From assembly GCA_947447265.1 (NCBI GenBank), contig CANFKC010000003.1:62001-126000 (forward strand): DNA of 64,000 nt. The letters are read 5' to 3'. Numbering within the stretch: position 1 is the stretch's first letter; the number at the start of each line of letters is the position of its first letter. Origin of the DNA: Chitinophagaceae bacterium (GTDB taxonomy: Bacteria > Bacteroidota > Bacteroidia > Chitinophagales > Chitinophagaceae). The notes below the pieces were generated by a model. That model was not told the DNA's origin. It searched no databases and saw only the letters and a list, made by a program, of their open reading frames with translations. Shown in pieces: positions 1 to 64,000 of the stretch. Made by a program: the position numbers and the translations under genes.

Positions 1-30
1 CACCTCAATTGAGATGCCTTAATAAAAAAC

Positions 31-1119
31 TTATTGAACGAACGGCAACTTCGTAACCTGCGCTTTAACGCCTTTGTCGCGTATCATAATATAAATATCA
101 CTTCCTTCAGCGGCATTGGCGGTGGTTACATAACCTAAGCCAATTGCCTGGCCAAGTGTTGGCGACTGTGTGCCCGATGTAACTATACCTATTTCATTGC
201 CGGCAGCATCCTGTATTTTATAGTCGTGGCGAGGAATACCCCTGTCAACCATTGTAAAGCCAACCAGCTTACGGCTTACGCCATTTGTCTTGTGGCCTTC
301 TATTATAGGACGTGCAGTAAAGTCTTTAGTGAATTTGGTTATCCAACCCAAACCAGCTTCAATAGGGCTGGTAGTATCGTTAATATCGTTACCATAAAGG
401 CAGAAACCTTTTTCAAGGCGCAGGGTATCGCGTGCAGCAAGGCCTATTGGTTTTAAACCTAATGGCGCGCCAACTTCAAAAATAGCGTCCCATATTTTCT
501 GGGCTTCGCCGTCCTTATCTTCAAAATATATTTCCACACCGCCTGCACCGGTATATCCGGTTGCACTTACCAATACATTTTCAACACCTGCAAATTTGCC
601 TTTGCAGAAAGTATAATACTTCAGGCCGGTGATGTCCATGTCAGTAAGTTGCTGCATGTACTCAGTTGCTTTAGGGCCCTGAACCGCCAAAAGAGCGGTT
701 TTGTCAGATATGTTGTGCATTTCAACACCATTGGTGTTGTGTTTGCTTATCCAGTTCCAGTCTTTTTCAATGTTCGATGCATTGACAACCAGCATATAGG
801 TTTTGTTTTGCTCTACGCAATACACCAAAAGGTCATCAACAATACCACCTTCGTTATTCGGCAGGCAAGAATACTGTGCCTTACCATCAGTGAGCTTCGA
901 GGCGTCATTGCTTGTTACGCGCTGAATCAGGTCCAGTGCATTTTCACCCTTTAATATGAACTCACCCATGTGGCTCACATCGAAAATACCGGCATTGTTA
1001 CGCACCGCGTGGTGCTCTTCATTAATACCTGTATAAGATATCGGCATGTTGTAGCCAGCGAATTCAGCCATTTTAGCTCCCATCGCTATGTGTTTCTCAG
1101 TAAACGGAGTGTTTTTCAT
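31..1119 (-). CDS. gcvT: Glycine cleavage system T protein (aminomethyltransferase)
   Basis: Predicted cytosolic tetrahydrofolate-dependent aminomethyltransferase. It takes the aminomethyl group from lipoyl-GcvH, releases ammonia and forms 5,10-methylene-THF. The 362 residues match the usual family length. Visible motifs are [20 protein letters not shown] (residues 34-53), [10 protein letters not shown] (91-100, including the conserved acidic residues of the folate site) and TGYTGAGG (187-194). ATG at 1119 gives the standard N-terminus. gcvH and gcvP are not in the window, so the gene stands alone here, as is common in Bacteroidota. Confidence 0.96.
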
Positions 1120-1406
1120 TGTTTTTGCGTATAAAGTATGAGTGCCGCAAAAGTAAACCGATATTTTTAATTTTTACTGGAAAGATTGGTAAGTGCATGA
1201 CTTACTTACTAAAATGTAAAATCTTACCTTTTTCGTTACCACCGTACTATATGCCACCGTTGTAATTCCCAAACATGGTTGGGTAAGGCGGTGTCCGATT
1301 GGTTGAGGCGCATTTTAATGATGCCCAGGCTATCGTTTAATGAACATCTTTAGCTGCACTGCCATTGAATCATATTCATTTTATTATTTTAGCAGCAAAT
1401 AAGGCC

Positions 1407-1763
1407 ATGCCCACCAAAACACCATTTTTATTTGAAGACTGGATGAAACTCGCCGGTTGGAATTTTCTCTTCGGCCTTGGTGTAACTATACTTTTTCTAA
1501 TAGGGTATCAATTATTGTATCATAGAGGCACTGACGGTAGGGCTGTAATAACTATGTTAGCGTTTTTTATCGGGGTATTCGTTTTAATACAACTGGTTAA
1601 TTTGCTCTATCTGCTGCTGAAAAAAATGAATACACATGTTGTACCAGTATTCCAGGTAGTTATAACCTGCATGTTCTATTTTGGCCATTGGAACGAATTC
1701 TGCTTTTTAATAGCCCTGGTGGCCGTAAACCATGCTTCCATAATTTTCCTTTTGAAAAAATAG
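1407..1763 (+). CDS. Small membrane protein, unknown function
   Basis: I do not recognise the family. The frame is open from 1365, but the ATG at 1407 gives the more natural start, a short charged N-terminus followed by the first membrane segment, and a 118-residue product. Four hydrophobic stretches are visible (roughly residues 17-37, 47-70, 78-95 and 98-115), so this is an integral inner-membrane protein. It stands alone: gcvT is divergent and the downstream glycosyltransferase starts 83 bp later. Confidence 0.6.
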   Translation: MPTKTPFLFEDWMKLAGWNFLFGLGVTILFLIGYQLLYHRGTDGRAVITMLAFFIGVFVLIQLVNLLYLLLKKMNTHVVPVFQVVITCMFYFGHWNEFCFLIALVAVNHASIIFLLKK

Positions 1764-1845
1764 TGGGTTGCGCCTGGTTTTCCGCACTAATTCTTTCCGG
1801 TTTACGATGTAGGCATATTAAAAGTAAATCGCCACTTTTGCACTA

Positions 1846-3405
1846 ATGCATGCCATTTCGCAATTTTTCAGTCTTCCGGGTCTCTGGTTATTTTTTGTAG
1901 CGGCATGCCTGGCTGCAACAAGCGGATGGCTTTTATTCAACAACAGGGAAAAGGCAGGTGTATTTTTACTTTGGCTGGCAGCTTTTGTAGTGCGGCTATT
2001 TACTGCCCGCCTTGATCCCTTTCTGCACAACTGGGATGAAAAGTTTCATGCTTTGGTGGCCAGGAATATGATGGACCATCCGCTTACCCCCATGCTGCGG
2101 GTAAACCCCATTGCGCCCTACAATAAATTTGAATGGTGTTGCAACCATATATGGTTGCATAAGCAACCGCTGTTCATGTGGCAAATGGCCCTGAGCATCA
2201 AGCTATTTGGCGTATCAGAAATGTCTGCACGATACCCCAGTATTTTAATGGGCTCACTGATGGTTGTTATGGTATACAGCATAGCCAAAAGCATGCTAGG
2301 TGATAAGGTTGTGGCGTTTTTCGCGGCTGTCATGTTTTGCTTTTGCAACTACCAACTTGAACTGATAAGTGGTTACAACGGCACTGACCATAACGATATA
2401 GCAAACGGTTTTTATGTATTGGCTAGCATTTGGGCGTACCAGCAGTATTTAAAGGAGCGCAGCATAAAATTCGTAATGCTTATAGGCCTTTTTGCCGGAT
2501 GTGCCGTATTGAATAAATGGCTGTTGGGCCTGGTCGTTTTTAGCGGTTGGGGCGTAAATATGCTCTTTGCAGCCAAAGACACAACAATATTAAAACAGCT
2601 ACTGCATTTTGTGTCAGCATTGCTTTTAGCTTGTGTAGTTTTTATACCCTGGCAACTTTACATATTGCATACCTTTCCCGAAGAGGCGCACTATGTATAT
2701 GGCTTTAATTCCCGGCACATAACAGAGCAACTGGAAGGACATTCAGGCAGTATCTTTTATTACGTAAGGCAACTGCCAGTTTATTTTGGATGGGTAGTAT
2801 TGCCATTACTTGGCTGCGGATTATACACAATAGTAAAGAGGGCAATGCAGAACCCACGGAACAGGCAAATGGAAGTCATGTGGATTACGGTATCTTTTTT
2901 GGTTATGCTGTTTTTTTCACTGGTAGTAAAAACCAAGTGGCCGCCCTACGTGTTTCTTGTAGCCCCGTTCGGCTTTATTTGCATTGCAGCATGCGCCAGA
3001 GCTATAGAACGGCGCTTTAAACTAAAAGTACTGCTACCGCTTTTAATTATCAGCGCATCTGTATCGGTTTTCAAACCAGGTCAATTGGCGCTTGCGCACA
3101 ACCCTACCGATCCATACCGCATCGCGAAAATAAATAACACCATCATTTACAAGCATCTGAAAAGCGACTTACCTGCCAATGTAAAATTGGTGCTGAATAC
3201 AGTTTCCTTTGAAGATATTGACCTGATGTTTTATAACGGCGACATAAACGCATATTCCTGGACGTTACACCCGGGTATTATTGATTCCCTCGAGGCAGCA
3301 AAAGTGCCTTTTGCTGTTTTTAAGCCGCACGGTTTATATGGCACACCAGCTGAAATTATAAACTATCCGGGCGTCTTCATCATTAACAAAGAGCTGAAGG
3401 AATAG
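1846..3405 (+). CDS. Polytopic glycosyltransferase, GT39/ArnT-like family
   Basis: Integral membrane glycosyltransferase of 519 residues using the GT-C fold, expected to move a sugar from a polyprenyl-phosphate donor. The diagnostic N-terminal luminal/periplasmic motif is visible at about residues 58-73 (DPFLHNWDEKFHALVA), with the acidic WDE that forms the active site in the PMT/ArnT family. About ten hydrophobic helices follow, then a C-terminal soluble part of about 110 residues. The acceptor (lipid A, protein or another glycan) cannot be read from the sequence. A second GT39-like gene lies at 20639-22288, but the two are not close copies. A hairpin follows the stop. Confidence 0.85.
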   Translation: MHAISQFFSLPGLWLFFVAACLAATSGWLLFNNREKAGVFLLWLAAFVVRLFTARLDPFLHNWDEKFHALVARNMMDHPLTPMLRVNPIAPYNKFEWCCNHIWLHKQPLFMWQMALSIKLFGVSEMSARYPSILMGSLMVVMVYSIAKSMLGDKVVAFFAAVMFCFCNYQLELISGYNGTDHNDIANGFYVLASIWAYQQYLKERSIKFVMLIGLFAGCAVLNKWLLGLVVFSGWGVNMLFAAKDTTILKQLLHFVSALLLACVVFIPWQLYILHTFPEEAHYVYGFNSRHITEQLEGHSGSIFYYVRQLPVYFGWVVLPLLGCGLYTIVKRAMQNPRNRQMEVMWITVSFLVMLFFSLVVKTKWPPYVFLVAPFGFICIAACARAIERRFKLKVLLPLLIISASVSVFKPGQLALAHNPTDPYRIAKINNTIIYKHLKSDLPANVKLVLNTVSFEDIDLMFYNGDINAYSWTLHPGIIDSLEAAKVPFAVFKPHGLYGTPAEIINYPGVFIINKELKE

Positions 3406-3425
3406 TGGCTCGATGACTTAAAACA

Positions 3426-3456
3426 ACAATGCGAACCCCGTGGGAGTTCGCATTGT
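3426..3456. terminator. Hairpin between convergent genes, likely bidirectional terminator
   Basis: An 11-bp perfect stem pairs 3426-3436 (ACAATGCGAAC) with 3446-3456 (GTTCGCATTGT). CCC/GGG can extend the stem inward past a one-base bulge. It sits between the plus-strand GT39 gene (stop 3405) and the minus-strand YtxH gene (stop 3472), so it could serve both. U-tracts on either side are short. Confidence 0.6.
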
Positions 3457-3471
3457 CAGCTTTTAAAAACA

Positions 3472-3726
3472 TTATATGCTTTCAATTTTTTTCTTGATGA
3501 AAGTTTCTGCATCATCCTTCATGGTGTCAAATTCTCTCTTCATCTCGTCAAGGAACTGATCGAAACGATCCTGCAGTTCTTCAGCAGATTGTTCGCCCTT
3601 GCGGAATATTTTGCCTCGCGTTTTACAACCTTTATCCGGTGCAAAAAGCATACCTAGTGTTACACCGGCAGCAGCCCCGAGCAAAAGTATAGATAGCACT
3701 TTCGCAGCATTATTTGAGTTGGCCAT
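3472..3726 (-). CDS. YtxH domain protein (gas vesicle/stress-type small protein)
   Basis: An 84-residue protein with an N-terminal hydrophobic helix (residues 8-27, glycine-rich, ending in GMLFAPDKG), followed by a charged amphipathic helix. This is the YtxH layout: a membrane anchor plus a cytoplasmic helix, with the LFAPDKGxxTR signature. Such proteins are usually induced by general stress; the exact function is unknown. It belongs to the minus-strand cluster of small envelope proteins up to about 6.3 kb. Confidence 0.85.
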   Translation of the reverse strand: MANSNNAAKVLSILLLGAAAGVTLGMLFAPDKGCKTRGKIFRKGEQSAEELQDRFDQFLDEMKREFDTMKDDAETFIKKKIESI

Positions 3727-3756
3727 TGTTTATATTTTTTAAAGTTACAGGATGGT

Positions 3757-3912
3757 TTACAGTACTTTTCTGCCTTGTATAATTCTAAGGATTACGGCTA
3801 TTAAAGCTATTACCAATAGTATATGAATAAGGCCGCCGGCATTATAACCGATAAAGCCAATTGCCCAACCTATAACCAGTATTACGGCAATGATATAAAG
3901 TAGATTGCTCAT
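3757..3912 (-). CDS. Lmo0937-type small hydrophobic protein
   Basis: A 51-residue, two-helix membrane peptide starting at MSNLLYIIAVILVIGWAIG and ending in RIIQGRKVL. The reading frame extends upstream to 3951, but the ATG at 3912 gives the start conserved in this type of small protein. The pattern of an aliphatic helix, a GYNAGG turn, a second helix and a basic tail matches the lmo0937/DUF5670 group. Role unknown. It lies 30 bp after the YtxH gene in coordinates, on the same strand and upstream in transcription. Confidence 0.75.
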   Translation of the reverse strand: MSNLLYIIAVILVIGWAIGFIGYNAGGLIHILLVIALIAVILRIIQGRKVL

Positions 3913-3982
3913 GGTAGTATAATTTGTACAACCGAAGTTGTGAGTTAACAATGTTGCTTTAAATTGTTGTTTTCAGGGTTGT

Positions 3983-4552
3983 TTATAAATGGAGCCCTAA
4001 GCCAAGCGTAGAAATTCCCGTAGAAAGATCGAGGAACAAACCAGCCTTTTTGCTGAGGTGGTATTCTGTGCCAATATGCAGATCGAGGAATAACGGACTA
4101 GGGTCAGTAGATACATTCCTGTCGCCATAATAGGTATCTTCCCAAACGGTTTTATGAATTACAAAACCCAATGAGCCTGCCAGGTAAAAATCCCATTTCG
4201 GGCCGGCTCCCAGTATATTGTCGAAATAATACTTACCCTTTACACCTATTGGTATAACTGATTCACGATAGTAATACTCACGATACGGGTAATGTGGGTT
4301 GCCCCAGTAGTAGTAGTTCTTGTACGTCATGTAGGTTACGAAGGGTGCCAGTGTAAAACTCTTGGCAACATCAAATTCGTAATCGAGGTGCAAAGCGGGC
4401 ATCGTTCCGCCGTTTGCATATCCGTAATAGCCAATGCCTAAGCCAATGTTTAAAGTATTGCCGTATTTTTCGCCGGCATAAGTTGTTTTTGCCGAAGCGT
4501 TATTCGCAGAGAGTCCGAGTAACAATAACGAAGCTATGATTAACTTTTTCAT
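3983..4552 (-). CDS. Secreted outer-membrane beta-barrel protein
   Basis: A 189-residue protein with a Sec signal peptide (MKKLIIASLLLLGLSANNASA, cleavage near residue 21). Alternating hydrophobic/aromatic strands rich in Tyr and Gly follow, ending in an aliphatic pattern with LGLGLHL at the terminus, as expected for a small 8-stranded outer-membrane barrel. The cluster context (stress lipoproteins, CsbD) suggests an envelope-stress regulon. No specific substrate can be named. Confidence 0.75.
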   Translation of the reverse strand: MKKLIIASLLLLGLSANNASAKTTYAGEKYGNTLNIGLGIGYYGYANGGTMPALHLDYEFDVAKSFTLAPFVTYMTYKNYYYWGNPHYPYREYYYRESVIPIGVKGKYYFDNILGAGPKWDFYLAGSLGFVIHKTVWEDTYYGDRNVSTDPSPLFLDLHIGTEYHLSKKAGLFLDLSTGISTLGLGLHL

Positions 4553-4650
4553 TGTGAGTTGTTTTAGAAGTGAGTTATAAAAATTGTTTTCATGGTGACA
4601 GGAGCTAATGGGATATAATATTGTTGGTGATTAACGGGTTAGTATGAAGT

Positions 4651-5091
4651 TTATTTCTTGTCAGAAAGATCCCTGAAATCCTGGCCCAGTTGGTCCATAT
4701 CTCTTGCATACTGCACTTTGAAGGAATCCCAGCTTTCTTTGGTGTCTCCTTTAAAGTTGTCCATCTTCATTTTAAGGTCCTTGTTCTTTTGCTCCAGTGC
4801 GGCAAGCCTGCGTTCGTTTTCTGCACGTGCTTCGGCTTTTTCCTGAGCTATCTGTGCTTTAAGGTCAGCCATGCTCTTTTCATTAGCGGTTATCCTGTCA
4901 GCGTTGGTTTTGCGATAGCTTTCTATTTCAGCCATATAGTCTGCATTGGTTCTCGCCGTTTCACCATTCGGGTCTATTACGGTTGTCTTTTCCACAGTCG
5001 TGGTTGTTTTTTCCGTAGGTGTTGTGCAACTGGTTGCCATTGTGCCGGCAATTATGCATATTGTTGCTGCTGTTAGTAATAGTGTTTTCAT
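4651..5091 (-). CDS. Coiled-coil lipoprotein
   Basis: A 146-residue lipoprotein. The signal peptide ends in a lipobox-like MATSC near residue 22, followed by a Thr-rich linker and a long Glu/Lys/Ala/Arg helix (about residues 50-140) predicted to form a coiled coil. The C-terminal half has the pattern KMKMDNFKGDTKESWDSFK, shared with the neighbouring lipoprotein at 5125-5589. The two are diverged tandem paralogs. Function unknown; probably structural, in the periplasm or at the outer membrane. Confidence 0.75.
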   Translation of the reverse strand: MKTLLLTAATICIIAGTMATSCTTPTEKTTTTVEKTTVIDPNGETARTNADYMAEIESYRKTNADRITANEKSMADLKAQIAQEKAEARAENERRLAALEQKNKDLKMKMDNFKGDTKESWDSFKVQYARDMDQLGQDFRDLSDKK

Positions 5092-5124
5092 AATAAATTG
5101 GTTTTGTGCGTGGAATTATTCGTG

Positions 5125-5589
5125 TTACTTTTTGTCTTTTACATTGTCTTTACCCAGGTTCCTGAGTGCGTCGCCAACGCCATCCATATCATGGTTAAAT
5201 TCTGCTTTAAAATTCTGCCATTTGTCTTTGCCGTCAGCCTTGTAACTTTCCATCTTCATTTTAAGCTCGGTATTTTTCTGCTCCAGTTCCGTCAGGCGCT
5301 TTTCTCTTTCAGCTTTCAGATCTTTCTTATAGTGCTCGTTTTCTTTTCTGAGCTCCACAATGTTTTTGTCGTTTTCGGCAATACGGTCAGCAGTTTCTTT
5401 CCTGTATTTTTCCATATCGGCCGTGTATTCAACGTTCGCAGAATCTAGCTGGCGATTTGCATCACTAAGATTTTCCTGTGCGTTTTCTACTTTTTGTTCG
5501 GCGTTTTCTTTTTTCTGTTCAGGGCTGTTGCAGCTGATTGTACCAAATGTCAATGCGGCGGCTGCCAGTAATAATGTTGTCTTTTTCAT
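5125..5589 (-). CDS. Coiled-coil lipoprotein, paralog of the next gene
   Basis: A 154-residue lipoprotein. The signal peptide MKKTTLLLAAAALTFGTISC puts the lipobox cysteine near residue 20. A charged helical region follows, almost free of hydrophobic core. The C-terminal block (KMKMESYKADGKDKWQNFK then HDMDGVGDALRNLG) matches the gene at 4651-5091 in layout, so this is a tandem duplication with divergence. It is co-directional with CsbD upstream (37 bp gap). Confidence 0.75.
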   Translation of the reverse strand: MKKTTLLLAAAALTFGTISCNSPEQKKENAEQKVENAQENLSDANRQLDSANVEYTADMEKYRKETADRIAENDKNIVELRKENEHYKKDLKAEREKRLTELEQKNTELKMKMESYKADGKDKWQNFKAEFNHDMDGVGDALRNLGKDNVKDKK

Positions 5590-5625
5590 GTTAGAAATGT
5601 TTAAGCGATGTGTGTGAAAAATGAT

Positions 5626-5814
5626 TTACAGGTCAGCAATTATTTTTTGAACTTCTTCTTTTGTCTTGCCCATTTTCTTTTGCAGGCGGCCCATCAACTC
5701 GTCGTGCTTGCCTTCTACCAGCAAAAGATCATCATCGGTAAGCATTGCAAATTTTTGCTTCAATTTTCCTTTTGTTTCGTTCCAGTTGCCCTTTAACTCA
5801 TTAATGTTTGCCAT
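5626..5814 (-). CDS. CsbD family stress protein
   Basis: A 62-residue protein with the CsbD signature: an N-terminal [19 protein letters not shown] followed by a second charged helix ([18 protein letters not shown]). Members are small, hydrophilic and usually induced by general stress or stationary phase; the molecular role is unknown. It is the first gene of a likely co-transcribed run with the two coiled-coil lipoproteins, the barrel protein and the two membrane peptides. Confidence 0.9.
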
Positions 5815-5945
5815 GGTCTTTAGTTTTTATGTTGCGTTGTTTTTGTAACACAAAGGTGGCCTCTAAATTCACCGGAACTGTTACAAAACCCTGCCAATAA
5901 GTTATATGATTCACACATGTACGAGTTGTTGTCTTCCCCTTATAA

Positions 5946-5986
5946 AGAATGCCCCTAAGCATGATGTACATGACGCGGGGCATTCT
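5946..5986. terminator. Hairpin downstream of the 99-residue gene
   Basis: A 10-bp perfect stem (5946-5955 AGAATGCCCC with 5977-5986 GGGGCATTCT) around a 21-nt loop that itself contains the palindrome ATGTACAT. It lies between the minus-strand stop at 6038 and the CsbD start at 5814. It would separate the CsbD cluster from upstream transcription, or act as a leader structure for csbD. The U-tract is poor. Confidence 0.45.
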
Positions 5987-6037
5987 ATTTATGATTGTCT
6001 GCTACCTGCACTACGGGTATGGTTACAGCCGGTCCGT

Positions 6038-6337
6038 TCAGGCTGAAGGACCTGGATGCTCTACCTCATACTTTGCAAGTATATCGCATAGCGAGTCGTG
6101 GTATTTTTTAAGGTCCATTAGTACCACTTCCGGGTTTCTTTCGTCAGGTATGGTATCCTGCATCTCGTCAAGGTATTTTGTAAGCTCGGGATGCTGCTCC
6201 CGTATCGTCATAGTCACCTTCATTATTTTGGCGTGCAATTCATTCTTGCGTTCCTGGTAATTTACATGGGTCTGGTTGTCGGTTTGCGAAGCGGGTGATG
6301 GGTTTTCTTGCCCGTCTACATTCATTTGATTGTTCAT
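6038..6337 (-). CDS. Small hydrophilic protein, unknown function
   Basis: A 99-residue acidic, soluble protein. The N-terminal 25 residues are Asn/Gln/Ser-rich and likely disordered. The rest is predicted as two amphipathic helices (NELHAKIMKVTMTIREQHP; VVLMDLKKYHDSLCDILAKY). No signal peptide. I do not recognise a family. It lies between the sigma-like gene and the CsbD cluster on the same strand, so a stress-related role is possible but only inferred from position. Confidence 0.6.
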   Translation of the reverse strand: MNNQMNVDGQENPSPASQTDNQTHVNYQERKNELHAKIMKVTMTIREQHPELTKYLDEMQDTIPDERNPEVVLMDLKKYHDSLCDILAKYEVEHPGPSA

Positions 6338-6460
6338 GGTTCTTACTTTTAGCGGTTATAAAAATTGAGGTACCAGAGTAGCATCCTGTTTGTTGGTTAC
6401 CTTAAAGACTGCGTGCAACTAGTTATGCCATTTATAACACAATTACAGCCTACAAAAGGC

Positions 6461-6805
6461 CTAGTTCAGTTTAACCTTGGCATACTGCTCATTATAGCTG
6501 GTGCAGTAACTTCTGGTTGTTTCCACTATCCTGTTAATGAGTGCTTCCTTTGATCCGGTATAATCGGGTAAACTACTCCACACATCTTTAAGTATGTCAG
6601 CTGAAAGCCGCTCAGCAGCACTAATATCTTTGACAATCCAGTTTGAAATTGCGGATACGATACCCGCATATTTTTCAACCAGCAGATTGTAGCCGACGGA
6701 ATTTTTCAACTTCATCAGCGCAAACTCCTCCGCATTTGTTTTGCAGCATGCAAAGTGGACCCAAAGCGATGTCTTTTCTTTAATAATAGTAATGTTACGT
6801 TTCAT
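6461..6805 (-). CDS. Sigma-70 region 2-like protein lacking region 4
   Basis: A 114-residue protein. Residues 38-102 read like region 2 of an extracytoplasmic-function sigma factor: YNLLVEKYAGIVSAISNWIV, then KDISAAERLSADILKDVWSS (in the place of the core-binding helix, normally close to A-x-D-V-L-Q-D-x-F), then a Y-T-G-S-K and R-x-V-E-T-T-R-S segment at the position usually read as W-L-x-x-I-A-R-N. There is no linker or helix-turn-helix region 4. It starts 33 bp after the mlaD stop, so it is probably the last gene of the AI-2E-mla transcript. It may be a degenerate regulator or a core-RNAP binding decoy. The sigma assignment rests on pattern only. Confidence 0.6.
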   Translation of the reverse strand: MKRNITIIKEKTSLWVHFACCKTNAEEFALMKLKNSVGYNLLVEKYAGIVSAISNWIVKDISAAERLSADILKDVWSSLPDYTGSKEALINRIVETTRSYCTSYNEQYAKVKLN

Positions 6806-6838
6806 TCGACAGCTGTGTTACTTAGTCATTATTAATGC

Positions 6839-7552
6839 CTAATTCTCTTTTTCCTTTTCAAGCCTTTCTTTTTCCCTGCGCGCCTTTCTTTCTTTCTTTT
6901 TAAAGAAGCCTTTCAACAGGAAGTTGTGTTTTGCGGCATCCATATTTTCCTTTAAACCGGTAGAAGTGGTTTTAATATTGGCAACGGTCTCGTCAATATT
7001 CTTGGCGAATGAAGGGTCAGAGAAGAACTTACCAATCGCACCTTTGCCACCACGGATGCCTTTTAGTATAGCCGCCAGGTCGCCCGTAATATCAGCGGCA
7101 TTATCTGTAGTCACCTTTACCTTGGCTAATATGTCATCCATATTTACAGCCCTCACTGTTTTGAGCACATCATTGTCGGCTATTATATCATTTATAGGTT
7201 CGCCTGGTACTATCAATACAATTTTGTTACCCATAAGTCCGTCGCTGCCTATGGTGGCGCTGGCGTTCTTTTTAATGAACTTCCGCGATTTTTCGTTGAT
7301 GATCATATCCACTCTTACTGTAGAGTCAGTTATCTGTTCTACGGCATCTACAATACCAACTGTCAGGCCGGAGAACCTTACATTATTGCCGGTCTGCAAG
7401 CCACTCACATCTTTAAATACCCCGCAAATGCGAAAAGTTTTATTAAACAATTGTTGCTTCTCGCCTATAAAATATATGGCGCCTATAAAAAGGGCTATGC
7501 CGGCCGTTACAAACATGCCTAATTTTACCTTGTTGCCAGATTGCTTTTCCAT
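6839..7552 (-). CDS. MlaD-type MCE domain lipid-transport protein
   Basis: Substrate-binding MCE subunit of an Mla-like phospholipid transporter. An N-terminal transmembrane anchor (about residues 11-28) is followed by one MCE domain (about 38-118: FKDVSGLQTGNNVRFSGLTVG ... GLMGNKIVLIVPG, the hallmark hexamer-forming fold). A helical region then runs to a very basic/acidic C-terminal tail (KKERKARREKERLEKEKEN). At 237 residues it has a single MCE domain, as in MlaD. It follows the ATPase and permease genes in one operon; a separate mlaC/mlaB is not seen. Confidence 0.9.
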   Translation of the reverse strand: MEKQSGNKVKLGMFVTAGIALFIGAIYFIGEKQQLFNKTFRICGVFKDVSGLQTGNNVRFSGLTVGIVDAVEQITDSTVRVDMIINEKSRKFIKKNASATIGSDGLMGNKIVLIVPGEPINDIIADNDVLKTVRAVNMDDILAKVKVTTDNAADITGDLAAILKGIRGGKGAIGKFFSDPSFAKNIDETVANIKTTSTGLKENMDAAKHNFLLKGFFKKKERKARREKERLEKEKEN

Positions 7553-7573
7553 GGTGTTATCGTTTTATATTGT

Positions 7574-8305
7574 TTACTGGAAAAATGAGCGCACCCATTC
7601 GTCTTCAGAGTTTGATAATTCTTTAAATGTCCCTTCTGCGGCTGTTATACCGTTTTTTATTACCATCATGCGGTTGGCTGTAATGCGTGCACATTCTACA
7701 TCGTGCGTTATTATTATGGCTGCGGCATTGTATTTTTTCTGCACATCAAGTATCAGTTGGCTGATCTCTTTCGATGTGATGGGGTCAAGCCCGGTTGTAG
7801 GTTCGTCATATAAAATAATCTCGGGTTTCATGATGAGTGTTCGCGCCAGTCCGACTCTTTTTCTCATACCACCGGAAAGTTCCGATGGCATTTTGTCTAT
7901 GGCTTCTTCCAAACCCACATTCTGTAATGCCTCCCTCACCAGTTTTTCGTTATCTTCTTTCGATCCTTTTTCCTTTAGTCCGCGTAAAGGGAACACCAGG
8001 TTTTCCCTTACCGTCATAGAATCATACAATGCGGCACTTTGAAAAAGAAAACCGATTTTTTTGCGCACTTCGTTCAGTTCGTCATCTTTCAGTTCCGCAA
8101 TGTTTTTACCCAGGAGTGTAATTTCGCCGCCGTCCGGCGCTAACAGTCCGACCAGACATTTTATGAGTACCGATTTTCCAGTACCTGATTTTCCGAGTAT
8201 GACCAGGTTTTCACCTTTTTTAAGCGTGACGCTGATATCTTTCAAAACTTCTTTTGTACCGAAAGATTTTTTCAGGTGCTTTATTTCTGCTACTATATCT
8301 TCCAT
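7574..8305 (-). CDS. ABC transporter ATPase, MlaF type
   Basis: A 243-residue ATPase driving MCE-type lipid transport. Visible: Walker A GKSGTGKS (about residues 37-44), Q-loop FLFQSAALYDSMTV, signature LSGGMRKRVGLART, Walker B IILYDEPTTGLDP and the switch ITHDVE. The signature LSGGMRKRV and the length are typical of MlaF rather than importers. The gap to mlaE is 2 bp and to mlaD 21 bp, which strongly supports one transcript. Confidence 0.93.
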   Translation of the reverse strand: MEDIVAEIKHLKKSFGTKEVLKDISVTLKKGENLVILGKSGTGKSVLIKCLVGLLAPDGGEITLLGKNIAELKDDELNEVRKKIGFLFQSAALYDSMTVRENLVFPLRGLKEKGSKEDNEKLVREALQNVGLEEAIDKMPSELSGGMRKRVGLARTLIMKPEIILYDEPTTGLDPITSKEISQLILDVQKKYNAAAIIITHDVECARITANRMMVIKNGITAAEGTFKELSNSEDEWVRSFFQ

Positions 8306-8307
8306 AA

Positions 8308-9135
8308 TCAGTTATAAATTAGGGTGGTTACCTGTACAGCTATCATGTCAATAATAAATACGCACAATGAGCCGATCACAACAGCTGAGTTGGCGGCTTC
8401 GCCTACGCCCTCGGTGCCTTTATTTGAATTATAACCTTTAAAGCAACCGATGATGCCTATTGCAAGACCAAACACAAACGTCTTTATGGTTGCGGGAATC
8501 ACATCTGCAAATTCCAGTTTTTCAAAAGCCTGCAAGAAGTATAGGTGAAAGCTCACATCGCCTTTAATGTTTACGCCCACGTAGGATCCGTAAAGACCTA
8601 TTGCGTCAGATATAATAACCAATACGGGTAGCATAAGCATGGCGGCCATTACGCGGGTAACGACAACATAATTGAATGGATTGATTCCGGAAACTTCCAT
8701 TGCGTCTATCTGCTCGGTAACTTTCATTGACGCCAGTTCTGCGCCGATACCCGAGCCTACTTTGCCAGCAAATATTAGTGCGGTAATAACCGGACCAATT
8801 TCGCGCACAATTGAAACAGATACCATTGCCGGGATCCAGGATTCTGCGCCAAATTCTGAAAGGGTAGGGCGCGATTGTATAGTTAATACAAGCCCCATAA
8901 TAAAACCAGTAATACCCACGAGTGGCAAGGTTTTATATCCTATGAGGTAGGCTTGTTTGGCAAATTCTTTAAACTCGTATGGTGGCTTTATTAATTCTCT
9001 GAAGAAATGGCCGGTAAACTGCGCTATGCCGGCAACCTCTTCAAAAAACAGTTTGAACGCTGAAGGTGAGGCTTCTTCTTTTGCGGGTGCTTTACCTGCA
9101 ACAGCACTATGGAGTATCTGATCGTCTTTTGACAT
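8308..9135 (-). CDS. MlaE-type lipid ABC transporter permease
   Basis: A 275-residue permease with five to six membrane helices. It contains the MlaE family core FIMGLVLTIQ, then VREIGPVITALIFAGKVGSGIGAE and ASMKVTEQIDAMEV, the conserved cytoplasmic coupling region. An N-terminal extension of about 35 residues precedes the first amphipathic helix. It stands between an AI-2E family permease (upstream, 53-bp gap) and mlaF (2-bp gap). Predicted role: inner-membrane core for moving phospholipids between the membranes. Confidence 0.93.
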   Translation of the reverse strand: MSKDDQILHSAVAGKAPAKEEASPSAFKLFFEEVAGIAQFTGHFFRELIKPPYEFKEFAKQAYLIGYKTLPLVGITGFIMGLVLTIQSRPTLSEFGAESWIPAMVSVSIVREIGPVITALIFAGKVGSGIGAELASMKVTEQIDAMEVSGINPFNYVVVTRVMAAMLMLPVLVIISDAIGLYGSYVGVNIKGDVSFHLYFLQAFEKLEFADVIPATIKTFVFGLAIGIIGCFKGYNSNKGTEGVGEAANSAVVIGSLCVFIIDMIAVQVTTLIYN

Positions 9136-9188
9136 TTTGTGTTGTTTGATTAAGGTAAATGCTAACGGTGCTGGCAGGTGTTATTACT

Positions 9189-10301
9189 TTAGCTTGATTG
9201 GTTGGCAATAACTGTAAAGTTTGCTTTTGATACCGGTAGTATAAGTGGTTTCTTTATTACGTTGCCAAGTACATGGCCCCATGGTTTCAATGCTTCCACG
9301 TGGTCGCATATAACCTTGATTATTGCCGTGACGGGTATGGCGAGGAACATGCCTCCAAAACCCCACAAAGCTCCACCCGCAAGTACTACAATAATAGACA
9401 CCAGTGCATTGATCTGAACCTTTGAAGCTACTACCTTCGGTATAATGTAGTGGTTGTCTATAAACTGGATGATAAGATAAGAGACGAGCACCAGCAGCGC
9501 ACTCGATGGTGATTTGTTAGCTATGGCTAGTATCATAGGCATTGCTACCGCGATGATGCCACCTATATAAGGAATCACGTTTAGCAGTGCGCCAATTACA
9601 CCAAGCAGTATGGCATAGTCAACGCCTATTAATAACAAGCTTCCGGAATTAAGCGTCGCTACTATTATAGCTTCCAACATAAGGCCAACGAGATAGCTTT
9701 GTATAATTGTTTTGGTAGTCTTTAAGATATCATTGATGGCGGCATGCTTGCTGTGGCTGAAAAGTTCATGAATAAACTCAACCAGCAGAGGTTTGTAAAA
9801 TAATACCAGGAAGGTATAGACCGGTATCAGGAAAACAACTACTAATACGTTACCGATGTTGACGATGGTACGGCCAATCATCATTTTGCCGGTTTTGGCA
9901 ATTTCTGAGTTGGCTTCATTTACCCACCCGTGAACGGTGTCTATCCGGATGTTGAATTTTTCGGACACCCAGATGCTCATATCGTGCACCATAATGTTGA
10001 ATTTTTCAGTCAGCGCAGGAACAGAATCGCTGAACATTCCCATTTGGGAGGTGAGCACCCCTACAATAGAAAGTGAAGTGATGATAACAATGGTTAATGT
10101 TAAAGAAATAGCGATTACACGATTCACTTTTCTCCTCACAAAAAAATTGACGACGGGGCCCAATACAATGGCCAGTAGTATGGAGTAGATGATGGGAACT
10201 ATAATACCTTGCGCAATGTATAGCATGGCGAAAAAGGCCAGCATGCCAACACAGATAAGTGTAATTTTTGCGTAAAGTGGTATTTTTAAAGCTGCGTTCA
10301 T
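9189..10301 (-). CDS. AI-2E family transporter (PerM/YhhT-like)
   Basis: A 370-residue integral membrane protein. Helices cluster at the N-terminus (about 6-65) and in the C-terminal two-thirds, with the family signature GVIGALLNVIPYIGGIIA and the later FIDNHYIIPKVVASKVQINAL. The frame is open back to 10373, but the ATG at 10301 gives the natural family start (MNAALKIPLYAKITL). Members are trimeric exporters or Na+/H+ antiporters; the substrate is unknown. It is the first gene of the run leading into mlaE, mlaF and mlaD. Confidence 0.9.
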   Translation of the reverse strand: MNAALKIPLYAKITLICVGMLAFFAMLYIAQGIIVPIIYSILLAIVLGPVVNFFVRRKVNRVIAISLTLTIVIITSLSIVGVLTSQMGMFSDSVPALTEKFNIMVHDMSIWVSEKFNIRIDTVHGWVNEANSEIAKTGKMMIGRTIVNIGNVLVVVFLIPVYTFLVLFYKPLLVEFIHELFSHSKHAAINDILKTTKTIIQSYLVGLMLEAIIVATLNSGSLLLIGVDYAILLGVIGALLNVIPYIGGIIAVAMPMILAIANKSPSSALLVLVSYLIIQFIDNHYIIPKVVASKVQINALVSIIVVLAGGALWGFGGMFLAIPVTAIIKVICDHVEALKPWGHVLGNVIKKPLILPVSKANFTVIANQSS

Positions 10302-10396
10302 CGTAAGTGTAAAATTGCTTTTAAAGCATTGATATACTCTTACACGACTATGGGAAAAAATTACATTATTCACACGTAAGGCATACCTAAAATGAA

Positions 10397-10424
10397 AAAG
10401 AGGCTCCTAACTGAGAGCCTCTTT
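10397..10424. terminator. Perfect 10-bp GC-rich hairpin terminator
   Basis: AAAGAGGCTC (10397-10406) pairs with GAGCCTCTTT (10415-10424), with an 8-nt loop. It is a strong intrinsic-terminator shape with A/T flanks on both sides. It lies upstream of the AI-2E gene start and downstream of the minus-strand open frame at 10453-10793. This implies that something transcribed from the right ends here. Confidence 0.75.
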
Positions 10425-10452
10425 CGTAAAAAATGAGTTATTGCGTTTCAAT

Positions 10453-10793
10453 TCACCATGTAGGTTTCAATTGTCTCCGGGAAAACATGCTGTACATTTT
10501 ACGATGATCTATTTTAGCATTTGCATTTATGAGGTTGCCGGGATTTATAGAATTGAAGAAACGGTAGTGAGGATTGTTAATAGTTAGCACTAGAGGAACA
10601 CGGAAAGTATAGAACGCAAAAAAGTATTTGTCGATTTCTTCTTCGCGGGTGCAGGCGGCGGTTCGTGCAGGCGCGCCATAAAGGTGAGTAGCAGGTCGTG
10701 CTTTTGCTGGCGCCTTGTTGTCCTCCCTTTGTTGCGGTTTGTAGTTGAAAATATTACAGCAAGGTTTGGTGGTTGGTTGAGTGAGGTTTTCAT
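10453..10793 (-). pseudogene. Possible small gene split between two frames, unknown
   Basis: Two minus-strand frames abut. From ATG 10793, one reads MKTSLNQPPNLAV... to a stop at 10590-10592. An overlapping frame, shifted by one, is open through REEEIDKYFFAFYTF (about 10620) to a stop at 10453, with a protein-like tail (LINANAKIDHRKMYSMFSRR). Joining them near the GAAGAAGAAA stretch around 10635 would give about 112 residues. The strong terminator just downstream supports a transcription unit. No family recognised. It may also be non-coding. Confidence 0.3.
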
Positions 10794-10982
10794 AACATAA
10801 GTAATTTATTTGCTGAATAATTTTGTTTAGCTTTTTATCATGTTTGCTACAGAACAAAGTTGCGATGCAGATGGCGGTAATATGTTACACTGTAAAGGCA
10901 AAAAATTATAAGATTTACATTCCCTCTTAATAAATCGGAAAACAAATAGCCGAAACGTATTTTTTATACTTTTGGAGTAGGC

Positions 10983-11300
10983 TCAGGCTGCAATATTCCC
11001 GATTTTGCTGAGCATACTTTCTATAATAACCATTGCGTAGCGGTCGTGTTTTACATCCATAAGTTTGCAGAGCTGGTAAAATGCCATCGCCTCGGTTGCA
11101 CTAAGGGTAAGTGTGTATATCTCCTGCCCCTTTCTTGCCATCTGCAGCAATTTATATTTTAACTCACCCAGATAGGCCTGTAACAATTCCTGGTGCTCGT
11201 TTACCGGTCGAAAAGAGGCCAGCATGGTATCGCAAACTTCCACCATGGCTTCTAAGCGCTGATGGCTGATGCGAATTCCAATACTTCTTTTCTTATCCAT
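10983..11300 (-). CDS. Small helical protein linked to the DnaA-domain protein
   Basis: A 105-residue soluble protein, mostly helical (RLEAMVEVCDTMLASF; LLQAYLGELKYKLLQMA; TEAMAFYQLCKLMDV). No family recognised. Its start codon at 11300 lies inside the last 49 bases of the DnaA domain IV-like gene (stop at 11252), so the two are translationally coupled and probably act together. Nothing obvious follows for about 125 bp. Confidence 0.7.
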   Translation of the reverse strand: MDKKRSIGIRISHQRLEAMVEVCDTMLASFRPVNEHQELLQAYLGELKYKLLQMARKGQEIYTLTLSATEAMAFYQLCKLMDVKHDRYAMVIIESMLSKIGNIAA

Positions 11301-11713
11301 TTGTTTACCGATTTTAGCGCAGTTTCATATTTAAGGGTGAATTTCTCATCTCCTGCTGCCAATAGCATGGCAGCACGCGAAATGCCGTTGATGACAGAGG
11401 TATGATCCTGCCCGCCAAAAAGAACAGTAATATCATGTAAGGTGATACCCGGGAAAAACGAACGGAGCAGTGACGCGGCAATGAAGCGCAGATCAACAAA
11501 ATCCCTTTCACGCGATTTTACTTTATAGCAGGCTACATCCATACCTATTGCATCTGCTATCACTCTCAGCATTTGCTCTGGTGTTTTTGAGGTGTGGTAA
11601 TCGGGGCAAAGCACCAGCGTAACCCTCATGCCGGTTTTATTCATAATTTGTTGCTCTGCGGCACGCGTAATGTGCCTTGCGTCGTTTACTTGCTGCGGTA
11701 CTGTATAATTCAT
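11252..11713 (-). CDS. Stand-alone DnaA domain IV-like DNA-binding protein
   Basis: The ATG at 11713 gives 153 residues. Residues 75-112 match the helix-turn-helix of replication initiator DnaA domain IV: RFIAASLLRSFFPGITLHDI followed by FGGQDHTSV, corresponding to the DnaA signature FGGRDHTTV that reads the DnaA box. No AAA+ ATPase domain (no Walker motifs) is present, so it cannot be an initiator by itself. It may bind DnaA boxes as a regulator or competitor. It is divergent from an S24 repressor and has a well-formed promoter (TTTG-N21-TATATTTG, 11790-11822). It overlaps the following 105-residue gene by 49 bp. Confidence 0.8.
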   Translation of the reverse strand: MNYTVPQQVNDARHITRAAEQQIMNKTGMRVTLVLCPDYHTSKTPEQMLRVIADAIGMDVACYKVKSRERDFVDLRFIAASLLRSFFPGITLHDITVLFGGQDHTSVINGISRAAMLLAAGDEKFTLKYETALKSVNKWIRKEVLEFASAISA

Positions 11714-11789
11714 ATTTGCTGATTTACATGTTTTTTGGAAAAGTTGCCATCGAATAGTATTTTTGACACAGAAATAAACAATTGCACTA

Positions 11790-11822
11790 CAAATATACTC
11801 CAATTAATTTGACGATTCCAAA
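11790..11822 (-). promoter_or_regulatory. Bacteroidota-type promoter for the DnaA-IV-like gene
   Basis: Read on the minus strand: a -33 element TTTG (11822-11819), 21 bp, then the -7 element TATATTTG (11797-11790). This matches the Bacteroidota consensus TTTG-N19-21-TAnnTTTG. The expected start is near 11784, giving a leader of about 70 nt to ATG 11713. Confidence 0.7.
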
Positions 11823-11835
11823 TTTTGTGACAAAA
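11823..11835. promoter_or_regulatory. Palindromic operator candidate, TTTTGT-G-ACAAAA
   Basis: A perfect 6+1+6 palindrome directly beside the -33 element of the leftward promoter and 6 bp before the rightward -7 element. Position and symmetry fit the binding site of a dimeric XRE-type repressor, presumably the S24 protein encoded from 11855. One base change in either arm would break the symmetry. Binding is inferred. Confidence 0.5.
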
Positions 11836-11841
11836 TAGTTT

Positions 11842-11849
11842 TAACTTTG
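11842..11849 (+). promoter_or_regulatory. TAACTTTG -7 element of the repressor gene
   Basis: A perfect TAnnTTTG element ending 5 bp before ATG 11855. If used, transcription would begin at or within a few bases of the start codon, giving a leaderless or near-leaderless mRNA. No good -33 TTTG is found 19-21 bp upstream; TTTG at 11824 is only 14 bp away and lies inside the palindrome. Confidence 0.45.
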
Positions 11850-11854
11850 CTGTT

Positions 11855-12700
11855 ATGTATCTATCGGCCAATCTGAAATATTTAAGAAAGAAAAGCGGTA
11901 AAACGCAGGACGGGCTTAGCGCTGAGCTTAAAATAGGCCGGACTACAATTGCCAATTACGAATCGGGTATTAGTGAGCCGAACGTAGAAACACTTTGTGC
12001 TTTTGCCAAACATTTTAATGTTTCAGTTGATGACCTTGTGTCAAAAAATCTGGAAGTTGATGCTTTAATTATCAATGCTGCGGAAACAGGGCAGCCGTTT
12101 ATTGACCCTAAAGCCAATAAAACAGGAACCTTTACCGGAGTGCCTCGAGTAATTACTGTAGACAAAGAGGGGATAGATAACATTATATATGTTCCGGTAA
12201 AAGCGCGCGCCGGCTACCTGCTGGGTTATGGTGACGCAGAATTTATGGAACAACTCCCTACTTTCCGTCTGCCGGGCCTAAGCAATGCCACTTATCGTAT
12301 GTTTGAAGTTGAAGGCCCGTCAATGGCGCCAAACATACTGAATGGCGATAGGTTAATAGGAGAATGGGTGGAAAACCTAAATGATATACGCGATAACAGG
12401 GTATATATAGTAGTGCATTCTGGCGGGGTTGCGGTAAAAAGGGTGATCAACCGCCTGAAGGAACGTGGTAAATTATACCTGAAGAGTGACACGATTGCCC
12501 ACAGGCACGATTTCCCGACCATTGAAATAGATCCGGCTGACATCAGCGAAATATGGTATGGCCGGCTGAAGATAAGCAGTGATTTCAGCGAGCCTTCGGA
12601 AGTGTACCAAAGATTGGGCGACCTGGAAATGGATATGCTGGAGCTAAAGCAGAAATTAACGCCGGGAGACCCTACAATTAGCCTTAAAAAGCCTGACTAA
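11855..12700 (+). CDS. XRE-family repressor with S24 (LexA-like) peptidase domain
   Basis: 281 residues. The N-terminal helix-turn-helix (about 4-62, with KIGRTTIANYESGISEPN as recognition region) is joined by a linker to a LexA/CI-type S24 domain. Catalytic Ser156 lies in EGPSMAPN and Lys195 in GGVAVKRV. An Ala119-Gly120 pair in VKARAGYLLG is a plausible self-cleavage site. The protein ends in a short coiled-coil-like tail after residue 240. It is divergent from the DnaA domain IV-like gene, with a palindrome between them. This suggests a cleavable autorepressor releasing the neighbour under DNA damage; the induction is inferred, the domains are seen. Confidence 0.9.
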   Translation: MYLSANLKYLRKKSGKTQDGLSAELKIGRTTIANYESGISEPNVETLCAFAKHFNVSVDDLVSKNLEVDALIINAAETGQPFIDPKANKTGTFTGVPRVITVDKEGIDNIIYVPVKARAGYLLGYGDAEFMEQLPTFRLPGLSNATYRMFEVEGPSMAPNILNGDRLIGEWVENLNDIRDNRVYIVVHSGGVAVKRVINRLKERGKLYLKSDTIAHRHDFPTIEIDPADISEIWYGRLKISSDFSEPSEVYQRLGDLEMDMLELKQKLTPGDPTISLKKPD

Positions 12701-12742
12701 TAAAATAAAATGGTCCACATTAAAAAATGGCTGTTTTTCGCC

Positions 12743-12762
12743 TGTTGATAAGTTGTTGATAA
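12743..12762 (-). repeat. Tandem pair of DnaA-box-like sites
   Basis: The 9-mer TGTTGATAA occurs at 12743-12751 and 12754-12762; read on the minus strand both are TTATCAACA. This differs at one position from the DnaA box TTATCCACA. The starts are 11 bp apart, one helical turn, so the two sites face the same side of DNA. The pair lies 43 bp after the repressor gene and upstream of susC. Confidence 0.45.
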
Positions 12763-12956
12763 GGCCATCAGGACTTTTTTTTAACAAAAGCCCCAAAAAG
12801 CGCACTATTGTTAAGAAAAATGCAAAGAAGGCTTTGTTAATTCAATATCTTGATATAAATTCACCCCCCAATTGACTCTAAGTGGCTTAAACCGCCATGG
12901 AGGACTATTATTTTAAGAGGATACACCACTGCAATTTTTAAAGAAAAACAAACAGT

Positions 12957-15900
12957 ATGAAAAGAACTTTGTTACTATTTGTATTACTGCTTTCAGTTAG
13001 CATAGGAGCTTTTGCTCAAACGCATAACGTTACAGGTAAGGTATTAGACGAACTCGGTAAAGGCTACCAGGCCGCCGGTGTTTCGGTAAAAGGTACTGTA
13101 ATAGGAACTATTACAGATGCAAACGGAGATTTCAACTTAGATGTTCCAGATGGCAAGCAAACGCTTGTTTTCCAGGCTTTAGGTTACAATACTGTTTATG
13201 TAAGAGATAGCGGCCAGTCTGAAATAGTGGTTCGTCTTACCCTGAATGCAAGAACGTTGGAAGGTGCTGTGGTTACAGCGCTTGGCGTAAAAAGGGAAAA
13301 GCGTGAAGTAGGTTTTACTTCAACTACTGTAAGTGGTGAAGAACTGACTGCAGGTAACAATACAAGTGTTATTTCGGCTTTACAGGGTAAAGTTGCAGGT
13401 GCTAACATCAGCAGCTCTACAGGTGGTCCTGGTGGTTCTAGCCGTATCATCTTACGTGGTGAAAAATCAATCAACAAAAACAATAACGCCTTAATGGTTG
13501 TTGATGGTGTTATCACTAACAACTATGACCGTAGGTTAGGTAACTCTGATGCAACACAGTCATTAACTGATGTTGACTTCGGTAATAGCGGAAACGATCT
13601 TGACCCGGATGAAATTGAGTCTATCACAGTTCTGGAAGGTCCTGCTGCTGCTGCGCTTTATGGTGAAAGGGGTGCTTTTGGTGCGGTAATGATCACTACC
13701 AAGAAAGGTAAGCGTCATGAAAATAACAACAAAGCAAGCAAATTCGATATCACTTACAAAGCTACTTTCACACAGTCTGACATCTTAAAATTTGCTAATC
13801 TTCAGCATCAATATGGTCAGGGTAACCTTTACGCTGGTATAACTGACGACCGTCGCGAAAACTTTAGCTGGGGTTCACCATTCGATAACGCACTTCGTCC
13901 ATGGGGTCAGGTAATTGATGGCAAACAATTAGTAAAGCCATATTCTGACCAGCCTAACAACGTTAAAGACTTCTTTAACCATGGCCAGAATCTGAATAAC
14001 TATGTTGCATTATCAGGCGGTAGCGAAAACAGCACTTACTTCCTTTCCTTAAATGCATTGAACAGCCAGGGTGTTGTACCAAACACATTCTATAATAAAT
14101 ATAGCATGCGTTTCAACGCTACTACACAGTTCAGCAATAACTTCTACTCTAGTATCAACGTTAACTACATCAATTCTTATTCAAGGGCTGCATCTGGTGG
14201 ACAAGGTACTGGTTCTGTTTTGAGCAACCTTTACCAGACTGCACGTGACATTCCAGTTTGGGAATTGAAAGATCTGGAAAACAAATACTATTCAATGCAG
14301 TTCTATGACACTTTAGGTGTTGAAAGGTATGGTTATTATAATGCTTATTACAAAAACCCATATTGGGCTTCTAAATACTACGATAACCGCAACAAGACCG
14401 ACAGGTTAATGGGTGATGTTAACGTTGGTTTCAAAAAAGGAGCTTTCAATGTAGTTGACAGGTTAGGTCTTGACGTTTCTGATGACAGGACTACTTATAA
14501 GACTCCAACAAGCAATGCATCTCCGGTTGATGGTTTTTATTCTGGAAACCTTTACCAGAACAAAGGCGGCTTCGCTCAGTACAACAGTACTTTCTTTACT
14601 ATGAACAATGACCTGATGGTTACTTTCGCTCATGAAATGGGTAAAGATTTCGGTATCAACGTTCTTGCTGGTCATAACGCATCAATAACTCAAAGTGAAG
14701 CATTGAATGCTACAATCGATCCTTCAATTGGTTTGGTAATACCTAACTTCTACTACTTGGGCAACAATGCTGGTCCGTTGACTGCACTTAACCCAATCAG
14801 CAAAAGAAGGAGCCATGGCGTTTACGCTGACGTTAAATTAAATTTCCGCAGGGAATTATTTCTGGAGTTAACAGGCCGTAACGAATGGAGTTCAACTTTA
14901 CAGTTCGACCACAACTCATACTTCTATCCAGGTGCTAACGCATCATGGGTATTCACTGAAAGGTTGAATGGTACTAAGTTCAAGAAAAATGTAATGAACT
15001 ACGGTAAGATCCGGTTCGCTGCATCTGGTGTTGGTTCTTCAGGTATTGCTTATGCAAACAACCCTGCAGTTTATAGCCAAAGCGCAATCGTATCTGGTTT
15101 CGGTAGCATCCAGCCTCCGTTCAATGGTGTTCCAGCTTACTCTATTGGCTCTACATTCGGCCCTGCTAACCTTAGGCCTGAAAGGACCCGTGAGTTTGAA
15201 ATGGGTGCTGAACTTTCTTTCCTGAACGATCGTATCAGTACTGCATTTACTTACTATAACAACCTTACAATTGACCTGATTACAGCGGCACCATTGCCTC
15301 CGTCAACTGGTTTAGGTTTCCATTATCTTAACGTAGGCGATATCTCTAACAAGGGTGTTGAATTAAGCATGCGTGGTACGCCAATCAAAACTAAATGGGG
15401 TTTAACATGGGAGTTGTTCGGTACCTATACACGTAACAAAAACAATGTTGAGCGTCTTACAGGTGGCTTAGAGAATGTTGTTTTGGGTGGTACTAATGAT
15501 ATGGCTATTGTTGCTGCAGTTGGTCATCCAATGGGTACTTTCTTTGGTAATGATATTGCTTACCACGATGGTCATGCAGTTGTTGATGCTGCAACTGGTT
15601 TACCAGTAGCTACAAAAAAAGCTGTTTACAAAGGTTCTTACCAGCCGCGTTTCATTACTTCATGGGGAACTGACCTTACCTGGAAAGGCCTGAAATTACA
15701 TGCATTATTTGTTTGCAAACAAGGCGGACAGTTCTACTCAAAAACAAAGAGCGATATGGATTTCAACGGTACTTCAGAGATTACTACTGTTAACAACCGT
15801 AATCCTTATGTATGGAACAACTCTGTTAATCAGGTTGGTAACACAAACAACTACGTTAAAAATACAACTGCATTCTCTCCTTATGATTATTATGTAAATG

Positions 15901-16187
15901 CAGAAAATAAGGTTCCTGGTCAATATTTGGTCGATGCAGGTTTCGTAAGGTTGCAAGAGTTGACTTTATCTTATAAAATACCTGCTAAATACTACAAACG
16001 CAGTCCGTTTGGCGGGCTTGAAGGTGGTTTATTTGGTTCTAACCTGATATTGTGGACTTCTAAGAGCAATAAGTATAACGATCCTGAAGAAACTTCAAGT
16101 GGTTCTGCGAGCAATGCACAAGGCTTTAATTTCACTGCAAGCCCATCTCAGAGGAATTATGGTATCTTTATTAAAGCTACTTTCTAA
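12957..16187 (+). CDS. SusC/RagA-type TonB-dependent outer-membrane transporter
   Basis: 1076 residues. Signal peptide (about 1-20, ending GAFAQT), CarboxypepD_reg-like domain (about 23-105: VTGKVLDELGKGYQAAGVSV), plug domain (about 110-240: ISALQGKVAGANISSS ... GGSSRIILRG ... VLEGPAAAALYG), then a large beta-barrel ending in an aromatic residue (IFIKATF). Energised by TonB, it imports a large nutrient together with its SusD lid. SusD follows 35 bp later. The coding sequence uses a narrow set of GGT/GCT/AAC codons, unlike most neighbours, suggesting high expression. The substrate cannot be told, because no glycosidase or protease accompanies it. Confidence 0.96.
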   Translation: MKRTLLLFVLLLSVSIGAFAQTHNVTGKVLDELGKGYQAAGVSVKGTVIGTITDANGDFNLDVPDGKQTLVFQALGYNTVYVRDSGQSEIVVRLTLNARTLEGAVVTALGVKREKREVGFTSTTVSGEELTAGNNTSVISALQGKVAGANISSSTGGPGGSSRIILRGEKSINKNNNALMVVDGVITNNYDRRLGNSDATQSLTDVDFGNSGNDLDPDEIESITVLEGPAAAALYGERGAFGAVMITTKKGKRHENNNKASKFDITYKATFTQSDILKFANLQHQYGQGNLYAGITDDRRENFSWGSPFDNALRPWGQVIDGKQLVKPYSDQPNNVKDFFNHGQNLNNYVALSGGSENSTYFLSLNALNSQGVVPNTFYNKYSMRFNATTQFSNNFYSSINVNYINSYSRAASGGQGTGSVLSNLYQTARDIPVWELKDLENKYYSMQFYDTLGVERYGYYNAYYKNPYWASKYYDNRNKTDRLMGDVNVGFKKGAFNVVDRLGLDVSDDRTTYKTPTSNASPVDGFYSGNLYQNKGGFAQYNSTFFTMNNDLMVTFAHEMGKDFGINVLAGHNASITQSEALNATIDPSIGLVIPNFYYLGNNAGPLTALNPISKRRSHGVYADVKLNFRRELFLELTGRNEWSSTLQFDHNSYFYPGANASWVFTERLNGTKFKKNVMNYGKIRFAASGVGSSGIAYANNPAVYSQSAIVSGFGSIQPPFNGVPAYSIGSTFGPANLRPERTREFEMGAELSFLNDRISTAFTYYNNLTIDLITAAPLPPSTGLGFHYLNVGDISNKGVELSMRGTPIKTKWGLTWELFGTYTRNKNNVERLTGGLENVVLGGTNDMAIVAAVGHPMGTFFGNDIAYHDGHAVVDAATGLPVATKKAVYKGSYQPRFITSWGTDLTWKGLKLHALFVCKQGGQFYSKTKSDMDFNGTSEITTVNNRNPYVWNNSVNQVGNTNNYVKNTTAFSPYDYYVNAENKVPGQYLVDAGFVRLQELTLSYKIPAKYYKRSPFGGLEGGLFGSNLILWTSKSNKYNDPEETSSGSASNAQGFNFTASPSQRNYGIFIKATF

Positions 16188-16222
16188 ACCATTAATCTAA
16201 ACCAAGTTGTAAATTAATTATT

Positions 16223-17749
16223 ATGTTTGTTAATAAGAAAATCGTTATAGCAGCAGCAGGATTAATCTTGGGAGTTTCATCCTGTAGAAAATTCCTGGAT
16301 GTAAATACAAATCCTAATGGTGCTACTTATGCTACTGCCGCTACATTGTTACCGGCTGGCGAGTTAAACATAGGCACTGCGTTAGGAGTTGATATGCAGG
16401 TAAACGGCAGTATGTGGGCTGGTTACTGGACACAGAGCCCAAGTGCAAGTCAGTATAAAATAATTGAACAGTATAATACCGGTCAGGATAACTATTCTTA
16501 CCTGTGGGATAATCTTTACACTGCTAACGAGAACCTATTTCAGTTGATTAAGTTGGCTGACCAGCAGAAAAAAAGGCATTATAAAGCGATAGCATTGTTG
16601 CTGCAGGCTTATACCTACCAGTTAACTACTGATGCTTTTGGTGATGTTCCTTTCAACCAGGCGTTAAGGGCACAACCAGCTGATGGTGGCCTGGTTAACC
16701 CAAAATATGATTCACAACGTGTTGTTTACAACGGCATTATTAAGTACGTCGACTCAGCTGAAGCGTTAATTCAGCAGGCTGATGCTGCTGGTCCATCAAG
16801 CGATGATCTTATCTATCAGGGTGATATGGCCAAGTGGGCGAAATTCGGTTATACACTGAAACTTCGCACCTACCTCAGGATGAGCAAAATCAATCCAACA
16901 GCTGCTCAGGCTGGTATCGCTGCTTTATATGCGACGCCTGGCGTAGCGTTTATTGGTACTGGCGACGATGCTAGAATAAAGTATGGCTTCTCAACTGCTA
17001 ACAAGAATCCTTTGTATGCTGAGGCTTCATCTGCTGTGATCAACGGTACTCAGAATATTGTTGGTAGCTCTACTGTAATTGACAGTATGAATAGTAATGA
17101 TGACTATAGGGCTTACATATTTTTCGGAGCTTTATTATCAAATGGTCAGGTTAAAGGTATAACTCAGGGTAACTACAATAGCAATCCTGCTCCGGGCACA
17201 TATTCTATACCTAACGTTTATGTTGGTGGTGCTGCTGGTGATGCGCGTTCTAGTTCAGCTCCGGTTAACTTCCTTACAAGTTATGAAAGCTATTTCCTTC
17301 AGGCTGAAGCAGTTGTAAGAGGTTGGGCAAGTGGTAATGACTCTTCTCTTTTCTACAAAGGTGTTGCGGCTAGCTTTAACTACTATTCTTCTGAGTTGAG
17401 CACTGAGATTGGCGTTGATGGTGCTACTTCTTATGATATTTATGTAAACGGTGACGTTGCTAATAGCATCCCGGCTGGATATTGGGCTGTATACCCTTAC
17501 ACTGGTACTGCTACCGATAGATTGCGTCACATCATCACAGGCAAATGGTTCGCAATGTGCGGTAATCAGGGTTTCGAAGCATGGACAGAAATGCGCCGTA
17601 CAGGTTATCCTGACTTCTTCGTACCTTCTGTTGCAGCAGGTAGCGCAGCTTTACCCAAAAGGTTCTTGTATCCAACAACTGAAAGCGTAAGGAATTCCGC
17701 TTTCCCTGGTTTGCTGCCGCTTTCTACTAAGATGTGGTGGGATCTATAA
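16223..17749 (+). CDS. SusD/RagB-type nutrient-binding lipoprotein
   Basis: 508 residues with a lipobox near residue 20 (GVSSCRKFLDVNTNPNG). The FLDVNTNPN start, tetratricopeptide-like helices and the C-terminal LPLSTKMWWDL are typical of the SusD-like_2 subgroup. It caps the SusC barrel at the cell surface and binds the ligand. It is co-transcribed with susC (35-bp gap) and overlaps nothing; the next lipoprotein begins 29 bp after the stop. Confidence 0.94.
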   Translation: MFVNKKIVIAAAGLILGVSSCRKFLDVNTNPNGATYATAATLLPAGELNIGTALGVDMQVNGSMWAGYWTQSPSASQYKIIEQYNTGQDNYSYLWDNLYTANENLFQLIKLADQQKKRHYKAIALLLQAYTYQLTTDAFGDVPFNQALRAQPADGGLVNPKYDSQRVVYNGIIKYVDSAEALIQQADAAGPSSDDLIYQGDMAKWAKFGYTLKLRTYLRMSKINPTAAQAGIAALYATPGVAFIGTGDDARIKYGFSTANKNPLYAEASSAVINGTQNIVGSSTVIDSMNSNDDYRAYIFFGALLSNGQVKGITQGNYNSNPAPGTYSIPNVYVGGAAGDARSSSAPVNFLTSYESYFLQAEAVVRGWASGNDSSLFYKGVAASFNYYSSELSTEIGVDGATSYDIYVNGDVANSIPAGYWAVYPYTGTATDRLRHIITGKWFAMCGNQGFEAWTEMRRTGYPDFFVPSVAAGSAALPKRFLYPTTESVRNSAFPGLLPLSTKMWWDL

Positions 17750-17778
17750 TATCAACTTTTGAAACAAAACAAACGAAC

Positions 17779-18423
17779 ATGAAAAAATATTTAATCATAC
17801 CTTTCCTTGCTGTAATGGCATTTACCGCTTGTAGAAAGAAAGAAAATACAGTTTCAACTTTAGTTACTTATTCAACCCCTACAATTGTAGTTACAGGCGC
17901 GCAGTATTACAGCATTCCTGTTGGCGGTGCATTGCCTGCAATCGCTGCAACTGCTTATGATTCTTTCTACAAAGAATCATATCCCGTAGTAATTGATCAG
18001 AGCACACTGGATAACACAGCACCTGGTCTGTACATCGTTAACATGACCTCTAAGAATAAGTATGGCATGGTAGGTACCTACGGTGTTTACATCGCGGTTA
18101 CTAATATCAATCCTGCTATCAATTTGGCTGGAGATTATTTCCGTGTTTCCAATCTGCAAACTGTTTCTGTTACAAAGCTTGCTAATGGTCTTTATCAAAC
18201 TGATAACATCGGTGGTGTTATTCCTCCAAGTGCAGCAATAGTACCAGCATTTTTCGTTCAGACAGATGACTCTACTATCGTTGTTCCGGTACAGTCTTCT
18301 TCTTTGGGAGATATTTACGGTATCAATGCCAAGGTTCATATGGCGGTTGGTGATACTTCTTACCAATACGTTGTTAAAAACCCATCATTCGGTACTGCTA
18401 CCAGGGTTTTCCAGAAAATCTAA
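17779..18423 (+). CDS. Surface lipoprotein of the SusCD locus (DUF5012-like)
   Basis: ATG 17779 gives a 214-residue lipoprotein (MKKYLIIPFLAVMAFTACRK, lipobox Cys18). The frame is open back to 17734, but the signal peptide fixes the start. Beta-rich: an N-terminal Ig-like domain (about 35-115) is followed by a C-terminal beta domain with DDSTIVVPVQSSSLGD. This resembles the BT_2262/DUF5012 lipoproteins encoded third in some SusCD loci. Likely a surface glycan- or peptide-binding accessory. A strong terminator follows. Confidence 0.8.
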   Translation: MKKYLIIPFLAVMAFTACRKKENTVSTLVTYSTPTIVVTGAQYYSIPVGGALPAIAATAYDSFYKESYPVVIDQSTLDNTAPGLYIVNMTSKNKYGMVGTYGVYIAVTNINPAINLAGDYFRVSNLQTVSVTKLANGLYQTDNIGGVIPPSAAIVPAFFVQTDDSTIVVPVQSSSLGDIYGINAKVHMAVGDTSYQYVVKNPSFGTATRVFQKI

Positions 18424-18440
18424 TTTGAATAGCATATTTG

Positions 18441-18476
18441 AAAATCCCCTGCTTTCGCGGGGGATTTTTGTTTTTT
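18441..18476 (+). terminator. Intrinsic terminator of the SusCD operon
   Basis: AAAATCCCC (18441-18449) pairs with GGGGATTTT (18460-18468) around the loop TGCTTTCGCG, followed by a T-rich tail to 18476. It is 18 bp after the lipoprotein stop. This is a textbook intrinsic terminator. Confidence 0.88.
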
Positions 18477-18591
18477 ATCCTGTTGAGTTGAAAATGTTAT
18501 ATAGACATCGCAAATTGTCAACTCCAATTTTCGGGTGGATGGTATCTTTTAGCTTGCATTGGCAATTCCTGAATTGTGGCTGATAGTGCCG

Positions 18592-19374
18592 CTACAGTAA
18601 CACAAATTTATCGGCATCATTTAAGAAGGGAAGCTGTTGCCGCGTCTTGTCAATATGGTCTTTATCGAGTGTAACTGTGTGCACCATTGCTGTGCCGGTA
18701 TGTTGCCATATTGTTTCACCTAGCGGGCCGAAAACACTGCTGTCTCCACTGTATTGGTGACCCTTCCCATCTGACCCTACCCGGTTGACACCCACAACAT
18801 AGCACATGTTCTCTATAGCACGGGCCTGTAAGAGTGTTTTCCATGCAAGGCAGCGCGTTTGCGGCCAGTTAGCAACATAAAGAAGTACATCATAAGGTTC
18901 AGCGGTATTTCGTGCCCAAACGGGGAACCTGAGGTCGTAACACACCATAAGATTAAGCTTCCAGCCATTTACTTGTGCTATAAGCCTGGTATCGCCGGGG
19001 GTATAATGTTTGTTTTCGTGCGCATAGGCGAATAGATGTCTTTTATCGTAAGCACCTATTGTGCCATCAGGCTGCACCCATAATATCCGGTTGTAGTACT
19101 TGCCATCTTCTTCAATTATAAGGCTGCCGGTGAGTATACAGCGGTGCTTTACTGCCATATTTGCCATCCAGCCTACTGTATTACCGTTCATGGGCTCTGC
19201 AAGGCGTTCAGGAGCCATACTAAAGCCCGTGCTGAACATTTCGGGTAAAACCACCACATGCTTGGGCGAAGCTATTGCCGCTATTGTCTTTTCATAATTG
19301 GCAAGGTTGGCTGCAACATCTTCCCATACTATATCAGGTTGTATCAGCGTTATATGTAAATATTGGCCGGCCAT
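18592..19374 (-). CDS. Nitrilase-superfamily omega-amidase (YafV-like)
   Basis: 260 residues, the normal length for YafV. The nitrilase triad is visible: Glu in VVLPEMFSTGF (about residue 44), Lys in AYDKRHLFAYA (about 114) and Cys in LMVCYDLRFPVW (about 147). Predicted to hydrolyse alpha-ketoglutaramate or ketosuccinamate, or a similar omega-amide, in the cytosol; this serves repair and methionine salvage in relatives. It stands alone, convergent with the SusCD operon. Confidence 0.9.
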   Translation of the reverse strand: MAGQYLHITLIQPDIVWEDVAANLANYEKTIAAIASPKHVVVLPEMFSTGFSMAPERLAEPMNGNTVGWMANMAVKHRCILTGSLIIEEDGKYYNRILWVQPDGTIGAYDKRHLFAYAHENKHYTPGDTRLIAQVNGWKLNLMVCYDLRFPVWARNTAEPYDVLLYVANWPQTRCLAWKTLLQARAIENMCYVVGVNRVGSDGKGHQYSGDSSVFGPLGETIWQHTGTAMVHTVTLDKDHIDKTRQQLPFLNDADKFVLL

Positions 19375-19487
19375 TTTGAATATGCGTTTATTTGTGATAA
19401 TATTACAATGATAAAGAAACGGATAATTACCGGCAATTTTTAATTTTGTCGGGCATTGTTGCCGGCGCTATATTGATTGATTAACGG

Positions 19488-20207
19488 ATGAGAAAGATAC
19501 TGATTTTAATTTTATTATTACTGCCGGCTGTGCTTTGGGCAAAGAAGAAAGATAAGCCCCAGCACATGTTGCCGGGTAGGTGGGTGGAAATAAAGCGCCT
19601 CACGCCGGACTCCACTGTGGTTGACTTTAAAGATACACTGTTTATGACGTTCGCTATCCGCGATAGTTTTACCTATAGGTTGCGTAACGGTTTTGTCTAC
19701 CGTGGTAAATACACCTACGATGAAGAGGATCACCTGGAGTTTGGTACTGCTGCCTACCAGGTTGCGCTGCGCCGCCCGAACAGGAGCCTGATACTTGCTA
19801 ATCCCAAAGGCATTTATTACTTCATTCCTGACACTGCTGATACCGCGGTTGTAATTGTATTGGATACTGCCGAAAAGATATTGCCGGTTGGCAACATTGA
19901 CCAGATGATAGGTCACTGGACGGTTTATAAAAGAACTATTGATAAGGACGGTGGCGGTGTCGACTTCCCGAGCCAGATAAATGGATTATATGTTACAGGA
20001 AAGGGTAGCGATGAAAAGCAAGGCTACCTCTATTGCGGAAATGACGCTAACAACGATCCGGGTTGGTATGTAAAATCGCTTACTGGCGACCAAACCCTCG
20101 ATTGTGATGGTAAAAATCCCCGGTCTATAAAAGTGGTGAAATGCCAGAAAGGAGAGTTGATACTTTCTGAGGGAGGAGTAAATTACTTCTTTAAGCAGTT
20201 TAAATAA
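19488..20207 (+). CDS. Secreted protein of unknown function
   Basis: 239 residues. The signal peptide MRKILILILLLLPAVLWA is followed by a lysine-rich stretch (KKKDK) and two related beta-rich halves. Each half begins with an L-P-G-R-W-V / I-G-H-W-T-V pattern (about residues 28 and 141), reminiscent of lipocalin-like domains (DUF4488/DUF5004-type) that start GxW. Periplasmic or surface-located. No partner genes nearby. The family call is tentative. Confidence 0.65.
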   Translation: MRKILILILLLLPAVLWAKKKDKPQHMLPGRWVEIKRLTPDSTVVDFKDTLFMTFAIRDSFTYRLRNGFVYRGKYTYDEEDHLEFGTAAYQVALRRPNRSLILANPKGIYYFIPDTADTAVVIVLDTAEKILPVGNIDQMIGHWTVYKRTIDKDGGGVDFPSQINGLYVTGKGSDEKQGYLYCGNDANNDPGWYVKSLTGDQTLDCDGKNPRSIKVVKCQKGELILSEGGVNYFFKQFK

Positions 20208-20238
20208 GCGCAGCTAGCTACGCTCATCAGAAAAGTTC

Positions 20239-20557
20239 TCATGGGTTAATAGCTAAAAATTCCTCCCATAGTAGCCCGCCGATACCAATCAGCAATGTTT
20301 TGTCAAATTGCATTTGTTTATTGAATGCAGTCATGCCCGATTTATTTGCGTTTATAGCGCCTGTTAAACAACTTTGTAATACACTGATAATAAGCTTTTT
20401 ATAACCATTCGAGGATTTTGCTCAATGTACTGAATAAATTTACTCAGTACATTGAGCAAAATTATTCAGATTTAAGAGAAGGAATGAGCGCACTGAAATG
20501 TACAAGCCAGAAGGTGGTGATATATTTTTCAAAGACACCTTCATAAAGTTCATCCAT
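20239..20557 (-). pseudogene. Two minus-strand open fragments around a long hairpin
   Basis: Downstream of the GT39 gene are two protein-like frames on its strand. The first (ATG 20557 to stop 20462-20464) encodes 31 residues starting MDELYEGVFEKYITTFWLVH. The second (open from 20421 to stop 20239) encodes about 60 residues without its own good start, ending in FDKTLLIGIGGLLWEEFLAI. The 19-bp hairpin at 20415-20462 separates them. No family recognised. They look like remains of one or two small genes. Confidence 0.3.
20415..20462. repeat. 19-bp perfect inverted repeat (hairpin)
   Basis: The left arm 20415-20433 (ATTTTGCTCAATGTACTGA) is the exact reverse complement of 20444-20462; the loop is 10 nt. 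This stem is longer than needed for a terminator and AT-rich. It lies in a 431-bp gap between convergent genes. It could be a bidirectional terminator, a binding site or a scar of a mobile element. Confidence 0.8.
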
Positions 20558-20638
20558 TTTTGGGCTGGATGACCTGAAATTATTTAATAAATACAATCAG
20601 CGTTTCAGCAGAGGAAAGCAATTTTCTTGTTATTGACC

Positions 20639-22288
20639 CTACTTCATCCGAAGAAAATAATAGCTCTTTACCGCTTTTTCTCTTGTGGCAGGGTTGAGGA
20701 ATTCGGGAGTAAGCTCACTTACTTTAAAGAGTTTGCCTTGTTTTACAATATCGAAAGCAGCGCCGCTTTCCTTTAGCTTCTGCATACCTTCATCCATAGT
20801 AAGTACATACCGAAACGTTTTTGCAAGAGAAGAATCATCCTTGCCATGTATAATTTCCTGTGCGTAGAAACTGAGTGAGTTCAAAGGGTCGTTAACCTTG
20901 TAGAAGGTAATATCTCCGGCAGGAATGTTCTTTTCGTGGATGTACTTCCCGACCTGCGAACCTACCTGATATTGCAAAAGGGTATAGTAAACAAAATTGG
21001 TAAGGAAAATATTCGCCATTATAAGGCATATACCCGGCAGCCAGAAAGCCTTTGCCACAAGTTGTTTGCTAAAGGCAAGGTAAACCCAAAGCGCCGCGCA
21101 AAGCGCCCATAAGCTTATCGAAAAAATACCTGAAGGGAATACCCATGTTATCAGCAGAAGTACGATAAGCAATACCAGAACGGATATTACCATTAGCACA
21201 GGCTGCAGTACTTTATACAAACCCTTATTGGTGCCAGCCTCCAGGAACCCGGCAAAAGATGCTGCAGTAATTATTGCCGCCAGAGGAAATGCGACAAAAA
21301 TATAATGGGGTAGCTGGTAGGCTGATGACCCCAAGGCTAAATATGCCAGCAAAAAGCCGCCGGTAGTCATCCATTCCTGGCCTTCGCGAAGCTTGAATTT
21401 TTGCCTGAAGAGGGTTATAATATTTACCACTATTCCTGGTACCAGCACAAAGATCCATGGCAGAAAGGACCATAACATATTCAGCAACAGGAAACTGATA
21501 TCAGCGCCGTTCTTCCATGGGCTTTCTCCCGTTATTCTTCCAAAACTTTGCGACCAGTAAAAAAAACGCAGCCCGCTAACGCCCATTTGTCCGTTTACAA
21601 GTGCCTCAGGATGCAGGTCGTACTGCTGGTAAAGACCAAGGCTCATAGGCAAAAGAATGATGCCAATAATAGCCAGCCCAAAAAGGTATGCCGGTTTAAA
21701 GAATTTGGCCCACTGCCGCTTCAGCGCCCAATCGCTGGCAAAACAAAAAACAGGAACCATCAATGCTATGGGCCCTTTCGTCATCATGCCAAAGCCTACT
21801 GCCGCAAACCCGGCAAAAAGGTACGTGACTTTTTTTGTTACATCCCATTCCTTAACCAACCAGATGGCGGTTACTACCCAGCTCATAAGTATCGTATCGC
21901 AACGGATATCGTTGGTCATCAGGAACATACCCTGGCAGGTTGCTAAAACAAGTGCAGCCATACGTGCAGTGGCATCGTTATACAATAACCGCGCGAGCCT
22001 GTAGGTAGCATAAACAGCCCACAGTGCAAAAAGTATGGACGGCAGTTTGTAACCGAAATTACCGATACCAAACAGCTTCATACTCAGGGTACTCACCCAA
22101 AAGAGAAACGGGGGCTTATCCAGGTAATTGAAGCCATGGTCGTAGAGGAAGAGCCAGTTATGGCTATCCAGCATTTCCCGGCTCATACTGGCATATTGCG
22201 AAGCATCAATATCCATAGTATCTACACGGATACCGGTAAAGTATATGATGGCAATGATAATAAATACCCAAAACGGAATTTTTGGCAT
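20639..22288 (-). CDS. Polytopic glycosyltransferase, GT39/ArnT-like family
   Basis: ATG 22288 gives 549 residues (MPKIPFWVFIIIAIIYFTGI); the frame upstream to 22348 lacks a convincing start. The GT-C motif DTMDIDASQYASMSREML (about residues 23-40) carries the acidic residues expected in the first periplasmic loop. The family loop FNYLDKPPFLFWV follows, then about twelve membrane helices and a short soluble C-terminus. The D-K-P-P-F/L-x-F-W pattern is typical of ArnT-like transferases using undecaprenyl-phosphate sugars. The acceptor is unknown. A dipeptide epimerase is divergent, 51 bp away. Confidence 0.87.
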   Translation of the reverse strand: MPKIPFWVFIIIAIIYFTGIRVDTMDIDASQYASMSREMLDSHNWLFLYDHGFNYLDKPPFLFWVSTLSMKLFGIGNFGYKLPSILFALWAVYATYRLARLLYNDATARMAALVLATCQGMFLMTNDIRCDTILMSWVVTAIWLVKEWDVTKKVTYLFAGFAAVGFGMMTKGPIALMVPVFCFASDWALKRQWAKFFKPAYLFGLAIIGIILLPMSLGLYQQYDLHPEALVNGQMGVSGLRFFYWSQSFGRITGESPWKNGADISFLLLNMLWSFLPWIFVLVPGIVVNIITLFRQKFKLREGQEWMTTGGFLLAYLALGSSAYQLPHYIFVAFPLAAIITAASFAGFLEAGTNKGLYKVLQPVLMVISVLVLLIVLLLITWVFPSGIFSISLWALCAALWVYLAFSKQLVAKAFWLPGICLIMANIFLTNFVYYTLLQYQVGSQVGKYIHEKNIPAGDITFYKVNDPLNSLSFYAQEIIHGKDDSSLAKTFRYVLTMDEGMQKLKESGAAFDIVKQGKLFKVSELTPEFLNPATREKAVKSYYFLRMK

Positions 22289-22339
22289 GCAGCAAATTTG
22301 TAAACGTGCGAATTGCAAAAATAGTTGCAATTTTATCGA

Positions 22340-23365
22340 ATGTTGCAATTAAAATATCTGCGCTCCAATTTGGCGTTTGAATACCCCTTTACCACCCACA
22401 AAGGCACCAAAACACACCAACCGTCTTTAATAGTCGGCCTTGGTCTTGCCGGCATGATGGGTTTGGGCGAGGCGCCGGCAATAAGCTACTACAATATAAC
22501 GGTTGATGAAATGATAGCTTCGCTGGATAGCAAGCGGGCAATGATAGAACGTTACGCCCTTACCGACCCCGAACGTTTCTGGCATTTTTTGCATCACCTG
22601 ATACCCGGCCAGAATTTCCTTACCGCCGCACTGGATATTGCCGGCTGGGACCTTTTCGCGCAAATGCAGCGTAAGCCATTGTATAAACTGTTGGGTCTTG
22701 ATTGGGAAAATATTCCTTTGACCGATTACACTATAGGTATTGATACTGCCGAAAACATGGTAGCCAAAGTAAATGCACACCCATGGCCAGTTTACAAAAT
22801 TAAAGTGGGTGGCAATGACGATATTGATAAACTGCGTGCGATGCGAGCGGCTACTGCCGCTCCCTTCAGGATAGATGCCAATGAGGGCTGGACGTTTGAT
22901 GATGCCCGGCGACTGCTACCAGAATTAAAATTGTTGGGTGTGCAGTTAGTAGAGCAGCCACTTAACCGGGCTGAAATGGACGCTATGAAGGATTTAAAGG
23001 CACTATCGCCGCTGCCATTGTATGCCGATGAAAGCTGCGTAACCGAACATGATGTAAAAAAATGTGCTGATGGTTTTGATGGCATCAACATTAAACTAAC
23101 CAAATGTGGGGGTATTACGCCGGCATTGCGCATGATTAAAGAAGCGCGGCAACTGGGCTTAAAAGTAATGATGGGCAGCATGAATGAAAGCAATATCGGC
23201 AGCGCTGCTATAGCCAATATGCTCCCCCTGCTCGATGAAGTAGATGCGGACGGACCTTTATTGCTGCAAGGCGATATTACTGAAGGCCTTACCTACACAA
23301 ACGGCATCATTCAACTCAGTGGCAGAAACGGATTAGGGGTAAGGTTTAAGAGCGCTAAAAGCTAG
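22340..23365 (+). CDS. Dipeptide epimerase (enolase superfamily, L-Ala-D/L-Glu type)
   Basis: ATG 22340 gives 341 residues. Catalytic KxK is in VYKIKVGG (about 153-155). Metal ligands are in RIDANEGWT, QLVEQPL and YADESC, and the second-face lysine in INIKLTKCGG. The C-terminal MMGSMNESNIGSAA is the family hallmark. Predicted to epimerise L-Ala-D-Glu from murein (or related dipeptides) for peptidoglycan recycling. An N-terminal capping domain (1-125) is present. The start is near the -7-like TTTTATCG of a short divergent promoter region shared with the GT39 gene. Confidence 0.9.
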   Translation: MLQLKYLRSNLAFEYPFTTHKGTKTHQPSLIVGLGLAGMMGLGEAPAISYYNITVDEMIASLDSKRAMIERYALTDPERFWHFLHHLIPGQNFLTAALDIAGWDLFAQMQRKPLYKLLGLDWENIPLTDYTIGIDTAENMVAKVNAHPWPVYKIKVGGNDDIDKLRAMRAATAAPFRIDANEGWTFDDARRLLPELKLLGVQLVEQPLNRAEMDAMKDLKALSPLPLYADESCVTEHDVKKCADGFDGINIKLTKCGGITPALRMIKEARQLGLKVMMGSMNESNIGSAAIANMLPLLDEVDADGPLLLQGDITEGLTYTNGIIQLSGRNGLGVRFKSAKS

Positions 23366-23399
23366 CAGTATATAATAACGACACGTGAATTTTGTCGGC

Positions 23400-23426
23400 T
23401 TTGCGCTTCTTTGCGGTTCTCTCAAC
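23400..23426. repeat. Decayed CTTTGCG-type dispersed intergenic repeat, copy 1
   Basis: TTTGCGCTTCTTTGCGGTTC then TCTCAA, between convergent genes. A related copy is at 34246-34272 (TTGCGCTTTTTTTGCGTT then ATTCTCAA). Both sit just beyond the 3' end of a minus-strand gene. Repeats with CTTTGCG-N-CTTTGCG are common between genes in this phylum, from memory. Confidence 0.5.
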
Positions 23427-23463
23427 GCGCTTTGCGTTAATATTTAATTAAATGCGGTTCGCC

Positions 23464-24384
23464 TTAGTACTTAAGGCGTGCTTCCACCTTTTTGAGATAG
23501 GCCAGTGTTTTGGCACTGATGGCCGTGCGCTTTTCAGTAAACGGAATAGCCACTACCTGCCCGATAGCCACGAAAAAGGTGCCCAGGTTTCCCTTTGCGA
23601 GGCGAAGGTATTGCACCCCCCAGCTTAGAGCTGTGGTAATGAAATCTTTTACCGGAAGATAGCGCCACGCCACCTTGCTTTTATTTACCCATTGCATCTG
23701 CAACTTCTTATAATTGGGTTGCCTGCCCAGTGGCGATTCTTTGTGTTCTACAGTCACCCGGTTATCGAAACCAATGGTATAACCGGCATCCAGAACGCGA
23801 TAGCCGAGGTCGTATTCTTCCATACCATAATGAAAATCAGTAGGGTAGAGGCCGGTTTTGGCAATTATCTCACGCTTCATAATATGGGCACAACCAATAA
23901 AGTAGGAAGTTAGAAACTGCGGATTGCTGGCATATTTCTCATACTTTTTATGTGGGAAGGCAGTAAGCTGCACCTCCTTATTATCGTAATAGATTACCCT
24001 TGGGGTGATTATACCGGTATTGTTTTCAATAAAAAACGGCAGGTCGAACAATGCAGAAAGCTGCAGCAGGTCATCCGGCTTGGTAAGCACGGCATCATCA
24101 TCCAGTATAAACATCAGGTCACCTTTGGCTTCCTGCATCAGGGTATTACGGCCCCGTGCCACGCCCGAATTATCTGGCGACATCATATACCTGATCTTTT
24201 GCCGCGGATGGGCAGCTATGTAGTCCGTTACCTCCTTATACGAATCGGTTGAAGCATTATTCAGCACCAATACTTCTTGTAATACAGTATCAGTACCGTT
24301 TTGCAAAGCAAGGTTCTTTAAAAGTTCCAGCAGGTCGCCGGACCGGTTATATGTAAGAAGAAGTATAGAAATAGTGCGTGCCAT
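23464..24384 (-). CDS. Family 2 glycosyltransferase
   Basis: 306 residues with a GT-A fold: N-terminal ISILLLTYNRSGDLLELLKN, then VLVLNNASTD, DNSGVARGRN and the metal-binding LMFILDDDAVL (about residues 91-101). The acceptor-side motif is GMEEYDLGYRVLDAGYTIGF. No membrane-spanning segment is certain, though residues 250-280 are hydrophobic. It probably adds one sugar to a cell-surface polysaccharide. It is not part of a polysaccharide cluster here. Confidence 0.88.
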   Translation of the reverse strand: MARTISILLLTYNRSGDLLELLKNLALQNGTDTVLQEVLVLNNASTDSYKEVTDYIAAHPRQKIRYMMSPDNSGVARGRNTLMQEAKGDLMFILDDDAVLTKPDDLLQLSALFDLPFFIENNTGIITPRVIYYDNKEVQLTAFPHKKYEKYASNPQFLTSYFIGCAHIMKREIIAKTGLYPTDFHYGMEEYDLGYRVLDAGYTIGFDNRVTVEHKESPLGRQPNYKKLQMQWVNKSKVAWRYLPVKDFITTALSWGVQYLRLAKGNLGTFFVAIGQVVAIPFTEKRTAISAKTLAYLKKVEARLKY

Positions 24385-24443
24385 AAGCAGCTACAAATTT
24401 AGGCTTTATAGATGGTAAATTCAGTTGTGTTTAAGGTTTTGGT

Positions 24444-24451
24444 TAGCTTTG
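24444..24451 (+). promoter_or_regulatory. TAGCTTTG -7 element of the first TonB-C-like gene
   Basis: A perfect TAnnTTTG element, 17 bp before ATG 24469. The downstream paralog has TAGCTTTA at 24912-24919, followed by the near-identical AAAAAnnACTCCTTATGAAA, so the promoter and translation start were duplicated with the gene. The second copy has lost the final G. Confidence 0.5.
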
Positions 24452-24468
24452 TAAAAAAACAACTCCTT

Positions 24469-24858
24469 ATGAAATTTCTAACTATGCTTACGTTCCTGAT
24501 TATTTCAGTCAGCAGTTACGCTCAGCAAGCCGCCACCCAACCGCCGCCACCTAGCATATACCAGTTCGTTGACCAAATGCCCAGGTGTCCGTACGACATT
24601 AACACCTATATGGCCGAACATCTTAAATACCCGAAAAACGCTAAGAAAAAGGGTACGCAAGGTCGGGTAATTACACGCTTTGTCGTTAATGAAGATGGCA
24701 GCATCAGCGATGTAAAAATTGCTCGTGGCATTGGTGATGGCTGTGACGAGGCCGCAACGGAGCTGATAAAAAATATGCCGGCCTGGAAAGCTGGAAAATT
24801 AGATGGAAAAGCGGTCAAAGTAATGTTGGACCAGCCTGTACAATTCAGGTTAGAATAA
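24469..24858 (+). CDS. Secreted TonB C-terminal domain protein, copy 1
   Basis: ATG 24469 gives 129 residues: signal peptide MKFLTMLTFLIISVSSYAQ, short Pro-rich linker, then a single TonB_C fold (about 42-129: YMAEHLKYPKNAKKKGTQGR, VNEDGSISDVKIARGIGDGCDEAA, NMPAWKAGKLDGKAV). Unlike TonB it has no membrane anchor or long periplasmic arm, so it should be a free periplasmic domain. It is the first of three tandem relatives (24469, 24935 and 25376). Function unknown. Confidence 0.85.
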   Translation: MKFLTMLTFLIISVSSYAQQAATQPPPPSIYQFVDQMPRCPYDINTYMAEHLKYPKNAKKKGTQGRVITRFVVNEDGSISDVKIARGIGDGCDEAATELIKNMPAWKAGKLDGKAVKVMLDQPVQFRLE

Positions 24859-24934
24859 ACTGTCGTAATAATTTAGCATCTCCAAAATCAATTCGTTACA
24901 TCACTTCGCAATAGCTTTACAAAAAGTACTCCTT

Positions 24935-25321
24935 ATGAAACCTTTCTCTCTGTTTAAATTATCGGCCATCTCAACGGCTACTATCGCCCAGCAATCCACT
25001 CCACCACGAACTCAGATTTACCAGTTTGTCGAAAAAATGCCCGTCTGCCCTTACGATCTCATGGTGTATTTTTCCGAAAACCTAAACTATCCCGATTCAG
25101 CTATTGATAAAGGTATCGAAGGGCGAGTGGTTATTCAGTTTGTTGTTGAAGCAGATGGAACCATAGGCAGCTTAAGCGTTTTTAAGGGCATCGGCGGCGG
25201 TTGTGATGAAGAAGCGTTAAGGGTGATTAAAAATATGCCAAAATGGAGGCCGGGTTACAATAGTGGTAAAGCGGTGAATACTTATTTCACCCAGCCATTG
25301 AGCTTTAAACTTGAGCGATAA
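24935..25321 (+). CDS. Secreted TonB C-terminal domain protein, copy 2
   Basis: 128 residues, clearly a paralog of copy 1: YQFVEKMPVCPYDLMVYFSE against YQFVDQMPRCPYDINTYMAE, then the same G-x-G-G-G/D-C-D-E-A block and a W-R/K-x-G tail. The signal peptide is weaker (MKPFSLFKLSAISTATIAQQ), lacking a clean hydrophobic core, so export may be reduced. The shared leader upstream shows that the duplication included the promoter. Confidence 0.82.
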   Translation: MKPFSLFKLSAISTATIAQQSTPPRTQIYQFVEKMPVCPYDLMVYFSENLNYPDSAIDKGIEGRVVIQFVVEADGTIGSLSVFKGIGGGCDEEALRVIKNMPKWRPGYNSGKAVNTYFTQPLSFKLER

Positions 25322-25350
25322 ATGGGCTTCGGTTAGATTGTCGCACTTTA

Positions 25351-25370
25351 ATTATAATTGCAATTATAAT
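25351..25370. repeat. 20-bp perfect palindrome before the third copy
   Basis: ATTATAATTG (25351-25360) followed directly by CAATTATAAT (25361-25370), 5 bp before ATG 25376. Flanking arms ATGGGCT (25322-25328) and AGCCCAT (25371-25377) also pair; the right arm includes the A and T of the start codon. Could be an operator, or an RNA structure hiding the start. Confidence 0.65.
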
Positions 25371-25375
25371 AGCCC

Positions 25376-25735
25376 ATGAAGTACCTCATAATTGTTGTGT
25401 TACTGGCATTGTCGGGGAGTAGTTTCGGGCAGTCTCGAAGTGCAAAACCGGATACTTTACTACCAGTCGCACCCTATAGTTTTCAAGAATATTTGATAGG
25501 CCATATTAAATTACGCGACGATGTATCTTGTACACTAGGGCGTTTAGTATTTGGTTTTGATGTGTATGAGGACGGGAGTATACACAATGTTACATTTGTA
25601 AAGGGGCCTGGCTGTTGTGAAAAAGAGCTGCTCAGCACGGTTAGTAAAATGCCGCGCTGGAAACCGGCAACAACAAAAGGAAAACCCGTAAAATACTATA
25701 TGAAGTTACCCATCTATATTTGCATGAGAGAATAG
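25376..25735 (+). CDS. Secreted TonB-C-like protein, diverged copy 3
   Basis: 119 residues with signal peptide MKYLIIVVLLALSGSSFGQ. The same domain plan is recognisable (FGFDVYEDGSIHNVTFVKGP, then CCEKELLSTVSKMPRWKPAT and GKPVKYYMKLP), but the conserved Y-P..A..G..G opening of copies 1 and 2 is changed (IKLRDDVSCTLGRLVFG). A cysteine pair (CC) replaces GGGCDE. It is the most diverged of the three. It ends 15 bp before the SDR gene, so the two may be co-transcribed. Confidence 0.72.
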   Translation: MKYLIIVVLLALSGSSFGQSRSAKPDTLLPVAPYSFQEYLIGHIKLRDDVSCTLGRLVFGFDVYEDGSIHNVTFVKGPGCCEKELLSTVSKMPRWKPATTKGKPVKYYMKLPIYICMRE

Positions 25736-25750
25736 GAAAACCAAACCAAA

Positions 25751-26539
25751 ATGATATCACTCAACTTAACAGGAAAGACAGCATTAATAGGCGGAAGCAC
25801 GCAAGGCATTGGCCTGGCATCCGCGCAGGCATTGGCAACATTGGGCGCTACTTGCGTACTCATTTCGCGTAATGAAGACAAACTGCAAAATTCAGTAAGC
25901 ACGCTCGATGCAACGGCCGGCCAGAAACATACCTACCTTATTGCTGATTACAGCGACTATGAGCAGGTAAAAAATGTGGTGGCTGATTTTGTAAAAAATA
26001 ATACCGTACATATCCTTATTAACAATACCGGCGGCCCTGCTGGCGGCCCTATAACAGTAGCAAAGCCGGAAGAATTCCTGGCGGCTTTTCAGCAGCATTT
26101 GATCTGCAACCACATCATTACCAACCTGGTAAGTGAGGGCATGAAGAAAGACGGCTATGGCCGTGTTATCAACATCATCTCCACCTCGGTTAAAATACCG
26201 TTGAAGGGGCTGGGTGTTTCCAATACCATTCGCGGTGCCGTTGCCAGCTGGGCAAAAACAATGGCTAACGAATTGGGGCAGTTTGGCATAACCGTAAATA
26301 ATGTGTTGCCGGGCGCTACATCAACCGAGCGTTTGGCAACTATAGTCGGCAATAAATCAAGCAAGACCGGGCAGGATATACACGAAGTAGAACAGGAAAT
26401 GATGGCCGAAATACCGGCTGGCCGTTTCGGCAAACCCGAGGAAATAGCCTCAGTTGTCGCGTTCCTGGCAAGCCCTGCCGCAGCCTACGTTAACGGCACT
26501 TCCATTCCCGTTGATGGTGGCAGGACAGGGAGTATTTAA
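25751..26539 (+). CDS. SDR family oxidoreductase lacking the canonical Tyr-Lys
   Basis: 262 residues. The Rossmann fold has GGSTQGIGLASAQALA (cofactor loop, about residues 12-27), NNTGGPAGG, and a C-terminal PVDGGRTGSI. The usual catalytic Y-x-x-x-K is absent: after INIISTSVKIP the site reads LGVSNTIRGAVASWAKT, so Ser-Asn-x-x-Arg stands in its place. A group of 3-oxoacyl-ACP-reductase-like SDRs with this change is known. Activity on ordinary carbonyls is therefore uncertain. Confidence 0.85.
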   Translation: MISLNLTGKTALIGGSTQGIGLASAQALATLGATCVLISRNEDKLQNSVSTLDATAGQKHTYLIADYSDYEQVKNVVADFVKNNTVHILINNTGGPAGGPITVAKPEEFLAAFQQHLICNHIITNLVSEGMKKDGYGRVINIISTSVKIPLKGLGVSNTIRGAVASWAKTMANELGQFGITVNNVLPGATSTERLATIVGNKSSKTGQDIHEVEQEMMAEIPAGRFGKPEEIASVVAFLASPAAAYVNGTSIPVDGGRTGSI

Positions 26540-26854
26540 TTGATAGTTAATGTTTTGTAGTCTTAACACTTTGTCATGTCGACGCAGGAGACATCTCTGC
26601 GCATGTAGGACAAAGATTCTTGGTTAATAGGAGAAACCGGCATAAGCAAGGTGCCCTAGGTACAATTTAGAGACCACTAACACAGCATAATTCATTGCCT
26701 GGCAATAGAATAAACAGGGTGTAAGCACACATTTTAATTTTTAATTTTTTAGTTTTCATTTTTGTTAGCAACTTGTGCATTTTGACATTTATATAACAGG
26801 GGATGCTTGCGCATACATCCATTTTTAGTTAACTTTGATACAAATCCCACGAGT
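26540..26854. other. Intergenic stretch with a repeat-like hairpin and a promoter
   Basis: No gene seen. At 26571-26600 lies TTGTCATGTCGACGCAGGAG then ACATCTCTGC, with the small stem ATGTC/GACAT (26576-26580 with 26590-26594). It resembles dispersed intergenic repeats of this phylum, but only one copy is in the window. The right end, very AT-rich, carries the promoter of the TPR gene. Confidence 0.4.
26807..26837 (+). promoter_or_regulatory. Promoter of the TPR gene: TTG-N20-TAACTTTG
   Basis: TTG at 26807-26809, a 20-bp spacer, then TAACTTTG at 26830-26837. This fits the Bacteroidota consensus. The predicted start near 26843 leaves a leader of about 12 nt to ATG 26855. It also argues against starting the protein at the in-frame TTG at 26807. 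Confidence 0.65.
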
Positions 26855-28273
26855 ATGTTTGACGATGATTATAACGACGACGATGATTTGGGTTCAATAG
26901 AAGATATTCTGGCGAAGTATGAGGAGGTGAAAAAAGGAGACGCGGTTAGTATACTCGATGAAGAGGAGTTTGAAACCGTAGTAGAGCATTTCCTCCAAAA
27001 TAGTAATGAGGCCGAAGCCCTGCTGGCCTGCGATATAGCCTGCACTTACTACCCTTTTTCAAGTTCCATATTATTACTTAAAGCAGAAATTCTTACCCAA
27101 TCACAAAAATATGGTCAGGCCCTACGGGTGCTTGACGAAGTAGAGCAATACGATAGTAAAAATATTGATGCGGTACTGCTAAGGTCTGATGTGTTGCTTG
27201 CGCAACTGAAATTTGACAGGGCGGCCCTTTGGCTCGAACAGCAATCCGAAATATTTGAGGGAAAAGACAAAGTTGAAATATTGCTGGAGCTATCAGATGT
27301 ATATGATGAAAGCGAAGAATTTGACGCCGTTTTTGATACCCTGATACGCGTAATAAAGATTGATAAGCGCAACGAAGAGGCCTTGCAGAAAATTTGTTTC
27401 TGGGCCGAATTCACGGACAGGCTTGACGAAAGTATAGCGTTGCACACAACGCTTACCGATAACGACCCGTATAACGCATTGGCCTGGTTTAACCTCGGTG
27501 CCGCCTTTCAGGGGCTCAAGTTATATGAAAAATGCATTGACGCCTATGAATATTGCGTGGCTATTGATGAGAAATTTGAATTTGCCTATCGCAATATGGC
27601 AGACGCCTACATGCGCCTTAAGTACTACGAAAAAGCGTTGGATTCACTTGCCAAGCATGTGGAAATAGCCAAGCCGGAAGATGTAATATTTGAAGCCATG
27701 GGCTATTGCTGGGAAAAGAAGAAAGACTTTACCCGGGCCAGGCATTTTTACCGCCAGGCATCACAGCTTAGTCCGCAGGATGATTCTATTTTTTACAAAA
27801 TAGGCGAAACCTACGCACGCGAAAAGCAATGGGAAAAAGCGGTAAAATCGTTTTCTGTTGCCTTGCACCTGGATAAGGACAATGCCAGCTATTGCATGGC
27901 CATAGGCAATTGCCTGATGGAAATGGATGTAAAAAGTGAGGCCCTGGTTTGTTACCTGAATGCGGTACGCTTAAAACCGGGCAATAAAACTACATGGGTT
28001 GCGCTGATACGTGGTTTGTTCCTGACTGGCTATTTTGAAGAAGCCATTATACAATTAGAAGTAGCCCGCGACCATTGCGGAGATAAAGGAGAATTTAACT
28101 TTTATCATGCTGCTGCACTATTCGAACTGGGCAAGGCTAAAGAGGCCATGCTGCAACTGGAAAAGGCTTTAAAAGACACGCCGAAAAAACTAAAAGTGTT
28201 TACTGACCTTAATGCCGAATACCTGCTTCGCGCACCCGTTGCTGAACTGGTAGCCAGGTACAAAAAGAAGTAA
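26855..28273 (+). CDS. Tetratricopeptide repeat protein
   Basis: 472 residues, no signal peptide. An acidic N-terminus (MFDDDYNDDDDLGSIEDIL) is followed by about ten TPR-type helix pairs through the whole length. Clear units include NALAWFNLGAAFQGLKLYEK, FAYRNMADAYMRLKYYEKAL and SIFYKIGETYAREKQWEKAV. A cytosolic scaffold or adaptor; the partner is unknown. ATG 26855 is favoured by the promoter just upstream. A hairpin terminator follows, then a small gene. Confidence 0.88.
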   Translation: MFDDDYNDDDDLGSIEDILAKYEEVKKGDAVSILDEEEFETVVEHFLQNSNEAEALLACDIACTYYPFSSSILLLKAEILTQSQKYGQALRVLDEVEQYDSKNIDAVLLRSDVLLAQLKFDRAALWLEQQSEIFEGKDKVEILLELSDVYDESEEFDAVFDTLIRVIKIDKRNEEALQKICFWAEFTDRLDESIALHTTLTDNDPYNALAWFNLGAAFQGLKLYEKCIDAYEYCVAIDEKFEFAYRNMADAYMRLKYYEKALDSLAKHVEIAKPEDVIFEAMGYCWEKKKDFTRARHFYRQASQLSPQDDSIFYKIGETYAREKQWEKAVKSFSVALHLDKDNASYCMAIGNCLMEMDVKSEALVCYLNAVRLKPGNKTTWVALIRGLFLTGYFEEAIIQLEVARDHCGDKGEFNFYHAAALFELGKAKEAMLQLEKALKDTPKKLKVFTDLNAEYLLRAPVAELVARYKKK

Positions 28274-28299
28274 GAAAGTAATTTTAAGAGAGATACCAG

Positions 28300-28327
28300 A
28301 TCCTCTGCCTGTAGGCAGGGGATTTTT
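28300..28327 (+). terminator. Intrinsic terminator / attenuator
   Basis: ATCCTCTGCC (28300-28309) pairs with GGCAGGGGAT (28314-28323), one G-U pair, loop TGTA, followed by a run of T to 28327. Only 11 bp separate it from the ATG of the next gene (28339), so it may partly block expression of that gene rather than only end the TPR transcript. Confidence 0.75.
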
Positions 28328-28338
28328 ATTAAGTGCCT

Positions 28339-28611
28339 ATGAAAGCAATAGAACTTTGCCTGGAAATTGCCCGGCTATGTAAACTGGGCAACGAACACCA
28401 ATATGCAGCATTATTTGAAAATTATGCCGCTGGCCTTGCCGAGGAAAAATGGGATGTAATGAAGCGAAGCATAATGAACACCTTTAAAGGTGGCATGGGG
28501 TCGTTTAACGACCTGGTACTGCATGTTGATGGAAAACCACTATTTAATGAAAATGATAGGTTGCGTGCATTAAAAAGCCAGTTATACGATGAAATTGCCG
28601 CTAAATGGTGA
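28339..28611 (+). CDS. Small soluble protein (DUF6966-like)
   Basis: 90 residues; ATG 28339 is preferred to the GTG 6 bp upstream. Helical N-terminal half (IELCLEIARLCKLGNEHQYAA) and the motif FKGGMGSFNDLVL (about 53-65), followed by a D-N-R-L-R-x-L-K-S-Q-L-Y-D-E-I-A helix. The GGMGSxNDLVL motif recalls the DUF6966 family from memory. Function unknown. Confidence 0.65.
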   Translation: MKAIELCLEIARLCKLGNEHQYAALFENYAAGLAEEKWDVMKRSIMNTFKGGMGSFNDLVLHVDGKPLFNENDRLRALKSQLYDEIAAKW

Positions 28612-28682
28612 ATAGAACACCTTTATGCTGTAGTGCAACTTTATAATTTACCCGTATACCGAAAATGGCCTAATTTTATATT

Positions 28683-30881
28683 ATGAAAAAGTCCACGCTC
28701 CAACTAGTGTGCTTCGTGCTGCTATCCATTTTAAGCAATAAAGCTGCGGCCGCCGATAAATACCTCTTGCCTTACAGAAAGGGTAGCAGTTGGGGATTGA
28801 GCGATGAGAAGGGCACTATTATCATCCCTTGCAAGTACGAGAGCGTTACTTATATCTACCCCTACGCTTTTGCCGTTGAAAAAGGGGAAAGTGGTACCAC
28901 CAGGATATTTGATAAAACCGGGAAGTTCATTGATAGTTGCCTCACCTATATCCCGTTGTGCAACAATCGATTCTTTATTGTGAAGCCTTCCCGACAAATA
29001 CTCGCTGGCTTGTTCAGGGTAAAGGCTGATAACCAGAACACAATGGAAGGCGCAAAAATGGGTAACCTGGTAGGCTGGACAAAATTTGATGAACCGTGCA
29101 GTGGTTACATTCTGGAATCGGGAAACGTAAAAAAAGCTACACCCGGCACCTTCAATTCCGTTGCCCCTGATCAGTTTATAGCTGGTGTAGAGATGAATGG
29201 TAAATGTGGGCTGTATAACTTCAGCGACGATTCGTTTTTAATAAAACCCGCCTATAACAGCATGGTGTATATAAGCCCTTTCTGGGTGCTGGCACTGAAA
29301 GACGGCGACAGTACAGCTTTGTTCGGTTGTAACGGCAAGAAGCATCCCGGCCATCCCGATTCAACGGCGCTATACATTGACGGGAATACGGGAAATTATG
29401 TATTAAAGGTTGCCCTTACCCACGATGCCAAATACAACTTCAGTACTTATGGCTATAGACTTATAAGCGGTAATGGTCAGGAGTTAATCGCTGCAGACCG
29501 GGACTGGCAATTCTGGCCAACAGCTTATGCACCCGAATTCATATTGCTGCGCAAACCAAAGGACAGCCTTAAATACGGGCAAAGTGTTTTCAGGATGCTG
29601 GGACTGGATGGACAAGTCATTTTCCCGAGTGTGAATGAGGTAGTTAGCTTTAGCGATGATGTGGTACGCATACTTGATATTTCGCCAGAAGGAATGGGCG
29701 AATTCCTGTATAATACCAAGCTCAAAAAGGTACTGTTTCCAGAAAATGCTGGTAAAGTACCGCTGGTAAAAAGCAGCAGAATACCCGTAATAAGGAAAAA
29801 TAAACAGCACCTTTACTATAACGACAAAGGAGAGCTATTGGCTGCCGTTCCTGATTCCGTGCTCAACTGGCAGAAGGAACAACTGTTCATGCAACAAATA
29901 GAACTACAGCGCAAACGGGCCGACTTTCTGGCTACCGGGGTTCACCAGAATATCTATTTCGCTATACGCGCCGATGCATACGACCATTACACTATTTACA
30001 ATGATACCTTCCAAAAAATAGGCGGCATTTTCGATGCCTTTACTGAAATTGCTACAGGTAGCTATATCTCTTTTCGCCGTGGTGAAAAATGGGGTGTTAT
30101 TGATGAATATTTCAAAGAGGTGGTGCCACCAGTATACGATGCTGCACTTACCTTCACAGATCATTACGCATACGGGCTTGTTGATGGGCATAAAAAACGT
30201 ATTGATCTGCAAAACGGCAGAACTATTGACAATGCGGTTTTTGATGATTTTGGTTTCAGTTCATTCGGGGCTAAATACCTTGCTGCAAGGTATGTGCAAA
30301 CCCGGGGAAGCCGCGGTTATTACGATAATATGAACAGGGTAGCTACGCTATACATAACGGATAGCCTGGGCAAAATACAGGATAGTTTGCCACAGAATGA
30401 TGTATACAGTTACAAGTACGTTTTTACCAGCAATGGTAGCATTTTAAAATACTCCGATGGAGATGAGCGGGCTGGCACTATGTATGTTTTAGAGGGTAAA
30501 AAAGGCATTGCAAAAACATGCCCGTATCCGTTCGGCAAGCCGGAACTATGCAACGGCAAAGCGTTATTGATACAATGCCGAAACGATAAAGGAGAAATCG
30601 CGCTGATATCTGCAAACGATTTTGGCTTTGTTGTTCCGTTTGGTAAATACCAGACCCTGGGAACCCAGTACTATCCCATTGCCACTATGTACAATAGCGG
30701 GCCGGTATACGAGGCTTTAGAAATTACAGGGCAGCCATATCAAAAAGAGAAGGAGGAAAAATCACCCTACGATCCTTTCCAGGCAATGAAGGCCAAAATG
30801 GATAACAGTTTCGATAACGACGACAACGAAACAATAGGACTCTATTCGGTTGATGGCCGCAAATTCTGGGATAAACCATAG
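28683..30881 (+). CDS. Secreted WG-repeat protein
   Basis: 732 residues. The signal peptide (1-23, ending KAAAADK) is followed by several WG-type beta repeats, for example KGSSWGLSDEKGTIIIPCKY, NGKCGLYNFSDDSFLIKPAY and GEKWGVIDEYFKEVVPPVYD. The pattern (x-W/C-G-L/V-x-D-x-x-G-x-x-I/V-x-P) defines the WG repeat (KWG Leptospira) family, beta-rich and often on the cell surface. Residues 400-480 and the last 120 are less regular. Role unknown; followed by a lipoprotein in the same direction. Confidence 0.82.
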   Translation: MKKSTLQLVCFVLLSILSNKAAAADKYLLPYRKGSSWGLSDEKGTIIIPCKYESVTYIYPYAFAVEKGESGTTRIFDKTGKFIDSCLTYIPLCNNRFFIVKPSRQILAGLFRVKADNQNTMEGAKMGNLVGWTKFDEPCSGYILESGNVKKATPGTFNSVAPDQFIAGVEMNGKCGLYNFSDDSFLIKPAYNSMVYISPFWVLALKDGDSTALFGCNGKKHPGHPDSTALYIDGNTGNYVLKVALTHDAKYNFSTYGYRLISGNGQELIAADRDWQFWPTAYAPEFILLRKPKDSLKYGQSVFRMLGLDGQVIFPSVNEVVSFSDDVVRILDISPEGMGEFLYNTKLKKVLFPENAGKVPLVKSSRIPVIRKNKQHLYYNDKGELLAAVPDSVLNWQKEQLFMQQIELQRKRADFLATGVHQNIYFAIRADAYDHYTIYNDTFQKIGGIFDAFTEIATGSYISFRRGEKWGVIDEYFKEVVPPVYDAALTFTDHYAYGLVDGHKKRIDLQNGRTIDNAVFDDFGFSSFGAKYLAARYVQTRGSRGYYDNMNRVATLYITDSLGKIQDSLPQNDVYSYKYVFTSNGSILKYSDGDERAGTMYVLEGKKGIAKTCPYPFGKPELCNGKALLIQCRNDKGEIALISANDFGFVVPFGKYQTLGTQYYPIATMYNSGPVYEALEITGQPYQKEKEEKSPYDPFQAMKAKMDNSFDNDDNETIGLYSVDGRKFWDKP

Positions 30882-30956
30882 TTGTTGTACTAACGCTCCG
30901 GTTAGCGGAGTTCCCGGTAAAATGCTGTAACTTGTTGTTACTAACTACAAGCCTGC

Positions 30957-31955
30957 ATGAAATACCTGCCCATTTTACTTTTTGCCTCGCTCTTATTTTC
31001 CTGTTCGCCGGATAGTAGGGAGGAGGCCACAGCACACAAAAAGGTTTTGACACTTGCTGACTTGAAATTTCCCTTTATTGATGAATTGAACGGCATACCA
31101 TTTTTTCCAAAGCCTAACAATGAGAACATAGTTAATAACCATATCGACACCTTATTAACTGAAGGTATCGTGATTGACGCTAGTGCTTGTCCCGGGAGAA
31201 CGAAGACTAATTATTCTCCATCAGACGAAAAAATGAAAGAAAGGTTATTGGGGAAATTTAGGCATCGATGGTTCATCGCAGAAATAAGGACATTCGACAC
31301 CGCAGGTAATCTCTCAAAATATGGCAGCTTTACCGTTGACAGGCTATCCTGGAAATTCTCTTATAATAAGAATGGTTTTGTAACTGATTGGGAGGGTGGA
31401 AGCTGCATTTATCGCCACTTTAAGTACGTATACTATTTCGACACTATCAATAACTGCCTGCACCAGGTTACGATAGATAAGAATCAGTTCAATTACTACC
31501 ACTTGAACTACTATTTGTCGGTACAAAGTAGGACATACCAGTTCGATAAATTGGGGTATTTACTCAAACTAACCGAACAGGAACAAAGCCACGATTCTAT
31601 CAATGGATACCTCAAAGAATACTACTTTACCTATAACAGCAGCCATAAAATTGAGTCTATCTGGCATCAGTACTATGAACACAAAGGCTCTTACAATTTG
31701 AATAAGCTTATCACCGATCCAGATCGTATTCCTAACAATAGCCTTTCACATTATTTCTATAGCTCAGGCAGGTTGGATTCAATCGTAACCCGTTCCACTT
31801 TTTATAGTGAACCAAATCTTGTGCGCACCCGAAGCACCTATTATGGCAGCGGCGGAATCCCTATAAGAACCGTATACAAAAAGGGGCTTACGCACTTCTT
31901 TACAGATGGTTTACTATATTCCTACTCAAAACGAAAACAAAGCCAGAACGAATAA
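30957..31955 (+). CDS. Lipoprotein of unknown function
   Basis: 332 residues with a lipoprotein signal (MKYLPILLFASLLFSCSPDS, Cys16). The body is rich in Tyr, Asn and Ser, with repeating strands such as KYGSFTVDRLSWKFSYNKNG and SRTYQFDKLGYLLKLTEQEQ. This is reminiscent of YD/RHS-like or MORN-like beta repeats that unfold as ...YxYDxxGxL.... Surface or periplasmic. No recognised family. It lies 75 bp after the WG-repeat gene, so co-transcription is possible. Confidence 0.65.
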   Translation: MKYLPILLFASLLFSCSPDSREEATAHKKVLTLADLKFPFIDELNGIPFFPKPNNENIVNNHIDTLLTEGIVIDASACPGRTKTNYSPSDEKMKERLLGKFRHRWFIAEIRTFDTAGNLSKYGSFTVDRLSWKFSYNKNGFVTDWEGGSCIYRHFKYVYYFDTINNCLHQVTIDKNQFNYYHLNYYLSVQSRTYQFDKLGYLLKLTEQEQSHDSINGYLKEYYFTYNSSHKIESIWHQYYEHKGSYNLNKLITDPDRIPNNSLSHYFYSSGRLDSIVTRSTFYSEPNLVRTRSTYYGSGGIPIRTVYKKGLTHFFTDGLLYSYSKRKQSQNE

Positions 31956-32184
31956 TATCCTGCCAGTTGGTGTGCCAGTATGTCACCGCCTTCGGGGTTT
32001 TGCTCATGATTTTTACCCATTTTCTACAATAATGCCAACACTCCGGGTTTCTGGATTTTAATGCGTTTCCTCTGGGTTGTTAACATCAACACCATAACCT
32101 AACTTTTCATTATCTTTATAGTAGTCTATGCCTTGTGCATTTATGCTGGGCTCATCATTATAAAACCAACTAAAACAGCGTTTT

Positions 32185-33603
32185 ATGAAAAAAAGTTTGC
32201 TTGCTTTATTCACTATTGTAACTGTTTGCCCGGCTGCTTACAGCCAGCGCTATCTTGGCGTGTCAACAGGCAACTACAACACGCTCAACAGTATGTTCCT
32301 GAATCCGGCCAACCTGGGTGGCTGTAACGAAAAGATAGGGGTGAACCTTATCTCCTTCAACATGGGTGTTGATAACAGTCTGGGTACCATCAGCTCCATT
32401 GGCAATATAATGAAAGCCGTTAACAGTGGCGATTCTAACAGCAATCAAAACCTGTTTACGTATTCTAATAAGGATAAATTCAGCATGATGCTGCCGGCAG
32501 TAGAGTTACGCGGGCCGGGTGTTTTATACCGCATTAGTGATAAGCATACTGTAGCGCTCACCACCAGGGTGCGCGCATTTAATGAGTTTAATAATTTCAG
32601 CAAGCAGCTCTACACCACCATTACACAATCAACTTTATCTAACGCCAGCATAAATACGCTTAGTGCCCAGAATTTTAACTGGACCGCCCATGTATGGAGC
32701 GATATCGGCCTTAGTTATGGGGGTGTTGTTTACAGCAGCGACCCGCTGCAGGTAAAAGTAGGGGCTACAGTGCGCTACCTGATGGGTGCAGGCTACCTCG
32801 GGCTAAAGGGAAAGAACCTTGATATTGCCTACACTACAGGAAGTGATTCTTTCCACGCCACTAATTCGGATATCGAATTCGCCAGCAACCTGCAAAATCT
32901 TGACGACGCATTCAGCAATGGCGTTTCCTTTTCTAAAATATTCGGAAGCAAGTCACGGGGTACAGGCATAGGTGCCGATCTGGGTATAGTAGTATCTATG
33001 TTACCTGAAAGTGGTGGCGGTAATTCAACCTCCGACAGGGCAGACGATGCAGGCGAAGACGGCGGCTATAAACTTTCGCTTTCTGCTGCAGTTACCGACA
33101 TCGGCGCGATAACTTACAAATCAAGTTACAACGTAAATGTTACCGGTAACGGATACCTAACCGGTAAGGGTCTCGCGGACCATCTCAAAGACTATCAGGA
33201 TTTCCGGCAATATGTGATTAACCAGGGTTACACGGCTGATACAGGTGTAAAATCGACCAAAGTATCACTGCCGACAGCAATGCTTATTGGTGGCGACTAC
33301 CACGCCTACAAACATTTTTACGCCAATGCTACACTGATATTAAACATGGCCAGCGATGCCAATTTTGGCAGCAAATATTACAACCAGCTTACCATCACTC
33401 CACGGTACGATACCAAACTCTTTACGGCGGGCTTGCCCATAACCTACAATATGCTCACCAATAATATGCGCATAGGGCTTGGTTTACGGGTGTCAGGCTT
33501 CTACCTGGGCAGCGACGATATGCTTGCATTGTTCAGCAACAACCAATATGGCATTAACTTTTATTTCGGCGGCATGATTCCAATTTGCAGGGGTAAGAAG
33601 TAG
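32185..33603 (+). CDS. DUF5723 family outer-membrane beta-barrel protein
   Basis: 472 residues. The signal peptide (1-21) is followed by the typical opening NTLNSMFLNPANLGGCNEKI, close to the NPA motif of FadL/PorP-like barrels. It then has long amphipathic strands and ends MIPICRGKK. Residues 270-300 hold a Gly/Asp-rich loop (GGGNSTSDRADDAGEDGG). Expected at the outer membrane. The DUF5723 assignment is from memory of the NPA-containing N-terminus. Role unknown. Confidence 0.78.
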   Translation: MKKSLLALFTIVTVCPAAYSQRYLGVSTGNYNTLNSMFLNPANLGGCNEKIGVNLISFNMGVDNSLGTISSIGNIMKAVNSGDSNSNQNLFTYSNKDKFSMMLPAVELRGPGVLYRISDKHTVALTTRVRAFNEFNNFSKQLYTTITQSTLSNASINTLSAQNFNWTAHVWSDIGLSYGGVVYSSDPLQVKVGATVRYLMGAGYLGLKGKNLDIAYTTGSDSFHATNSDIEFASNLQNLDDAFSNGVSFSKIFGSKSRGTGIGADLGIVVSMLPESGGGNSTSDRADDAGEDGGYKLSLSAAVTDIGAITYKSSYNVNVTGNGYLTGKGLADHLKDYQDFRQYVINQGYTADTGVKSTKVSLPTAMLIGGDYHAYKHFYANATLILNMASDANFGSKYYNQLTITPRYDTKLFTAGLPITYNMLTNNMRIGLGLRVSGFYLGSDDMLALFSNNQYGINFYFGGMIPICRGKK

Positions 33604-33643
33604 GGATGGTTTCGTAAAAACACGGTCTTTGCGAACTAGTGAA

Positions 33644-33666
33644 GCCTGCCTACCGGACAGGCAGGC
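33644..33666. repeat. GCCTGCCT inverted repeat, dispersed-element type
   Basis: GCCTGCCT (33644-33651) and AGGCAGGC (33659-33666) with loop ACCGGAC. It sits in 190 bp between the DUF5723 gene and the acetyltransferase gene, flanked by TTTGCGA and CAATCTC words of the kind seen in dispersed repeats of Bacteroidota. It may also end transcription of the DUF5723 gene. Confidence 0.5.
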
Positions 33667-33795
33667 AATCTCACGAGCGGCATGCACTATGCAGATAGTT
33701 GAATTGGTTGTTGCGAGATTACTCTCCGAAAGGCGCCGGAAAGATCAAATACTAATACAACTAAAATCGACTCAAACCCTTTATTTTTGCCTGGT

Positions 33796-34083
33796 ATGCA
33801 ATTATCAAACAACAAACGGGAATTTCGCTTTGAAGGGCTTTTTGAAAATGGCGAAAAAGCTACTTTAGAATACCGCTGGCTGAAAGGTAGTATGGTGTTG
33901 ATGCATACCTTAGTGCCAGCCAGCCTGAGTGGTAAGGGTGCGGGTTCTGCACTTGTAAAATACGTACTCGGTCATGCCCGGGAACATCACCTTAAAATAA
34001 TTGTCTACTGTCCCTTCGTTGCAAAATACATGCAAAGCCACCCGGAATATAACGACCTTATTGATGAGGCTTACAGGAAGTAA
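33796..34083 (+). CDS. Small GNAT acetyltransferase (Acetyltransf_CG, YidJ-like)
   Basis: 95 residues from ATG 33796; the frame opens earlier at a TTG that falls in a promoter-like TATTTTTG (33782-33789). The family pattern is complete: FRFEGLFENGEKATLEYRWL, LMHTLVPASLSGKGAGSALV (acetyl-CoA loop S/G-K-G-A/G-x-A) and IIVYCPFVAKYMQSHPEYND. The protein is the minimal GNAT fold. Substrate unknown. Confidence 0.9.
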   Translation: MQLSNNKREFRFEGLFENGEKATLEYRWLKGSMVLMHTLVPASLSGKGAGSALVKYVLGHAREHHLKIIVYCPFVAKYMQSHPEYNDLIDEAYRK

Positions 34084-34090
34084 ACAAAGT

Positions 34091-34199
34091 TCAATTTCAT
34101 TAGCCTAAAAAAAGGCGCGCAAAGCCTCCACTTAAATGTCATTCAATATTTAAGAGGCACAACTAAAAACGCTGAAAAAACCTGAGTTAATGAAATTGA
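34091..34199. repeat. 12-bp inverted repeat ends enclosing about 85 bp
   Basis: TCAATTTCATTA (34091-34102) and its exact complement TAATGAAATTGA (34188-34199) bracket a non-coding stretch between convergent genes. It could be a tiny decayed element or a chance pair; no duplication of target bases was found. Confidence 0.35.
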
Positions 34200-34245
34200 T
34201 GCGCGGTTGGTGAAAATTCTAATCAGAAATTTTAAGCGATTGACC

Positions 34246-34272
34246 TTGCGCTTTTTTTGCGTTATTCTCAAA
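34246..34272. repeat. Decayed CTTTGCG-type dispersed repeat, copy 2
   Basis: TTGCGCTTTTTTTGCGTT followed by ATTCTCAA. It aligns with 23400-23426 over about 26 bases with few changes. As in copy 1, it abuts the 3' end of a minus-strand gene (stop at 34280). Confidence 0.5.
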
Positions 34273-34279
34273 GCCAGCA

Positions 34280-35914
34280 TTAATAATTCACTTTAAACTG
34301 GTAGAAGCCGTTCCCCTTGGTGCCGTAGAAAATGATTGCGTGATCGGTAAAGTACGATGCCTCGCCGAAAATGCGGTCAATGCCGGTAAGCTCCCTGTAG
34401 TCTTTATTATTAATAATGAGGGTGTAGGTGCCGGGCGCAGTATTTACTATTGCGAAAAAGCCTTTGCTGCTTACATCGCCTGCTACCACACTGCCTTTTT
34501 TGGGTGCTGAAATGCGGTCATATTCAGGGTAGATAACCGGTAGCGGCTTTGAAATGGTATTGTTATAAACCAGGTAGCTGCTACCATCAATATTAACACC
34601 CTGGAAATATTCCACGCCTTCAGGGTGAGCCTGCGGCAATACCGAGGCATCCCATGTACCGAATTTAGTGCGTGCAGCTGGTTTGCACAGTAAAGCATCG
34701 TTCCTGTACAGGTAAACCGAGTCGGGTGTTTCAATAAAATGTAACGATTCCCCACCAGGGCTTAGTTGCAGGCACTGCATATGGTTGGGGCCACGTTTTG
34801 TAAACAGGGGTATCCTGCTTTCCGCGCCATTTATATTCCTGAAGGTCATATCGGCACCGGTAACAGAATCGACACGGCTTCCGAAAAAAGCATAGCCGCC
34901 TTTCTTATCAGTAAAAATGAAACTGGTGAACGGATAGTTGAAATGGGTTACTTTACCATTGATGTTAAAGAAGGTGCCCGGCTTGTTTTGCTGGTTGTAG
35001 CTGAATATATAGTGCTCAGCATCGGTTGGCGTTACCGTTATCATTTCATCGCTCTTGTAAACGTTGCCACCTGAAGCAGGGTCTTCTATAAGCGTATGTG
35101 CTTCTGGAATTTTATCATACATTTTATCGTTCACCAGCACATAGCACTGCGAATCGGCACAACCACTAAAATAGTAAGCATTGCTGTTCCAAAGGTCAGA
35201 ATGCTCTACTATACCCACAGGGCCGAAGGTTTGCTTACTGGTGTGCAGGTAAAATTTGCCGCCCTGCGCTTTTGCATAAATGTAATGCCTGTTATTGTTT
35301 ACAGCAATATCAGAGAACGGCTGTGCTGCTGAATCTATCAACTTATAATTGACATACAACTTATGCAGGCCATTATTAAAAATTGAAAAAATTACATTGC
35401 CGTTTTCGCTGAAATTGCATTGCCACAGCTGTTTTGCAGAGTCGATCGTATTAACAAGGCTATCATTAATATATAGGAAGCTTTTTGTGCCCACGCACAA
35501 TTCCATAGCAATGTTCTCGCGGCCGAACTCCAATACCTCGCGTATTTTACCTGCATAAGGTCCATAGATGCGGGTGCCATTCTTATTCTTAAAATAGATT
35601 TTCTTCCGGGTGCTGTCAGCAAAAAAGGCGTCGGAAATTAGCCCTTTGTAGGGTATAATGGAAAGCCCGCTACCGGTAAAACAGGCAGGGTATGTTTTCT
35701 TATTAGTAGTTAATTGAAATTTTCCAGTACTTAATTTGGTCAGTGTTTCGAAATAGTAATTACCATTCGTATCAAAATTGCTGCGGAAAGCTTTGAGCAG
35801 GATGGAGTCCCCCGCATCTTTGGTAATCAGCTTTTCTTCCATAACCTGCGAACGGGAAACGAAAGCGGAAAACCCCAGCACACACAACAAACCAATTTTT
35901 TTAAACAACATCAT
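34280..35914 (-). CDS. Secreted beta-rich protein, unknown function
   Basis: 544 residues. The signal peptide (about 1-22, ending SRSQ) is followed by many short beta repeats in which a Tyr/Phe-rich strand follows an Asn-Gly or Asp-Lys turn (KIYFKNKNGTRIYGPYAGKI, HKLYVNYKLIDSAAQPFSDI, KFYLHTSKQTFGPVG). The layout suggests a beta-propeller or WG-like solenoid. No T9SS tail is seen at the end. No family recognised. Confidence 0.7.
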   Translation of the reverse strand: MMLFKKIGLLCVLGFSAFVSRSQVMEEKLITKDAGDSILLKAFRSNFDTNGNYYFETLTKLSTGKFQLTTNKKTYPACFTGSGLSIIPYKGLISDAFFADSTRKKIYFKNKNGTRIYGPYAGKIREVLEFGRENIAMELCVGTKSFLYINDSLVNTIDSAKQLWQCNFSENGNVIFSIFNNGLHKLYVNYKLIDSAAQPFSDIAVNNNRHYIYAKAQGGKFYLHTSKQTFGPVGIVEHSDLWNSNAYYFSGCADSQCYVLVNDKMYDKIPEAHTLIEDPASGGNVYKSDEMITVTPTDAEHYIFSYNQQNKPGTFFNINGKVTHFNYPFTSFIFTDKKGGYAFFGSRVDSVTGADMTFRNINGAESRIPLFTKRGPNHMQCLQLSPGGESLHFIETPDSVYLYRNDALLCKPAARTKFGTWDASVLPQAHPEGVEYFQGVNIDGSSYLVYNNTISKPLPVIYPEYDRISAPKKGSVVAGDVSSKGFFAIVNTAPGTYTLIINNKDYRELTGIDRIFGEASYFTDHAIIFYGTKGNGFYQFKVNY

Positions 35915-35989
35915 ACCGGATAAAAATAAGCATTCAAATGTTAAATAAAAGACTATTTGTAAAAGACTGCAAAACTAGTTGAAGTCGGC

Positions 35990-36023
35990 ATAAAAAAAAT
36001 TGGCGGTTAAAATAACCGCCAAT
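35990..36023 (-). terminator. Intrinsic terminator of the thioredoxin-like gene
   Basis: An 11-bp perfect stem pairs ATTGGCGGTTA (35999-36009) with TAACCGCCAAT (36013-36023), loop AAA. On the minus strand it is followed by a run of eight T (35999-35992). It is 30 bp downstream of the stop codon at 36053. Confidence 0.88.
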
Positions 36024-36052
36024 GCATATTTTGTATAGAAGACAATTTGATA

Positions 36053-36640
36053 TTAATGTCCCGGAGGTGGAGTATTAGCTTCGTCAGCTGCTATCCAGGT
36101 TGGCTTAAACTCTTTCTGGTAGTCAGGCCATTGCTTACTCTTATAAATGTTATCACCAAAATACTTCAGTATCAATTCCATTGTTTTAACATCCTGATAG
36201 CCCGGAATAGGTTGCGGATTCTGGTACCGTTCTTCCATAATTATGCTGGTAGGGTAGGTCATGCTGCCCTTCATAAGGCTCACTGCCAAAGTGTTGGCTT
36301 TTTTAGCCGGGTCGAAATAATAAGCAGTACCCATGAACCGGAAGGTATCTTTACGCTCCGCATTAAAACGCACGCAGTAAAAATTATCGTTCATATACTT
36401 AATAACATCAGGATTAGTGAAGGTGCTGGCTTCCATTTTCTTACACCATCCGCACCAGTCGGTATACATATCCATATAAACCTTCTTAGGTTTTGCTTTC
36501 ATAGCAACCTGCAGGTCGTCAATCGAGAGCCAGTTAATATGTTGCCCTTCCTTCGGTGGTTCTGGTGCATTTTTATTGCCTGCCATTGCATTGGCGCCTA
36601 ATGTTAACAGGGCTGCAGCTAAAAGTATTATACGTTTCAT
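36053..36640 (-). CDS. Secreted thioredoxin-like protein (thioredoxin_7 type)
   Basis: 195 residues. The signal peptide (1-21, ending NAMAG) is followed by a thioredoxin fold with the active site DWCGWCKKME (Cys63, Cys66). The W-C-G-W-C form is typical of the thioredoxin_7/DUF255-like group acting in periplasmic disulfide reduction. The cis-Pro region is near PTSI at about 135. It ends in a Gly/Pro-rich tail (NTPPPGH). Single-gene unit ended by a strong terminator. Confidence 0.85.
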   Translation of the reverse strand: MKRIILLAAALLTLGANAMAGNKNAPEPPKEGQHINWLSIDDLQVAMKAKPKKVYMDMYTDWCGWCKKMEASTFTNPDVIKYMNDNFYCVRFNAERKDTFRFMGTAYYFDPAKKANTLAVSLMKGSMTYPTSIIMEERYQNPQPIPGYQDVKTMELILKYFGDNIYKSKQWPDYQKEFKPTWIAADEANTPPPGH

Positions 36641-36706
36641 TATTATAATTTCGAGAAACGAATTTACAAAGAATCCATGTAGTTTTGTGAGGCTTATAAA
36701 AAAATT

Positions 36707-37264
36707 ATGATAAAAATAGCTGTTGCGGTAACTGGTGCAAGCGGTTCCATTTATGCCAAAGTACTACTTGAAAAACTGCAGCAGCTTAAGGACCAGGTTG
36801 CAGAGGTAGGTATTATCTGGAGTGCGAATGCATACACCGTATGGGAGCATGAACTAGGTAATAAAGACTATGAGAAAATACCTTTTAAGGTTTGGGATAA
36901 AAATGATTTTATGGCACCCATTGCCTCGGGTAGCTCGTCATACAACGCCCTCATTATTTGCCCTTGCAGCATGGGTACTCTTGGCCGCATCGCCGGCGGA
37001 ATAAGTAATGATCTCGTAACCCGCGCATCTGACGTTATGCTCAAAGAGCGCCGCAAACTGATCTGCGTAGTGCGCGAAACCCCCTATAATTTAATTCACC
37101 TGCGTAACATGACAGCCGTAACAGAAGCAGGTGGCATTATTTGCCCTGCTACGCCCTCTTTTTACAGCCGCCCCGCCACAGCCGATGAAATAGCCTATAC
37201 TGTGGTGCAGCGGGTTTTGCAACTTGCAGGCGTAGAAACAGGTGGTTATAAGTGGGGAGAGTAA
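36707..37264 (+). CDS. ubiX: Flavin prenyltransferase UbiX
   Basis: 185 residues. Makes prenylated FMN from FMN and dimethylallyl-phosphate for UbiD-type decarboxylases. N-terminal AVTGASGSIYAKVLLEKL, SGSSSYNALIICPCSMGTLG (phosphate site), GISNDLVTRASDVMLKERR and TPYNLIHLRNM are all conserved. A TAGTTTTG element (36680-36687) lies 19 bp upstream of ATG 36707. No ubiD in the window; mazG follows after 55 bp. Confidence 0.95.
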   Translation: MIKIAVAVTGASGSIYAKVLLEKLQQLKDQVAEVGIIWSANAYTVWEHELGNKDYEKIPFKVWDKNDFMAPIASGSSSYNALIICPCSMGTLGRIAGGISNDLVTRASDVMLKERRKLICVVRETPYNLIHLRNMTAVTEAGGIICPATPSFYSRPATADEIAYTVVQRVLQLAGVETGGYKWGE

Positions 37265-37319
37265 GGGGTGAAATTTTGATTAATTTCAGCAATCAATTAG
37301 AACACTAATAGAAAACCAC

Positions 37320-38087
37320 ATGCAATATTCACAATCACTGGAGCGCCTGCGAAGTATAATGAACGAATTGCGGGAGCAATGCCCGTGGGATAAGAAACAA
37401 ACCATTCATAGCCTTCGGCCACAAACGCTTGAAGAAGTGTATGAACTCGCTGAAACCATTACCAATGAAGATTGGGCTGGCCTCAAAGAGGAACTGGGCG
37501 ACTTGCTGCTGCATATTGTTTTCTACAGTAAAATAGGCGCCGAACAAAACAAGTTCACGCTCGATGAAGTTATTGAAGGGGTTTGCAATAAACTGGTTAA
37601 CCGCCATCCGCACATATACAGCAATGTGAAAGTGGAAGATGAAAACGAGGTAAAGCAGAATTGGGAAAAAATTAAGCAGCAAGAAGGTAAAAAATCGGTG
37701 CTGAGTGGCGTGCCGGCATCAATGCCAGCCTTAATAAAGGCAACGCAGCTTCAGGAAAAAACCAAGAAGGTTGGGTTTGAATGGGAGAATACAAAACAGG
37801 TGCAGGCCAAAGTGGAGGAAGAAATAAATGAGCTCTATGAGGCGGTAGAAGGCGGCAACCCAAAGGAAATGGAAGATGAATTTGGCGATGTGCTTTTTGC
37901 CCTCATTAACTATGCGCGGTTTATAAAAGTAGACCCCGAGCGGGCACTGGAACAAACTAATAAGAAATTTATACGCCGCTTTCAGCGGGTGGAAGAGCTG
38001 GCAACAGAACAGGGAACTACTGTGCATGATATGACCCTCTGGGAAATGGACGCCTTATGGAACAAAGTAAAACAGGAGGAGCGCTAA
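37320..38087 (+). CDS. mazG: Nucleoside triphosphate pyrophosphohydrolase MazG
   Basis: 255 residues, two tandem MazG domains as in E. coli. The N-terminal opening is CPWDKKQTIHSLRPQTLEE, with the acidic motif LKEELGDLLLHIVFYS (about 58-73). The C-terminal domain carries EEEINELYEAV and EMEDEFGDVLFALIN (about 181-195). Hydrolyses all NTPs to NMP and PPi, thought to clear aberrant nucleotides and to lower ppGpp. Only 4 bp separate it from the histidine-kinase gene, whose ribosome site AGGAGG is inside its last codons. Confidence 0.95.
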   Translation: MQYSQSLERLRSIMNELREQCPWDKKQTIHSLRPQTLEEVYELAETITNEDWAGLKEELGDLLLHIVFYSKIGAEQNKFTLDEVIEGVCNKLVNRHPHIYSNVKVEDENEVKQNWEKIKQQEGKKSVLSGVPASMPALIKATQLQEKTKKVGFEWENTKQVQAKVEEEINELYEAVEGGNPKEMEDEFGDVLFALINYARFIKVDPERALEQTNKKFIRRFQRVEELATEQGTTVHDMTLWEMDALWNKVKQEER

Positions 38088-38091
38088 CCTG

Positions 38092-41000
38092 ATGTTGAAA
38101 CGCTATCCATATTGGGGTTGGTTGGGACTTAGCATTTTGCTATGGACAATTAACGTATTGCATTTCCATGGCCATAGGGAGGAAATGCTGCCCAAAGAAA
38201 TGGCGGTTACCATCAATAGGGACCTGCAGGGAAAAGCCGCAAGCTTCAATGCATTACTGGCAGATAGCAAACTGGTTGATAAACTGTTTGATGATTCCGT
38301 TACGGAAACTGAAGAGCGCGACCTTAACGCACTGCCTTTTTACCTGTACGGTTATGAAAATGATACCCTCCGTTTTTGGAACAACAATGCAGTAATTGGT
38401 TTAAACAACGATTCTGCCACGCAAAGACCAACGATAAGGCGAAATCAGAAAGGCGTTTTTGTGCGCCGCTATGTAAAGCTGGAAGGCGGTAGAAGATTGA
38501 TCGTATTATTTCCGGTAGTAGTAACCTACCCGCTGGAAAATGATTACCTGCACACCCACTTCACAGCATCGGAAAACATACCGGTAAAAACGAAGATCAA
38601 TGAGAATAAAACAGGTGCGGCGGAAGAGTATCCGCTGATGCTGCAAAATAATGACGTTGCAGGTTATCTTGTTTTTAACGGGGGCGATATTCAAAAATGG
38701 ACACCCGATGCATTGTTGATAGTTATGCTGTTAATGGCAGTGCTCTCCAGCCTTGCCTGGTTGCAGCTAATGGCAGTGCATATAGCCAGGGGCAAGCCAA
38801 TACGCGCACTGGGCATGATAGTAGCAATTGCCGTAGCTGTAAGGGTGCTGCTTTATATTTATGGCGTTCCGTTTCATATTGATAACCTTACACTTTTTTC
38901 ACCCACGCTGTATGCGTCCAGCACCTATCTTTCTTCGCTGGGCGATCTTTTCATTAATATGGTGCTGGTACTATGGCTGGTAATTTTCATTGCGCGCCAC
39001 ACCCACTATAAAAAATTCAGTACCGGTATAAAAAGCAGTGCTTTGCGCCTGATGGTTGCCATAGCAATGGCAGTATTAATGGTTGCCTATACGCACCTGT
39101 TTATAAGCATCATTCAAAGCCTTATCCTCGATTCCAGTATCTCGTTCGATGTAACGCACTTCTATGCAATTTCCATTTACACGGTATTCGGTTTGCTGGC
39201 TATTATTTCTATTACAGCAATATCGTGCATGATATTGTACCTGTTGAATGTGCAGCTGGTAGCGGTAATACCTAACCGCTTGGCCAGGTATGCATTGGTA
39301 TTACTTACTGTTGTAGTTTTCTTCACTATTACACACCATATTACTGATGAATTTACATGGTACCTCTTAGCCAGTTTATTGCTTTTTGTATTCCTGCTCG
39401 ATATCCCGACGTTCAAATTGGTCTCCCGCCTTTTTGAACCACACATGATCATCTGGGCACTTATCTTTTGCAGTTTTTGCACGGGTATCATCCGTTATTT
39501 TAACGAGGTTAAAGAGCAGAGTTCGCGTCGCGCGTTTGTAGATCAGCACCTCACGCCGCATCGCGATGATGAAGTTGAATTTTCGTTCGATAAAACCGCT
39601 AAGAAAATTGAGCGGGACAGCCAACTGAAAACCTTCCTTACCGCGCCAAGTGCCGCCGGCCGGAAACTAGTTAACCAGCATTTTGAAACACAATACCTGG
39701 TGGGACAGGTAAACAAATACGAAGCTATTGTTTACCTTTTCGATGCTGCACGGAAACCGCTTTTTAATAAAGACACTACCGACTTTGAAACGCTGATGGA
39801 TGAAAAATCGGAATCGGTGCTTACCAATTCCGGCTATCTTTTTTATAAAGAATCGATTCTCGATCGTCACTACTATCTTTCTTACATACCGATCTACAGC
39901 GATACTGTGAACAATGTTATCGGGTACGTAATTATTGACCTTGACCTTAAAAAGTCGGCAACAGAAACGGTATACCCGGAATTGTTGCAACCTATAGGCA
40001 ACAAACTTTCTACCGGCGATAATGAGTATGCTTATGCCGTTTATGTTAGTGGCAAACTCATTAACCAGACCAAAGATTATCCGTTCCCGGTAAGGCTCAA
40101 ATACGATACGCTTAAAGAACAACAGTATGTTTACCGGGACAGGAACGGCAATAAGGAACTTATTTACGAAATAGCAGATAAGCACACCGTAATAGTAGTA
40201 CACTATCATAATGAACTTATAGAAGCAGTGACTTTATTCTCTTACCTGTTTGGTATACAGATCGTCATTGCGCTGCTCATCTTCTTCTATCAGTTATACC
40301 TTTCTTATTTTGCCGGTGAGCGATTTAAAGGCCGGTTTGTAAGGCTCACATTACGGCGAAGGGTGCATCTTTCTATGCTTGCCGTGGTGTTCGTTTCATT
40401 TGTTATTATTGGCTATGTTACCATAAGGTATTTCACTGAAGAATACCGGACATCCAACTCTAACAAACTTCAAAACGCCATGCAGACCGCGAAGCAGGCG
40501 GTGCAAGATTATCTGGCTGATGAAAATGCGTTTAACAGGGATTATATTTTTGATACAGTAAGTAAATCAGCGGGCTTCAAAACGTTTATTACCAACCTCG
40601 CTAATACCCAAAAGATTGACATCAATATATTTGACGATAATGGTAATCTGTTCGCCACCTCGCAGGAAGAAATTTACGACAAAGGGCTTATCTCGCGCAT
40701 GATGCAGCCTGATGCTTACCACGAAATGGCGCATCTCGGTACCTCGCTGGTAATACGTAATGAACGGGTGGGTAAGCTGTCTTATAGTTCCGCTTATCAG
40801 CCCTTGCGCGATGAACATGGCATCACCCTTGGCTACATAAACGTACCATTCTTCTCTTCAGAAAAAGACCTTGATTTCCAGATATCGAATATCGTGGTAA
40901 CGCTTATCAACCTCTATGCATTTATCTTCCTGGTATCGAGCATTCTTACCGTGCTTATTACCCGCTGGATAACGGGTACGTTTGATATAATCATCAGGCA

Positions 41001-41838
41001 GTTTGATAAATTGAATCTTGAAAAGAATGAACGCATTGTTTGGCCTTATGATGATGAAATAGGTAAGCTGGTGCAGGAATATAACAAGATGGTGAAGAAG
41101 GTGGAAGAAAACGCGGTTACCCTTGCACAAAGTGAACGCGAGAGCGCATGGCGCGAAATGGCCCGCCAGGTAGCGCATGAAATTAAGAACCCGCTTACGC
41201 CTATGAAGCTGAACATACAATACCTGCAGCAGGCAATGCGTAACGATAACCCTAATATAAAACAGTTAACAGACAGGGTCTCTGATTCAATAATTGAGCA
41301 GATTGATAACCTTTCTTACATAGCATCGGAATTCAGCAATTTTGCCAAAATGCCTGAAGCTAAACCAGAGGAAATAAACCTGAGCGAGCTATTGGGTAAG
41401 GCCGTGGAATTGTATAACAATAACGAAGCGCTGAGCATTAGTATTGAGCAACCTGCGGAACCGATAATGGTACTATCTGACCGCAGCCAGTTATTACGCG
41501 TTTTCACTAACCTGTTGGAAAACGCCAAGCAGGCGATACCACCGGAACAGGAGGGTATTATTAACGTAATGATGCGCCTTGAAAATAGTGATGTCATCAT
41601 TTCCATTGCCGACAATGGTTCCGGCATACCGGAAGATGTAGCTAAGCGTATCTTCCAGCCCTATTTTACTACCAAGTCTTCTGGAACCGGGCTCGGGCTT
41701 GCAATGACCAGGAAAATTATAGAATTCTGGAAAGGGGAAATATGGTTTGAGACAGAGGAGAACCAGGGAACGGTTTTCTTTATCAGGCTGCCACAGCTTA
41801 CTGCCGTTTCAGATCAAGATCCTGAAAGTCGTAGCTGA
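38092..41838 (+). CDS. Large NtrY-like membrane sensor histidine kinase
   Basis: 1248 residues. One helix at 9-24, an extracytoplasmic region, a block of about seven helices (207-475), a second long extracytoplasmic sensor (about 480-715), helices at 716-738 and 756-778, a third sensor, and a helix at 934-960. Then HAMP-like sequence (960-1015), HisKA with His1029 in VAHEIKNPLTPMKL, and HATPase_c with Asn1144 (LLENAKQAI), DNGSGIP and GTGLGLA. The N-P-L-T-P H-box is NtrY-like. No response regulator is adjacent. Translation is coupled to mazG (4-bp gap). The 3' end overlaps the convergent hydrolase gene by 41 bp. Confidence 0.88.
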   Translation: MLKRYPYWGWLGLSILLWTINVLHFHGHREEMLPKEMAVTINRDLQGKAASFNALLADSKLVDKLFDDSVTETEERDLNALPFYLYGYENDTLRFWNNNAVIGLNNDSATQRPTIRRNQKGVFVRRYVKLEGGRRLIVLFPVVVTYPLENDYLHTHFTASENIPVKTKINENKTGAAEEYPLMLQNNDVAGYLVFNGGDIQKWTPDALLIVMLLMAVLSSLAWLQLMAVHIARGKPIRALGMIVAIAVAVRVLLYIYGVPFHIDNLTLFSPTLYASSTYLSSLGDLFINMVLVLWLVIFIARHTHYKKFSTGIKSSALRLMVAIAMAVLMVAYTHLFISIIQSLILDSSISFDVTHFYAISIYTVFGLLAIISITAISCMILYLLNVQLVAVIPNRLARYALVLLTVVVFFTITHHITDEFTWYLLASLLLFVFLLDIPTFKLVSRLFEPHMIIWALIFCSFCTGIIRYFNEVKEQSSRRAFVDQHLTPHRDDEVEFSFDKTAKKIERDSQLKTFLTAPSAAGRKLVNQHFETQYLVGQVNKYEAIVYLFDAARKPLFNKDTTDFETLMDEKSESVLTNSGYLFYKESILDRHYYLSYIPIYSDTVNNVIGYVIIDLDLKKSATETVYPELLQPIGNKLSTGDNEYAYAVYVSGKLINQTKDYPFPVRLKYDTLKEQQYVYRDRNGNKELIYEIADKHTVIVVHYHNELIEAVTLFSYLFGIQIVIALLIFFYQLYLSYFAGERFKGRFVRLTLRRRVHLSMLAVVFVSFVIIGYVTIRYFTEEYRTSNSNKLQNAMQTAKQAVQDYLADENAFNRDYIFDTVSKSAGFKTFITNLANTQKIDINIFDDNGNLFATSQEEIYDKGLISRMMQPDAYHEMAHLGTSLVIRNERVGKLSYSSAYQPLRDEHGITLGYINVPFFSSEKDLDFQISNIVVTLINLYAFIFLVSSILTVLITRWITGTFDIIIRQFDKLNLEKNERIVWPYDDEIGKLVQEYNKMVKKVEENAVTLAQSERESAWREMARQVAHEIKNPLTPMKLNIQYLQQAMRNDNPNIKQLTDRVSDSIIEQIDNLSYIASEFSNFAKMPEAKPEEINLSELLGKAVELYNNNEALSISIEQPAEPIMVLSDRSQLLRVFTNLLENAKQAIPPEQEGIINVMMRLENSDVIISIADNGSGIPEDVAKRIFQPYFTTKSSGTGLGLAMTRKIIEFWKGEIWFETEENQGTVFFIRLPQLTAVSDQDPESRS

Positions 41839-43342
41839 AATCAGTAAGTGGTGAAACTGCATTCATGCTAATGCTTTTGCCTTTCCCAGCTTCGTCAAGA
41901 GCAAAGTTAACGTAGGCGTCTGCATCCATGCTCCTGTCTATCCATTTGGCAATGTAGGTATTGCCTTTCAGGTAAAATAACTCCCCACATATTTTGTGCG
42001 AGCGCTTTGATTCGAACCACTGCTTACCATTCTTCATGCCAACCACTACTTCGCCAAACCAGGCATCTTTATAGGTGCCGGCAACGGCGCTGAAATCGGG
42101 CTTTATGTTGTTATCTGCATTAACGTCAACTATATGCCAAACGGAGTCCAGCAGCTTTTTCTCATCGTCGGTTGCGCCTTTTCTCTTAGCAGTATATTCC
42201 GTAACTCTGTCAGTGCCGGTTAAGCCGAGATAGCTGTCTTTTATCTGGTTCGTTATTGCTGAAAACGCCCCACCTTCCTGTTGGTTAGTGAGCACAATAA
42301 TGCCCAGGTTTAATTCCGGTATCATGGTTATTTGGGTAACCATTCCTTCTAATCCGCCAGTATGGCTTACCTGTTTGTAGCCCTTTACATCGCCTATAAA
42401 AAATCCAAGACCATAAGCCTGGAAGTGGTTGTTATATGGCCCGGCATTGTAAACCGGCAAAATGGTTTGTGGGGTCCACATTTCGCGCTGCACATTTTCA
42501 CTGAGTAGCCTTTTGCCATCACCGTACTTTCCATTATTTAGGTGCAACAATACCCATTTTTCAAGGTCTGCGATGCTGGAATTGATGCCACCGGCGGCAT
42601 GGCCTACCTTAACCATGTCGCGGTCTATAACCTGTACCTTGCCATCAACCGGGGCGTGAGGGTCAATGTAGTTGGTTTTGTCTTTAAGCCGGTCGAAAGA
42701 GCCTGCAGAGCGCGAAATACCCAATGGTGCAAATATCCTTTTTTCTACAAAAGCGTCCCAGCTTTTACCGGTAACCCGTGCAACTACTTCGCCGGCCAAT
42801 ACATACATATTGTTGTCGTAGTCGAATCTAGAACGGAAGCTGGAAGCAGGCTTAAGGTATTGCAGGTTGCCTATAACATCTTTCAATGCAAAGTCGTTGG
42901 AATCGGGGAACAGCATAAGGTCGCCTGCGCCAAGGCCCAAACCGCTTCTGTGGGTAAGCAGGTCGCGGATGGTGAATTGTTCGGTAACGTATGGGTCATA
43001 CATTTTGAACTCCGGTATGTAGGTCCGCACCTTGTCGTCCCACTTTATTTTACCTTCATCAACCAATATGCCCAATGCCGCCGCCGCAAAAGCCTTACTA
43101 TTGCTGGCTATGCCGAACAGGGTATTTTCATCAACCTTTTTACCTGTTTTAAGGCTCCTTACGCCATAGCCCTTGCTATGCACTACCTTACCATCTTTTA
43201 TCACAGCTACAGCAATGCCGGGTACATTAAACGCTTTAAGGGTGCGTTCCGCGAGGGAGTCTATTGCTTTAGAAGTTATTGGCTGGCTATGAACATAGTT
43301 GCACAGGAGCAATGCCAGCGCAGTGAAAGTAAGGAGGCGCAT
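41798..43342 (-). CDS. Serine hydrolase of the beta-lactamase (class C-like) family
   Basis: 514 residues. Signal peptide (1-19), then the penicillin-binding fold with Ser80-x-x-Lys83 in IASNSKAF, Tyr175-x-Asn177 in RFDYDNNMY and the third motif HTGG (SHTGGLEGM). The C-terminal 130 residues form a lipocalin-like DUF3471-type domain (GTYKDAWFGEVVVGMKNGKQ). Likely a periplasmic D-Ala peptidase, esterase or D-amino-peptide hydrolase; true lactamase action is unlikely without context. Convergent with the kinase, overlapping 41 bp. Confidence 0.9.
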   Translation of the reverse strand: MRLLTFTALALLLCNYVHSQPITSKAIDSLAERTLKAFNVPGIAVAVIKDGKVVHSKGYGVRSLKTGKKVDENTLFGIASNSKAFAAAALGILVDEGKIKWDDKVRTYIPEFKMYDPYVTEQFTIRDLLTHRSGLGLGAGDLMLFPDSNDFALKDVIGNLQYLKPASSFRSRFDYDNNMYVLAGEVVARVTGKSWDAFVEKRIFAPLGISRSAGSFDRLKDKTNYIDPHAPVDGKVQVIDRDMVKVGHAAGGINSSIADLEKWVLLHLNNGKYGDGKRLLSENVQREMWTPQTILPVYNAGPYNNHFQAYGLGFFIGDVKGYKQVSHTGGLEGMVTQITMIPELNLGIIVLTNQQEGGAFSAITNQIKDSYLGLTGTDRVTEYTAKRKGATDDEKKLLDSVWHIVDVNADNNIKPDFSAVAGTYKDAWFGEVVVGMKNGKQWFESKRSHKICGELFYLKGNTYIAKWIDRSMDADAYVNFALDEAGKGKSISMNAVSPLTDFSYDFQDLDLKRQ

Positions 43343-43429
43343 AGTATTTGTTTTATAGTTAAAGATAGAAATGAATTGTTATTATGGTCCCGGCGCATTA
43401 CAAACGAACACAGAATATTCTACAGAGTA

Positions 43430-43464
43430 AATCTCAATGAAATTGAAATAATTTCATTGAGATT
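43430..43464. terminator. 15-bp perfect hairpin downstream of the frameshifted gene
   Basis: AATCTCAATGAAATT (43430-43444) pairs exactly with AATTTCATTGAGATT (43450-43464), loop GAAAT. It lies 30 bp after the stop of the frameshifted minus-strand gene and 87 bp upstream of the hydrolase start. No strong U-tract; terminator or protein-binding site. Confidence 0.55.
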
Positions 43465-43494
43465 CCATTACGATTCGTAAACTCTTTACTAAAC

Positions 43495-43796
43495 TCAAGA
43501 AGCAAGCGCCTGTTCAAATTGCGAGAGTTCGTCGTTTGATTGCGCTACATCCATGTTTTTCATTTCATCTCCATAAAAACGATCAATAATCATTTTCACA
43601 GTGTGGATACTTCTTGCAGATATAAGCGGAGGAGAAACTAATTGGTCAATGAGGTTACATACTAATTTTTGTTTTTTGCCTGGTACTGGTGCAGCATGAA
43701 GCCAGTATCATCACCATGGTGCAGCGTAATCATTTTATCTACACCTTTTATATCCTCCAATAAATCAAGTAGCCCCATCTTATTAAACTCCGGCAT
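43495..43796 (-). pseudogene. Small gene in two frames joined at A_AAA_AAC
   Basis: From ATG 43796, frame 1 reads MPEFNKMGLLDLLEDIKGVD ... GFMLHQYQAKNKN and stops at TAG. The -1 frame continues exactly from the slippery heptamer A_AAA_AAC (43677-43671) as QKLVCNLIDQLVSPPLISAR ... DVAQSNDELSQFEQALAS, to a TGA at 43495. The joined product is about 100 residues, with no other stop. The heptamer is in the zero-frame phase needed for -1 slippage. Either a programmed frameshift or a one-base loss in a run of A. It starts 25 bp after yicC. Family unknown. Confidence 0.6.
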
Positions 43797-43821
43797 GACA
43801 AATCTTTTTTAAGAACTGACC

Positions 43822-44697
43822 CTACAGTATGTTCAATATCTGCTCCTTAGCTTTTTCCAGTTCGTCTTTCATATTGATAACTATCTGCTGAATTTCGGCG
43901 TGGTTGGCTTTGGCACCGAGGGTATTGATTTCGCGACCCATTTCCTGTATGATGAAATTGAGCTTGCGGCCAATGGCTACATCTTTATTATCTACGGTAT
44001 CATGAAAGTATTTGCAATGCTGGGTGAGGCGGGTTTTTTCTTCTGAAAAATCCATGCGCTCAATGTAGTATATCATTTCCTGTTCCAGGCGGTTCTCATC
44101 AATTTTTTGCTTGCCTACCATATCTTCCAGCCATTGGTTCAGTCTTGCGCGAACCCTTTCGGTACGTTCACCTTCCAACGGAATAACTTTTGCCAGCAGG
44201 GCTTCAATATTGCTTATGCGGGAATGGATGTCTTTATACAACACCTCGCCTTCGTGCCTGCGGTGTTCCATAAGGTCTTTCGCTGCTGCAGCGACTACTT
44301 CACGTACTTTTTCCCAATCTTCTGGAGCCAGGGCATCCTGATCAGGTGCAACCACCTCAGGCATACGCATAAGGGTCGATATAATATTATCTTCAGGCAA
44401 ACCAATTTGCTGCGATATCTGCTTCATGCCCTGGTAGTAAAACAAAGCCAGGTCAGTATTCACTATCATGGGTTTCGATGCACCTTCCTGCTTAATGCTT
44501 ACTGTAAGGTCAATAGTACCCCGCATAAGCAGGTTATTCAGCATGCTGCGTATATCAAATTCATAGTTGCGGATGATGGGTGGTAACTTGGTCATTAACT
44601 CAAATTGTTTGCCGTTAAGCGCTTTAATTTCCACTACCACCTGGCGGCGGTCAATTGTAGCATCTGCACGGCCAAAGCCCGTCATTGAATATAACAT
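43822..44697 (-). CDS. yicC: YicC family endoribonuclease
   Basis: 291 residues. N-terminal MLYSMTGFGRADATIDRRQV is the family start. The C-terminal DUF1732 block is intact: IDENRLEQEMIYYIERMDFS, EEKTRLTQHCKYFHDTV and LNFIIQEMGREINTLGAKA. YicC proteins are Mn-dependent endoribonucleases linked to stationary-phase survival and small-RNA turnover. It stands upstream of the small frameshifted gene on the same strand and is divergent from the envC-like gene. Confidence 0.95.
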   Translation of the reverse strand: MLYSMTGFGRADATIDRRQVVVEIKALNGKQFELMTKLPPIIRNYEFDIRSMLNNLLMRGTIDLTVSIKQEGASKPMIVNTDLALFYYQGMKQISQQIGLPEDNIISTLMRMPEVVAPDQDALAPEDWEKVREVVAAAAKDLMEHRRHEGEVLYKDIHSRISNIEALLAKVIPLEGERTERVRARLNQWLEDMVGKQKIDENRLEQEMIYYIERMDFSEEKTRLTQHCKYFHDTVDNKDVAIGRKLNFIIQEMGREINTLGAKANHAEIQQIVINMKDELEKAKEQILNIL

Positions 44698-44824
44698 ACT
44701 GGTTGTTTTACGGCAAAAGAAAACAAAGTTTTACAATAAATTAGCTTTAATCTTGTTTTAATGCCCTTTTTGGTAAAAATATACAAAAATGGTGCCTTTG
44801 TGCAGTTGCCGCAGCATAATTGGC

Positions 44825-44832
44825 TATATTTG
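44825..44832 (+). promoter_or_regulatory. TATATTTG -7 element of the EnvC-like gene
   Basis: A perfect TAnnTTTG element, 20 bp before ATG 44853, in the context GGCTATATTTGTT. The duplicate gene downstream has GGATATATTTGTT at 46267-46279. A TTTG at 44797-44800 is 24 bp upstream, slightly long for a -33 element. Confidence 0.5.
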
Positions 44833-44852
44833 TTTCGTACTAATCCTTTTTC

Positions 44853-46250
44853 ATGCGTATAGTTGGTTTACTTTTCTGCCTGGCATTATCTGCCACAGCT
44901 TTGGCTCAACAACCGGGACAAGCCGTGCGGTACGATAATAATTATGTGGCCCCCACTAAGGCCCAGTTGGAAGCCAAGCGCAAAGAGATACAGGACGCAA
45001 TTAATGAAACCGAGCACCAGCTCGAAGATATTAAGAAGAATAAGAACGCTACCATGAGCCAGTTAAGGGCTTTGCAATACAAACTGGCGCAAAGGCAGAA
45101 GCTTATTAGTAATATCAACGATGAGATGGAGAATATTGACCATACCATTGTCCAATCATCGAAAGAAATACTTACCCTGAAGCAAAAGCTGGAAATGCTG
45201 AAAATAAGGTATGCACAGTCCATACGCTATGCCTACCAAACCCGCAGCTCTTACGACATGCTGGCGTTTCTCTTTTCTTCCAGCGACTTTAACGATGCTG
45301 TGCGCAGGATGAAGTACCTGAAAAAATTCAGAGATTTCCGTAAACAGCAGGTGGACCAGATCAATGAAACCCAAAACCAGATTCAACATAAAATAGGTGA
45401 CCTGAATAAGGAAAAGCAAGAAAAAGACCAATTGCTGGCATCGCAGAAACAGCAAAGCCAATCTTTACTGGGTGATGTGAAGGAAACGAACAATGTAATA
45501 CAAGACCTGAAAGGCAAGGAAAGTGAACTGATGAAGCAGGCCGAGAAAAACAGGGCTGCGGCAGCAAGGGTTAACAAAATTATTCACGACATTATTGACC
45601 GTGAAATGAAGGCCGCAATGAAAAAAGCGGAAGAAGAAGAAAAGCGCAAGGCTGCTGCCGCCGCCGCAGCTGCGAAGCAAGCTGCAGGTTCGGGTGGAGG
45701 TGAAAAGCCTAAAGAAGTAAAACCGGCAACCAATCCGATAGCTTCCAACAATCCGCCGCCTAAACCAAGGGCACCAAAGGCTGATGACCCTAACCTGATG
45801 CTAACGCCTACCGATGTTACGCTCTCTAATAGTTTTGAAGGTAATAAGGGTAAGCTGTACTGGCCGGTTAGCCAGGGCTATATATCAGATCATTTTGGTA
45901 CTCACCCGCATCCGCTGGCAAAAAATGTGATGGTTGATAACGACCACATTGGTATACGTACCAACCATAATGCGCAGGTAAGAGCTGTTTTTGAAGGGGA
46001 AGTAAGTAGTGTAACTGTGGTTGCCGATGAGAAAATTGTGATGATTCGTCACGGTAATTATTTTACAGTTTACAATAACCTCTCTTCTGCATCGGTATCA
46101 AAAGGACAGCATGTAAATACATTGCAGCCGATAGGTGTAGCAGATAATAATGACGAGGGAGAACCAACAGTTCTCTTTGGGATATGGAAATCCGGCAAGA
46201 GTGGCTCAGTTGCGGTAAATCCGGAATTGTGGGTAGGTAAGGTGCGGTAA
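44853..46250 (+). CDS. EnvC-like murein hydrolase activator (degenerate LytM)
   Basis: 465 residues. Signal peptide (1-18), a long coiled coil (about 30-270) and an Ala/Lys/Pro-rich linker with a C-terminal LytM/M23 fold (about 330-465). The zinc and catalytic residues are lost: the HxxxD motif region reads DNDHIGIRTN and HxH reads PTVLFGIWK. This is the EnvC/NlpD situation, where a dead LytM domain switches on cell-wall amidases at the division site. Cytoplasmic partners (FtsEX) are not in the window. A shortened duplicate follows 44 bp later. Confidence 0.88.
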   Translation: MRIVGLLFCLALSATALAQQPGQAVRYDNNYVAPTKAQLEAKRKEIQDAINETEHQLEDIKKNKNATMSQLRALQYKLAQRQKLISNINDEMENIDHTIVQSSKEILTLKQKLEMLKIRYAQSIRYAYQTRSSYDMLAFLFSSSDFNDAVRRMKYLKKFRDFRKQQVDQINETQNQIQHKIGDLNKEKQEKDQLLASQKQQSQSLLGDVKETNNVIQDLKGKESELMKQAEKNRAAAARVNKIIHDIIDREMKAAMKKAEEEEKRKAAAAAAAAKQAAGSGGGEKPKEVKPATNPIASNNPPPKPRAPKADDPNLMLTPTDVTLSNSFEGNKGKLYWPVSQGYISDHFGTHPHPLAKNVMVDNDHIGIRTNHNAQVRAVFEGEVSSVTVVADEKIVMIRHGNYFTVYNNLSSASVSKGQHVNTLQPIGVADNNDEGEPTVLFGIWKSGKSGSVAVNPELWVGKVR

Positions 46251-46268
46251 TAGAAGCGCTATCTTGGA

Positions 46269-46276
46269 TATATTTG
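46269..46276 (+). promoter_or_regulatory. TATATTTG -7 element of the duplicate gene
   Basis: A perfect TAnnTTTG element, 18 bp before ATG 46295, with the same flanks as the parent promoter. It shows that the duplication carried its own promoter. The TTG at 46274, inside this element, should not be taken as the start codon. Confidence 0.5.
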
Positions 46277-46294
46277 TTACATAGAGTTGCTATT

Positions 46295-46867
46295 ATGCGG
46301 ATAACTATTGTATTGCTGTGTTTGTTATTTTCATGCTGCTCTCAGGCTCAACAACCAGGTGCCGAAGCTTGTTACCCTACCTTTCCCCAAAAAAAGACCC
46401 CACGCAAAGCTGAAGACCCTACCCCTACTGACCTTATACCTGCCATCAGTTTTGAAGGCAATAAGGGTAAATTAAACTGGCCTGTAGCCAACGGCTATAT
46501 CTGCGATCACTTTGGCACCCACCCGCATCCGCTACCACCACATTTTCTTGTAGATAATGATGACATCGATATACGCACTATTCCTGATGCGCAGGTGAGG
46601 GCTGTATTTGAAGGAGAAGTAAGTAGTGTTATTGTGGTTGGCGATGAGAAAATTGTATTGATACGCCATGGTGGTTATTTTACAGTTTATAACAATCTGT
46701 CTTCTGCATCGGTATCAAAAGGACAGCATGTAACTTCGCTGCAACCGATTGGAGTGGCGCATAACAACGATGAGGGTGAACCAACGGTGCAGTTTGGCAT
46801 ATGGAAATCTGATACCGGTGGTGCAGTTGCCGAAAATCCTGAATCGTGGTTAGCTAGAGTGCGATAA
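46295..46867 (+). CDS. Truncated EnvC paralog: LytM domain without coiled coil
   Basis: ATG 46295 gives 190 residues. The signal sequence (MRITIVLLCLLFSCCSQAQQ) is like that of the parent, including AQQPG. The entire coiled coil is missing and the degenerate LytM domain follows directly (ISFEGNKGKLNWPVANGYIC ... VQFGIWKSDTGG). A 34-nt stretch near 46700-46733 is identical to the parent (46081-46114 region), so the copies are recent or converting. Without the coiled coil it cannot bind an FtsX-like partner as EnvC does. It may be a free amidase activator or a dominant-negative form. Confidence 0.82.
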   Translation: MRITIVLLCLLFSCCSQAQQPGAEACYPTFPQKKTPRKAEDPTPTDLIPAISFEGNKGKLNWPVANGYICDHFGTHPHPLPPHFLVDNDDIDIRTIPDAQVRAVFEGEVSSVIVVGDEKIVLIRHGGYFTVYNNLSSASVSKGQHVTSLQPIGVAHNNDEGEPTVQFGIWKSDTGGAVAENPESWLARVR

Positions 46868-46912
46868 GCAAATCGTTTTCAGCTTAGAAAAAAAGAGCAG
46901 TTTGAATAAAAT

Positions 46913-46949
46913 ATAAAGGGCAATTATCGAACCGATAATTGCCCTTTAT
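46913..46949. terminator. 17-bp perfect hairpin, bidirectional terminator
   Basis: ATAAAGGGCAATTATCG (46913-46929) pairs with CGATAATTGCCCTTTAT (46933-46949), loop AAC. Placed between the plus-strand LytM gene (stop 46867) and the minus-strand porX (stop 46968), it can end both. Confidence 0.85.
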
Positions 46950-46967
46950 TAATTTCAGTATCAAGCA

Positions 46968-48527
46968 TTATTTACTTTCCAACCTTATAATAGGTATGAT
47001 CATCTCTTCAATAGAAATGCCGCCATGCTGGAAGGTGTTCTTATAATAGTTTACGTAATGGTTGTAGTTGTTCGGATAGCACAGGAAAACATCTTCCTTA
47101 GCAAAGATGAAAGTAGAACTTACATTAGGGGTCGGCAGTCCCGCTAACTTAGGGTCGCGGAAGGCCAGTACATCCCTGTTTTCATATTGCAGGTTACGGC
47201 CGTGCTTATAGCGCAGGTTGGCGGTTGTCTGTCTGTCGCCGACGCACTTACTCGGGTTTTTTACCTTAACGCTTCCGTGGTCGGTTGTCATGAACACCTG
47301 GATATTCTTTTCTGCTATTTTCTTTAATGCCCTGTGCAACGGCGAATGTTCAAACCAGCTTACTACCAGCGAGCGGTAAGATATTTCGTCACCGGCAAGC
47401 TCTTTCAGCACTTCCATTTCTGTGCGTGCGTGAGAAAGCATATCAACAAAGTTGTAAACAACTACCGTAAGGTCGTTCGTAAGGTAGTTATGTATGTTGT
47501 CTTCCAGTATTTTGGCATCGTCGTTATTGGTTATTTTCACATACTGCCATTTCAGCTTATCCATTTTCAGGTGCTTCAATTGGTTAGCGAAAAAGAACTC
47601 TTCATACAGATTTTTACCGCCATCCTCATCATCGTTTTTCCATTCCAGCGGGAAGTGTTTTTCAATATCAATAGGCATCATGCCCGCAAAAATTGCGTTA
47701 CGGCAGTACTGTGTTGCGGTAGGCAAAATGCTGTAATAAAGATCTTCCTCAACTACCCTTAACGATTCTGATATAATGGACTGGAAAGCCTTCCAGTGGT
47801 CGAAACGAAGGTTGTCAACAACAATCAGGAAGGTAGGCTGGCCGGGCTTAATGTGCTTGGCCACTTTTTGTTCAAACAACCTATGCGAAAACAACGGACC
47901 AGTTTTGCCATTGTCTTTTATCCAGTTGGCATAGTTTTTTGAAATGTATTTAAAAAACTCAGAATTAGCTTCGCTCTTTTGTGTTTGCAGCACTTCCATC
48001 ATTTCCGCGCTGTCGCTTTTGCCTATTGCCAGTTCCCAGTACACCAGCCTTTTATATAACTCCTTCCATTCTTCATGATTAGGGTTATCGTTCAGGGCCA
48101 TGAACAGGTTGCGGAAATCCTGCTGGTAGGCAATGGTGGTTTTTTCAGATACCAGCCTTTTGCCGTCCATTATTTTTTTAAGCGAAAGCAATACCTGATT
48201 AGGGTTTACCGGCTTAATAAGGTAATCAGTTATTTGTGCGCCCAGGGCCTCTTCCATAATGTTTTCGGCCTCATTCTTGGTTACCATTACAACAGGTAAC
48301 TGGGGTAGCATTTCTTTTATTTTGCCCAGCGTTTCCAGGCCGGTGAGGCCAGGCATACTTTCATCGAGCAATACAACATCAACAATTTTTTCTTTCAGCA
48401 ACTCCAGTGCATCATAGCCATTAGAGAGCGGGGTAACATTGTAGCCTTTATTCTTAAGGAAGAGTATCTGAGATTTTAGGGAATCTATCTCATCATCAAC
48501 CCATAGTATTTCGCCTTGTGTACTCAT
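46968..48527 (-). CDS. porX: PorX-type response regulator with PglZ domain
   Basis: 519 residues. Receiver domain with Asp11-Asp12, phospho-acceptor Asp55 (VVLLDESMPGLTG) and Lys in MVTKNEAEN, a helical linker, then a PglZ (alkaline-phosphatase-like) domain with TFLIVVDNLRFDHWKA and FMTTDHGSVKVKNP, the metal ligands of a nucleotide phosphodiesterase. PorX with its kinase PorY controls type IX secretion genes in Porphyromonas and relatives. No PorY is next to it. Single-gene unit with a strong terminator. Confidence 0.93.
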   Translation of the reverse strand: MSTQGEILWVDDEIDSLKSQILFLKNKGYNVTPLSNGYDALELLKEKIVDVVLLDESMPGLTGLETLGKIKEMLPQLPVVMVTKNEAENIMEEALGAQITDYLIKPVNPNQVLLSLKKIMDGKRLVSEKTTIAYQQDFRNLFMALNDNPNHEEWKELYKRLVYWELAIGKSDSAEMMEVLQTQKSEANSEFFKYISKNYANWIKDNGKTGPLFSHRLFEQKVAKHIKPGQPTFLIVVDNLRFDHWKAFQSIISESLRVVEEDLYYSILPTATQYCRNAIFAGMMPIDIEKHFPLEWKNDDEDGGKNLYEEFFFANQLKHLKMDKLKWQYVKITNNDDAKILEDNIHNYLTNDLTVVVYNFVDMLSHARTEMEVLKELAGDEISYRSLVVSWFEHSPLHRALKKIAEKNIQVFMTTDHGSVKVKNPSKCVGDRQTTANLRYKHGRNLQYENRDVLAFRDPKLAGLPTPNVSSTFIFAKEDVFLCYPNNYNHYVNYYKNTFQHGGISIEEMIIPIIRLESK

Positions 48528-48683
48528 ATTGTTAGTGGTGTGTTTAAAAACAGATAAATTTATACAAATAAAACTGACGGCCGTTATACTTTATGCAGTT
48601 TAACGCAAGTTTGACAGGGCAGGATTCTTGGAATAACGTCGGTTTGGCAGTAGTATTGCATACCTAAGTGCTACATTAACATT

Positions 48684-49139
48684 ATGCCAACGATTACTAT
48701 AAGAAGAGCAATAAAAGACGATTGCCCCGCAATGCTGGAGCTGGTGCGCGAACTAGCCATATATGAGCGTGCCCCTGATGAAGTAACCGTAACCCCGGAA
48801 CATTTTGAAGAAAGCGGCTTTGGTCCGAACCCTGTATGGTGGGCTTTTGTAGCAGAAGTTGATGGCATTATAAAAGGTTTTGCGCTCTATTACATACGCT
48901 ATAGCACCTGGAAAGGGCAACGCATGTACCTTGAAGATATTATTGTTACTGAAGCTGCCCGTGGTAATGGTCTGGGTAAACTGTTAATGGACGCTTTGGT
49001 TGTTGAAGCTAAAGAAAAAGGCTTTAGCGCCATTGTATGGCAGGTGCTGGAATGGAATGAACCGGCCATTAACTTCTACAAAAAATTCAACGCCAGCTTT
49101 GACCCTGAATGGGTGAATGCTGTGCTGGAGGTAAAGTGA
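48684..49139 (+). CDS. GNAT N-acetyltransferase (diamine acetyltransferase-like)
   Basis: 151 residues. The GNAT core is clear: ITIRRAIKDDCPAMLELVRE, YLEDIIVTEAARGNGLGKLL (acetyl-CoA loop R-G-N-G-L-G) and VWQVLEWNEPAINFYKKFNA. The last motif, W-N-x-x-A-I-x-F-Y, is typical of spermidine/diamine-type GNATs. Stands alone; convergent with a membrane protein gene. Confidence 0.92.
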   Translation: MPTITIRRAIKDDCPAMLELVRELAIYERAPDEVTVTPEHFEESGFGPNPVWWAFVAEVDGIIKGFALYYIRYSTWKGQRMYLEDIIVTEAARGNGLGKLLMDALVVEAKEKGFSAIVWQVLEWNEPAINFYKKFNASFDPEWVNAVLEVK

Positions 49140-49156
49140 TTTTTTGTATAACCACA

Positions 49157-49188
49157 GATTTGACAGCTTTTTAGAAAGTTGTCAAATC
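49157..49188. repeat. 14-bp hairpin A of an inverted hairpin pair
   Basis: GATTTGACAGCTTT pairs with AAAGTTGTCAAATC (one G-U pair), loop TTAG. Its reverse complement is nearly the same as hairpin B at 49241-49272, so the two are the same element in opposite orientation, 52 bp apart. Confidence 0.75.
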
Positions 49189-49240
49189 GAATAACGCACA
49201 ATTTTACAATCGACAAGGTTAACCAATTTATGTATCAACC

Positions 49241-49272
49241 GCTTTGACAACTTTCTAAAAAGTTGTCAAAGC
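49241..49272. repeat. 14-bp hairpin B of an inverted hairpin pair
   Basis: GCTTTGACAACTTT pairs perfectly with AAAGTTGTCAAAGC, loop CTAA. With hairpin A it fills the gap between the GNAT gene and the convergent membrane-protein gene. Could be two terminators facing each other or a palindromic repeat pair. Confidence 0.75.
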
Positions 49273-49329
49273 TAACCGCAGCATCATTACATCAGTAGAA
49301 ATTATGCCCGGCTGGATACGAGTTTATGA

Positions 49330-49950
49330 TTATTTAATTTCCTTGATATGCCTATTGTTACTATTCAATTGCAATATCAAATAGCGTTTGGTATTCATGG
49401 AGTCTACTATGCGGAAAGGGCCATCTGTAACGGTATCAAATAAAACTGTTTCGTCTATTCTCTTTTCAAAGGGGAAATTGCCTAGAGTTTTATAGGTGTC
49501 GTATGTATATTTTGTCCGGTCAAAATCAAAAGTATACCGACGCAGCTCGTATGTATCAGTAGCATTTTTGAAGTGCATTTTTATGTCGCACTCATAATCC
49601 TGCGATGCAATAGTGAAAAATAATACACCAATGAATCCCGCAATATAGCCGAGGATGACAACCATCCAACCAAATACCTTCGATATCTTAATTACTATGT
49701 TTTTGCGTGTATTACTACCAATAACAAGTAAGCAAAAGCACAAATAATCAAGTGAAAACAACAGGTAATCGGCATAATCGCCCTTTATTGAGTACCCAAG
49801 GAAAAACAGGGAATTGTGGATTATTAATATTGGTAAAGCAGCCTTAAGGTATACCAATACACTTTTGGCGCTGAACATGCGGTATAGTGCAAGTCCTACA
49901 ATCGGATAGCCAAGAAACGTTAGTAAAAACAGTACGTAGGTAAAATTCAT
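49330..49950 (-). CDS. Membrane protein, unknown function
   Basis: 206 residues. Four hydrophobic segments (about 4-24, 33-52, 60-77 and 92-116) are followed by a soluble C-terminal part of about 85 residues, with DSMNTKRYLILQLNSNNRHI at the end. No signal peptide or recognised family. Lower GC content than its neighbours (AT-rich codons). Confidence 0.6.
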   Translation of the reverse strand: MNFTYVLFLLTFLGYPIVGLALYRMFSAKSVLVYLKAALPILIIHNSLFFLGYSIKGDYADYLLFSLDYLCFCLLVIGSNTRKNIVIKISKVFGWMVVILGYIAGFIGVLFFTIASQDYECDIKMHFKNATDTYELRRYTFDFDRTKYTYDTYKTLGNFPFEKRIDETVLFDTVTDGPFRIVDSMNTKRYLILQLNSNNRHIKEIK

Positions 49951-50016
49951 AGCAATTCAACAAGGTATACAATCCCTTCAGGATTTACGTCCAAATTGCG
50001 AGCTGTGATATTGCCC

Positions 50017-50886
50017 CTAGTACGTCTTTATATAATCGTCGTTAAGCGCTTGTGGGCAGCGGTAGGTTTTGAAGTTGAAGGAGATGCTGAAGGTAGCCAT
50101 CATGTACTGATCATAGTTGCTGGCATTGCCACGCTGCTTGCCGGCTTTACCTAAAATGCCGCCGGTTACTTCCGAACTCCTGTCTTGCAGGGCGCGAGAC
50201 GGATTAGAAATAGAAGCCGGTTTAAATTTATCTGCACCTACATAGGTGGTGCTCACATCATCAATATAATCAGTAGTGGTTATGCGGTCAGCTATTTCGA
50301 AAGAAACATTGATGCCCCCTTTAATCCAGTATTTTACACCTGCTCCAATGGGGAAACACGCTGCAAAATTGCTGTATTTACGGTTGTCGTAACCCGCATT
50401 CTGACCTTCGGTACCCAAAGGTTTCAAATCGTACTGCACACCTTTGTAGGTAGTGGTTGGGTTATAATAAAACATACCTACACCGCCGGTCAGGTAGGGT
50501 GTGAAACGGAAATAAGGGTCGCCGGTAACAAACTTAAAGAAGTTGAACTCCGCTTGTATAGCGCCTTCGTAAACCACACTTTTAAAGTTCAGGTTGCGCT
50601 GCACTTCATAGGGTACTTTGTTATACTTATCGTCGTAGCCGATATTAGTATAATTAGCCACCAGTTTAAGGGCAATATAGTTACTCATTCTCCGGCGCAG
50701 GTATCCACCATATGCCGGAGCAATAGTTTTAATACCGTAATTCTGGTTAAGGTCGCCAAAGTATTGCGAAGCACCAGCAGTAAAACCATATTCGTTTATG
50801 GTAAAATAGCTTTGAGCACGCGCAACCGGGCTACCGGCAAGCACAAACAACACAATAAATATGGAAACTATTCTCGGCATTCGCAT
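50017..50886 (-). CDS. DUF6089 family outer-membrane protein (PorG-like)
   Basis: ATG 50886 gives 289 residues (signal peptide ending near PVARAQ at about 25). Start of the mature protein: YFTINEYGFTAGASQYFGDLN, then GGYLRRRMSNYIALKLVANY, KFVTGDPYFRFTPYLTGGVG and IGAGVKYWIKGGINVSFEIA. This is the DUF6089/PorG pattern of an 8-stranded barrel. In Porphyromonas, PorG is part of the T9SS core at the outer membrane. It lies near porX and the T9SS cargo, but other T9SS genes are not in the window, so a direct role is inferred. Confidence 0.82.
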   Translation of the reverse strand: MRMPRIVSIFIVLFVLAGSPVARAQSYFTINEYGFTAGASQYFGDLNQNYGIKTIAPAYGGYLRRRMSNYIALKLVANYTNIGYDDKYNKVPYEVQRNLNFKSVVYEGAIQAEFNFFKFVTGDPYFRFTPYLTGGVGMFYYNPTTTYKGVQYDLKPLGTEGQNAGYDNRKYSNFAACFPIGAGVKYWIKGGINVSFEIADRITTTDYIDDVSTTYVGADKFKPASISNPSRALQDRSSEVTGGILGKAGKQRGNASNYDQYMMATFSISFNFKTYRCPQALNDDYIKTY

Positions 50887-51023
50887 TAAAATAAACAACT
50901 ATGGTTTACGTACCATCTTCTAATAAACGGTAAAAATAGGTTTTTATTGTTTGTTGTTAAGTTTTGGAAAGATATAATTTAATTTTTTAACATCATGTTG
51001 ATGGGTGCATTTTTTAGGCTATT

Positions 51024-52766
51024 TTACCGCATACCCACCACATCTCTTTCTTTGGGGTGCTTAATAGTGTAGCTGAAAGATAGCTTTTTCGTCTCGTTGG
51101 GCTTAAGGGTAACTATCCAGGCAACCGTGCCCGATGTTGGGTCATAGTCACCACTACCGCCTTCGGCTTTCTCTATTACCAGGTCTTTATCATTGCTTAC
51201 TGGTAATTGGTCATTTACGAAAATAGTCATCGGTTCTTTCCGGGTGTTGCGGACAGTGGTATTATACGTAAAGGTTTCCTGTTCATTTTCACTAGTCTTT
51301 TTTACGGCATGCAGTTTTTTATCCTGCTCTCTCTTTATCACAATTTTTTTATCTCTACCCAGCGATAGGTACATGGTGTCTTTTATGGTGCGCGGGTCAA
51401 TATTACCCTGGCCTATGTACGTACCTTCGTAAAAAATATTGGTTGGGCCGGGCATCAGGCTCAGGTCACTCCAGCTAGTTATTTCGGCCTGCAAAAAGGC
51501 GTCCCTGTCCATTTTTGGTACAGCATAATACTGGTAGGTGGCCGGTACTTCGTATTCTTTAACTGACACTGCATGTTGTTGCCCGTCGCATGGAATACTG
51601 TAAGGCACATCAATATCAAAAGTGGTATTAACGCCTGAATTATCAACGGCTACATAATTGGTCATAGAGGCAACCTGCTGCGTTCTGCCGTAATCGCTGT
51701 TCACATCAGCACCGCGCTTGCTCTGGTAAATACCTGGCGTAAGCGAAACAAGGTCGGTAGTACTGGTAGTGGGCAATGCACTCCGGCTTACACTCGTCAT
51801 TACAGAGTTATTTTGATATTTATCTATCAGCGGTCTTCTGTATGCCACGGTTTTTGTAGTAGTAGTTGTTGTCAACTCGGTAACAACGGGTTGTGGTGGC
51901 GCGGTAAGTGAAAGATACCACGGGCTTATAACTGGAGGCTGCATGCCTTCCTGCGGGTTGCCGGTCGATAGGGTAAGGCGCACCTTATCCCACTTTATAC
52001 CGGTGCCCTGGTATATATTGGCCTTGTAATACAGCCGTATCGGGCTTTTAACGTCATCTGCCCATATATCGTAAGCGGGCGACCAGCCTGCATTGGTTAC
52101 CACATATTTTATGGTTATGTTACTCGTGGTGGCTTCCCGTGCATATAGTTTTACCGAAAGCTGGCCACCTGGCACTGCACCCTTGCCTGCCTCTTCGCTT
52201 ATTTTAGCGTTGAGGGCTGCTATGCGTAGATCTATGCGTTGAGATTGTTCTACCTGCTTCTGCCTATCCAGCAGCAGGGCTTCTTTTTTCCGTGCAATAA
52301 GCGCAATCATTTTCGCTATTTCATCAGTACTCGGTGCGGGTTTATTGTCTCCGGTTTCGGTTATATCTGTTTGCAATAGCTTCAGCTGGTCGTCAATAAC
52401 GGCTATTTTAATGTTGATAGGCACTTTCTTTTGCCCGATCATATCAATTGAATCCTGCAGTCTGGTAACGATCTTAGATGGAGTTGCCACCGGTTGGTAG
52501 TTAGTGCTGAAGGTTGATGAGGCTACCGCGACACCATTGGTCGCATTTATTACGATGCTTTGCGTGTTAACGGTTGCGGCAACATTGGTGAATACGATTT
52601 CGTTATCGCCCTTGGCCATATTAACAGTCGCCGTATTTTCGAGGAGCGCCCCATTAAGGAAAACGGTAGCATGTTCCAGATTCAGTTTTATAGGAGTGCC
52701 AGGTTGTTGCGCCGTTGCAGCATAATAAAAGCATATACAGGTGGTAAGTAAAACAGTGTGCTTCAT
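51024..52766 (-). CDS. DUF4139 (mucoidy inhibitor-like) protein with plug-like insert
   Basis: 580 residues. Signal peptide (1-19), DUF4140-type beta domain (about 25-95), coiled-coil segment (100-200), then a DUF4139 body (200-580: NAGWSPAYDIWADDVKSPIR, WDKVRLTLSTGNPQEGMQPP, NTRKEPMTIFVNDQLPVSND). Between residues about 325 and 365 lies SRSALPTTSTTDLVSLTPG, then IYQSKRGADVN, which looks like a TonB-receptor plug motif (TPGVxxxxRG). This is unusual for the family. Periplasmic or outer-membrane-associated. Function unknown. Confidence 0.85.
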   Translation of the reverse strand: MKHTVLLTTCICFYYAATAQQPGTPIKLNLEHATVFLNGALLENTATVNMAKGDNEIVFTNVAATVNTQSIVINATNGVAVASSTFSTNYQPVATPSKIVTRLQDSIDMIGQKKVPINIKIAVIDDQLKLLQTDITETGDNKPAPSTDEIAKMIALIARKKEALLLDRQKQVEQSQRIDLRIAALNAKISEEAGKGAVPGGQLSVKLYAREATTSNITIKYVVTNAGWSPAYDIWADDVKSPIRLYYKANIYQGTGIKWDKVRLTLSTGNPQEGMQPPVISPWYLSLTAPPQPVVTELTTTTTTKTVAYRRPLIDKYQNNSVMTSVSRSALPTTSTTDLVSLTPGIYQSKRGADVNSDYGRTQQVASMTNYVAVDNSGVNTTFDIDVPYSIPCDGQQHAVSVKEYEVPATYQYYAVPKMDRDAFLQAEITSWSDLSLMPGPTNIFYEGTYIGQGNIDPRTIKDTMYLSLGRDKKIVIKREQDKKLHAVKKTSENEQETFTYNTTVRNTRKEPMTIFVNDQLPVSNDKDLVIEKAEGGSGDYDPTSGTVAWIVTLKPNETKKLSFSYTIKHPKERDVVGMR

Positions 52767-53006
52767 ATAGTTACTTTTATAGGAAGACGCAAATAGGCCC
52801 GCTATACTTCAATCCGAGTGTGCCAATTGTTTGTTAAAGGGTGAGAGAGGCAATATTTAAGTTATAAGGGCAGCAAATAATGGGAAAATTTCTGAATGGG
52901 CGCACACCCTGGCAGTAAAGTACAAATGCTAAAATTCCGCTTTGCTTTAAATACAATTCCCACCTTTATTAATAATCCGTTACTTTTGCCTCAAGAATAT
53001 AATATT

Positions 53007-53966
53007 ATGCAATTCCTGGATTTTGAAAAACCAATTGAGGAGCTTTATTCACAGATTACCAAACTCCGTGAATTATCAATAAAGAATAATGTTGATGTAA
53101 GTGGCAGTATCAAAGAAATGGAAGCCGCTATTGAAAAAGCACGTCATTATATTTATAGCAACCTTACCCCATGGCAACGTGTGCAGGTAAGCCGCCATCC
53201 TGAAAGGCCATATACGCTTTACTACATTGAAAAGATATTTACCGAATTTACCGAATTATACGGCGACAGGCAGGTAAAAGACGACAAGGCTATGGTAGCT
53301 GGTATGGCGTTGCTCAACGATATGCCAGTAATGGTTATGGGCCATCAGAAAGGTATCAATACCAAAATGCGCCAGATGCGTAATTTCGGTATGGCTAATC
53401 CTGAAGGTTACCGCAAAGCTTTGCGTTTAATGAAGCTTGCTGAAAAATTCAACAGGCCGATCATAACTTTTATTGATACACCGGGTGCATTTCCGGGTCT
53501 TGAGGCAGAAGAAAGGGGACAGGCGGAAGCCATTGCCCGCAACCTGTTCGAGATGGTGAATATGAAAGTGCCGGTTATCTGCATTATTATTGGTGAAGGT
53601 GCATCAGGCGGTGCATTGGGCATAGGGGTAGGCGATAAGGTTACCATGCTTGAAAATACCTGGTATACCGTAATTTCTCCCGAATCATGCTCTTCAATTT
53701 TATGGCGCAGCTGGAATTTTAAAGAAAAAGCGGCTGAAGAACTGAAACTGACATCGACCGACATGAGCGGATTTGGTCTTGTTGATGATGTGATACCTGA
53801 GCCAATGGGTGGTGCACATGCTGACCCGGAAAAAATGGCGGCGACCTTAAAAGAATATCTCGTTAAGTCGATTACCGAATTAATGGCAATAGACCCTGAA
53901 ACCCGCATTACCAACCGGATTGATAAATTCTCGAAAATGGGCTTCTACGATGAAGTAGAAGCATAA
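53007..53966 (+). CDS. accA: Acetyl-CoA carboxylase carboxyltransferase subunit alpha
   Basis: ATG 53007 gives 319 residues, the standard AccA length; the longer open frame to 52896 adds a non-conserved tail. N-terminal [20 protein letters not shown], then [40 protein letters not shown] and [15 protein letters not shown] (oxyanion and CoA site). With AccD it forms malonyl-CoA, the first step of fatty-acid synthesis. The TACTTTTG element (52981-52988) lies 18 bp upstream. accD is not in the window; dapA follows after 96 bp. Confidence 0.97.
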
Positions 53967-54062
53967 TTATAAATAGATACCACCTGTAACCCTTTTATTG
54001 GTAACCGTTTATCTCAAAAATTAAGTATTATTGAGCTATAGATACCTTTTCAAAAATACACA

Positions 54063-54953
54063 ATGGCAAAAAGACTAAAAGGAACAGGGGTGGCACTTGT
54101 TACACCCTTTCAGATGGACGGCAGCGTAGACTATACAGCGCTCGAAAATCTTGTAAACCACGTTATTAAGGGGGGAGTAGACTTCCTTGTTGCGCTGGGT
54201 ACTACTGCGGAAACACCAACCCTGAGCCTTGAAGAGAAACAGAAAATAGTTGCCTGTGTTATTAAAACCAGCTACGGCAGGGTACCGGTGGTGGTAGGCA
54301 TTGGCGGTAACAACACTGCTGAAGTTTTAGACCACCTGAACAGCTTTGACCTGAGGGAAGTAACTGCTATACTGAGTGTGAGCCCGTACTACAATAAACC
54401 TACCCAGGAAGGTATTTACCAGCATTTTAAAGCCATAGCAGAAGCTACGCAGAAAAACATAATTCTGTATAACGTACCCGGCCGTACCGGTGGCAATATA
54501 TTGCCTGCTACAGTTAAGCGGCTGGCGGACGATTTTAAAAATATTATAGGCATTAAAGAGGCGTCAGGTAATATGGCGCAGTGCATGGAATTGTTGGATG
54601 ATATGCCAAAAACATTCAAGGTTTTTTCTGGCGATGATAATCTGGGACTTGCGCACATGGCCATTGGCATGGAAGGTATTATTTCGGTAGTAGCCAATTG
54701 CTGCCCCGAAGATTTTACGGAAATGATCAATCTTGCCATGATTAACAAATATGACAAGGCCCGCAAAGTGCATTACAAATTGCTCAAGGGCATTGATCTG
54801 CTTTTTGTAGATGGCAATCCTGCCGGTGTAAAGTATGCGCTGAGCAGGCTGGGTATTTGCCAGAATGTTTTCCGACTGCCGTTGGTGCCGGTGAGTGATG
54901 ACACCGCAGCTAAAATGACCGAGTTTATGCTTACAATAAAGCAACAATCTTAG
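54063..54953 (+). CDS. dapA: 4-hydroxy-tetrahydrodipicolinate synthase
   Basis: 296 residues, TIM barrel. Conserved GTTAETPTLSLEEK, SPYYNKPTQEGIYQHFKAIA, LYNVPGRTGGNI (catalytic Tyr near 137) and the Schiff-base Lys165 in IGIKEASGNM. Condenses pyruvate with aspartate-semialdehyde for lysine and diaminopimelate synthesis. Followed after 5 bp by a HAD phosphatase gene, likely co-transcribed. Confidence 0.96.
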   Translation: MAKRLKGTGVALVTPFQMDGSVDYTALENLVNHVIKGGVDFLVALGTTAETPTLSLEEKQKIVACVIKTSYGRVPVVVGIGGNNTAEVLDHLNSFDLREVTAILSVSPYYNKPTQEGIYQHFKAIAEATQKNIILYNVPGRTGGNILPATVKRLADDFKNIIGIKEASGNMAQCMELLDDMPKTFKVFSGDDNLGLAHMAIGMEGIISVVANCCPEDFTEMINLAMINKYDKARKVHYKLLKGIDLLFVDGNPAGVKYALSRLGICQNVFRLPLVPVSDDTAAKMTEFMLTIKQQS

Positions 54954-54958
54954 TAGGC

Positions 54959-55588
54959 GTGATAAAAGGCATAAAGCATATCATTTTCGACCTGGGCGGG
55001 GTATTGCTTAATATTGATTATACCCTTACTGAAAAAGCCTTTCAGGCAGCAGGTGTAAGTAATTTCCACGACTGTTTTTCCCAACTGAAGCAGACCGACC
55101 TGTTTGATCAACTGGAGATGGGGCAACTGCCGGCTGAGGAGTTTATCGCAGCTATGCAAAAAGCCTCGGAGGCTGACATTACCGAAGAACAGGTTATCAA
55201 TGCGTGGAATGCTATGTTGCTTGATTTTCCGCTGCGGAGGTTGCAGATATTGCAGCAATTGCAATTGTATTATGATCTATTCCTGCTCAGTAACACTAAT
55301 GAAATTCACGAAAAGGCATTTAACGATATACTTATGCGCTCGCATGGCATACCCTCAATAGGTGTGTTCTTCGACAGGGTATATTATTCTCACCGGGTAG
55401 GCTTGCGCAAGCCCATGAAAGAAATATTTGAACTGGTACTCAATGAAAGCGGCCTGAAGGCAGCCGATACCCTGTTCATAGATGATAGCCCCCAACATAT
55501 TGAAGCTGCAAAGCAGCTCGGCATCCAGACCATTTACCTTGAAAAAGGCATGACCATAGAAGGGGATATATTTAAGGCGAAGGAATAG
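54959..55588 (+). CDS. HAD-IA family hydrolase
   Basis: 209 residues; the start is the GTG at 54959, 5 bp after dapA. All four HAD motifs are visible: I FDLGGVLLNIDYT, II LFLLSNTNEIHEKA, III KPMKEIFEL and IV FIDDSPQHIEAA. The D-x-G-G-V (not D-x-D) motif I is common in the YihX/epoxide-hydrolase-like subgroup. Small-molecule phosphatase, substrate unknown. A hairpin spans its stop codon. Confidence 0.9.
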   Translation: MIKGIKHIIFDLGGVLLNIDYTLTEKAFQAAGVSNFHDCFSQLKQTDLFDQLEMGQLPAEEFIAAMQKASEADITEEQVINAWNAMLLDFPLRRLQILQQLQLYYDLFLLSNTNEIHEKAFNDILMRSHGIPSIGVFFDRVYYSHRVGLRKPMKEIFELVLNESGLKAADTLFIDDSPQHIEAAKQLGIQTIYLEKGMTIEGDIFKAKE

Positions 55589-55603
55589 CTCCTCCGCCTT
55601 AAA
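55571..55603. terminator. Hairpin across the HAD stop codon
   Basis: TTTAAGGCG pairs with CGCCTTAAA (9 bp), then one A/C mismatch, then AGGA with TCCT, loop ATAGC. The left arm is inside the coding sequence and the loop carries most of the TAG stop. It sits between convergent genes (T9SS protein stop at 55623), so it could stop both. Confidence 0.6.
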
Positions 55604-55622
55604 TAAATGCTCCCCAACCGGG

Positions 55623-58600
55623 TTATTCTTTTACCACTTTCCTTACAATGCTGCCGTTGATCCTTACAATGTAAACTCCCGGCACCAGATCAGCTATGTT
55701 CAATTTAGCTTCCCTGTCACCGTATTCTATGGAGGACAGTGTCTTGCCTAGTAAATCTGTAATTACAACACTTGTAGTTGGCGTATTTGACCTTATAGTC
55801 AATTCCCCTGTTGTAGGGTTAGGGTACAGGCTAACTCCCTCTTCAAGCTGAGAAACAGGCACATTAACGAATGAACATCCTTTTATATTAGAGACGGTAT
55901 TTGTTAGTACGCATGGGTTGTCGTCAAAGTAAATTCCTGCACGGTTGTTAATTGATGCGCCATCAGGCATGCCAGCAAAACGTTTAACCTTAAATACAAC
56001 GGCACCATCGCAAAGATCATGATGTGAACTGTCTAATAAATTGATATTCGGGAAATCGAACTTAACCAGCTTATAGCCACCATCAGTTGATGTATAGATG
56101 TTCATATCTGCACTAGCGGCCAGAACTCTCAGGCTATGTATATCAATGTAGTTGGGCAGTGTATCTAGTACGTATATATTCCTTGCAGTATCGTTTCCTG
56201 TATTTTCGAAGTGAATGGTATATTGGAACACGGTATCTGTTGTGAAGCAGCCCTCAGGTGTAACTTCAATGAAGTTCGGGTCGAAACCACCGCGGATGGT
56301 ATCTACTTTTACCACCACATTATTACCTGTATCGGTATCCCCTGTCATTGGGCTAATCGTATACTTATTGTGGACAGTATCGCCAATATGAAATACATGC
56401 GAAGAATGAAAACTGCCGCTGATATTAACCGAGCCTGTAGCCGATGAAAGTCCGCTGAAATGCCACGTGATAGTATTGCCTGAAACTGATGCCGGTGATG
56501 GGGTACTGGAACTAAAACTTAATTGAGGGCTCAGGTTCAGCACAAGATTCGCGGCTTTATAAGAGCAATAAGTATTGTTTACCATTGCAGAAAACTGGAA
56601 GACGTGTGTACCAAATCTGGAGGCCGGATATACTCCCAGGTTAAAATGGGAGGTATCAGTGCAGTATAAACCTATAAAGTTGGCAGGGTATAACGTTGTT
56701 GTAGTGCTAACGGTATCGTACCAGGTACCTGAACCAAAACATGCTGTATTAAGCCCGTCAGGCAATATACGGAAACCATATACAGAACCAGGGCCGCCGT
56801 GCGCATGATAATAAATGCCACCGGTTGCTGAAAGGGTATCGAGTGCTATGCCAGAAGAATCAACAATTACCGTCAACGGTATTGCATTAAAAGGCTCCGT
56901 GGTGTCTTTCGCACAATTGCCATCAAAATCATGATAGAATCTTAAGCAGAAGGTACCGCAGTAGCCCTGGAAATAACTAAACGATAGAGAATCGGCAAAT
57001 ACATTGTTGTAGTACAATTCCTGTTTAATAGTGTAATAACCGGGAGTTGAATAGGTATGTGCAGGAAAGGCCACTGCATAACTACCAAAAGATGTAAAGG
57101 CAATAGAATCGGAAGTTCCATCGCCGTAGTATGTTTTTAAAGCCAGCAGGGGAGAATAGCCATTTGCCTTGATATAAAAGGAAGGCCTGTTGCAGGTAGT
57201 GTCAACACCCATCACGCTGTCGGCGATTATGATATACCTGAATTGCACGGTAACGTTTTTAGTTACAAAGCATGCACCCAGCGCATAGGTAATGGTGGCA
57301 GAACCCAATGAAACGCCATAAACCATTCCTGACGCTGAAACAGAGGCCACCGAGGTATTGCTGGAAGTCCATGTGCCGCCGGCAGTTGCGCAGCTATAGG
57401 TTGTAGAATCGCTCAGCAAAATAGTTGAAGGGCCGGTAATGGCCGGAGGCGATGCAACTGAAACAGTAGTCGCTACCGGGCTGCATGAGCCCACAGTATA
57501 GTAAATGGTGGTGGTGCCTGTACCTGTTGCTGTAACCACGCCTGTTGCCGAAACCGATGCTACAGCTGTACTTGCACTGCTCCAGGTGCCACCGGGAGTC
57601 GCATCAGAAAGCACAGTGTAGGAAGATGGGCAAATTGTAGTAACACCAGTAATTGGCGATACGCCTACCGAAAGCAACGCGCTAATCGCGCAGGAAGAAG
57701 TAGTATAGTAAATAACAGCAGTTCCCGTAGCAACGCCCGTAACTAACCCTGTGGATGATATAGTAGCTACAGATGCATCGCTACTGCTCCAGGTACCGCC
57801 GGCTGTTATGGTACTCAAAGTGGCTGTGTCGCCTGCTACGCATAACAAGAGGCTGCCAGTAATAGGGCTACCGCAGGAATTGCCGAATATATAGTCGCCC
57901 GCAATGCCACCCAGCGAAATGCCAGTTGTTACTTCTGTTGTATAAGGAGATGTAGTATTAGTAGAAGTGATAGCTGTTCCCAGCCAACTGCCGGCCGCGT
58001 AAGCCTGGGTAGCGAAAGAACTATTGCTGCCACCAATAATATCAGCATACTCATAGCTCGCCTTGGGAACAACAGTTGAAGGGCCGGATGCAGCATAGTT
58101 GGTTAACGTCCAGTAATGATTGACGATATTGGATGTTAGCACTCCCGAAGTGCCAATTGAAGGATGCAACCCATTGCGGCACCAAACACCGAATGAACCG
58201 CCGGTGCCAGCGCTACTGAGTGTGAGATGCATAGGTGCATAGGTTACATCGCCTACTTCATAGTCAACCGATGAATATCCGGAAATGGTTTTAATTAGGG
58301 TTCCGTCAACGAAGCTTGTTGTGCCCGCGCCGGTAACCGCTGCAGGGCTTCCCGGTGTTTTCATAGTGTAAGTACCGGTATGCAGTATGCCGCTTGCAAA
58401 AGTTAGGGTGCCGGTTGTAGCGGTGGTTTGCGAAAGAGTGACACCTGACGCATTATTGATAGTAATCACTCCCGGCGAAGTAAGCGACGTTGGTAAATAA
58501 CTGCCTGTTACCTGCGCTGCGGAACCATCGAAAATATAGTTTGCTCCTGTATGAAAGCTTTTCGTACCGGAAGTAGTGATATTTCCATTTATGCCCGCCG

Positions 58601-60266
58601 TATTGGCAACAACCAAAGTACCCAATCCATTCAATTTGAAGAGGCCAGTACCATTCGCGGCATAAGCCGCCGGACAAATAAGTTTGCCATCTACAATAAA
58701 TCCATAAGAAGGTGACGCGCCTGTTGAAGTACTGAAATCATTGCTCAACTGCGCATAACAGCCGGTATCGACGTATACAAAACTACGTGCCCAGGTGCCG
58801 GTGCTTGTATTTTCAATTTGCATGGTGCCTGCTGAAGCAGGTAAAGCCAGGTGAATTGCGTTGTACCCGGCGGTGCCGGAATTTGTCATGGCAGAGCTGC
58901 CGGTAATGCTGCAATTGCCATATATTTTTGCGAGGATACGCGCATACGTACCAGAATAATTGAGGTGGCTTGATATCATGCCAAAATTGCCCTGCACATT
59001 GAAATTCAGGGTAGGGGAGTTACCCCCCGCAATACCCTCAACGTAGTTCAGGTTACAATCGCCGTTAACAGTGAAATTGAGCGTAGGGGCGGTACCGTAG
59101 GTAGCTAAATAGTTGGTATCAATGTCGCAATTACCATAAATAGTATAATATGCGTTAGGGCCTGTACCATAGCAAAGTAACGTATCTCGGGTTATACGGC
59201 AAGGCCCGGTAACATCAACATGCAGTGTAGGGGCGGTTCCATTAAAACTCTGTTTAGAGTTGGTGAGGGTATAGCCGTTAGAACAATATAGATGGGTGTT
59301 GTTGAAAATTCCGATGGAATCATTCGAAAAATATGCCAGGCTGTTATAGAAATAAAGGGAAGTATTACCACCACTAAATCTGATGGTATCAGAACTAAAG
59401 TCAGAAGTGCCGCTTGCATACATTTTCATGTTGAGCGTGCCGGCAGTAATAGCGGAATGGGTTATTGATGTAACACCGTATATATCTATATTGGGAGTTC
59501 CTGACACGAGAAAACTAGAATTGGTAGCCGTAAATGCACCCTGTACAATCAAATTTAGTGTAGCCGAAGTACCGGTGCATTGAAAACTGCTACCTGAAGC
59601 GGTGAAGGAGCCCTGCACATCCATTTTTAAAGTAGGTATGGTGCCGGAGCACAGTAATGAACCTGAGGTCATGGAAAAGTAGCCACCAACAGTTAACCGG
59701 CGTGTGGTAGTATTTCCCGATTGTTTAAACCGTCCTCCGTTAATTACAAAGTTGCTATCTATGTAAATAGCTTGTGCCGCCGAAGTTGCGCTGAAATCAA
59801 ATGCTCCTGAATTGATGAATAAACTACCATGTATATATACCGTATCGTTTGTTGAGTTAGTGCTGTGAATGAAACTACCACCATTTAAACTAAAATCGCC
59901 ATAGACGATGAGTTTTGTGGGGCTACCATAAGCATCTACCAATTTGCCTGTTGCCGTAACGGTAAGGCTGGCAGGCGCACCTGAAGCCGGGCCTATTATC
60001 CAGGTGGCGCCACTTGGTATATAAACACTGTCGTCGATGGTCCACGTGTCGCCGGGAGTAGTAAAGCTGGTGGGCGAAGATGAACCATTCGTCCAGTTAG
60101 AAAGGGAATTTGCCGCACCAACTCCCGTTGTTACCCATGCCGTTGCAAATGTTGTTGTTGGTGAAAATACCTGTATGAAAAAAGACAACAACATAAACAC
60201 AACGAATTGATTCCATGTCAATTTGCAAAAAGAGGTAGTAACGCAATGCTTCATAAAAACTTTCAT
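55623..60266 (-). CDS. Giant T9SS-secreted protein with Ig-like and sorting domains
   Basis: 1547 residues. The signal region (hydrophobic about 19-42, ending TTTFATAW) is followed by a long Ser/Thr/Gly-rich repetitive part (60-560) of parallel beta-solenoid type, beta domains (560-800), and three BIG2-like Ig repeats (about 805-1060, each with GGTWSSS...VASVSATGVV). Then come a PKD-like and other domains, a DUF7619-type conserved repeat (about 1325-1462: FQYTIHFENTGNDTARNIYV) and a T9SS type A C-terminal sorting domain (1474-1547: SLYPNPTTGELTIRS ... VPGVYIVRINGSIVRKVVKE). Exported by type IX secretion, probably an adhesin or surface-layer protein. Confidence 0.9.
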   Translation of the reverse strand: MKVFMKHCVTTSFCKLTWNQFVVFMLLSFFIQVFSPTTTFATAWVTTGVGAANSLSNWTNGSSSPTSFTTPGDTWTIDDSVYIPSGATWIIGPASGAPASLTVTATGKLVDAYGSPTKLIVYGDFSLNGGSFIHSTNSTNDTVYIHGSLFINSGAFDFSATSAAQAIYIDSNFVINGGRFKQSGNTTTRRLTVGGYFSMTSGSLLCSGTIPTLKMDVQGSFTASGSSFQCTGTSATLNLIVQGAFTATNSSFLVSGTPNIDIYGVTSITHSAITAGTLNMKMYASGTSDFSSDTIRFSGGNTSLYFYNSLAYFSNDSIGIFNNTHLYCSNGYTLTNSKQSFNGTAPTLHVDVTGPCRITRDTLLCYGTGPNAYYTIYGNCDIDTNYLATYGTAPTLNFTVNGDCNLNYVEGIAGGNSPTLNFNVQGNFGMISSHLNYSGTYARILAKIYGNCSITGSSAMTNSGTAGYNAIHLALPASAGTMQIENTSTGTWARSFVYVDTGCYAQLSNDFSTSTGASPSYGFIVDGKLICPAAYAANGTGLFKLNGLGTLVVANTAGINGNITTSGTKSFHTGANYIFDGSAAQVTGSYLPTSLTSPGVITINNASGVTLSQTTATTGTLTFASGILHTGTYTMKTPGSPAAVTGAGTTSFVDGTLIKTISGYSSVDYEVGDVTYAPMHLTLSSAGTGGSFGVWCRNGLHPSIGTSGVLTSNIVNHYWTLTNYAASGPSTVVPKASYEYADIIGGSNSSFATQAYAAGSWLGTAITSTNTTSPYTTEVTTGISLGGIAGDYIFGNSCGSPITGSLLLCVAGDTATLSTITAGGTWSSSDASVATISSTGLVTGVATGTAVIYYTTSSCAISALLSVGVSPITGVTTICPSSYTVLSDATPGGTWSSASTAVASVSATGVVTATGTGTTTIYYTVGSCSPVATTVSVASPPAITGPSTILLSDSTTYSCATAGGTWTSSNTSVASVSASGMVYGVSLGSATITYALGACFVTKNVTVQFRYIIIADSVMGVDTTCNRPSFYIKANGYSPLLALKTYYGDGTSDSIAFTSFGSYAVAFPAHTYSTPGYYTIKQELYYNNVFADSLSFSYFQGYCGTFCLRFYHDFDGNCAKDTTEPFNAIPLTVIVDSSGIALDTLSATGGIYYHAHGGPGSVYGFRILPDGLNTACFGSGTWYDTVSTTTTLYPANFIGLYCTDTSHFNLGVYPASRFGTHVFQFSAMVNNTYCSYKAANLVLNLSPQLSFSSSTPSPASVSGNTITWHFSGLSSATGSVNISGSFHSSHVFHIGDTVHNKYTISPMTGDTDTGNNVVVKVDTIRGGFDPNFIEVTPEGCFTTDTVFQYTIHFENTGNDTARNIYVLDTLPNYIDIHSLRVLAASADMNIYTSTDGGYKLVKFDFPNINLLDSSHHDLCDGAVVFKVKRFAGMPDGASINNRAGIYFDDNPCVLTNTVSNIKGCSFVNVPVSQLEEGVSLYPNPTTGELTIRSNTPTTSVVITDLLGKTLSSIEYGDREAKLNIADLVPGVYIVRINGSIVRKVVKE

Positions 60267-60499
60267 TTTAGCTCGTGTACAGTTTTAAAAATATAGGTTA
60301 AAGATATGATATATTTTTCTGAAAAAAAATCTTTACTGATATTGCAAATGAGCCTGTTGGCCAATGTAAATATTTATTATATTTTAAACAAAGAGGATAA
60401 TTTTATAATTGGCTAAATAGACACCAAGGCATCATTGAGTAATTAAGCCAGTGAGCCATTTAATAATTACCTTTGCTTTTCCCAAAAAATCAGCATCAG

Positions 60500-62356
60500 G
60501 TGTCGGATATTATCCAGTTACTTTCAGATCATATTGCTAACCAGATAGCAGCCGGTGAAGTTATTCAGCGGCCGGCATCGGCAGTGAAAGAATTAATGGA
60601 AAACGCCATTGATGCCGGCGCTACCGAAATACAGCTTATTATAAAAGATTCCGGTAAAGAACTGATACAGGTAATTGATAATGGCAAGGGAATGAGCCCC
60701 ACCGATGCTCGCATGAGTTTTGAGCGCCACGCCACATCGAAGATCAGAAACATCAACGACCTGTTTACCATTCGCACCATGGGTTTCAGGGGCGAAGCAC
60801 TGGCTTCAATTGCCGCTGTGGCGCAGGTCGAAATGAAGACCCGGCAGGCAACCAGCGAAACCGGCACCCGCATAGTTATTGAAGGTACAGAAGTAAAGCT
60901 GCAGGAGCCCTGCGCATTAAATACAGGCACTAACATCTCGCTTAAAAACCTCTTTTTTAACGTACCTGCAAGGCGCCACTTCTTAAAAAGTGGCACTACC
61001 GAATTCCGGCATATTTTAGATGAATTTACCCGCATCGCATTAGCCTACCCGGCAATAGCTTTTAAATTGTCGCACAATAATGTGGAACAATTTCACCTGA
61101 CCACAGGCAGCCTTAAATCGCGCATAGTAGGGTTGCTGGGCAATACCTACGAAAAGAAGCTGGTGCCAGCGGAGGAAAAAACTGAGTTGCTGGATATACG
61201 CGGCTTTATAGGTAAGCCTGAAGCTGCTACCCGCACCCGGGGCATGCAATTTTTCTTTATCAACAATCGTTTCATTCGTAATGCTTACCTGCATCATGCA
61301 GTGGTAACCGCTTATGAAGGACTGATTGAAAAAGAGAACTTCCCGTTTTATGTATTGTTCTTAGATGTTGACCCTGCCCGGGTTGATGTAAACGTGCACC
61401 CAACAAAACAAGAGGTTAAGTTTGAAGATGACCGAATGATGTATGCCTACCTGAATGCAGCAGTAAAGCACTCCTTGGCGCGTTACAATATTGCACCATC
61501 GCTCGATTTTTCATTAAGCGCGGAAATACAGAGTTTGCCATCCGTAAATATGCCTGCCACCGAAAGGCAAAGAGAGCAGACAGAGAATGGCTACCTTTTT
61601 AATGTGTTTACTAATAAGAACCAGGCCCACCAGATAGAGCGTAAAGACAGCCTGAAGGAATGGAAAAGCCTTTACGAAATTGCACAAACACCTATACCGC
61701 AGCCCGAACAACAAAACTATAGCAACCAGCAGCAATATACCCATGCCGTTAGTTCGCAGAGCAGTCTCTATGACGAAAGCAAACTGCGCACTGATAGCGG
61801 CAATATGCTCCTGATTCATGGCGACTACCTTGCCACTACGGTAAAGTCGGGTCTGATGCTCATTCATGTCCGCCGGGCGCAGGAACGCATCTGGTATGAG
61901 CGGATACTGGAACAATGGAATAACCAGGATGCAGCATCGCAAAAGGTATTGTTTCCGGTATCTTACCAGTTGCCACCGCAGGATGCGTTACTCTTGAGCG
62001 AGGTATTACCCGACCTTGCCCGCATAGGCTTTGACCTGGCGCCCTTTGGGCAACATACCTTCGTAGTACAGGGTGTGCCTGCCGGTATGCCGGTTGGCGA
62101 CGAGAAAAATCTGATTGATGAAGTTGTAGAACATCTGAAGCATGAGTCGGGGAACATAGCTGCACAACGTACCGATCTGTTACTGGTGCAGGTAGCCCGC
62201 CGCATGGCCCGTAATTCTGCAACACTTACCCAACCGGAAAGTCAGCAGGCTTTGGTCGATGAGCTATTTGCCTGCAGCCAGCCGGAATACACCCCCTCGG
62301 GTAAAAAAGTATTCACGCTTATAAAAAGGGATAGCCTCGATAGTTTGCTGGGGTAG
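60500..62356 (+). CDS. mutL: DNA mismatch repair protein MutL
   Basis: 618 residues from GTG 60500, which matches the usual MutL start (MSDIIQLLSDHIANQIAAGE); the longer frame from TTG 60473 is not conserved. N-terminal GHKL ATPase: ELMENAIDAGA, IDNGKGM, RHATSKI, TMGFRGEALASIA and PTKQEVKFED (about 330). The C-terminal dimerisation domain is present (about 420-618). The endonuclease motif DQHA-x2-E-x4-E is degenerate here: LIHVRRAQERIWYERIL, with His456 in the place of Asp. Mismatch-repair ATPase; nicking activity is doubtful. Confidence 0.95.
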   Translation: MSDIIQLLSDHIANQIAAGEVIQRPASAVKELMENAIDAGATEIQLIIKDSGKELIQVIDNGKGMSPTDARMSFERHATSKIRNINDLFTIRTMGFRGEALASIAAVAQVEMKTRQATSETGTRIVIEGTEVKLQEPCALNTGTNISLKNLFFNVPARRHFLKSGTTEFRHILDEFTRIALAYPAIAFKLSHNNVEQFHLTTGSLKSRIVGLLGNTYEKKLVPAEEKTELLDIRGFIGKPEAATRTRGMQFFFINNRFIRNAYLHHAVVTAYEGLIEKENFPFYVLFLDVDPARVDVNVHPTKQEVKFEDDRMMYAYLNAAVKHSLARYNIAPSLDFSLSAEIQSLPSVNMPATERQREQTENGYLFNVFTNKNQAHQIERKDSLKEWKSLYEIAQTPIPQPEQQNYSNQQQYTHAVSSQSSLYDESKLRTDSGNMLLIHGDYLATTVKSGLMLIHVRRAQERIWYERILEQWNNQDAASQKVLFPVSYQLPPQDALLLSEVLPDLARIGFDLAPFGQHTFVVQGVPAGMPVGDEKNLIDEVVEHLKHESGNIAAQRTDLLLVQVARRMARNSATLTQPESQQALVDELFACSQPEYTPSGKKVFTLIKRDSLDSLLG

Positions 62357-62756
62357 GTGAGAGTGCCGCGCAGAAGTAGGCACATGCTGCATTTAGCAAC
62401 AGCATGTATAACTTTATTTTATTATTTCTCACCGCCAATTCACTCGTCCGTATTTGTAATGGGGATGCCACGGAATGGCGTTTGTAACGCCAGTAAAAAC
62501 CGCTACCGATTGTTAAGAAAGGCCATTTCAGGGCTTTTGAAACCTCGAAGAGGTGTCATATTAAAGTATAAATGCGACATTGCGTTATTCAAAACCCAGA
62601 AGGGATGCTATAGTACGCTATTAGCAAAACGGTTAGGGAATAAGAATAGGATAACGCAAACTAACCCAGTGTTGAGGATAAACACCTGGTTATTACAATA
62701 TCACAATTATATTTTCATTAACGCATTGTGCAACGCTATTTTCTACCTTTGTAAGT
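62357..62756. other. Gene-free gap with decayed repeats
   Basis: A 136-codon open frame crosses here but has no protein character and runs into the next gene. At 62536-62570 and 62587-62619 are two related words (AACCTCGAAGAGGTGTCATA / AACCCAGAAGGGATGCTATA) with short hairpins CCTC-GAA-GAGG and CCC-AGAA-GGG. They resemble decayed copies of the AACCCCGAAGGGGTG-type intergenic repeats of Bacteroidota (from memory). Confidence 0.4.
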
Positions 62757-62993
62757 ATGGCAATTAGGATAATAACATGGATAATTGTGGCCCTTGTGGT
62801 TTACAACATCCTTAATAAATATATTTTCCCCATTTTTCGCATCACCTCGGCTGCAAGCAACCACATGAAGCAGATGCAGGACCAGATGAATGAAATGAAT
62901 AAAAGAATGAACGCTAACCAGGCCCAGAATAACCAGCCACCACGCAAGGTTAAAAAAGACGGCGACTACATTGATTATGAGGAAATAAAGTAG
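62757..62993 (+). CDS. DUF4834 family small membrane protein
   Basis: 78 residues. One N-terminal hydrophobic helix (about 3-24, IIVALVVYNILNKYIFPIF), then a basic linker rich in Met, Gln and Asn and the conserved tail KKDGDYIDYEEIK. This is the DUF4834 pattern in Bacteroidota: membrane anchor plus a G-x-Y-I-D-Y-E-E end. Function unknown. Confidence 0.88.
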   Translation: MAIRIITWIIVALVVYNILNKYIFPIFRITSAASNHMKQMQDQMNEMNKRMNANQAQNNQPPRKVKKDGDYIDYEEIK

Positions 62994-63053
62994 ATTTTTT
63001 CGGCATTAGCTATTACTGTTCTATTCTTGCATCACGCTTAACCACACCATATT

Positions 63054-64000
63054 TTGAAGACCCGGCTCAGCCATAGCATCCTCTTCTGCATTACCATTAT
63101 GGTATGGTGCACAGGTGTTGGTATGGCGCAAACCGGTGCCAGCCGCGAACCCAAACCCGAAGAAATATTACCGCAGTTTCGTCCGCCGCACCCGGCAAAT
63201 AAAGTGGAGGAACGCTATTTTAATATTGACCAGAAGCGCAAGACTGCCGATATGTTTGGCGAAGATGCCCTGCCAAGGTCGCGCGAGTTTAAGCGCATTG
63301 ACAGCACCTATTATGTGGGCTGGCTTTTTGAAGGCTCTTATAAATACAACCATTCTGCTGACTATCTGGGGTATAAGAGTGCCATCTACCCCCTTGAGCG
63401 CGCTTTGCAGCTTTGCGAGCACGACTATGCCAAAGCGCTGGCAACAAGGACCGATGATGTACGGGTATACTTCCCTATTTATAAAATACAGATAGACTAT
63501 ACCGTTATTGCTAACTACCTGATGAACTGTTACAGCAATACTGACCAGCCCGAAAAAACATTTCAACTGCTGCGTCGTGCTTTGCACTGGAATTTCCAAA
63601 ACCAGTTCAGCATGGACGCCTATAACTATATGGCATGGACGGTGCACCGGAATCGTTTTTACACGCACGACAAATACAGTTTTTTAAAGAACAGCATTGA
63701 CGAAAACGAAAAGCTGGCAGGCCGGTATTTGGATAGCGCTATGCGGATGATTCAAAAGAACATTCCGCTTAACGAAAAATTTCAACCGAGTGTTGCCGAA
63801 AACGAAAGGCAAGGTGTTTACCATTACCGGAACATATTGTACAGCTATGCTTTCAATATTGATTCGGCTATGCACTATTTCAACCTGATGAAAAAAGCGG
63901 GAAGATTGCCACATAACAACTTCGCTACTTTCAGGGCTGTTTGCGGCGATTTCCGCACCGCAGAAGCAGAATATAAAATAGCCGCAGGCTCTGATGCAGG
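63054..64000 (+). CDS. Tetratricopeptide-like secreted protein (partial, runs off the window)
   Basis: Frame open from TTG 63054 to the window end (315 codons). Signal-like N-terminus (SILFCITIMVWCTGVGMAQT), then DQKRKTADMFGEDALPRSRE and helical repeats typical of TPR proteins (YLGYKSAIYPLERALQLCEH, TFQLLRRALHWNFQNQFSMD). No stop codon before 64000, so the C-terminus is missing. The TTG start is inferred from the signal peptide; an upstream ATG in frame is not seen. Role unknown. Confidence 0.75.
   Translation, partial: MKTRLSHSILFCITIMVWCTGVGMAQTGASREPKPEEILPQFRPPHPANKVEERYFNIDQKRKTADMFGEDALPRSREFKRIDSTYYVGWLFEGSYKYNHSADYLGYKSAIYPLERALQLCEHDYAKALATRTDDVRVYFPIYKIQIDYTVIANYLMNCYSNTDQPEKTFQLLRRALHWNFQNQFSMDAYNYMAWTVHRNRFYTHDKYSFLKNSIDENEKLAGRYLDSAMRMIQKNIPLNEKFQPSVAENERQGVYHYRNILYSYAFNIDSAMHYFNLMKKAGRLPHNNFATFRAVCGDFRTAEAEYKIAAGSDA

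Follow-up and report, generated by a model that had tools for sequence, protein, structure and literature searches.

Closest described systems

The closest precedents for the locus described here are the non-canonical LexA of the Bacteroidetes (Sanchez-Osuna 2021, PMC8565304) and FddR of Francisella (PMC13148647). The Bacteroidetes LexA, for which its authors proposed a phage origin, joins a CI-type helix-turn-helix (HTH) to an S24 domain with the Ala-Gly/Ser/Lys residues, and has an N5-spaced dyad in its own promoter (PMC8565304). FddR is a co-opted phage S24 repressor in a self-contained unit, and its control covers both its own gene and a divergently transcribed one. It comes from a different phage lineage, has the operator GTG-N11-CAC and has been shown to be induced by damage (PMC13148647); its main target is uncharacterised, with DinB in paralog units.

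In the Mu-like phages of Bacteroidota (hankyphage, PMC12135933; also L110, L113, L115-L117 and L039 in our set), a repressor stands at the end of an early region with MuA and MuB, and the Mu-like prophages examined here also carry a gene for DnaA domain IV (DnaA-IV). None of the inducers tried on the Bacteroides hankyphage, which has a CI-like repressor, induced it (PMC12135933), so damage induction does not follow from the presence of such a repressor in a Mu-like phage. The literature that we searched, with incomplete coverage, contained no description of an S24/DnaA-IV cassette such as the one below. An earlier note on this DNA had likewise known of no system with the exact layout; our search agrees with this for the cassette itself, but LexA and FddR are close precedents.

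Genes and proteins of the locus

The window is the whole stretch of DNA that was analysed, 64,000 nucleotides from a Chitinophagaceae bacterium. Four of its genes are considered here:

10590..10793, minus strand: 67-aa late cassette gene (TRRQQKHDLLLTFMA motif), still kept in the window
10983..11300, minus strand: 105-aa gene, overlapping the DnaA-IV gene by 49 bp (11252-11300)
11252..11713, minus strand: stand-alone DnaA domain IV protein, 153 aa
11855..12700, plus strand: HTH_3 + Peptidase_S24 repressor, 281 aa

The coordinates, residues and 49-bp overlap given in the earlier note were exact, and both Pfam domains that it had proposed to search for, Bac_DnaA_C and S24, were found (1.2e-9 and 6e-8). 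Bac_DnaA_C (PF08299) matched residues 45-112 of the 153-aa protein, and its score of 38.5 bits was above the family cut-off of 31.5. A profile built from 57 relatives of this protein retrieved solved DnaA chains from the PDB (8btg, 4e-12; 1j1v, 2e-9). The AlphaFold2 model (pLDDT >90 in the core) had DnaA, and DnaA domain IV on DnaA-box DNA, as its best Foldseek matches; it aligned with 1j1v, in which domain IV is bound to a DnaA box, at TM 0.87 and rmsd 1.8 A, and with 3pvp at TM 0.83. The fold predicted beforehand for residues 70-112 was thus recovered, and profile and model together indicate that the DnaA domain IV is genuine. It was the only domain found by Pfam, the AAA+ ATPase domain being absent as the note had said. 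We therefore rejected the idea that the protein is a full DnaA initiator, the genome's real DnaA being encoded at G000:C27. Compared with DnaA, the window protein shares the fold and most DNA-contact residues of domain IV, but lacks the AAA+ and N-terminal DnaA domains and has extra flanking helices (N-terminal 6-27, C-terminal 123-152).

The E. coli contact residues R399, R407 and H434 correspond to R68, R76 and H104, whilst the equivalents of T435 and T436 are T105 and S106, the latter a conservative change. Both the fold and these residues suggest that the protein reads DnaA boxes. R76 and H104 were kept in all of the 73 cassette DnaA-IV proteins. As residue 105 is Ser or Ala in 24 of the 73 and the T436 equivalent is mostly Ser, the DNA specificity or targets of the cassette proteins may have drifted. 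Stand-alone DnaA-IV proteins of 95-220 aa are also encoded by many unrelated viral contigs (L040-L074), those tested having no good PHROG match, and stand-alone DnaA-IV is apparently a widespread, unnamed phage gene. At another locus (L263:149-442) a 97-aa DnaA-IV protein (Pfam 1e-11) is encoded near an S24-family gene (247 aa, G205) on the opposite strand.

The divergent S24/XRE repressor, also as previously described, matched HTH_3 (3e-14) as well as Peptidase_S24. Its Ala119-Gly120 cleavage site stands 36 residues ahead of Ser156, which forms the dyad with Lys195, and the A-G, Ser and Lys residues were invariant in 75/75 cassette S24 sequences; by analogy with the Bacteroidetes non-canonical LexA, this suggests that the repressor can cleave itself. 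The window S24 is 52% identical to the repressor of the Mu-like prophage L113 and only 34-37% identical to CTAA-group LexA. In an S24 tree the cassettes clustered together, except that the window had the long-branch repressor of prophage L113 as its neighbor; this placement is probably an artefact, judging by pairwise identities (50-52% to the best cassette matches). Only two S24 proteins are encoded in this genome, one for each of its S24/DnaA-IV loci.

The third gene had been called small and helical. Its size and overlap were borne out (the overlap is 49 or 22 bp in most cassettes), but "helical" holds only in part, since the structural model of the 105-aa protein is a twofold beta-alpha-alpha repeat. 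Its family alignment has 50 members. No PDB or viral fold match was obtained at E < 0.001; Pfam matches to GAPES4 and ORC6 were below the cut-off and were discarded. The 67-aa gene is 56% identical to the copy at L035 over 41 aa (tblastn, 4e-11). PADLOC gave matches for the HTH and the generic ATPase only.

Contig C5 of this genome carries a second locus, apart from the first (L025:15978-18576), which has the order S24 | DnaA-IV - 113 aa - Mu Gam and holds the sole Gam of the genome. The repressor there has the S24 half in common with that of the window, whilst the DNA-binding HTH half differs.

Probable Mu-like origin and distribution of the cassettes

The earlier note had treated the three genes as a free-standing layout. 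They belong instead to what looks like the remnant of a Mu-like early region, most relatives having MuB, Gam and small genes as well. Using PHROGs and Pfam to identify MuB, Gam and MuA, we found the relatives' layout to be S24 | MuB - DnaA-IV - 105 aa - Mu Gam - ~67 aa - often DUF4406, with a MuB-type ATPase (PHROG 296, 5e-41) and Mu Gam (PF07352, 3e-25). Several Chitinophagaceae genomes (L110, L113, L115-L117) and an IMG/VR contig (L039) have a phage form, whole or partial, of the order S24 | Ner - MuA - MuB - X136 - DnaA-IV - 105-aa-like - Gam. Because these phage-form loci carry it, DnaA-IV is, on gene content, an early gene of Mu-like transposable phages, lying near MuB. At the window locus, too, a phage-type repressor is divergent from the early operon. 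The origin and layout of the locus are thus very probably those of a domesticated, transposase-less early/immunity region of a Mu-like phage.

A scan of one genome per species gave 61 loci, most of them cassettes with an S24 65-81% identical to that of the window, in Flavipsychrobacter, Taibaiella and related Chitinophagaceae. Counting those fetched from relatives, the cassettes analysed here come to 55 distinct ones; among them is that of the cultured Flavipsychrobacter stenotrophus RB1R16 (L135/L034), which has MuB and Gam. Recurrence of the gene set in relatives, on which the earlier note had staked its reading, was therefore observed. In contrast to Mu-like phages, the reduced cassettes contain no MuA, Ner, X136 or virion genes. 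Their flanks also recur, with a photolyase on one side and GNAT or SusC on the other, and are shared within and between genera, which suggests that the cassettes occupy fixed chromosomal positions. DnaA-IV was present in every cassette whose sequence extends far enough, and was kept in several separate lineages that lost MuB; the window lineage has lost both MuB and Gam, with no trace of either at the window locus.

S24 and DnaA-IV were retained in every case, and this extends to further reduced loci belonging to two more genera. Those of G149 and G219 read S24 | DnaA-IV or S24 | DnaA-IV - 105-like, and those of G106, G185 and G534 read S24 | (Ner, X136) - DnaA-IV - Gam, in both cases without MuA or MuB; the DnaA-IV assignment in the latter group is weak by Pfam (0.005-0.08). 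The reduced loci L287 and L289 adjoin phage-like genes, whilst at L288 (G149) the S24/DnaA-IV pair stands alone amid ordinary chromosomal genes with CTAATTAAATTAG between, a CTAA-N5-TTAG site type published for Bacteroidetes LexA (PMC8565304).

A DNA photolyase was seen within a few kb of the cassette in many species (L030, L032, L035, L107, L139, L149, L152, L154, L159 and L160), and MutL follows S24 in L109/L179. The sole match in the annotated phage collection, MT835860, was set aside as a misfiled bacterial dnaA region.

Operators, promoters and DnaA boxes

A predicted 15-bp operator motif, TCCAA-N5-TTGGA-like, recurred at three fixed positions upstream of S24, and promoters were sought with the Bacteroidota-type pattern TTTG-N19-22-TAnnTTTG. 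The sites in the window are:

11725..11739, plus strand: operator O3, TACATGTTTTTTGGA, 12.2 bits; motif near -130 in almost every one of the 55 cassettes
11734..11765, plus strand: predicted S24 promoter, TTTG-N20-TATTTTTG; its -33 element lies within O3
11790..11822, minus strand: predicted early promoter, TTTG-N21-TATATTTG, Bacteroidota -33/-7; both O1 and O2 overlap it
11799..11813, plus strand: operator O2, TCCAATTAATTTGAC, 17.0 bits; motif at -55 in 54/55 cassettes
11817..11831, plus strand: operator O1, TCCAAATTTTGTGAC, 20.9 bits; motif at -37 in 55/55 cassettes
12040..12054, minus strand: operator-like site within the S24 coding sequence, TCCAGATTTTTTGAC, 17.5 bits
12743..12762, minus strand: two perfect DnaA boxes in tandem, TTATCAACAACTTATCAACA, directly after the S24 gene and ahead of a SusC-like one

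A predicted early promoter lay under O1/O2 in 48 of the 55 cassettes (0.04% of shuffles), and a predicted S24 promoter under O3 in 31 (0.25% of shuffles). O1 outscored O3 in 46/55. Three operators over two divergent promoters suggest a logic like that of lambda OR, and we consider it likely, from this layout, that S24 controls the divergent operon. The tandem O2-O1 was unique in the genome and single sites were at background (186 against 193 in the control), so no regulon is visible beyond the cassette. Synonymous variation across the 55 cassettes was reduced at S24 codons 62-66 (and 50-54), coinciding with operator-like sites. Within the region 11912-11935 (codons 20-27), almost none was seen at codons 20-22 (G.G CTT AGC), which do not match the operator.

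These sites also separate the repressor from its precedents. Where Bacteroidetes LexA binds CTAA-N5-TTAG or GGA-N5-TCC, the window operator is TCCAA-N5-TTGGA, and the partner is a DnaA-IV operon; a scan for canonical SOS genes under the window operator, a weak test as it used the motif only, was at background. Because of its identity, its operator and the lack of a detectable SOS regulon, the window S24 was not filed as Bacteroidetes LexA. With FddR it has in common a phage S24 repressor with predicted operators covering both itself and a divergent gene, but its predicted target is the DnaA-IV operon.

The TTATCAACAACTTATCAACA tandem is the sole exact copy in the genome. It occurs at the same place in G002/L027 and not in other cassettes, and no conserved DnaA box was found in cassettes outside the window and G002. 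DnaA boxes were accordingly rejected as a feature of the cassette; the tandem is a possible local target of the DnaA-IV protein, its membership of the system being uncertain. A weak near-minimum of cumulative GC skew was seen at ~70-75 kb of contig C3 (window ~8000-13000), and the best gene-strand switch on the contig falls exactly at 11855, the repressor start. No proximity to oriC is claimed, since a lower skew minimum lies elsewhere and the strand score was reached by 304/2000 shuffles.

Selection on the cassettes

S24 was the slowest-evolving gene (dN/dS 0.003-0.07 across cassettes), with values of 0.009-0.20 for DnaA-IV (0.033 for the window against G002) and mostly 0.04-0.16 for MuB and Gam. 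In the window/G002 lineage the 105-aa gene was much faster (pN 0.30) than in other pairs of comparable synonymous distance. The MuB of the cassettes keeps the Walker-A GKT/S, and Asp or Asn almost always replaces the Walker-B Glu usual in phage MuB (e.g. L030:9958-10809), which is a consistent change and not decay. By sequence comparison, purifying selection still acts on S24, on DnaA-IV and on the operators. The arrangement is more than chance: it was found in 55 distinct cassettes, and their dN/dS values lie far below 1.

Alternative explanations

The slow evolution of S24, the conserved operators and the presence of Mu-like prophages in two genomes of the genus could mean that the repressor was retained for immunity against superinfecting or resident Mu-like phages, with DnaA-IV a passenger through the shared promoter. 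We think this unlikely: the early genes, including DnaA-IV in the window lineage, are also strongly constrained, the S24 proteins differ in those intact prophages that were examined, with no cassette operators seen upstream of their repressors, and MuA was absent from 9 of 11 genus genomes, several of them incomplete, this one included. Domestication of the operon for a damage response by Gam (Ku-like) and MuB, with the window a decaying remnant, would fit the Mu Gam and MuB of most cassettes, the characteristic Walker B Asp-for-Glu of that MuB, the photolyase adjoining many loci and the ability of Gam to promote NHEJ (literature cited in PMC8987985). It too seems unlikely, because S24 and DnaA-IV are constrained at a window locus without Gam or MuB, the genome's only Gam being in the second locus, and several other lineages without MuB kept DnaA-IV.

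A global SOS repressor orthologous to Bacteroidetes non-canonical LexA would share the domain plan and the N5-spaced dyad operator, and the genome has no S24 beyond that of the second locus; given the closer identity to a Mu-like phage repressor than to CTAA-group LexA, and operator sites elsewhere at background, we regard this as very unlikely. Cassettes and CTAA-group LexA showed an apparent mutual exclusion that looked strong, on which we did not rely because the genomes are related and additional S24 proteins occur in some of those with cassettes. It is most improbable that the cassettes are phage satellites borrowing the transposase of a helper Mu-like phage. Such elements might keep repressor, MuB and Gam without MuA and be patchy across genera, as here, but the shared flanking genes already weaken this reading, a helper's MuA is missing from those same nine genus genomes, and a non-exhaustive search identified no packaging or end sequences.

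Proposed function and significance

Taken as a whole, the explanation that we favor, and hold to be rather probable, is that a domesticated Mu-like early region has been kept as a self-contained, repressor-controlled unit. S24 dimers on O1 and O2 would block the early promoter and keep the DnaA-IV, 105-aa and 67-aa genes silent, and at higher levels S24 would fill the weaker O3 and limit its own synthesis, as in lambda. Upon DNA damage, RecA filaments would cause S24 to be cut at Ala119-Gly120, which would free the operon; from the residues of the repressor, we lean slightly toward such damage induction. The released protein, having a box-reading helix and no AAA+ domain, would then occupy DnaA boxes or related sites, where it could dampen initiation or alter transcription. 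Competition with DnaA at its boxes is the simplest reading, which we offer tentatively, and any effect on replication is inferred. In the phage, DnaA-IV plausibly served replicative transposition or early regulation.

It is a more doubtful proposal that a phage-derived, damage-released DnaA-IV acts as an initiation brake or DnaA-box regulator where canonical LexA is lacking, in effect an ATPase-free damage checkpoint working through box occupancy. The locus nevertheless presents a phage early control region that has been captured and retained in many species, its lambda-like operator arrangement unbroken, and the target that persists most is the DNA-reading domain of DnaA, without its motor. 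If damage-inducible, it would form a minimal and directly testable link from DNA damage to DnaA-box occupancy. It would also, after Francisella FddR, make the second example of a phage repressor unit at work in bacteria for which no LexA has been found, and would bear on how SOS networks are rebuilt.
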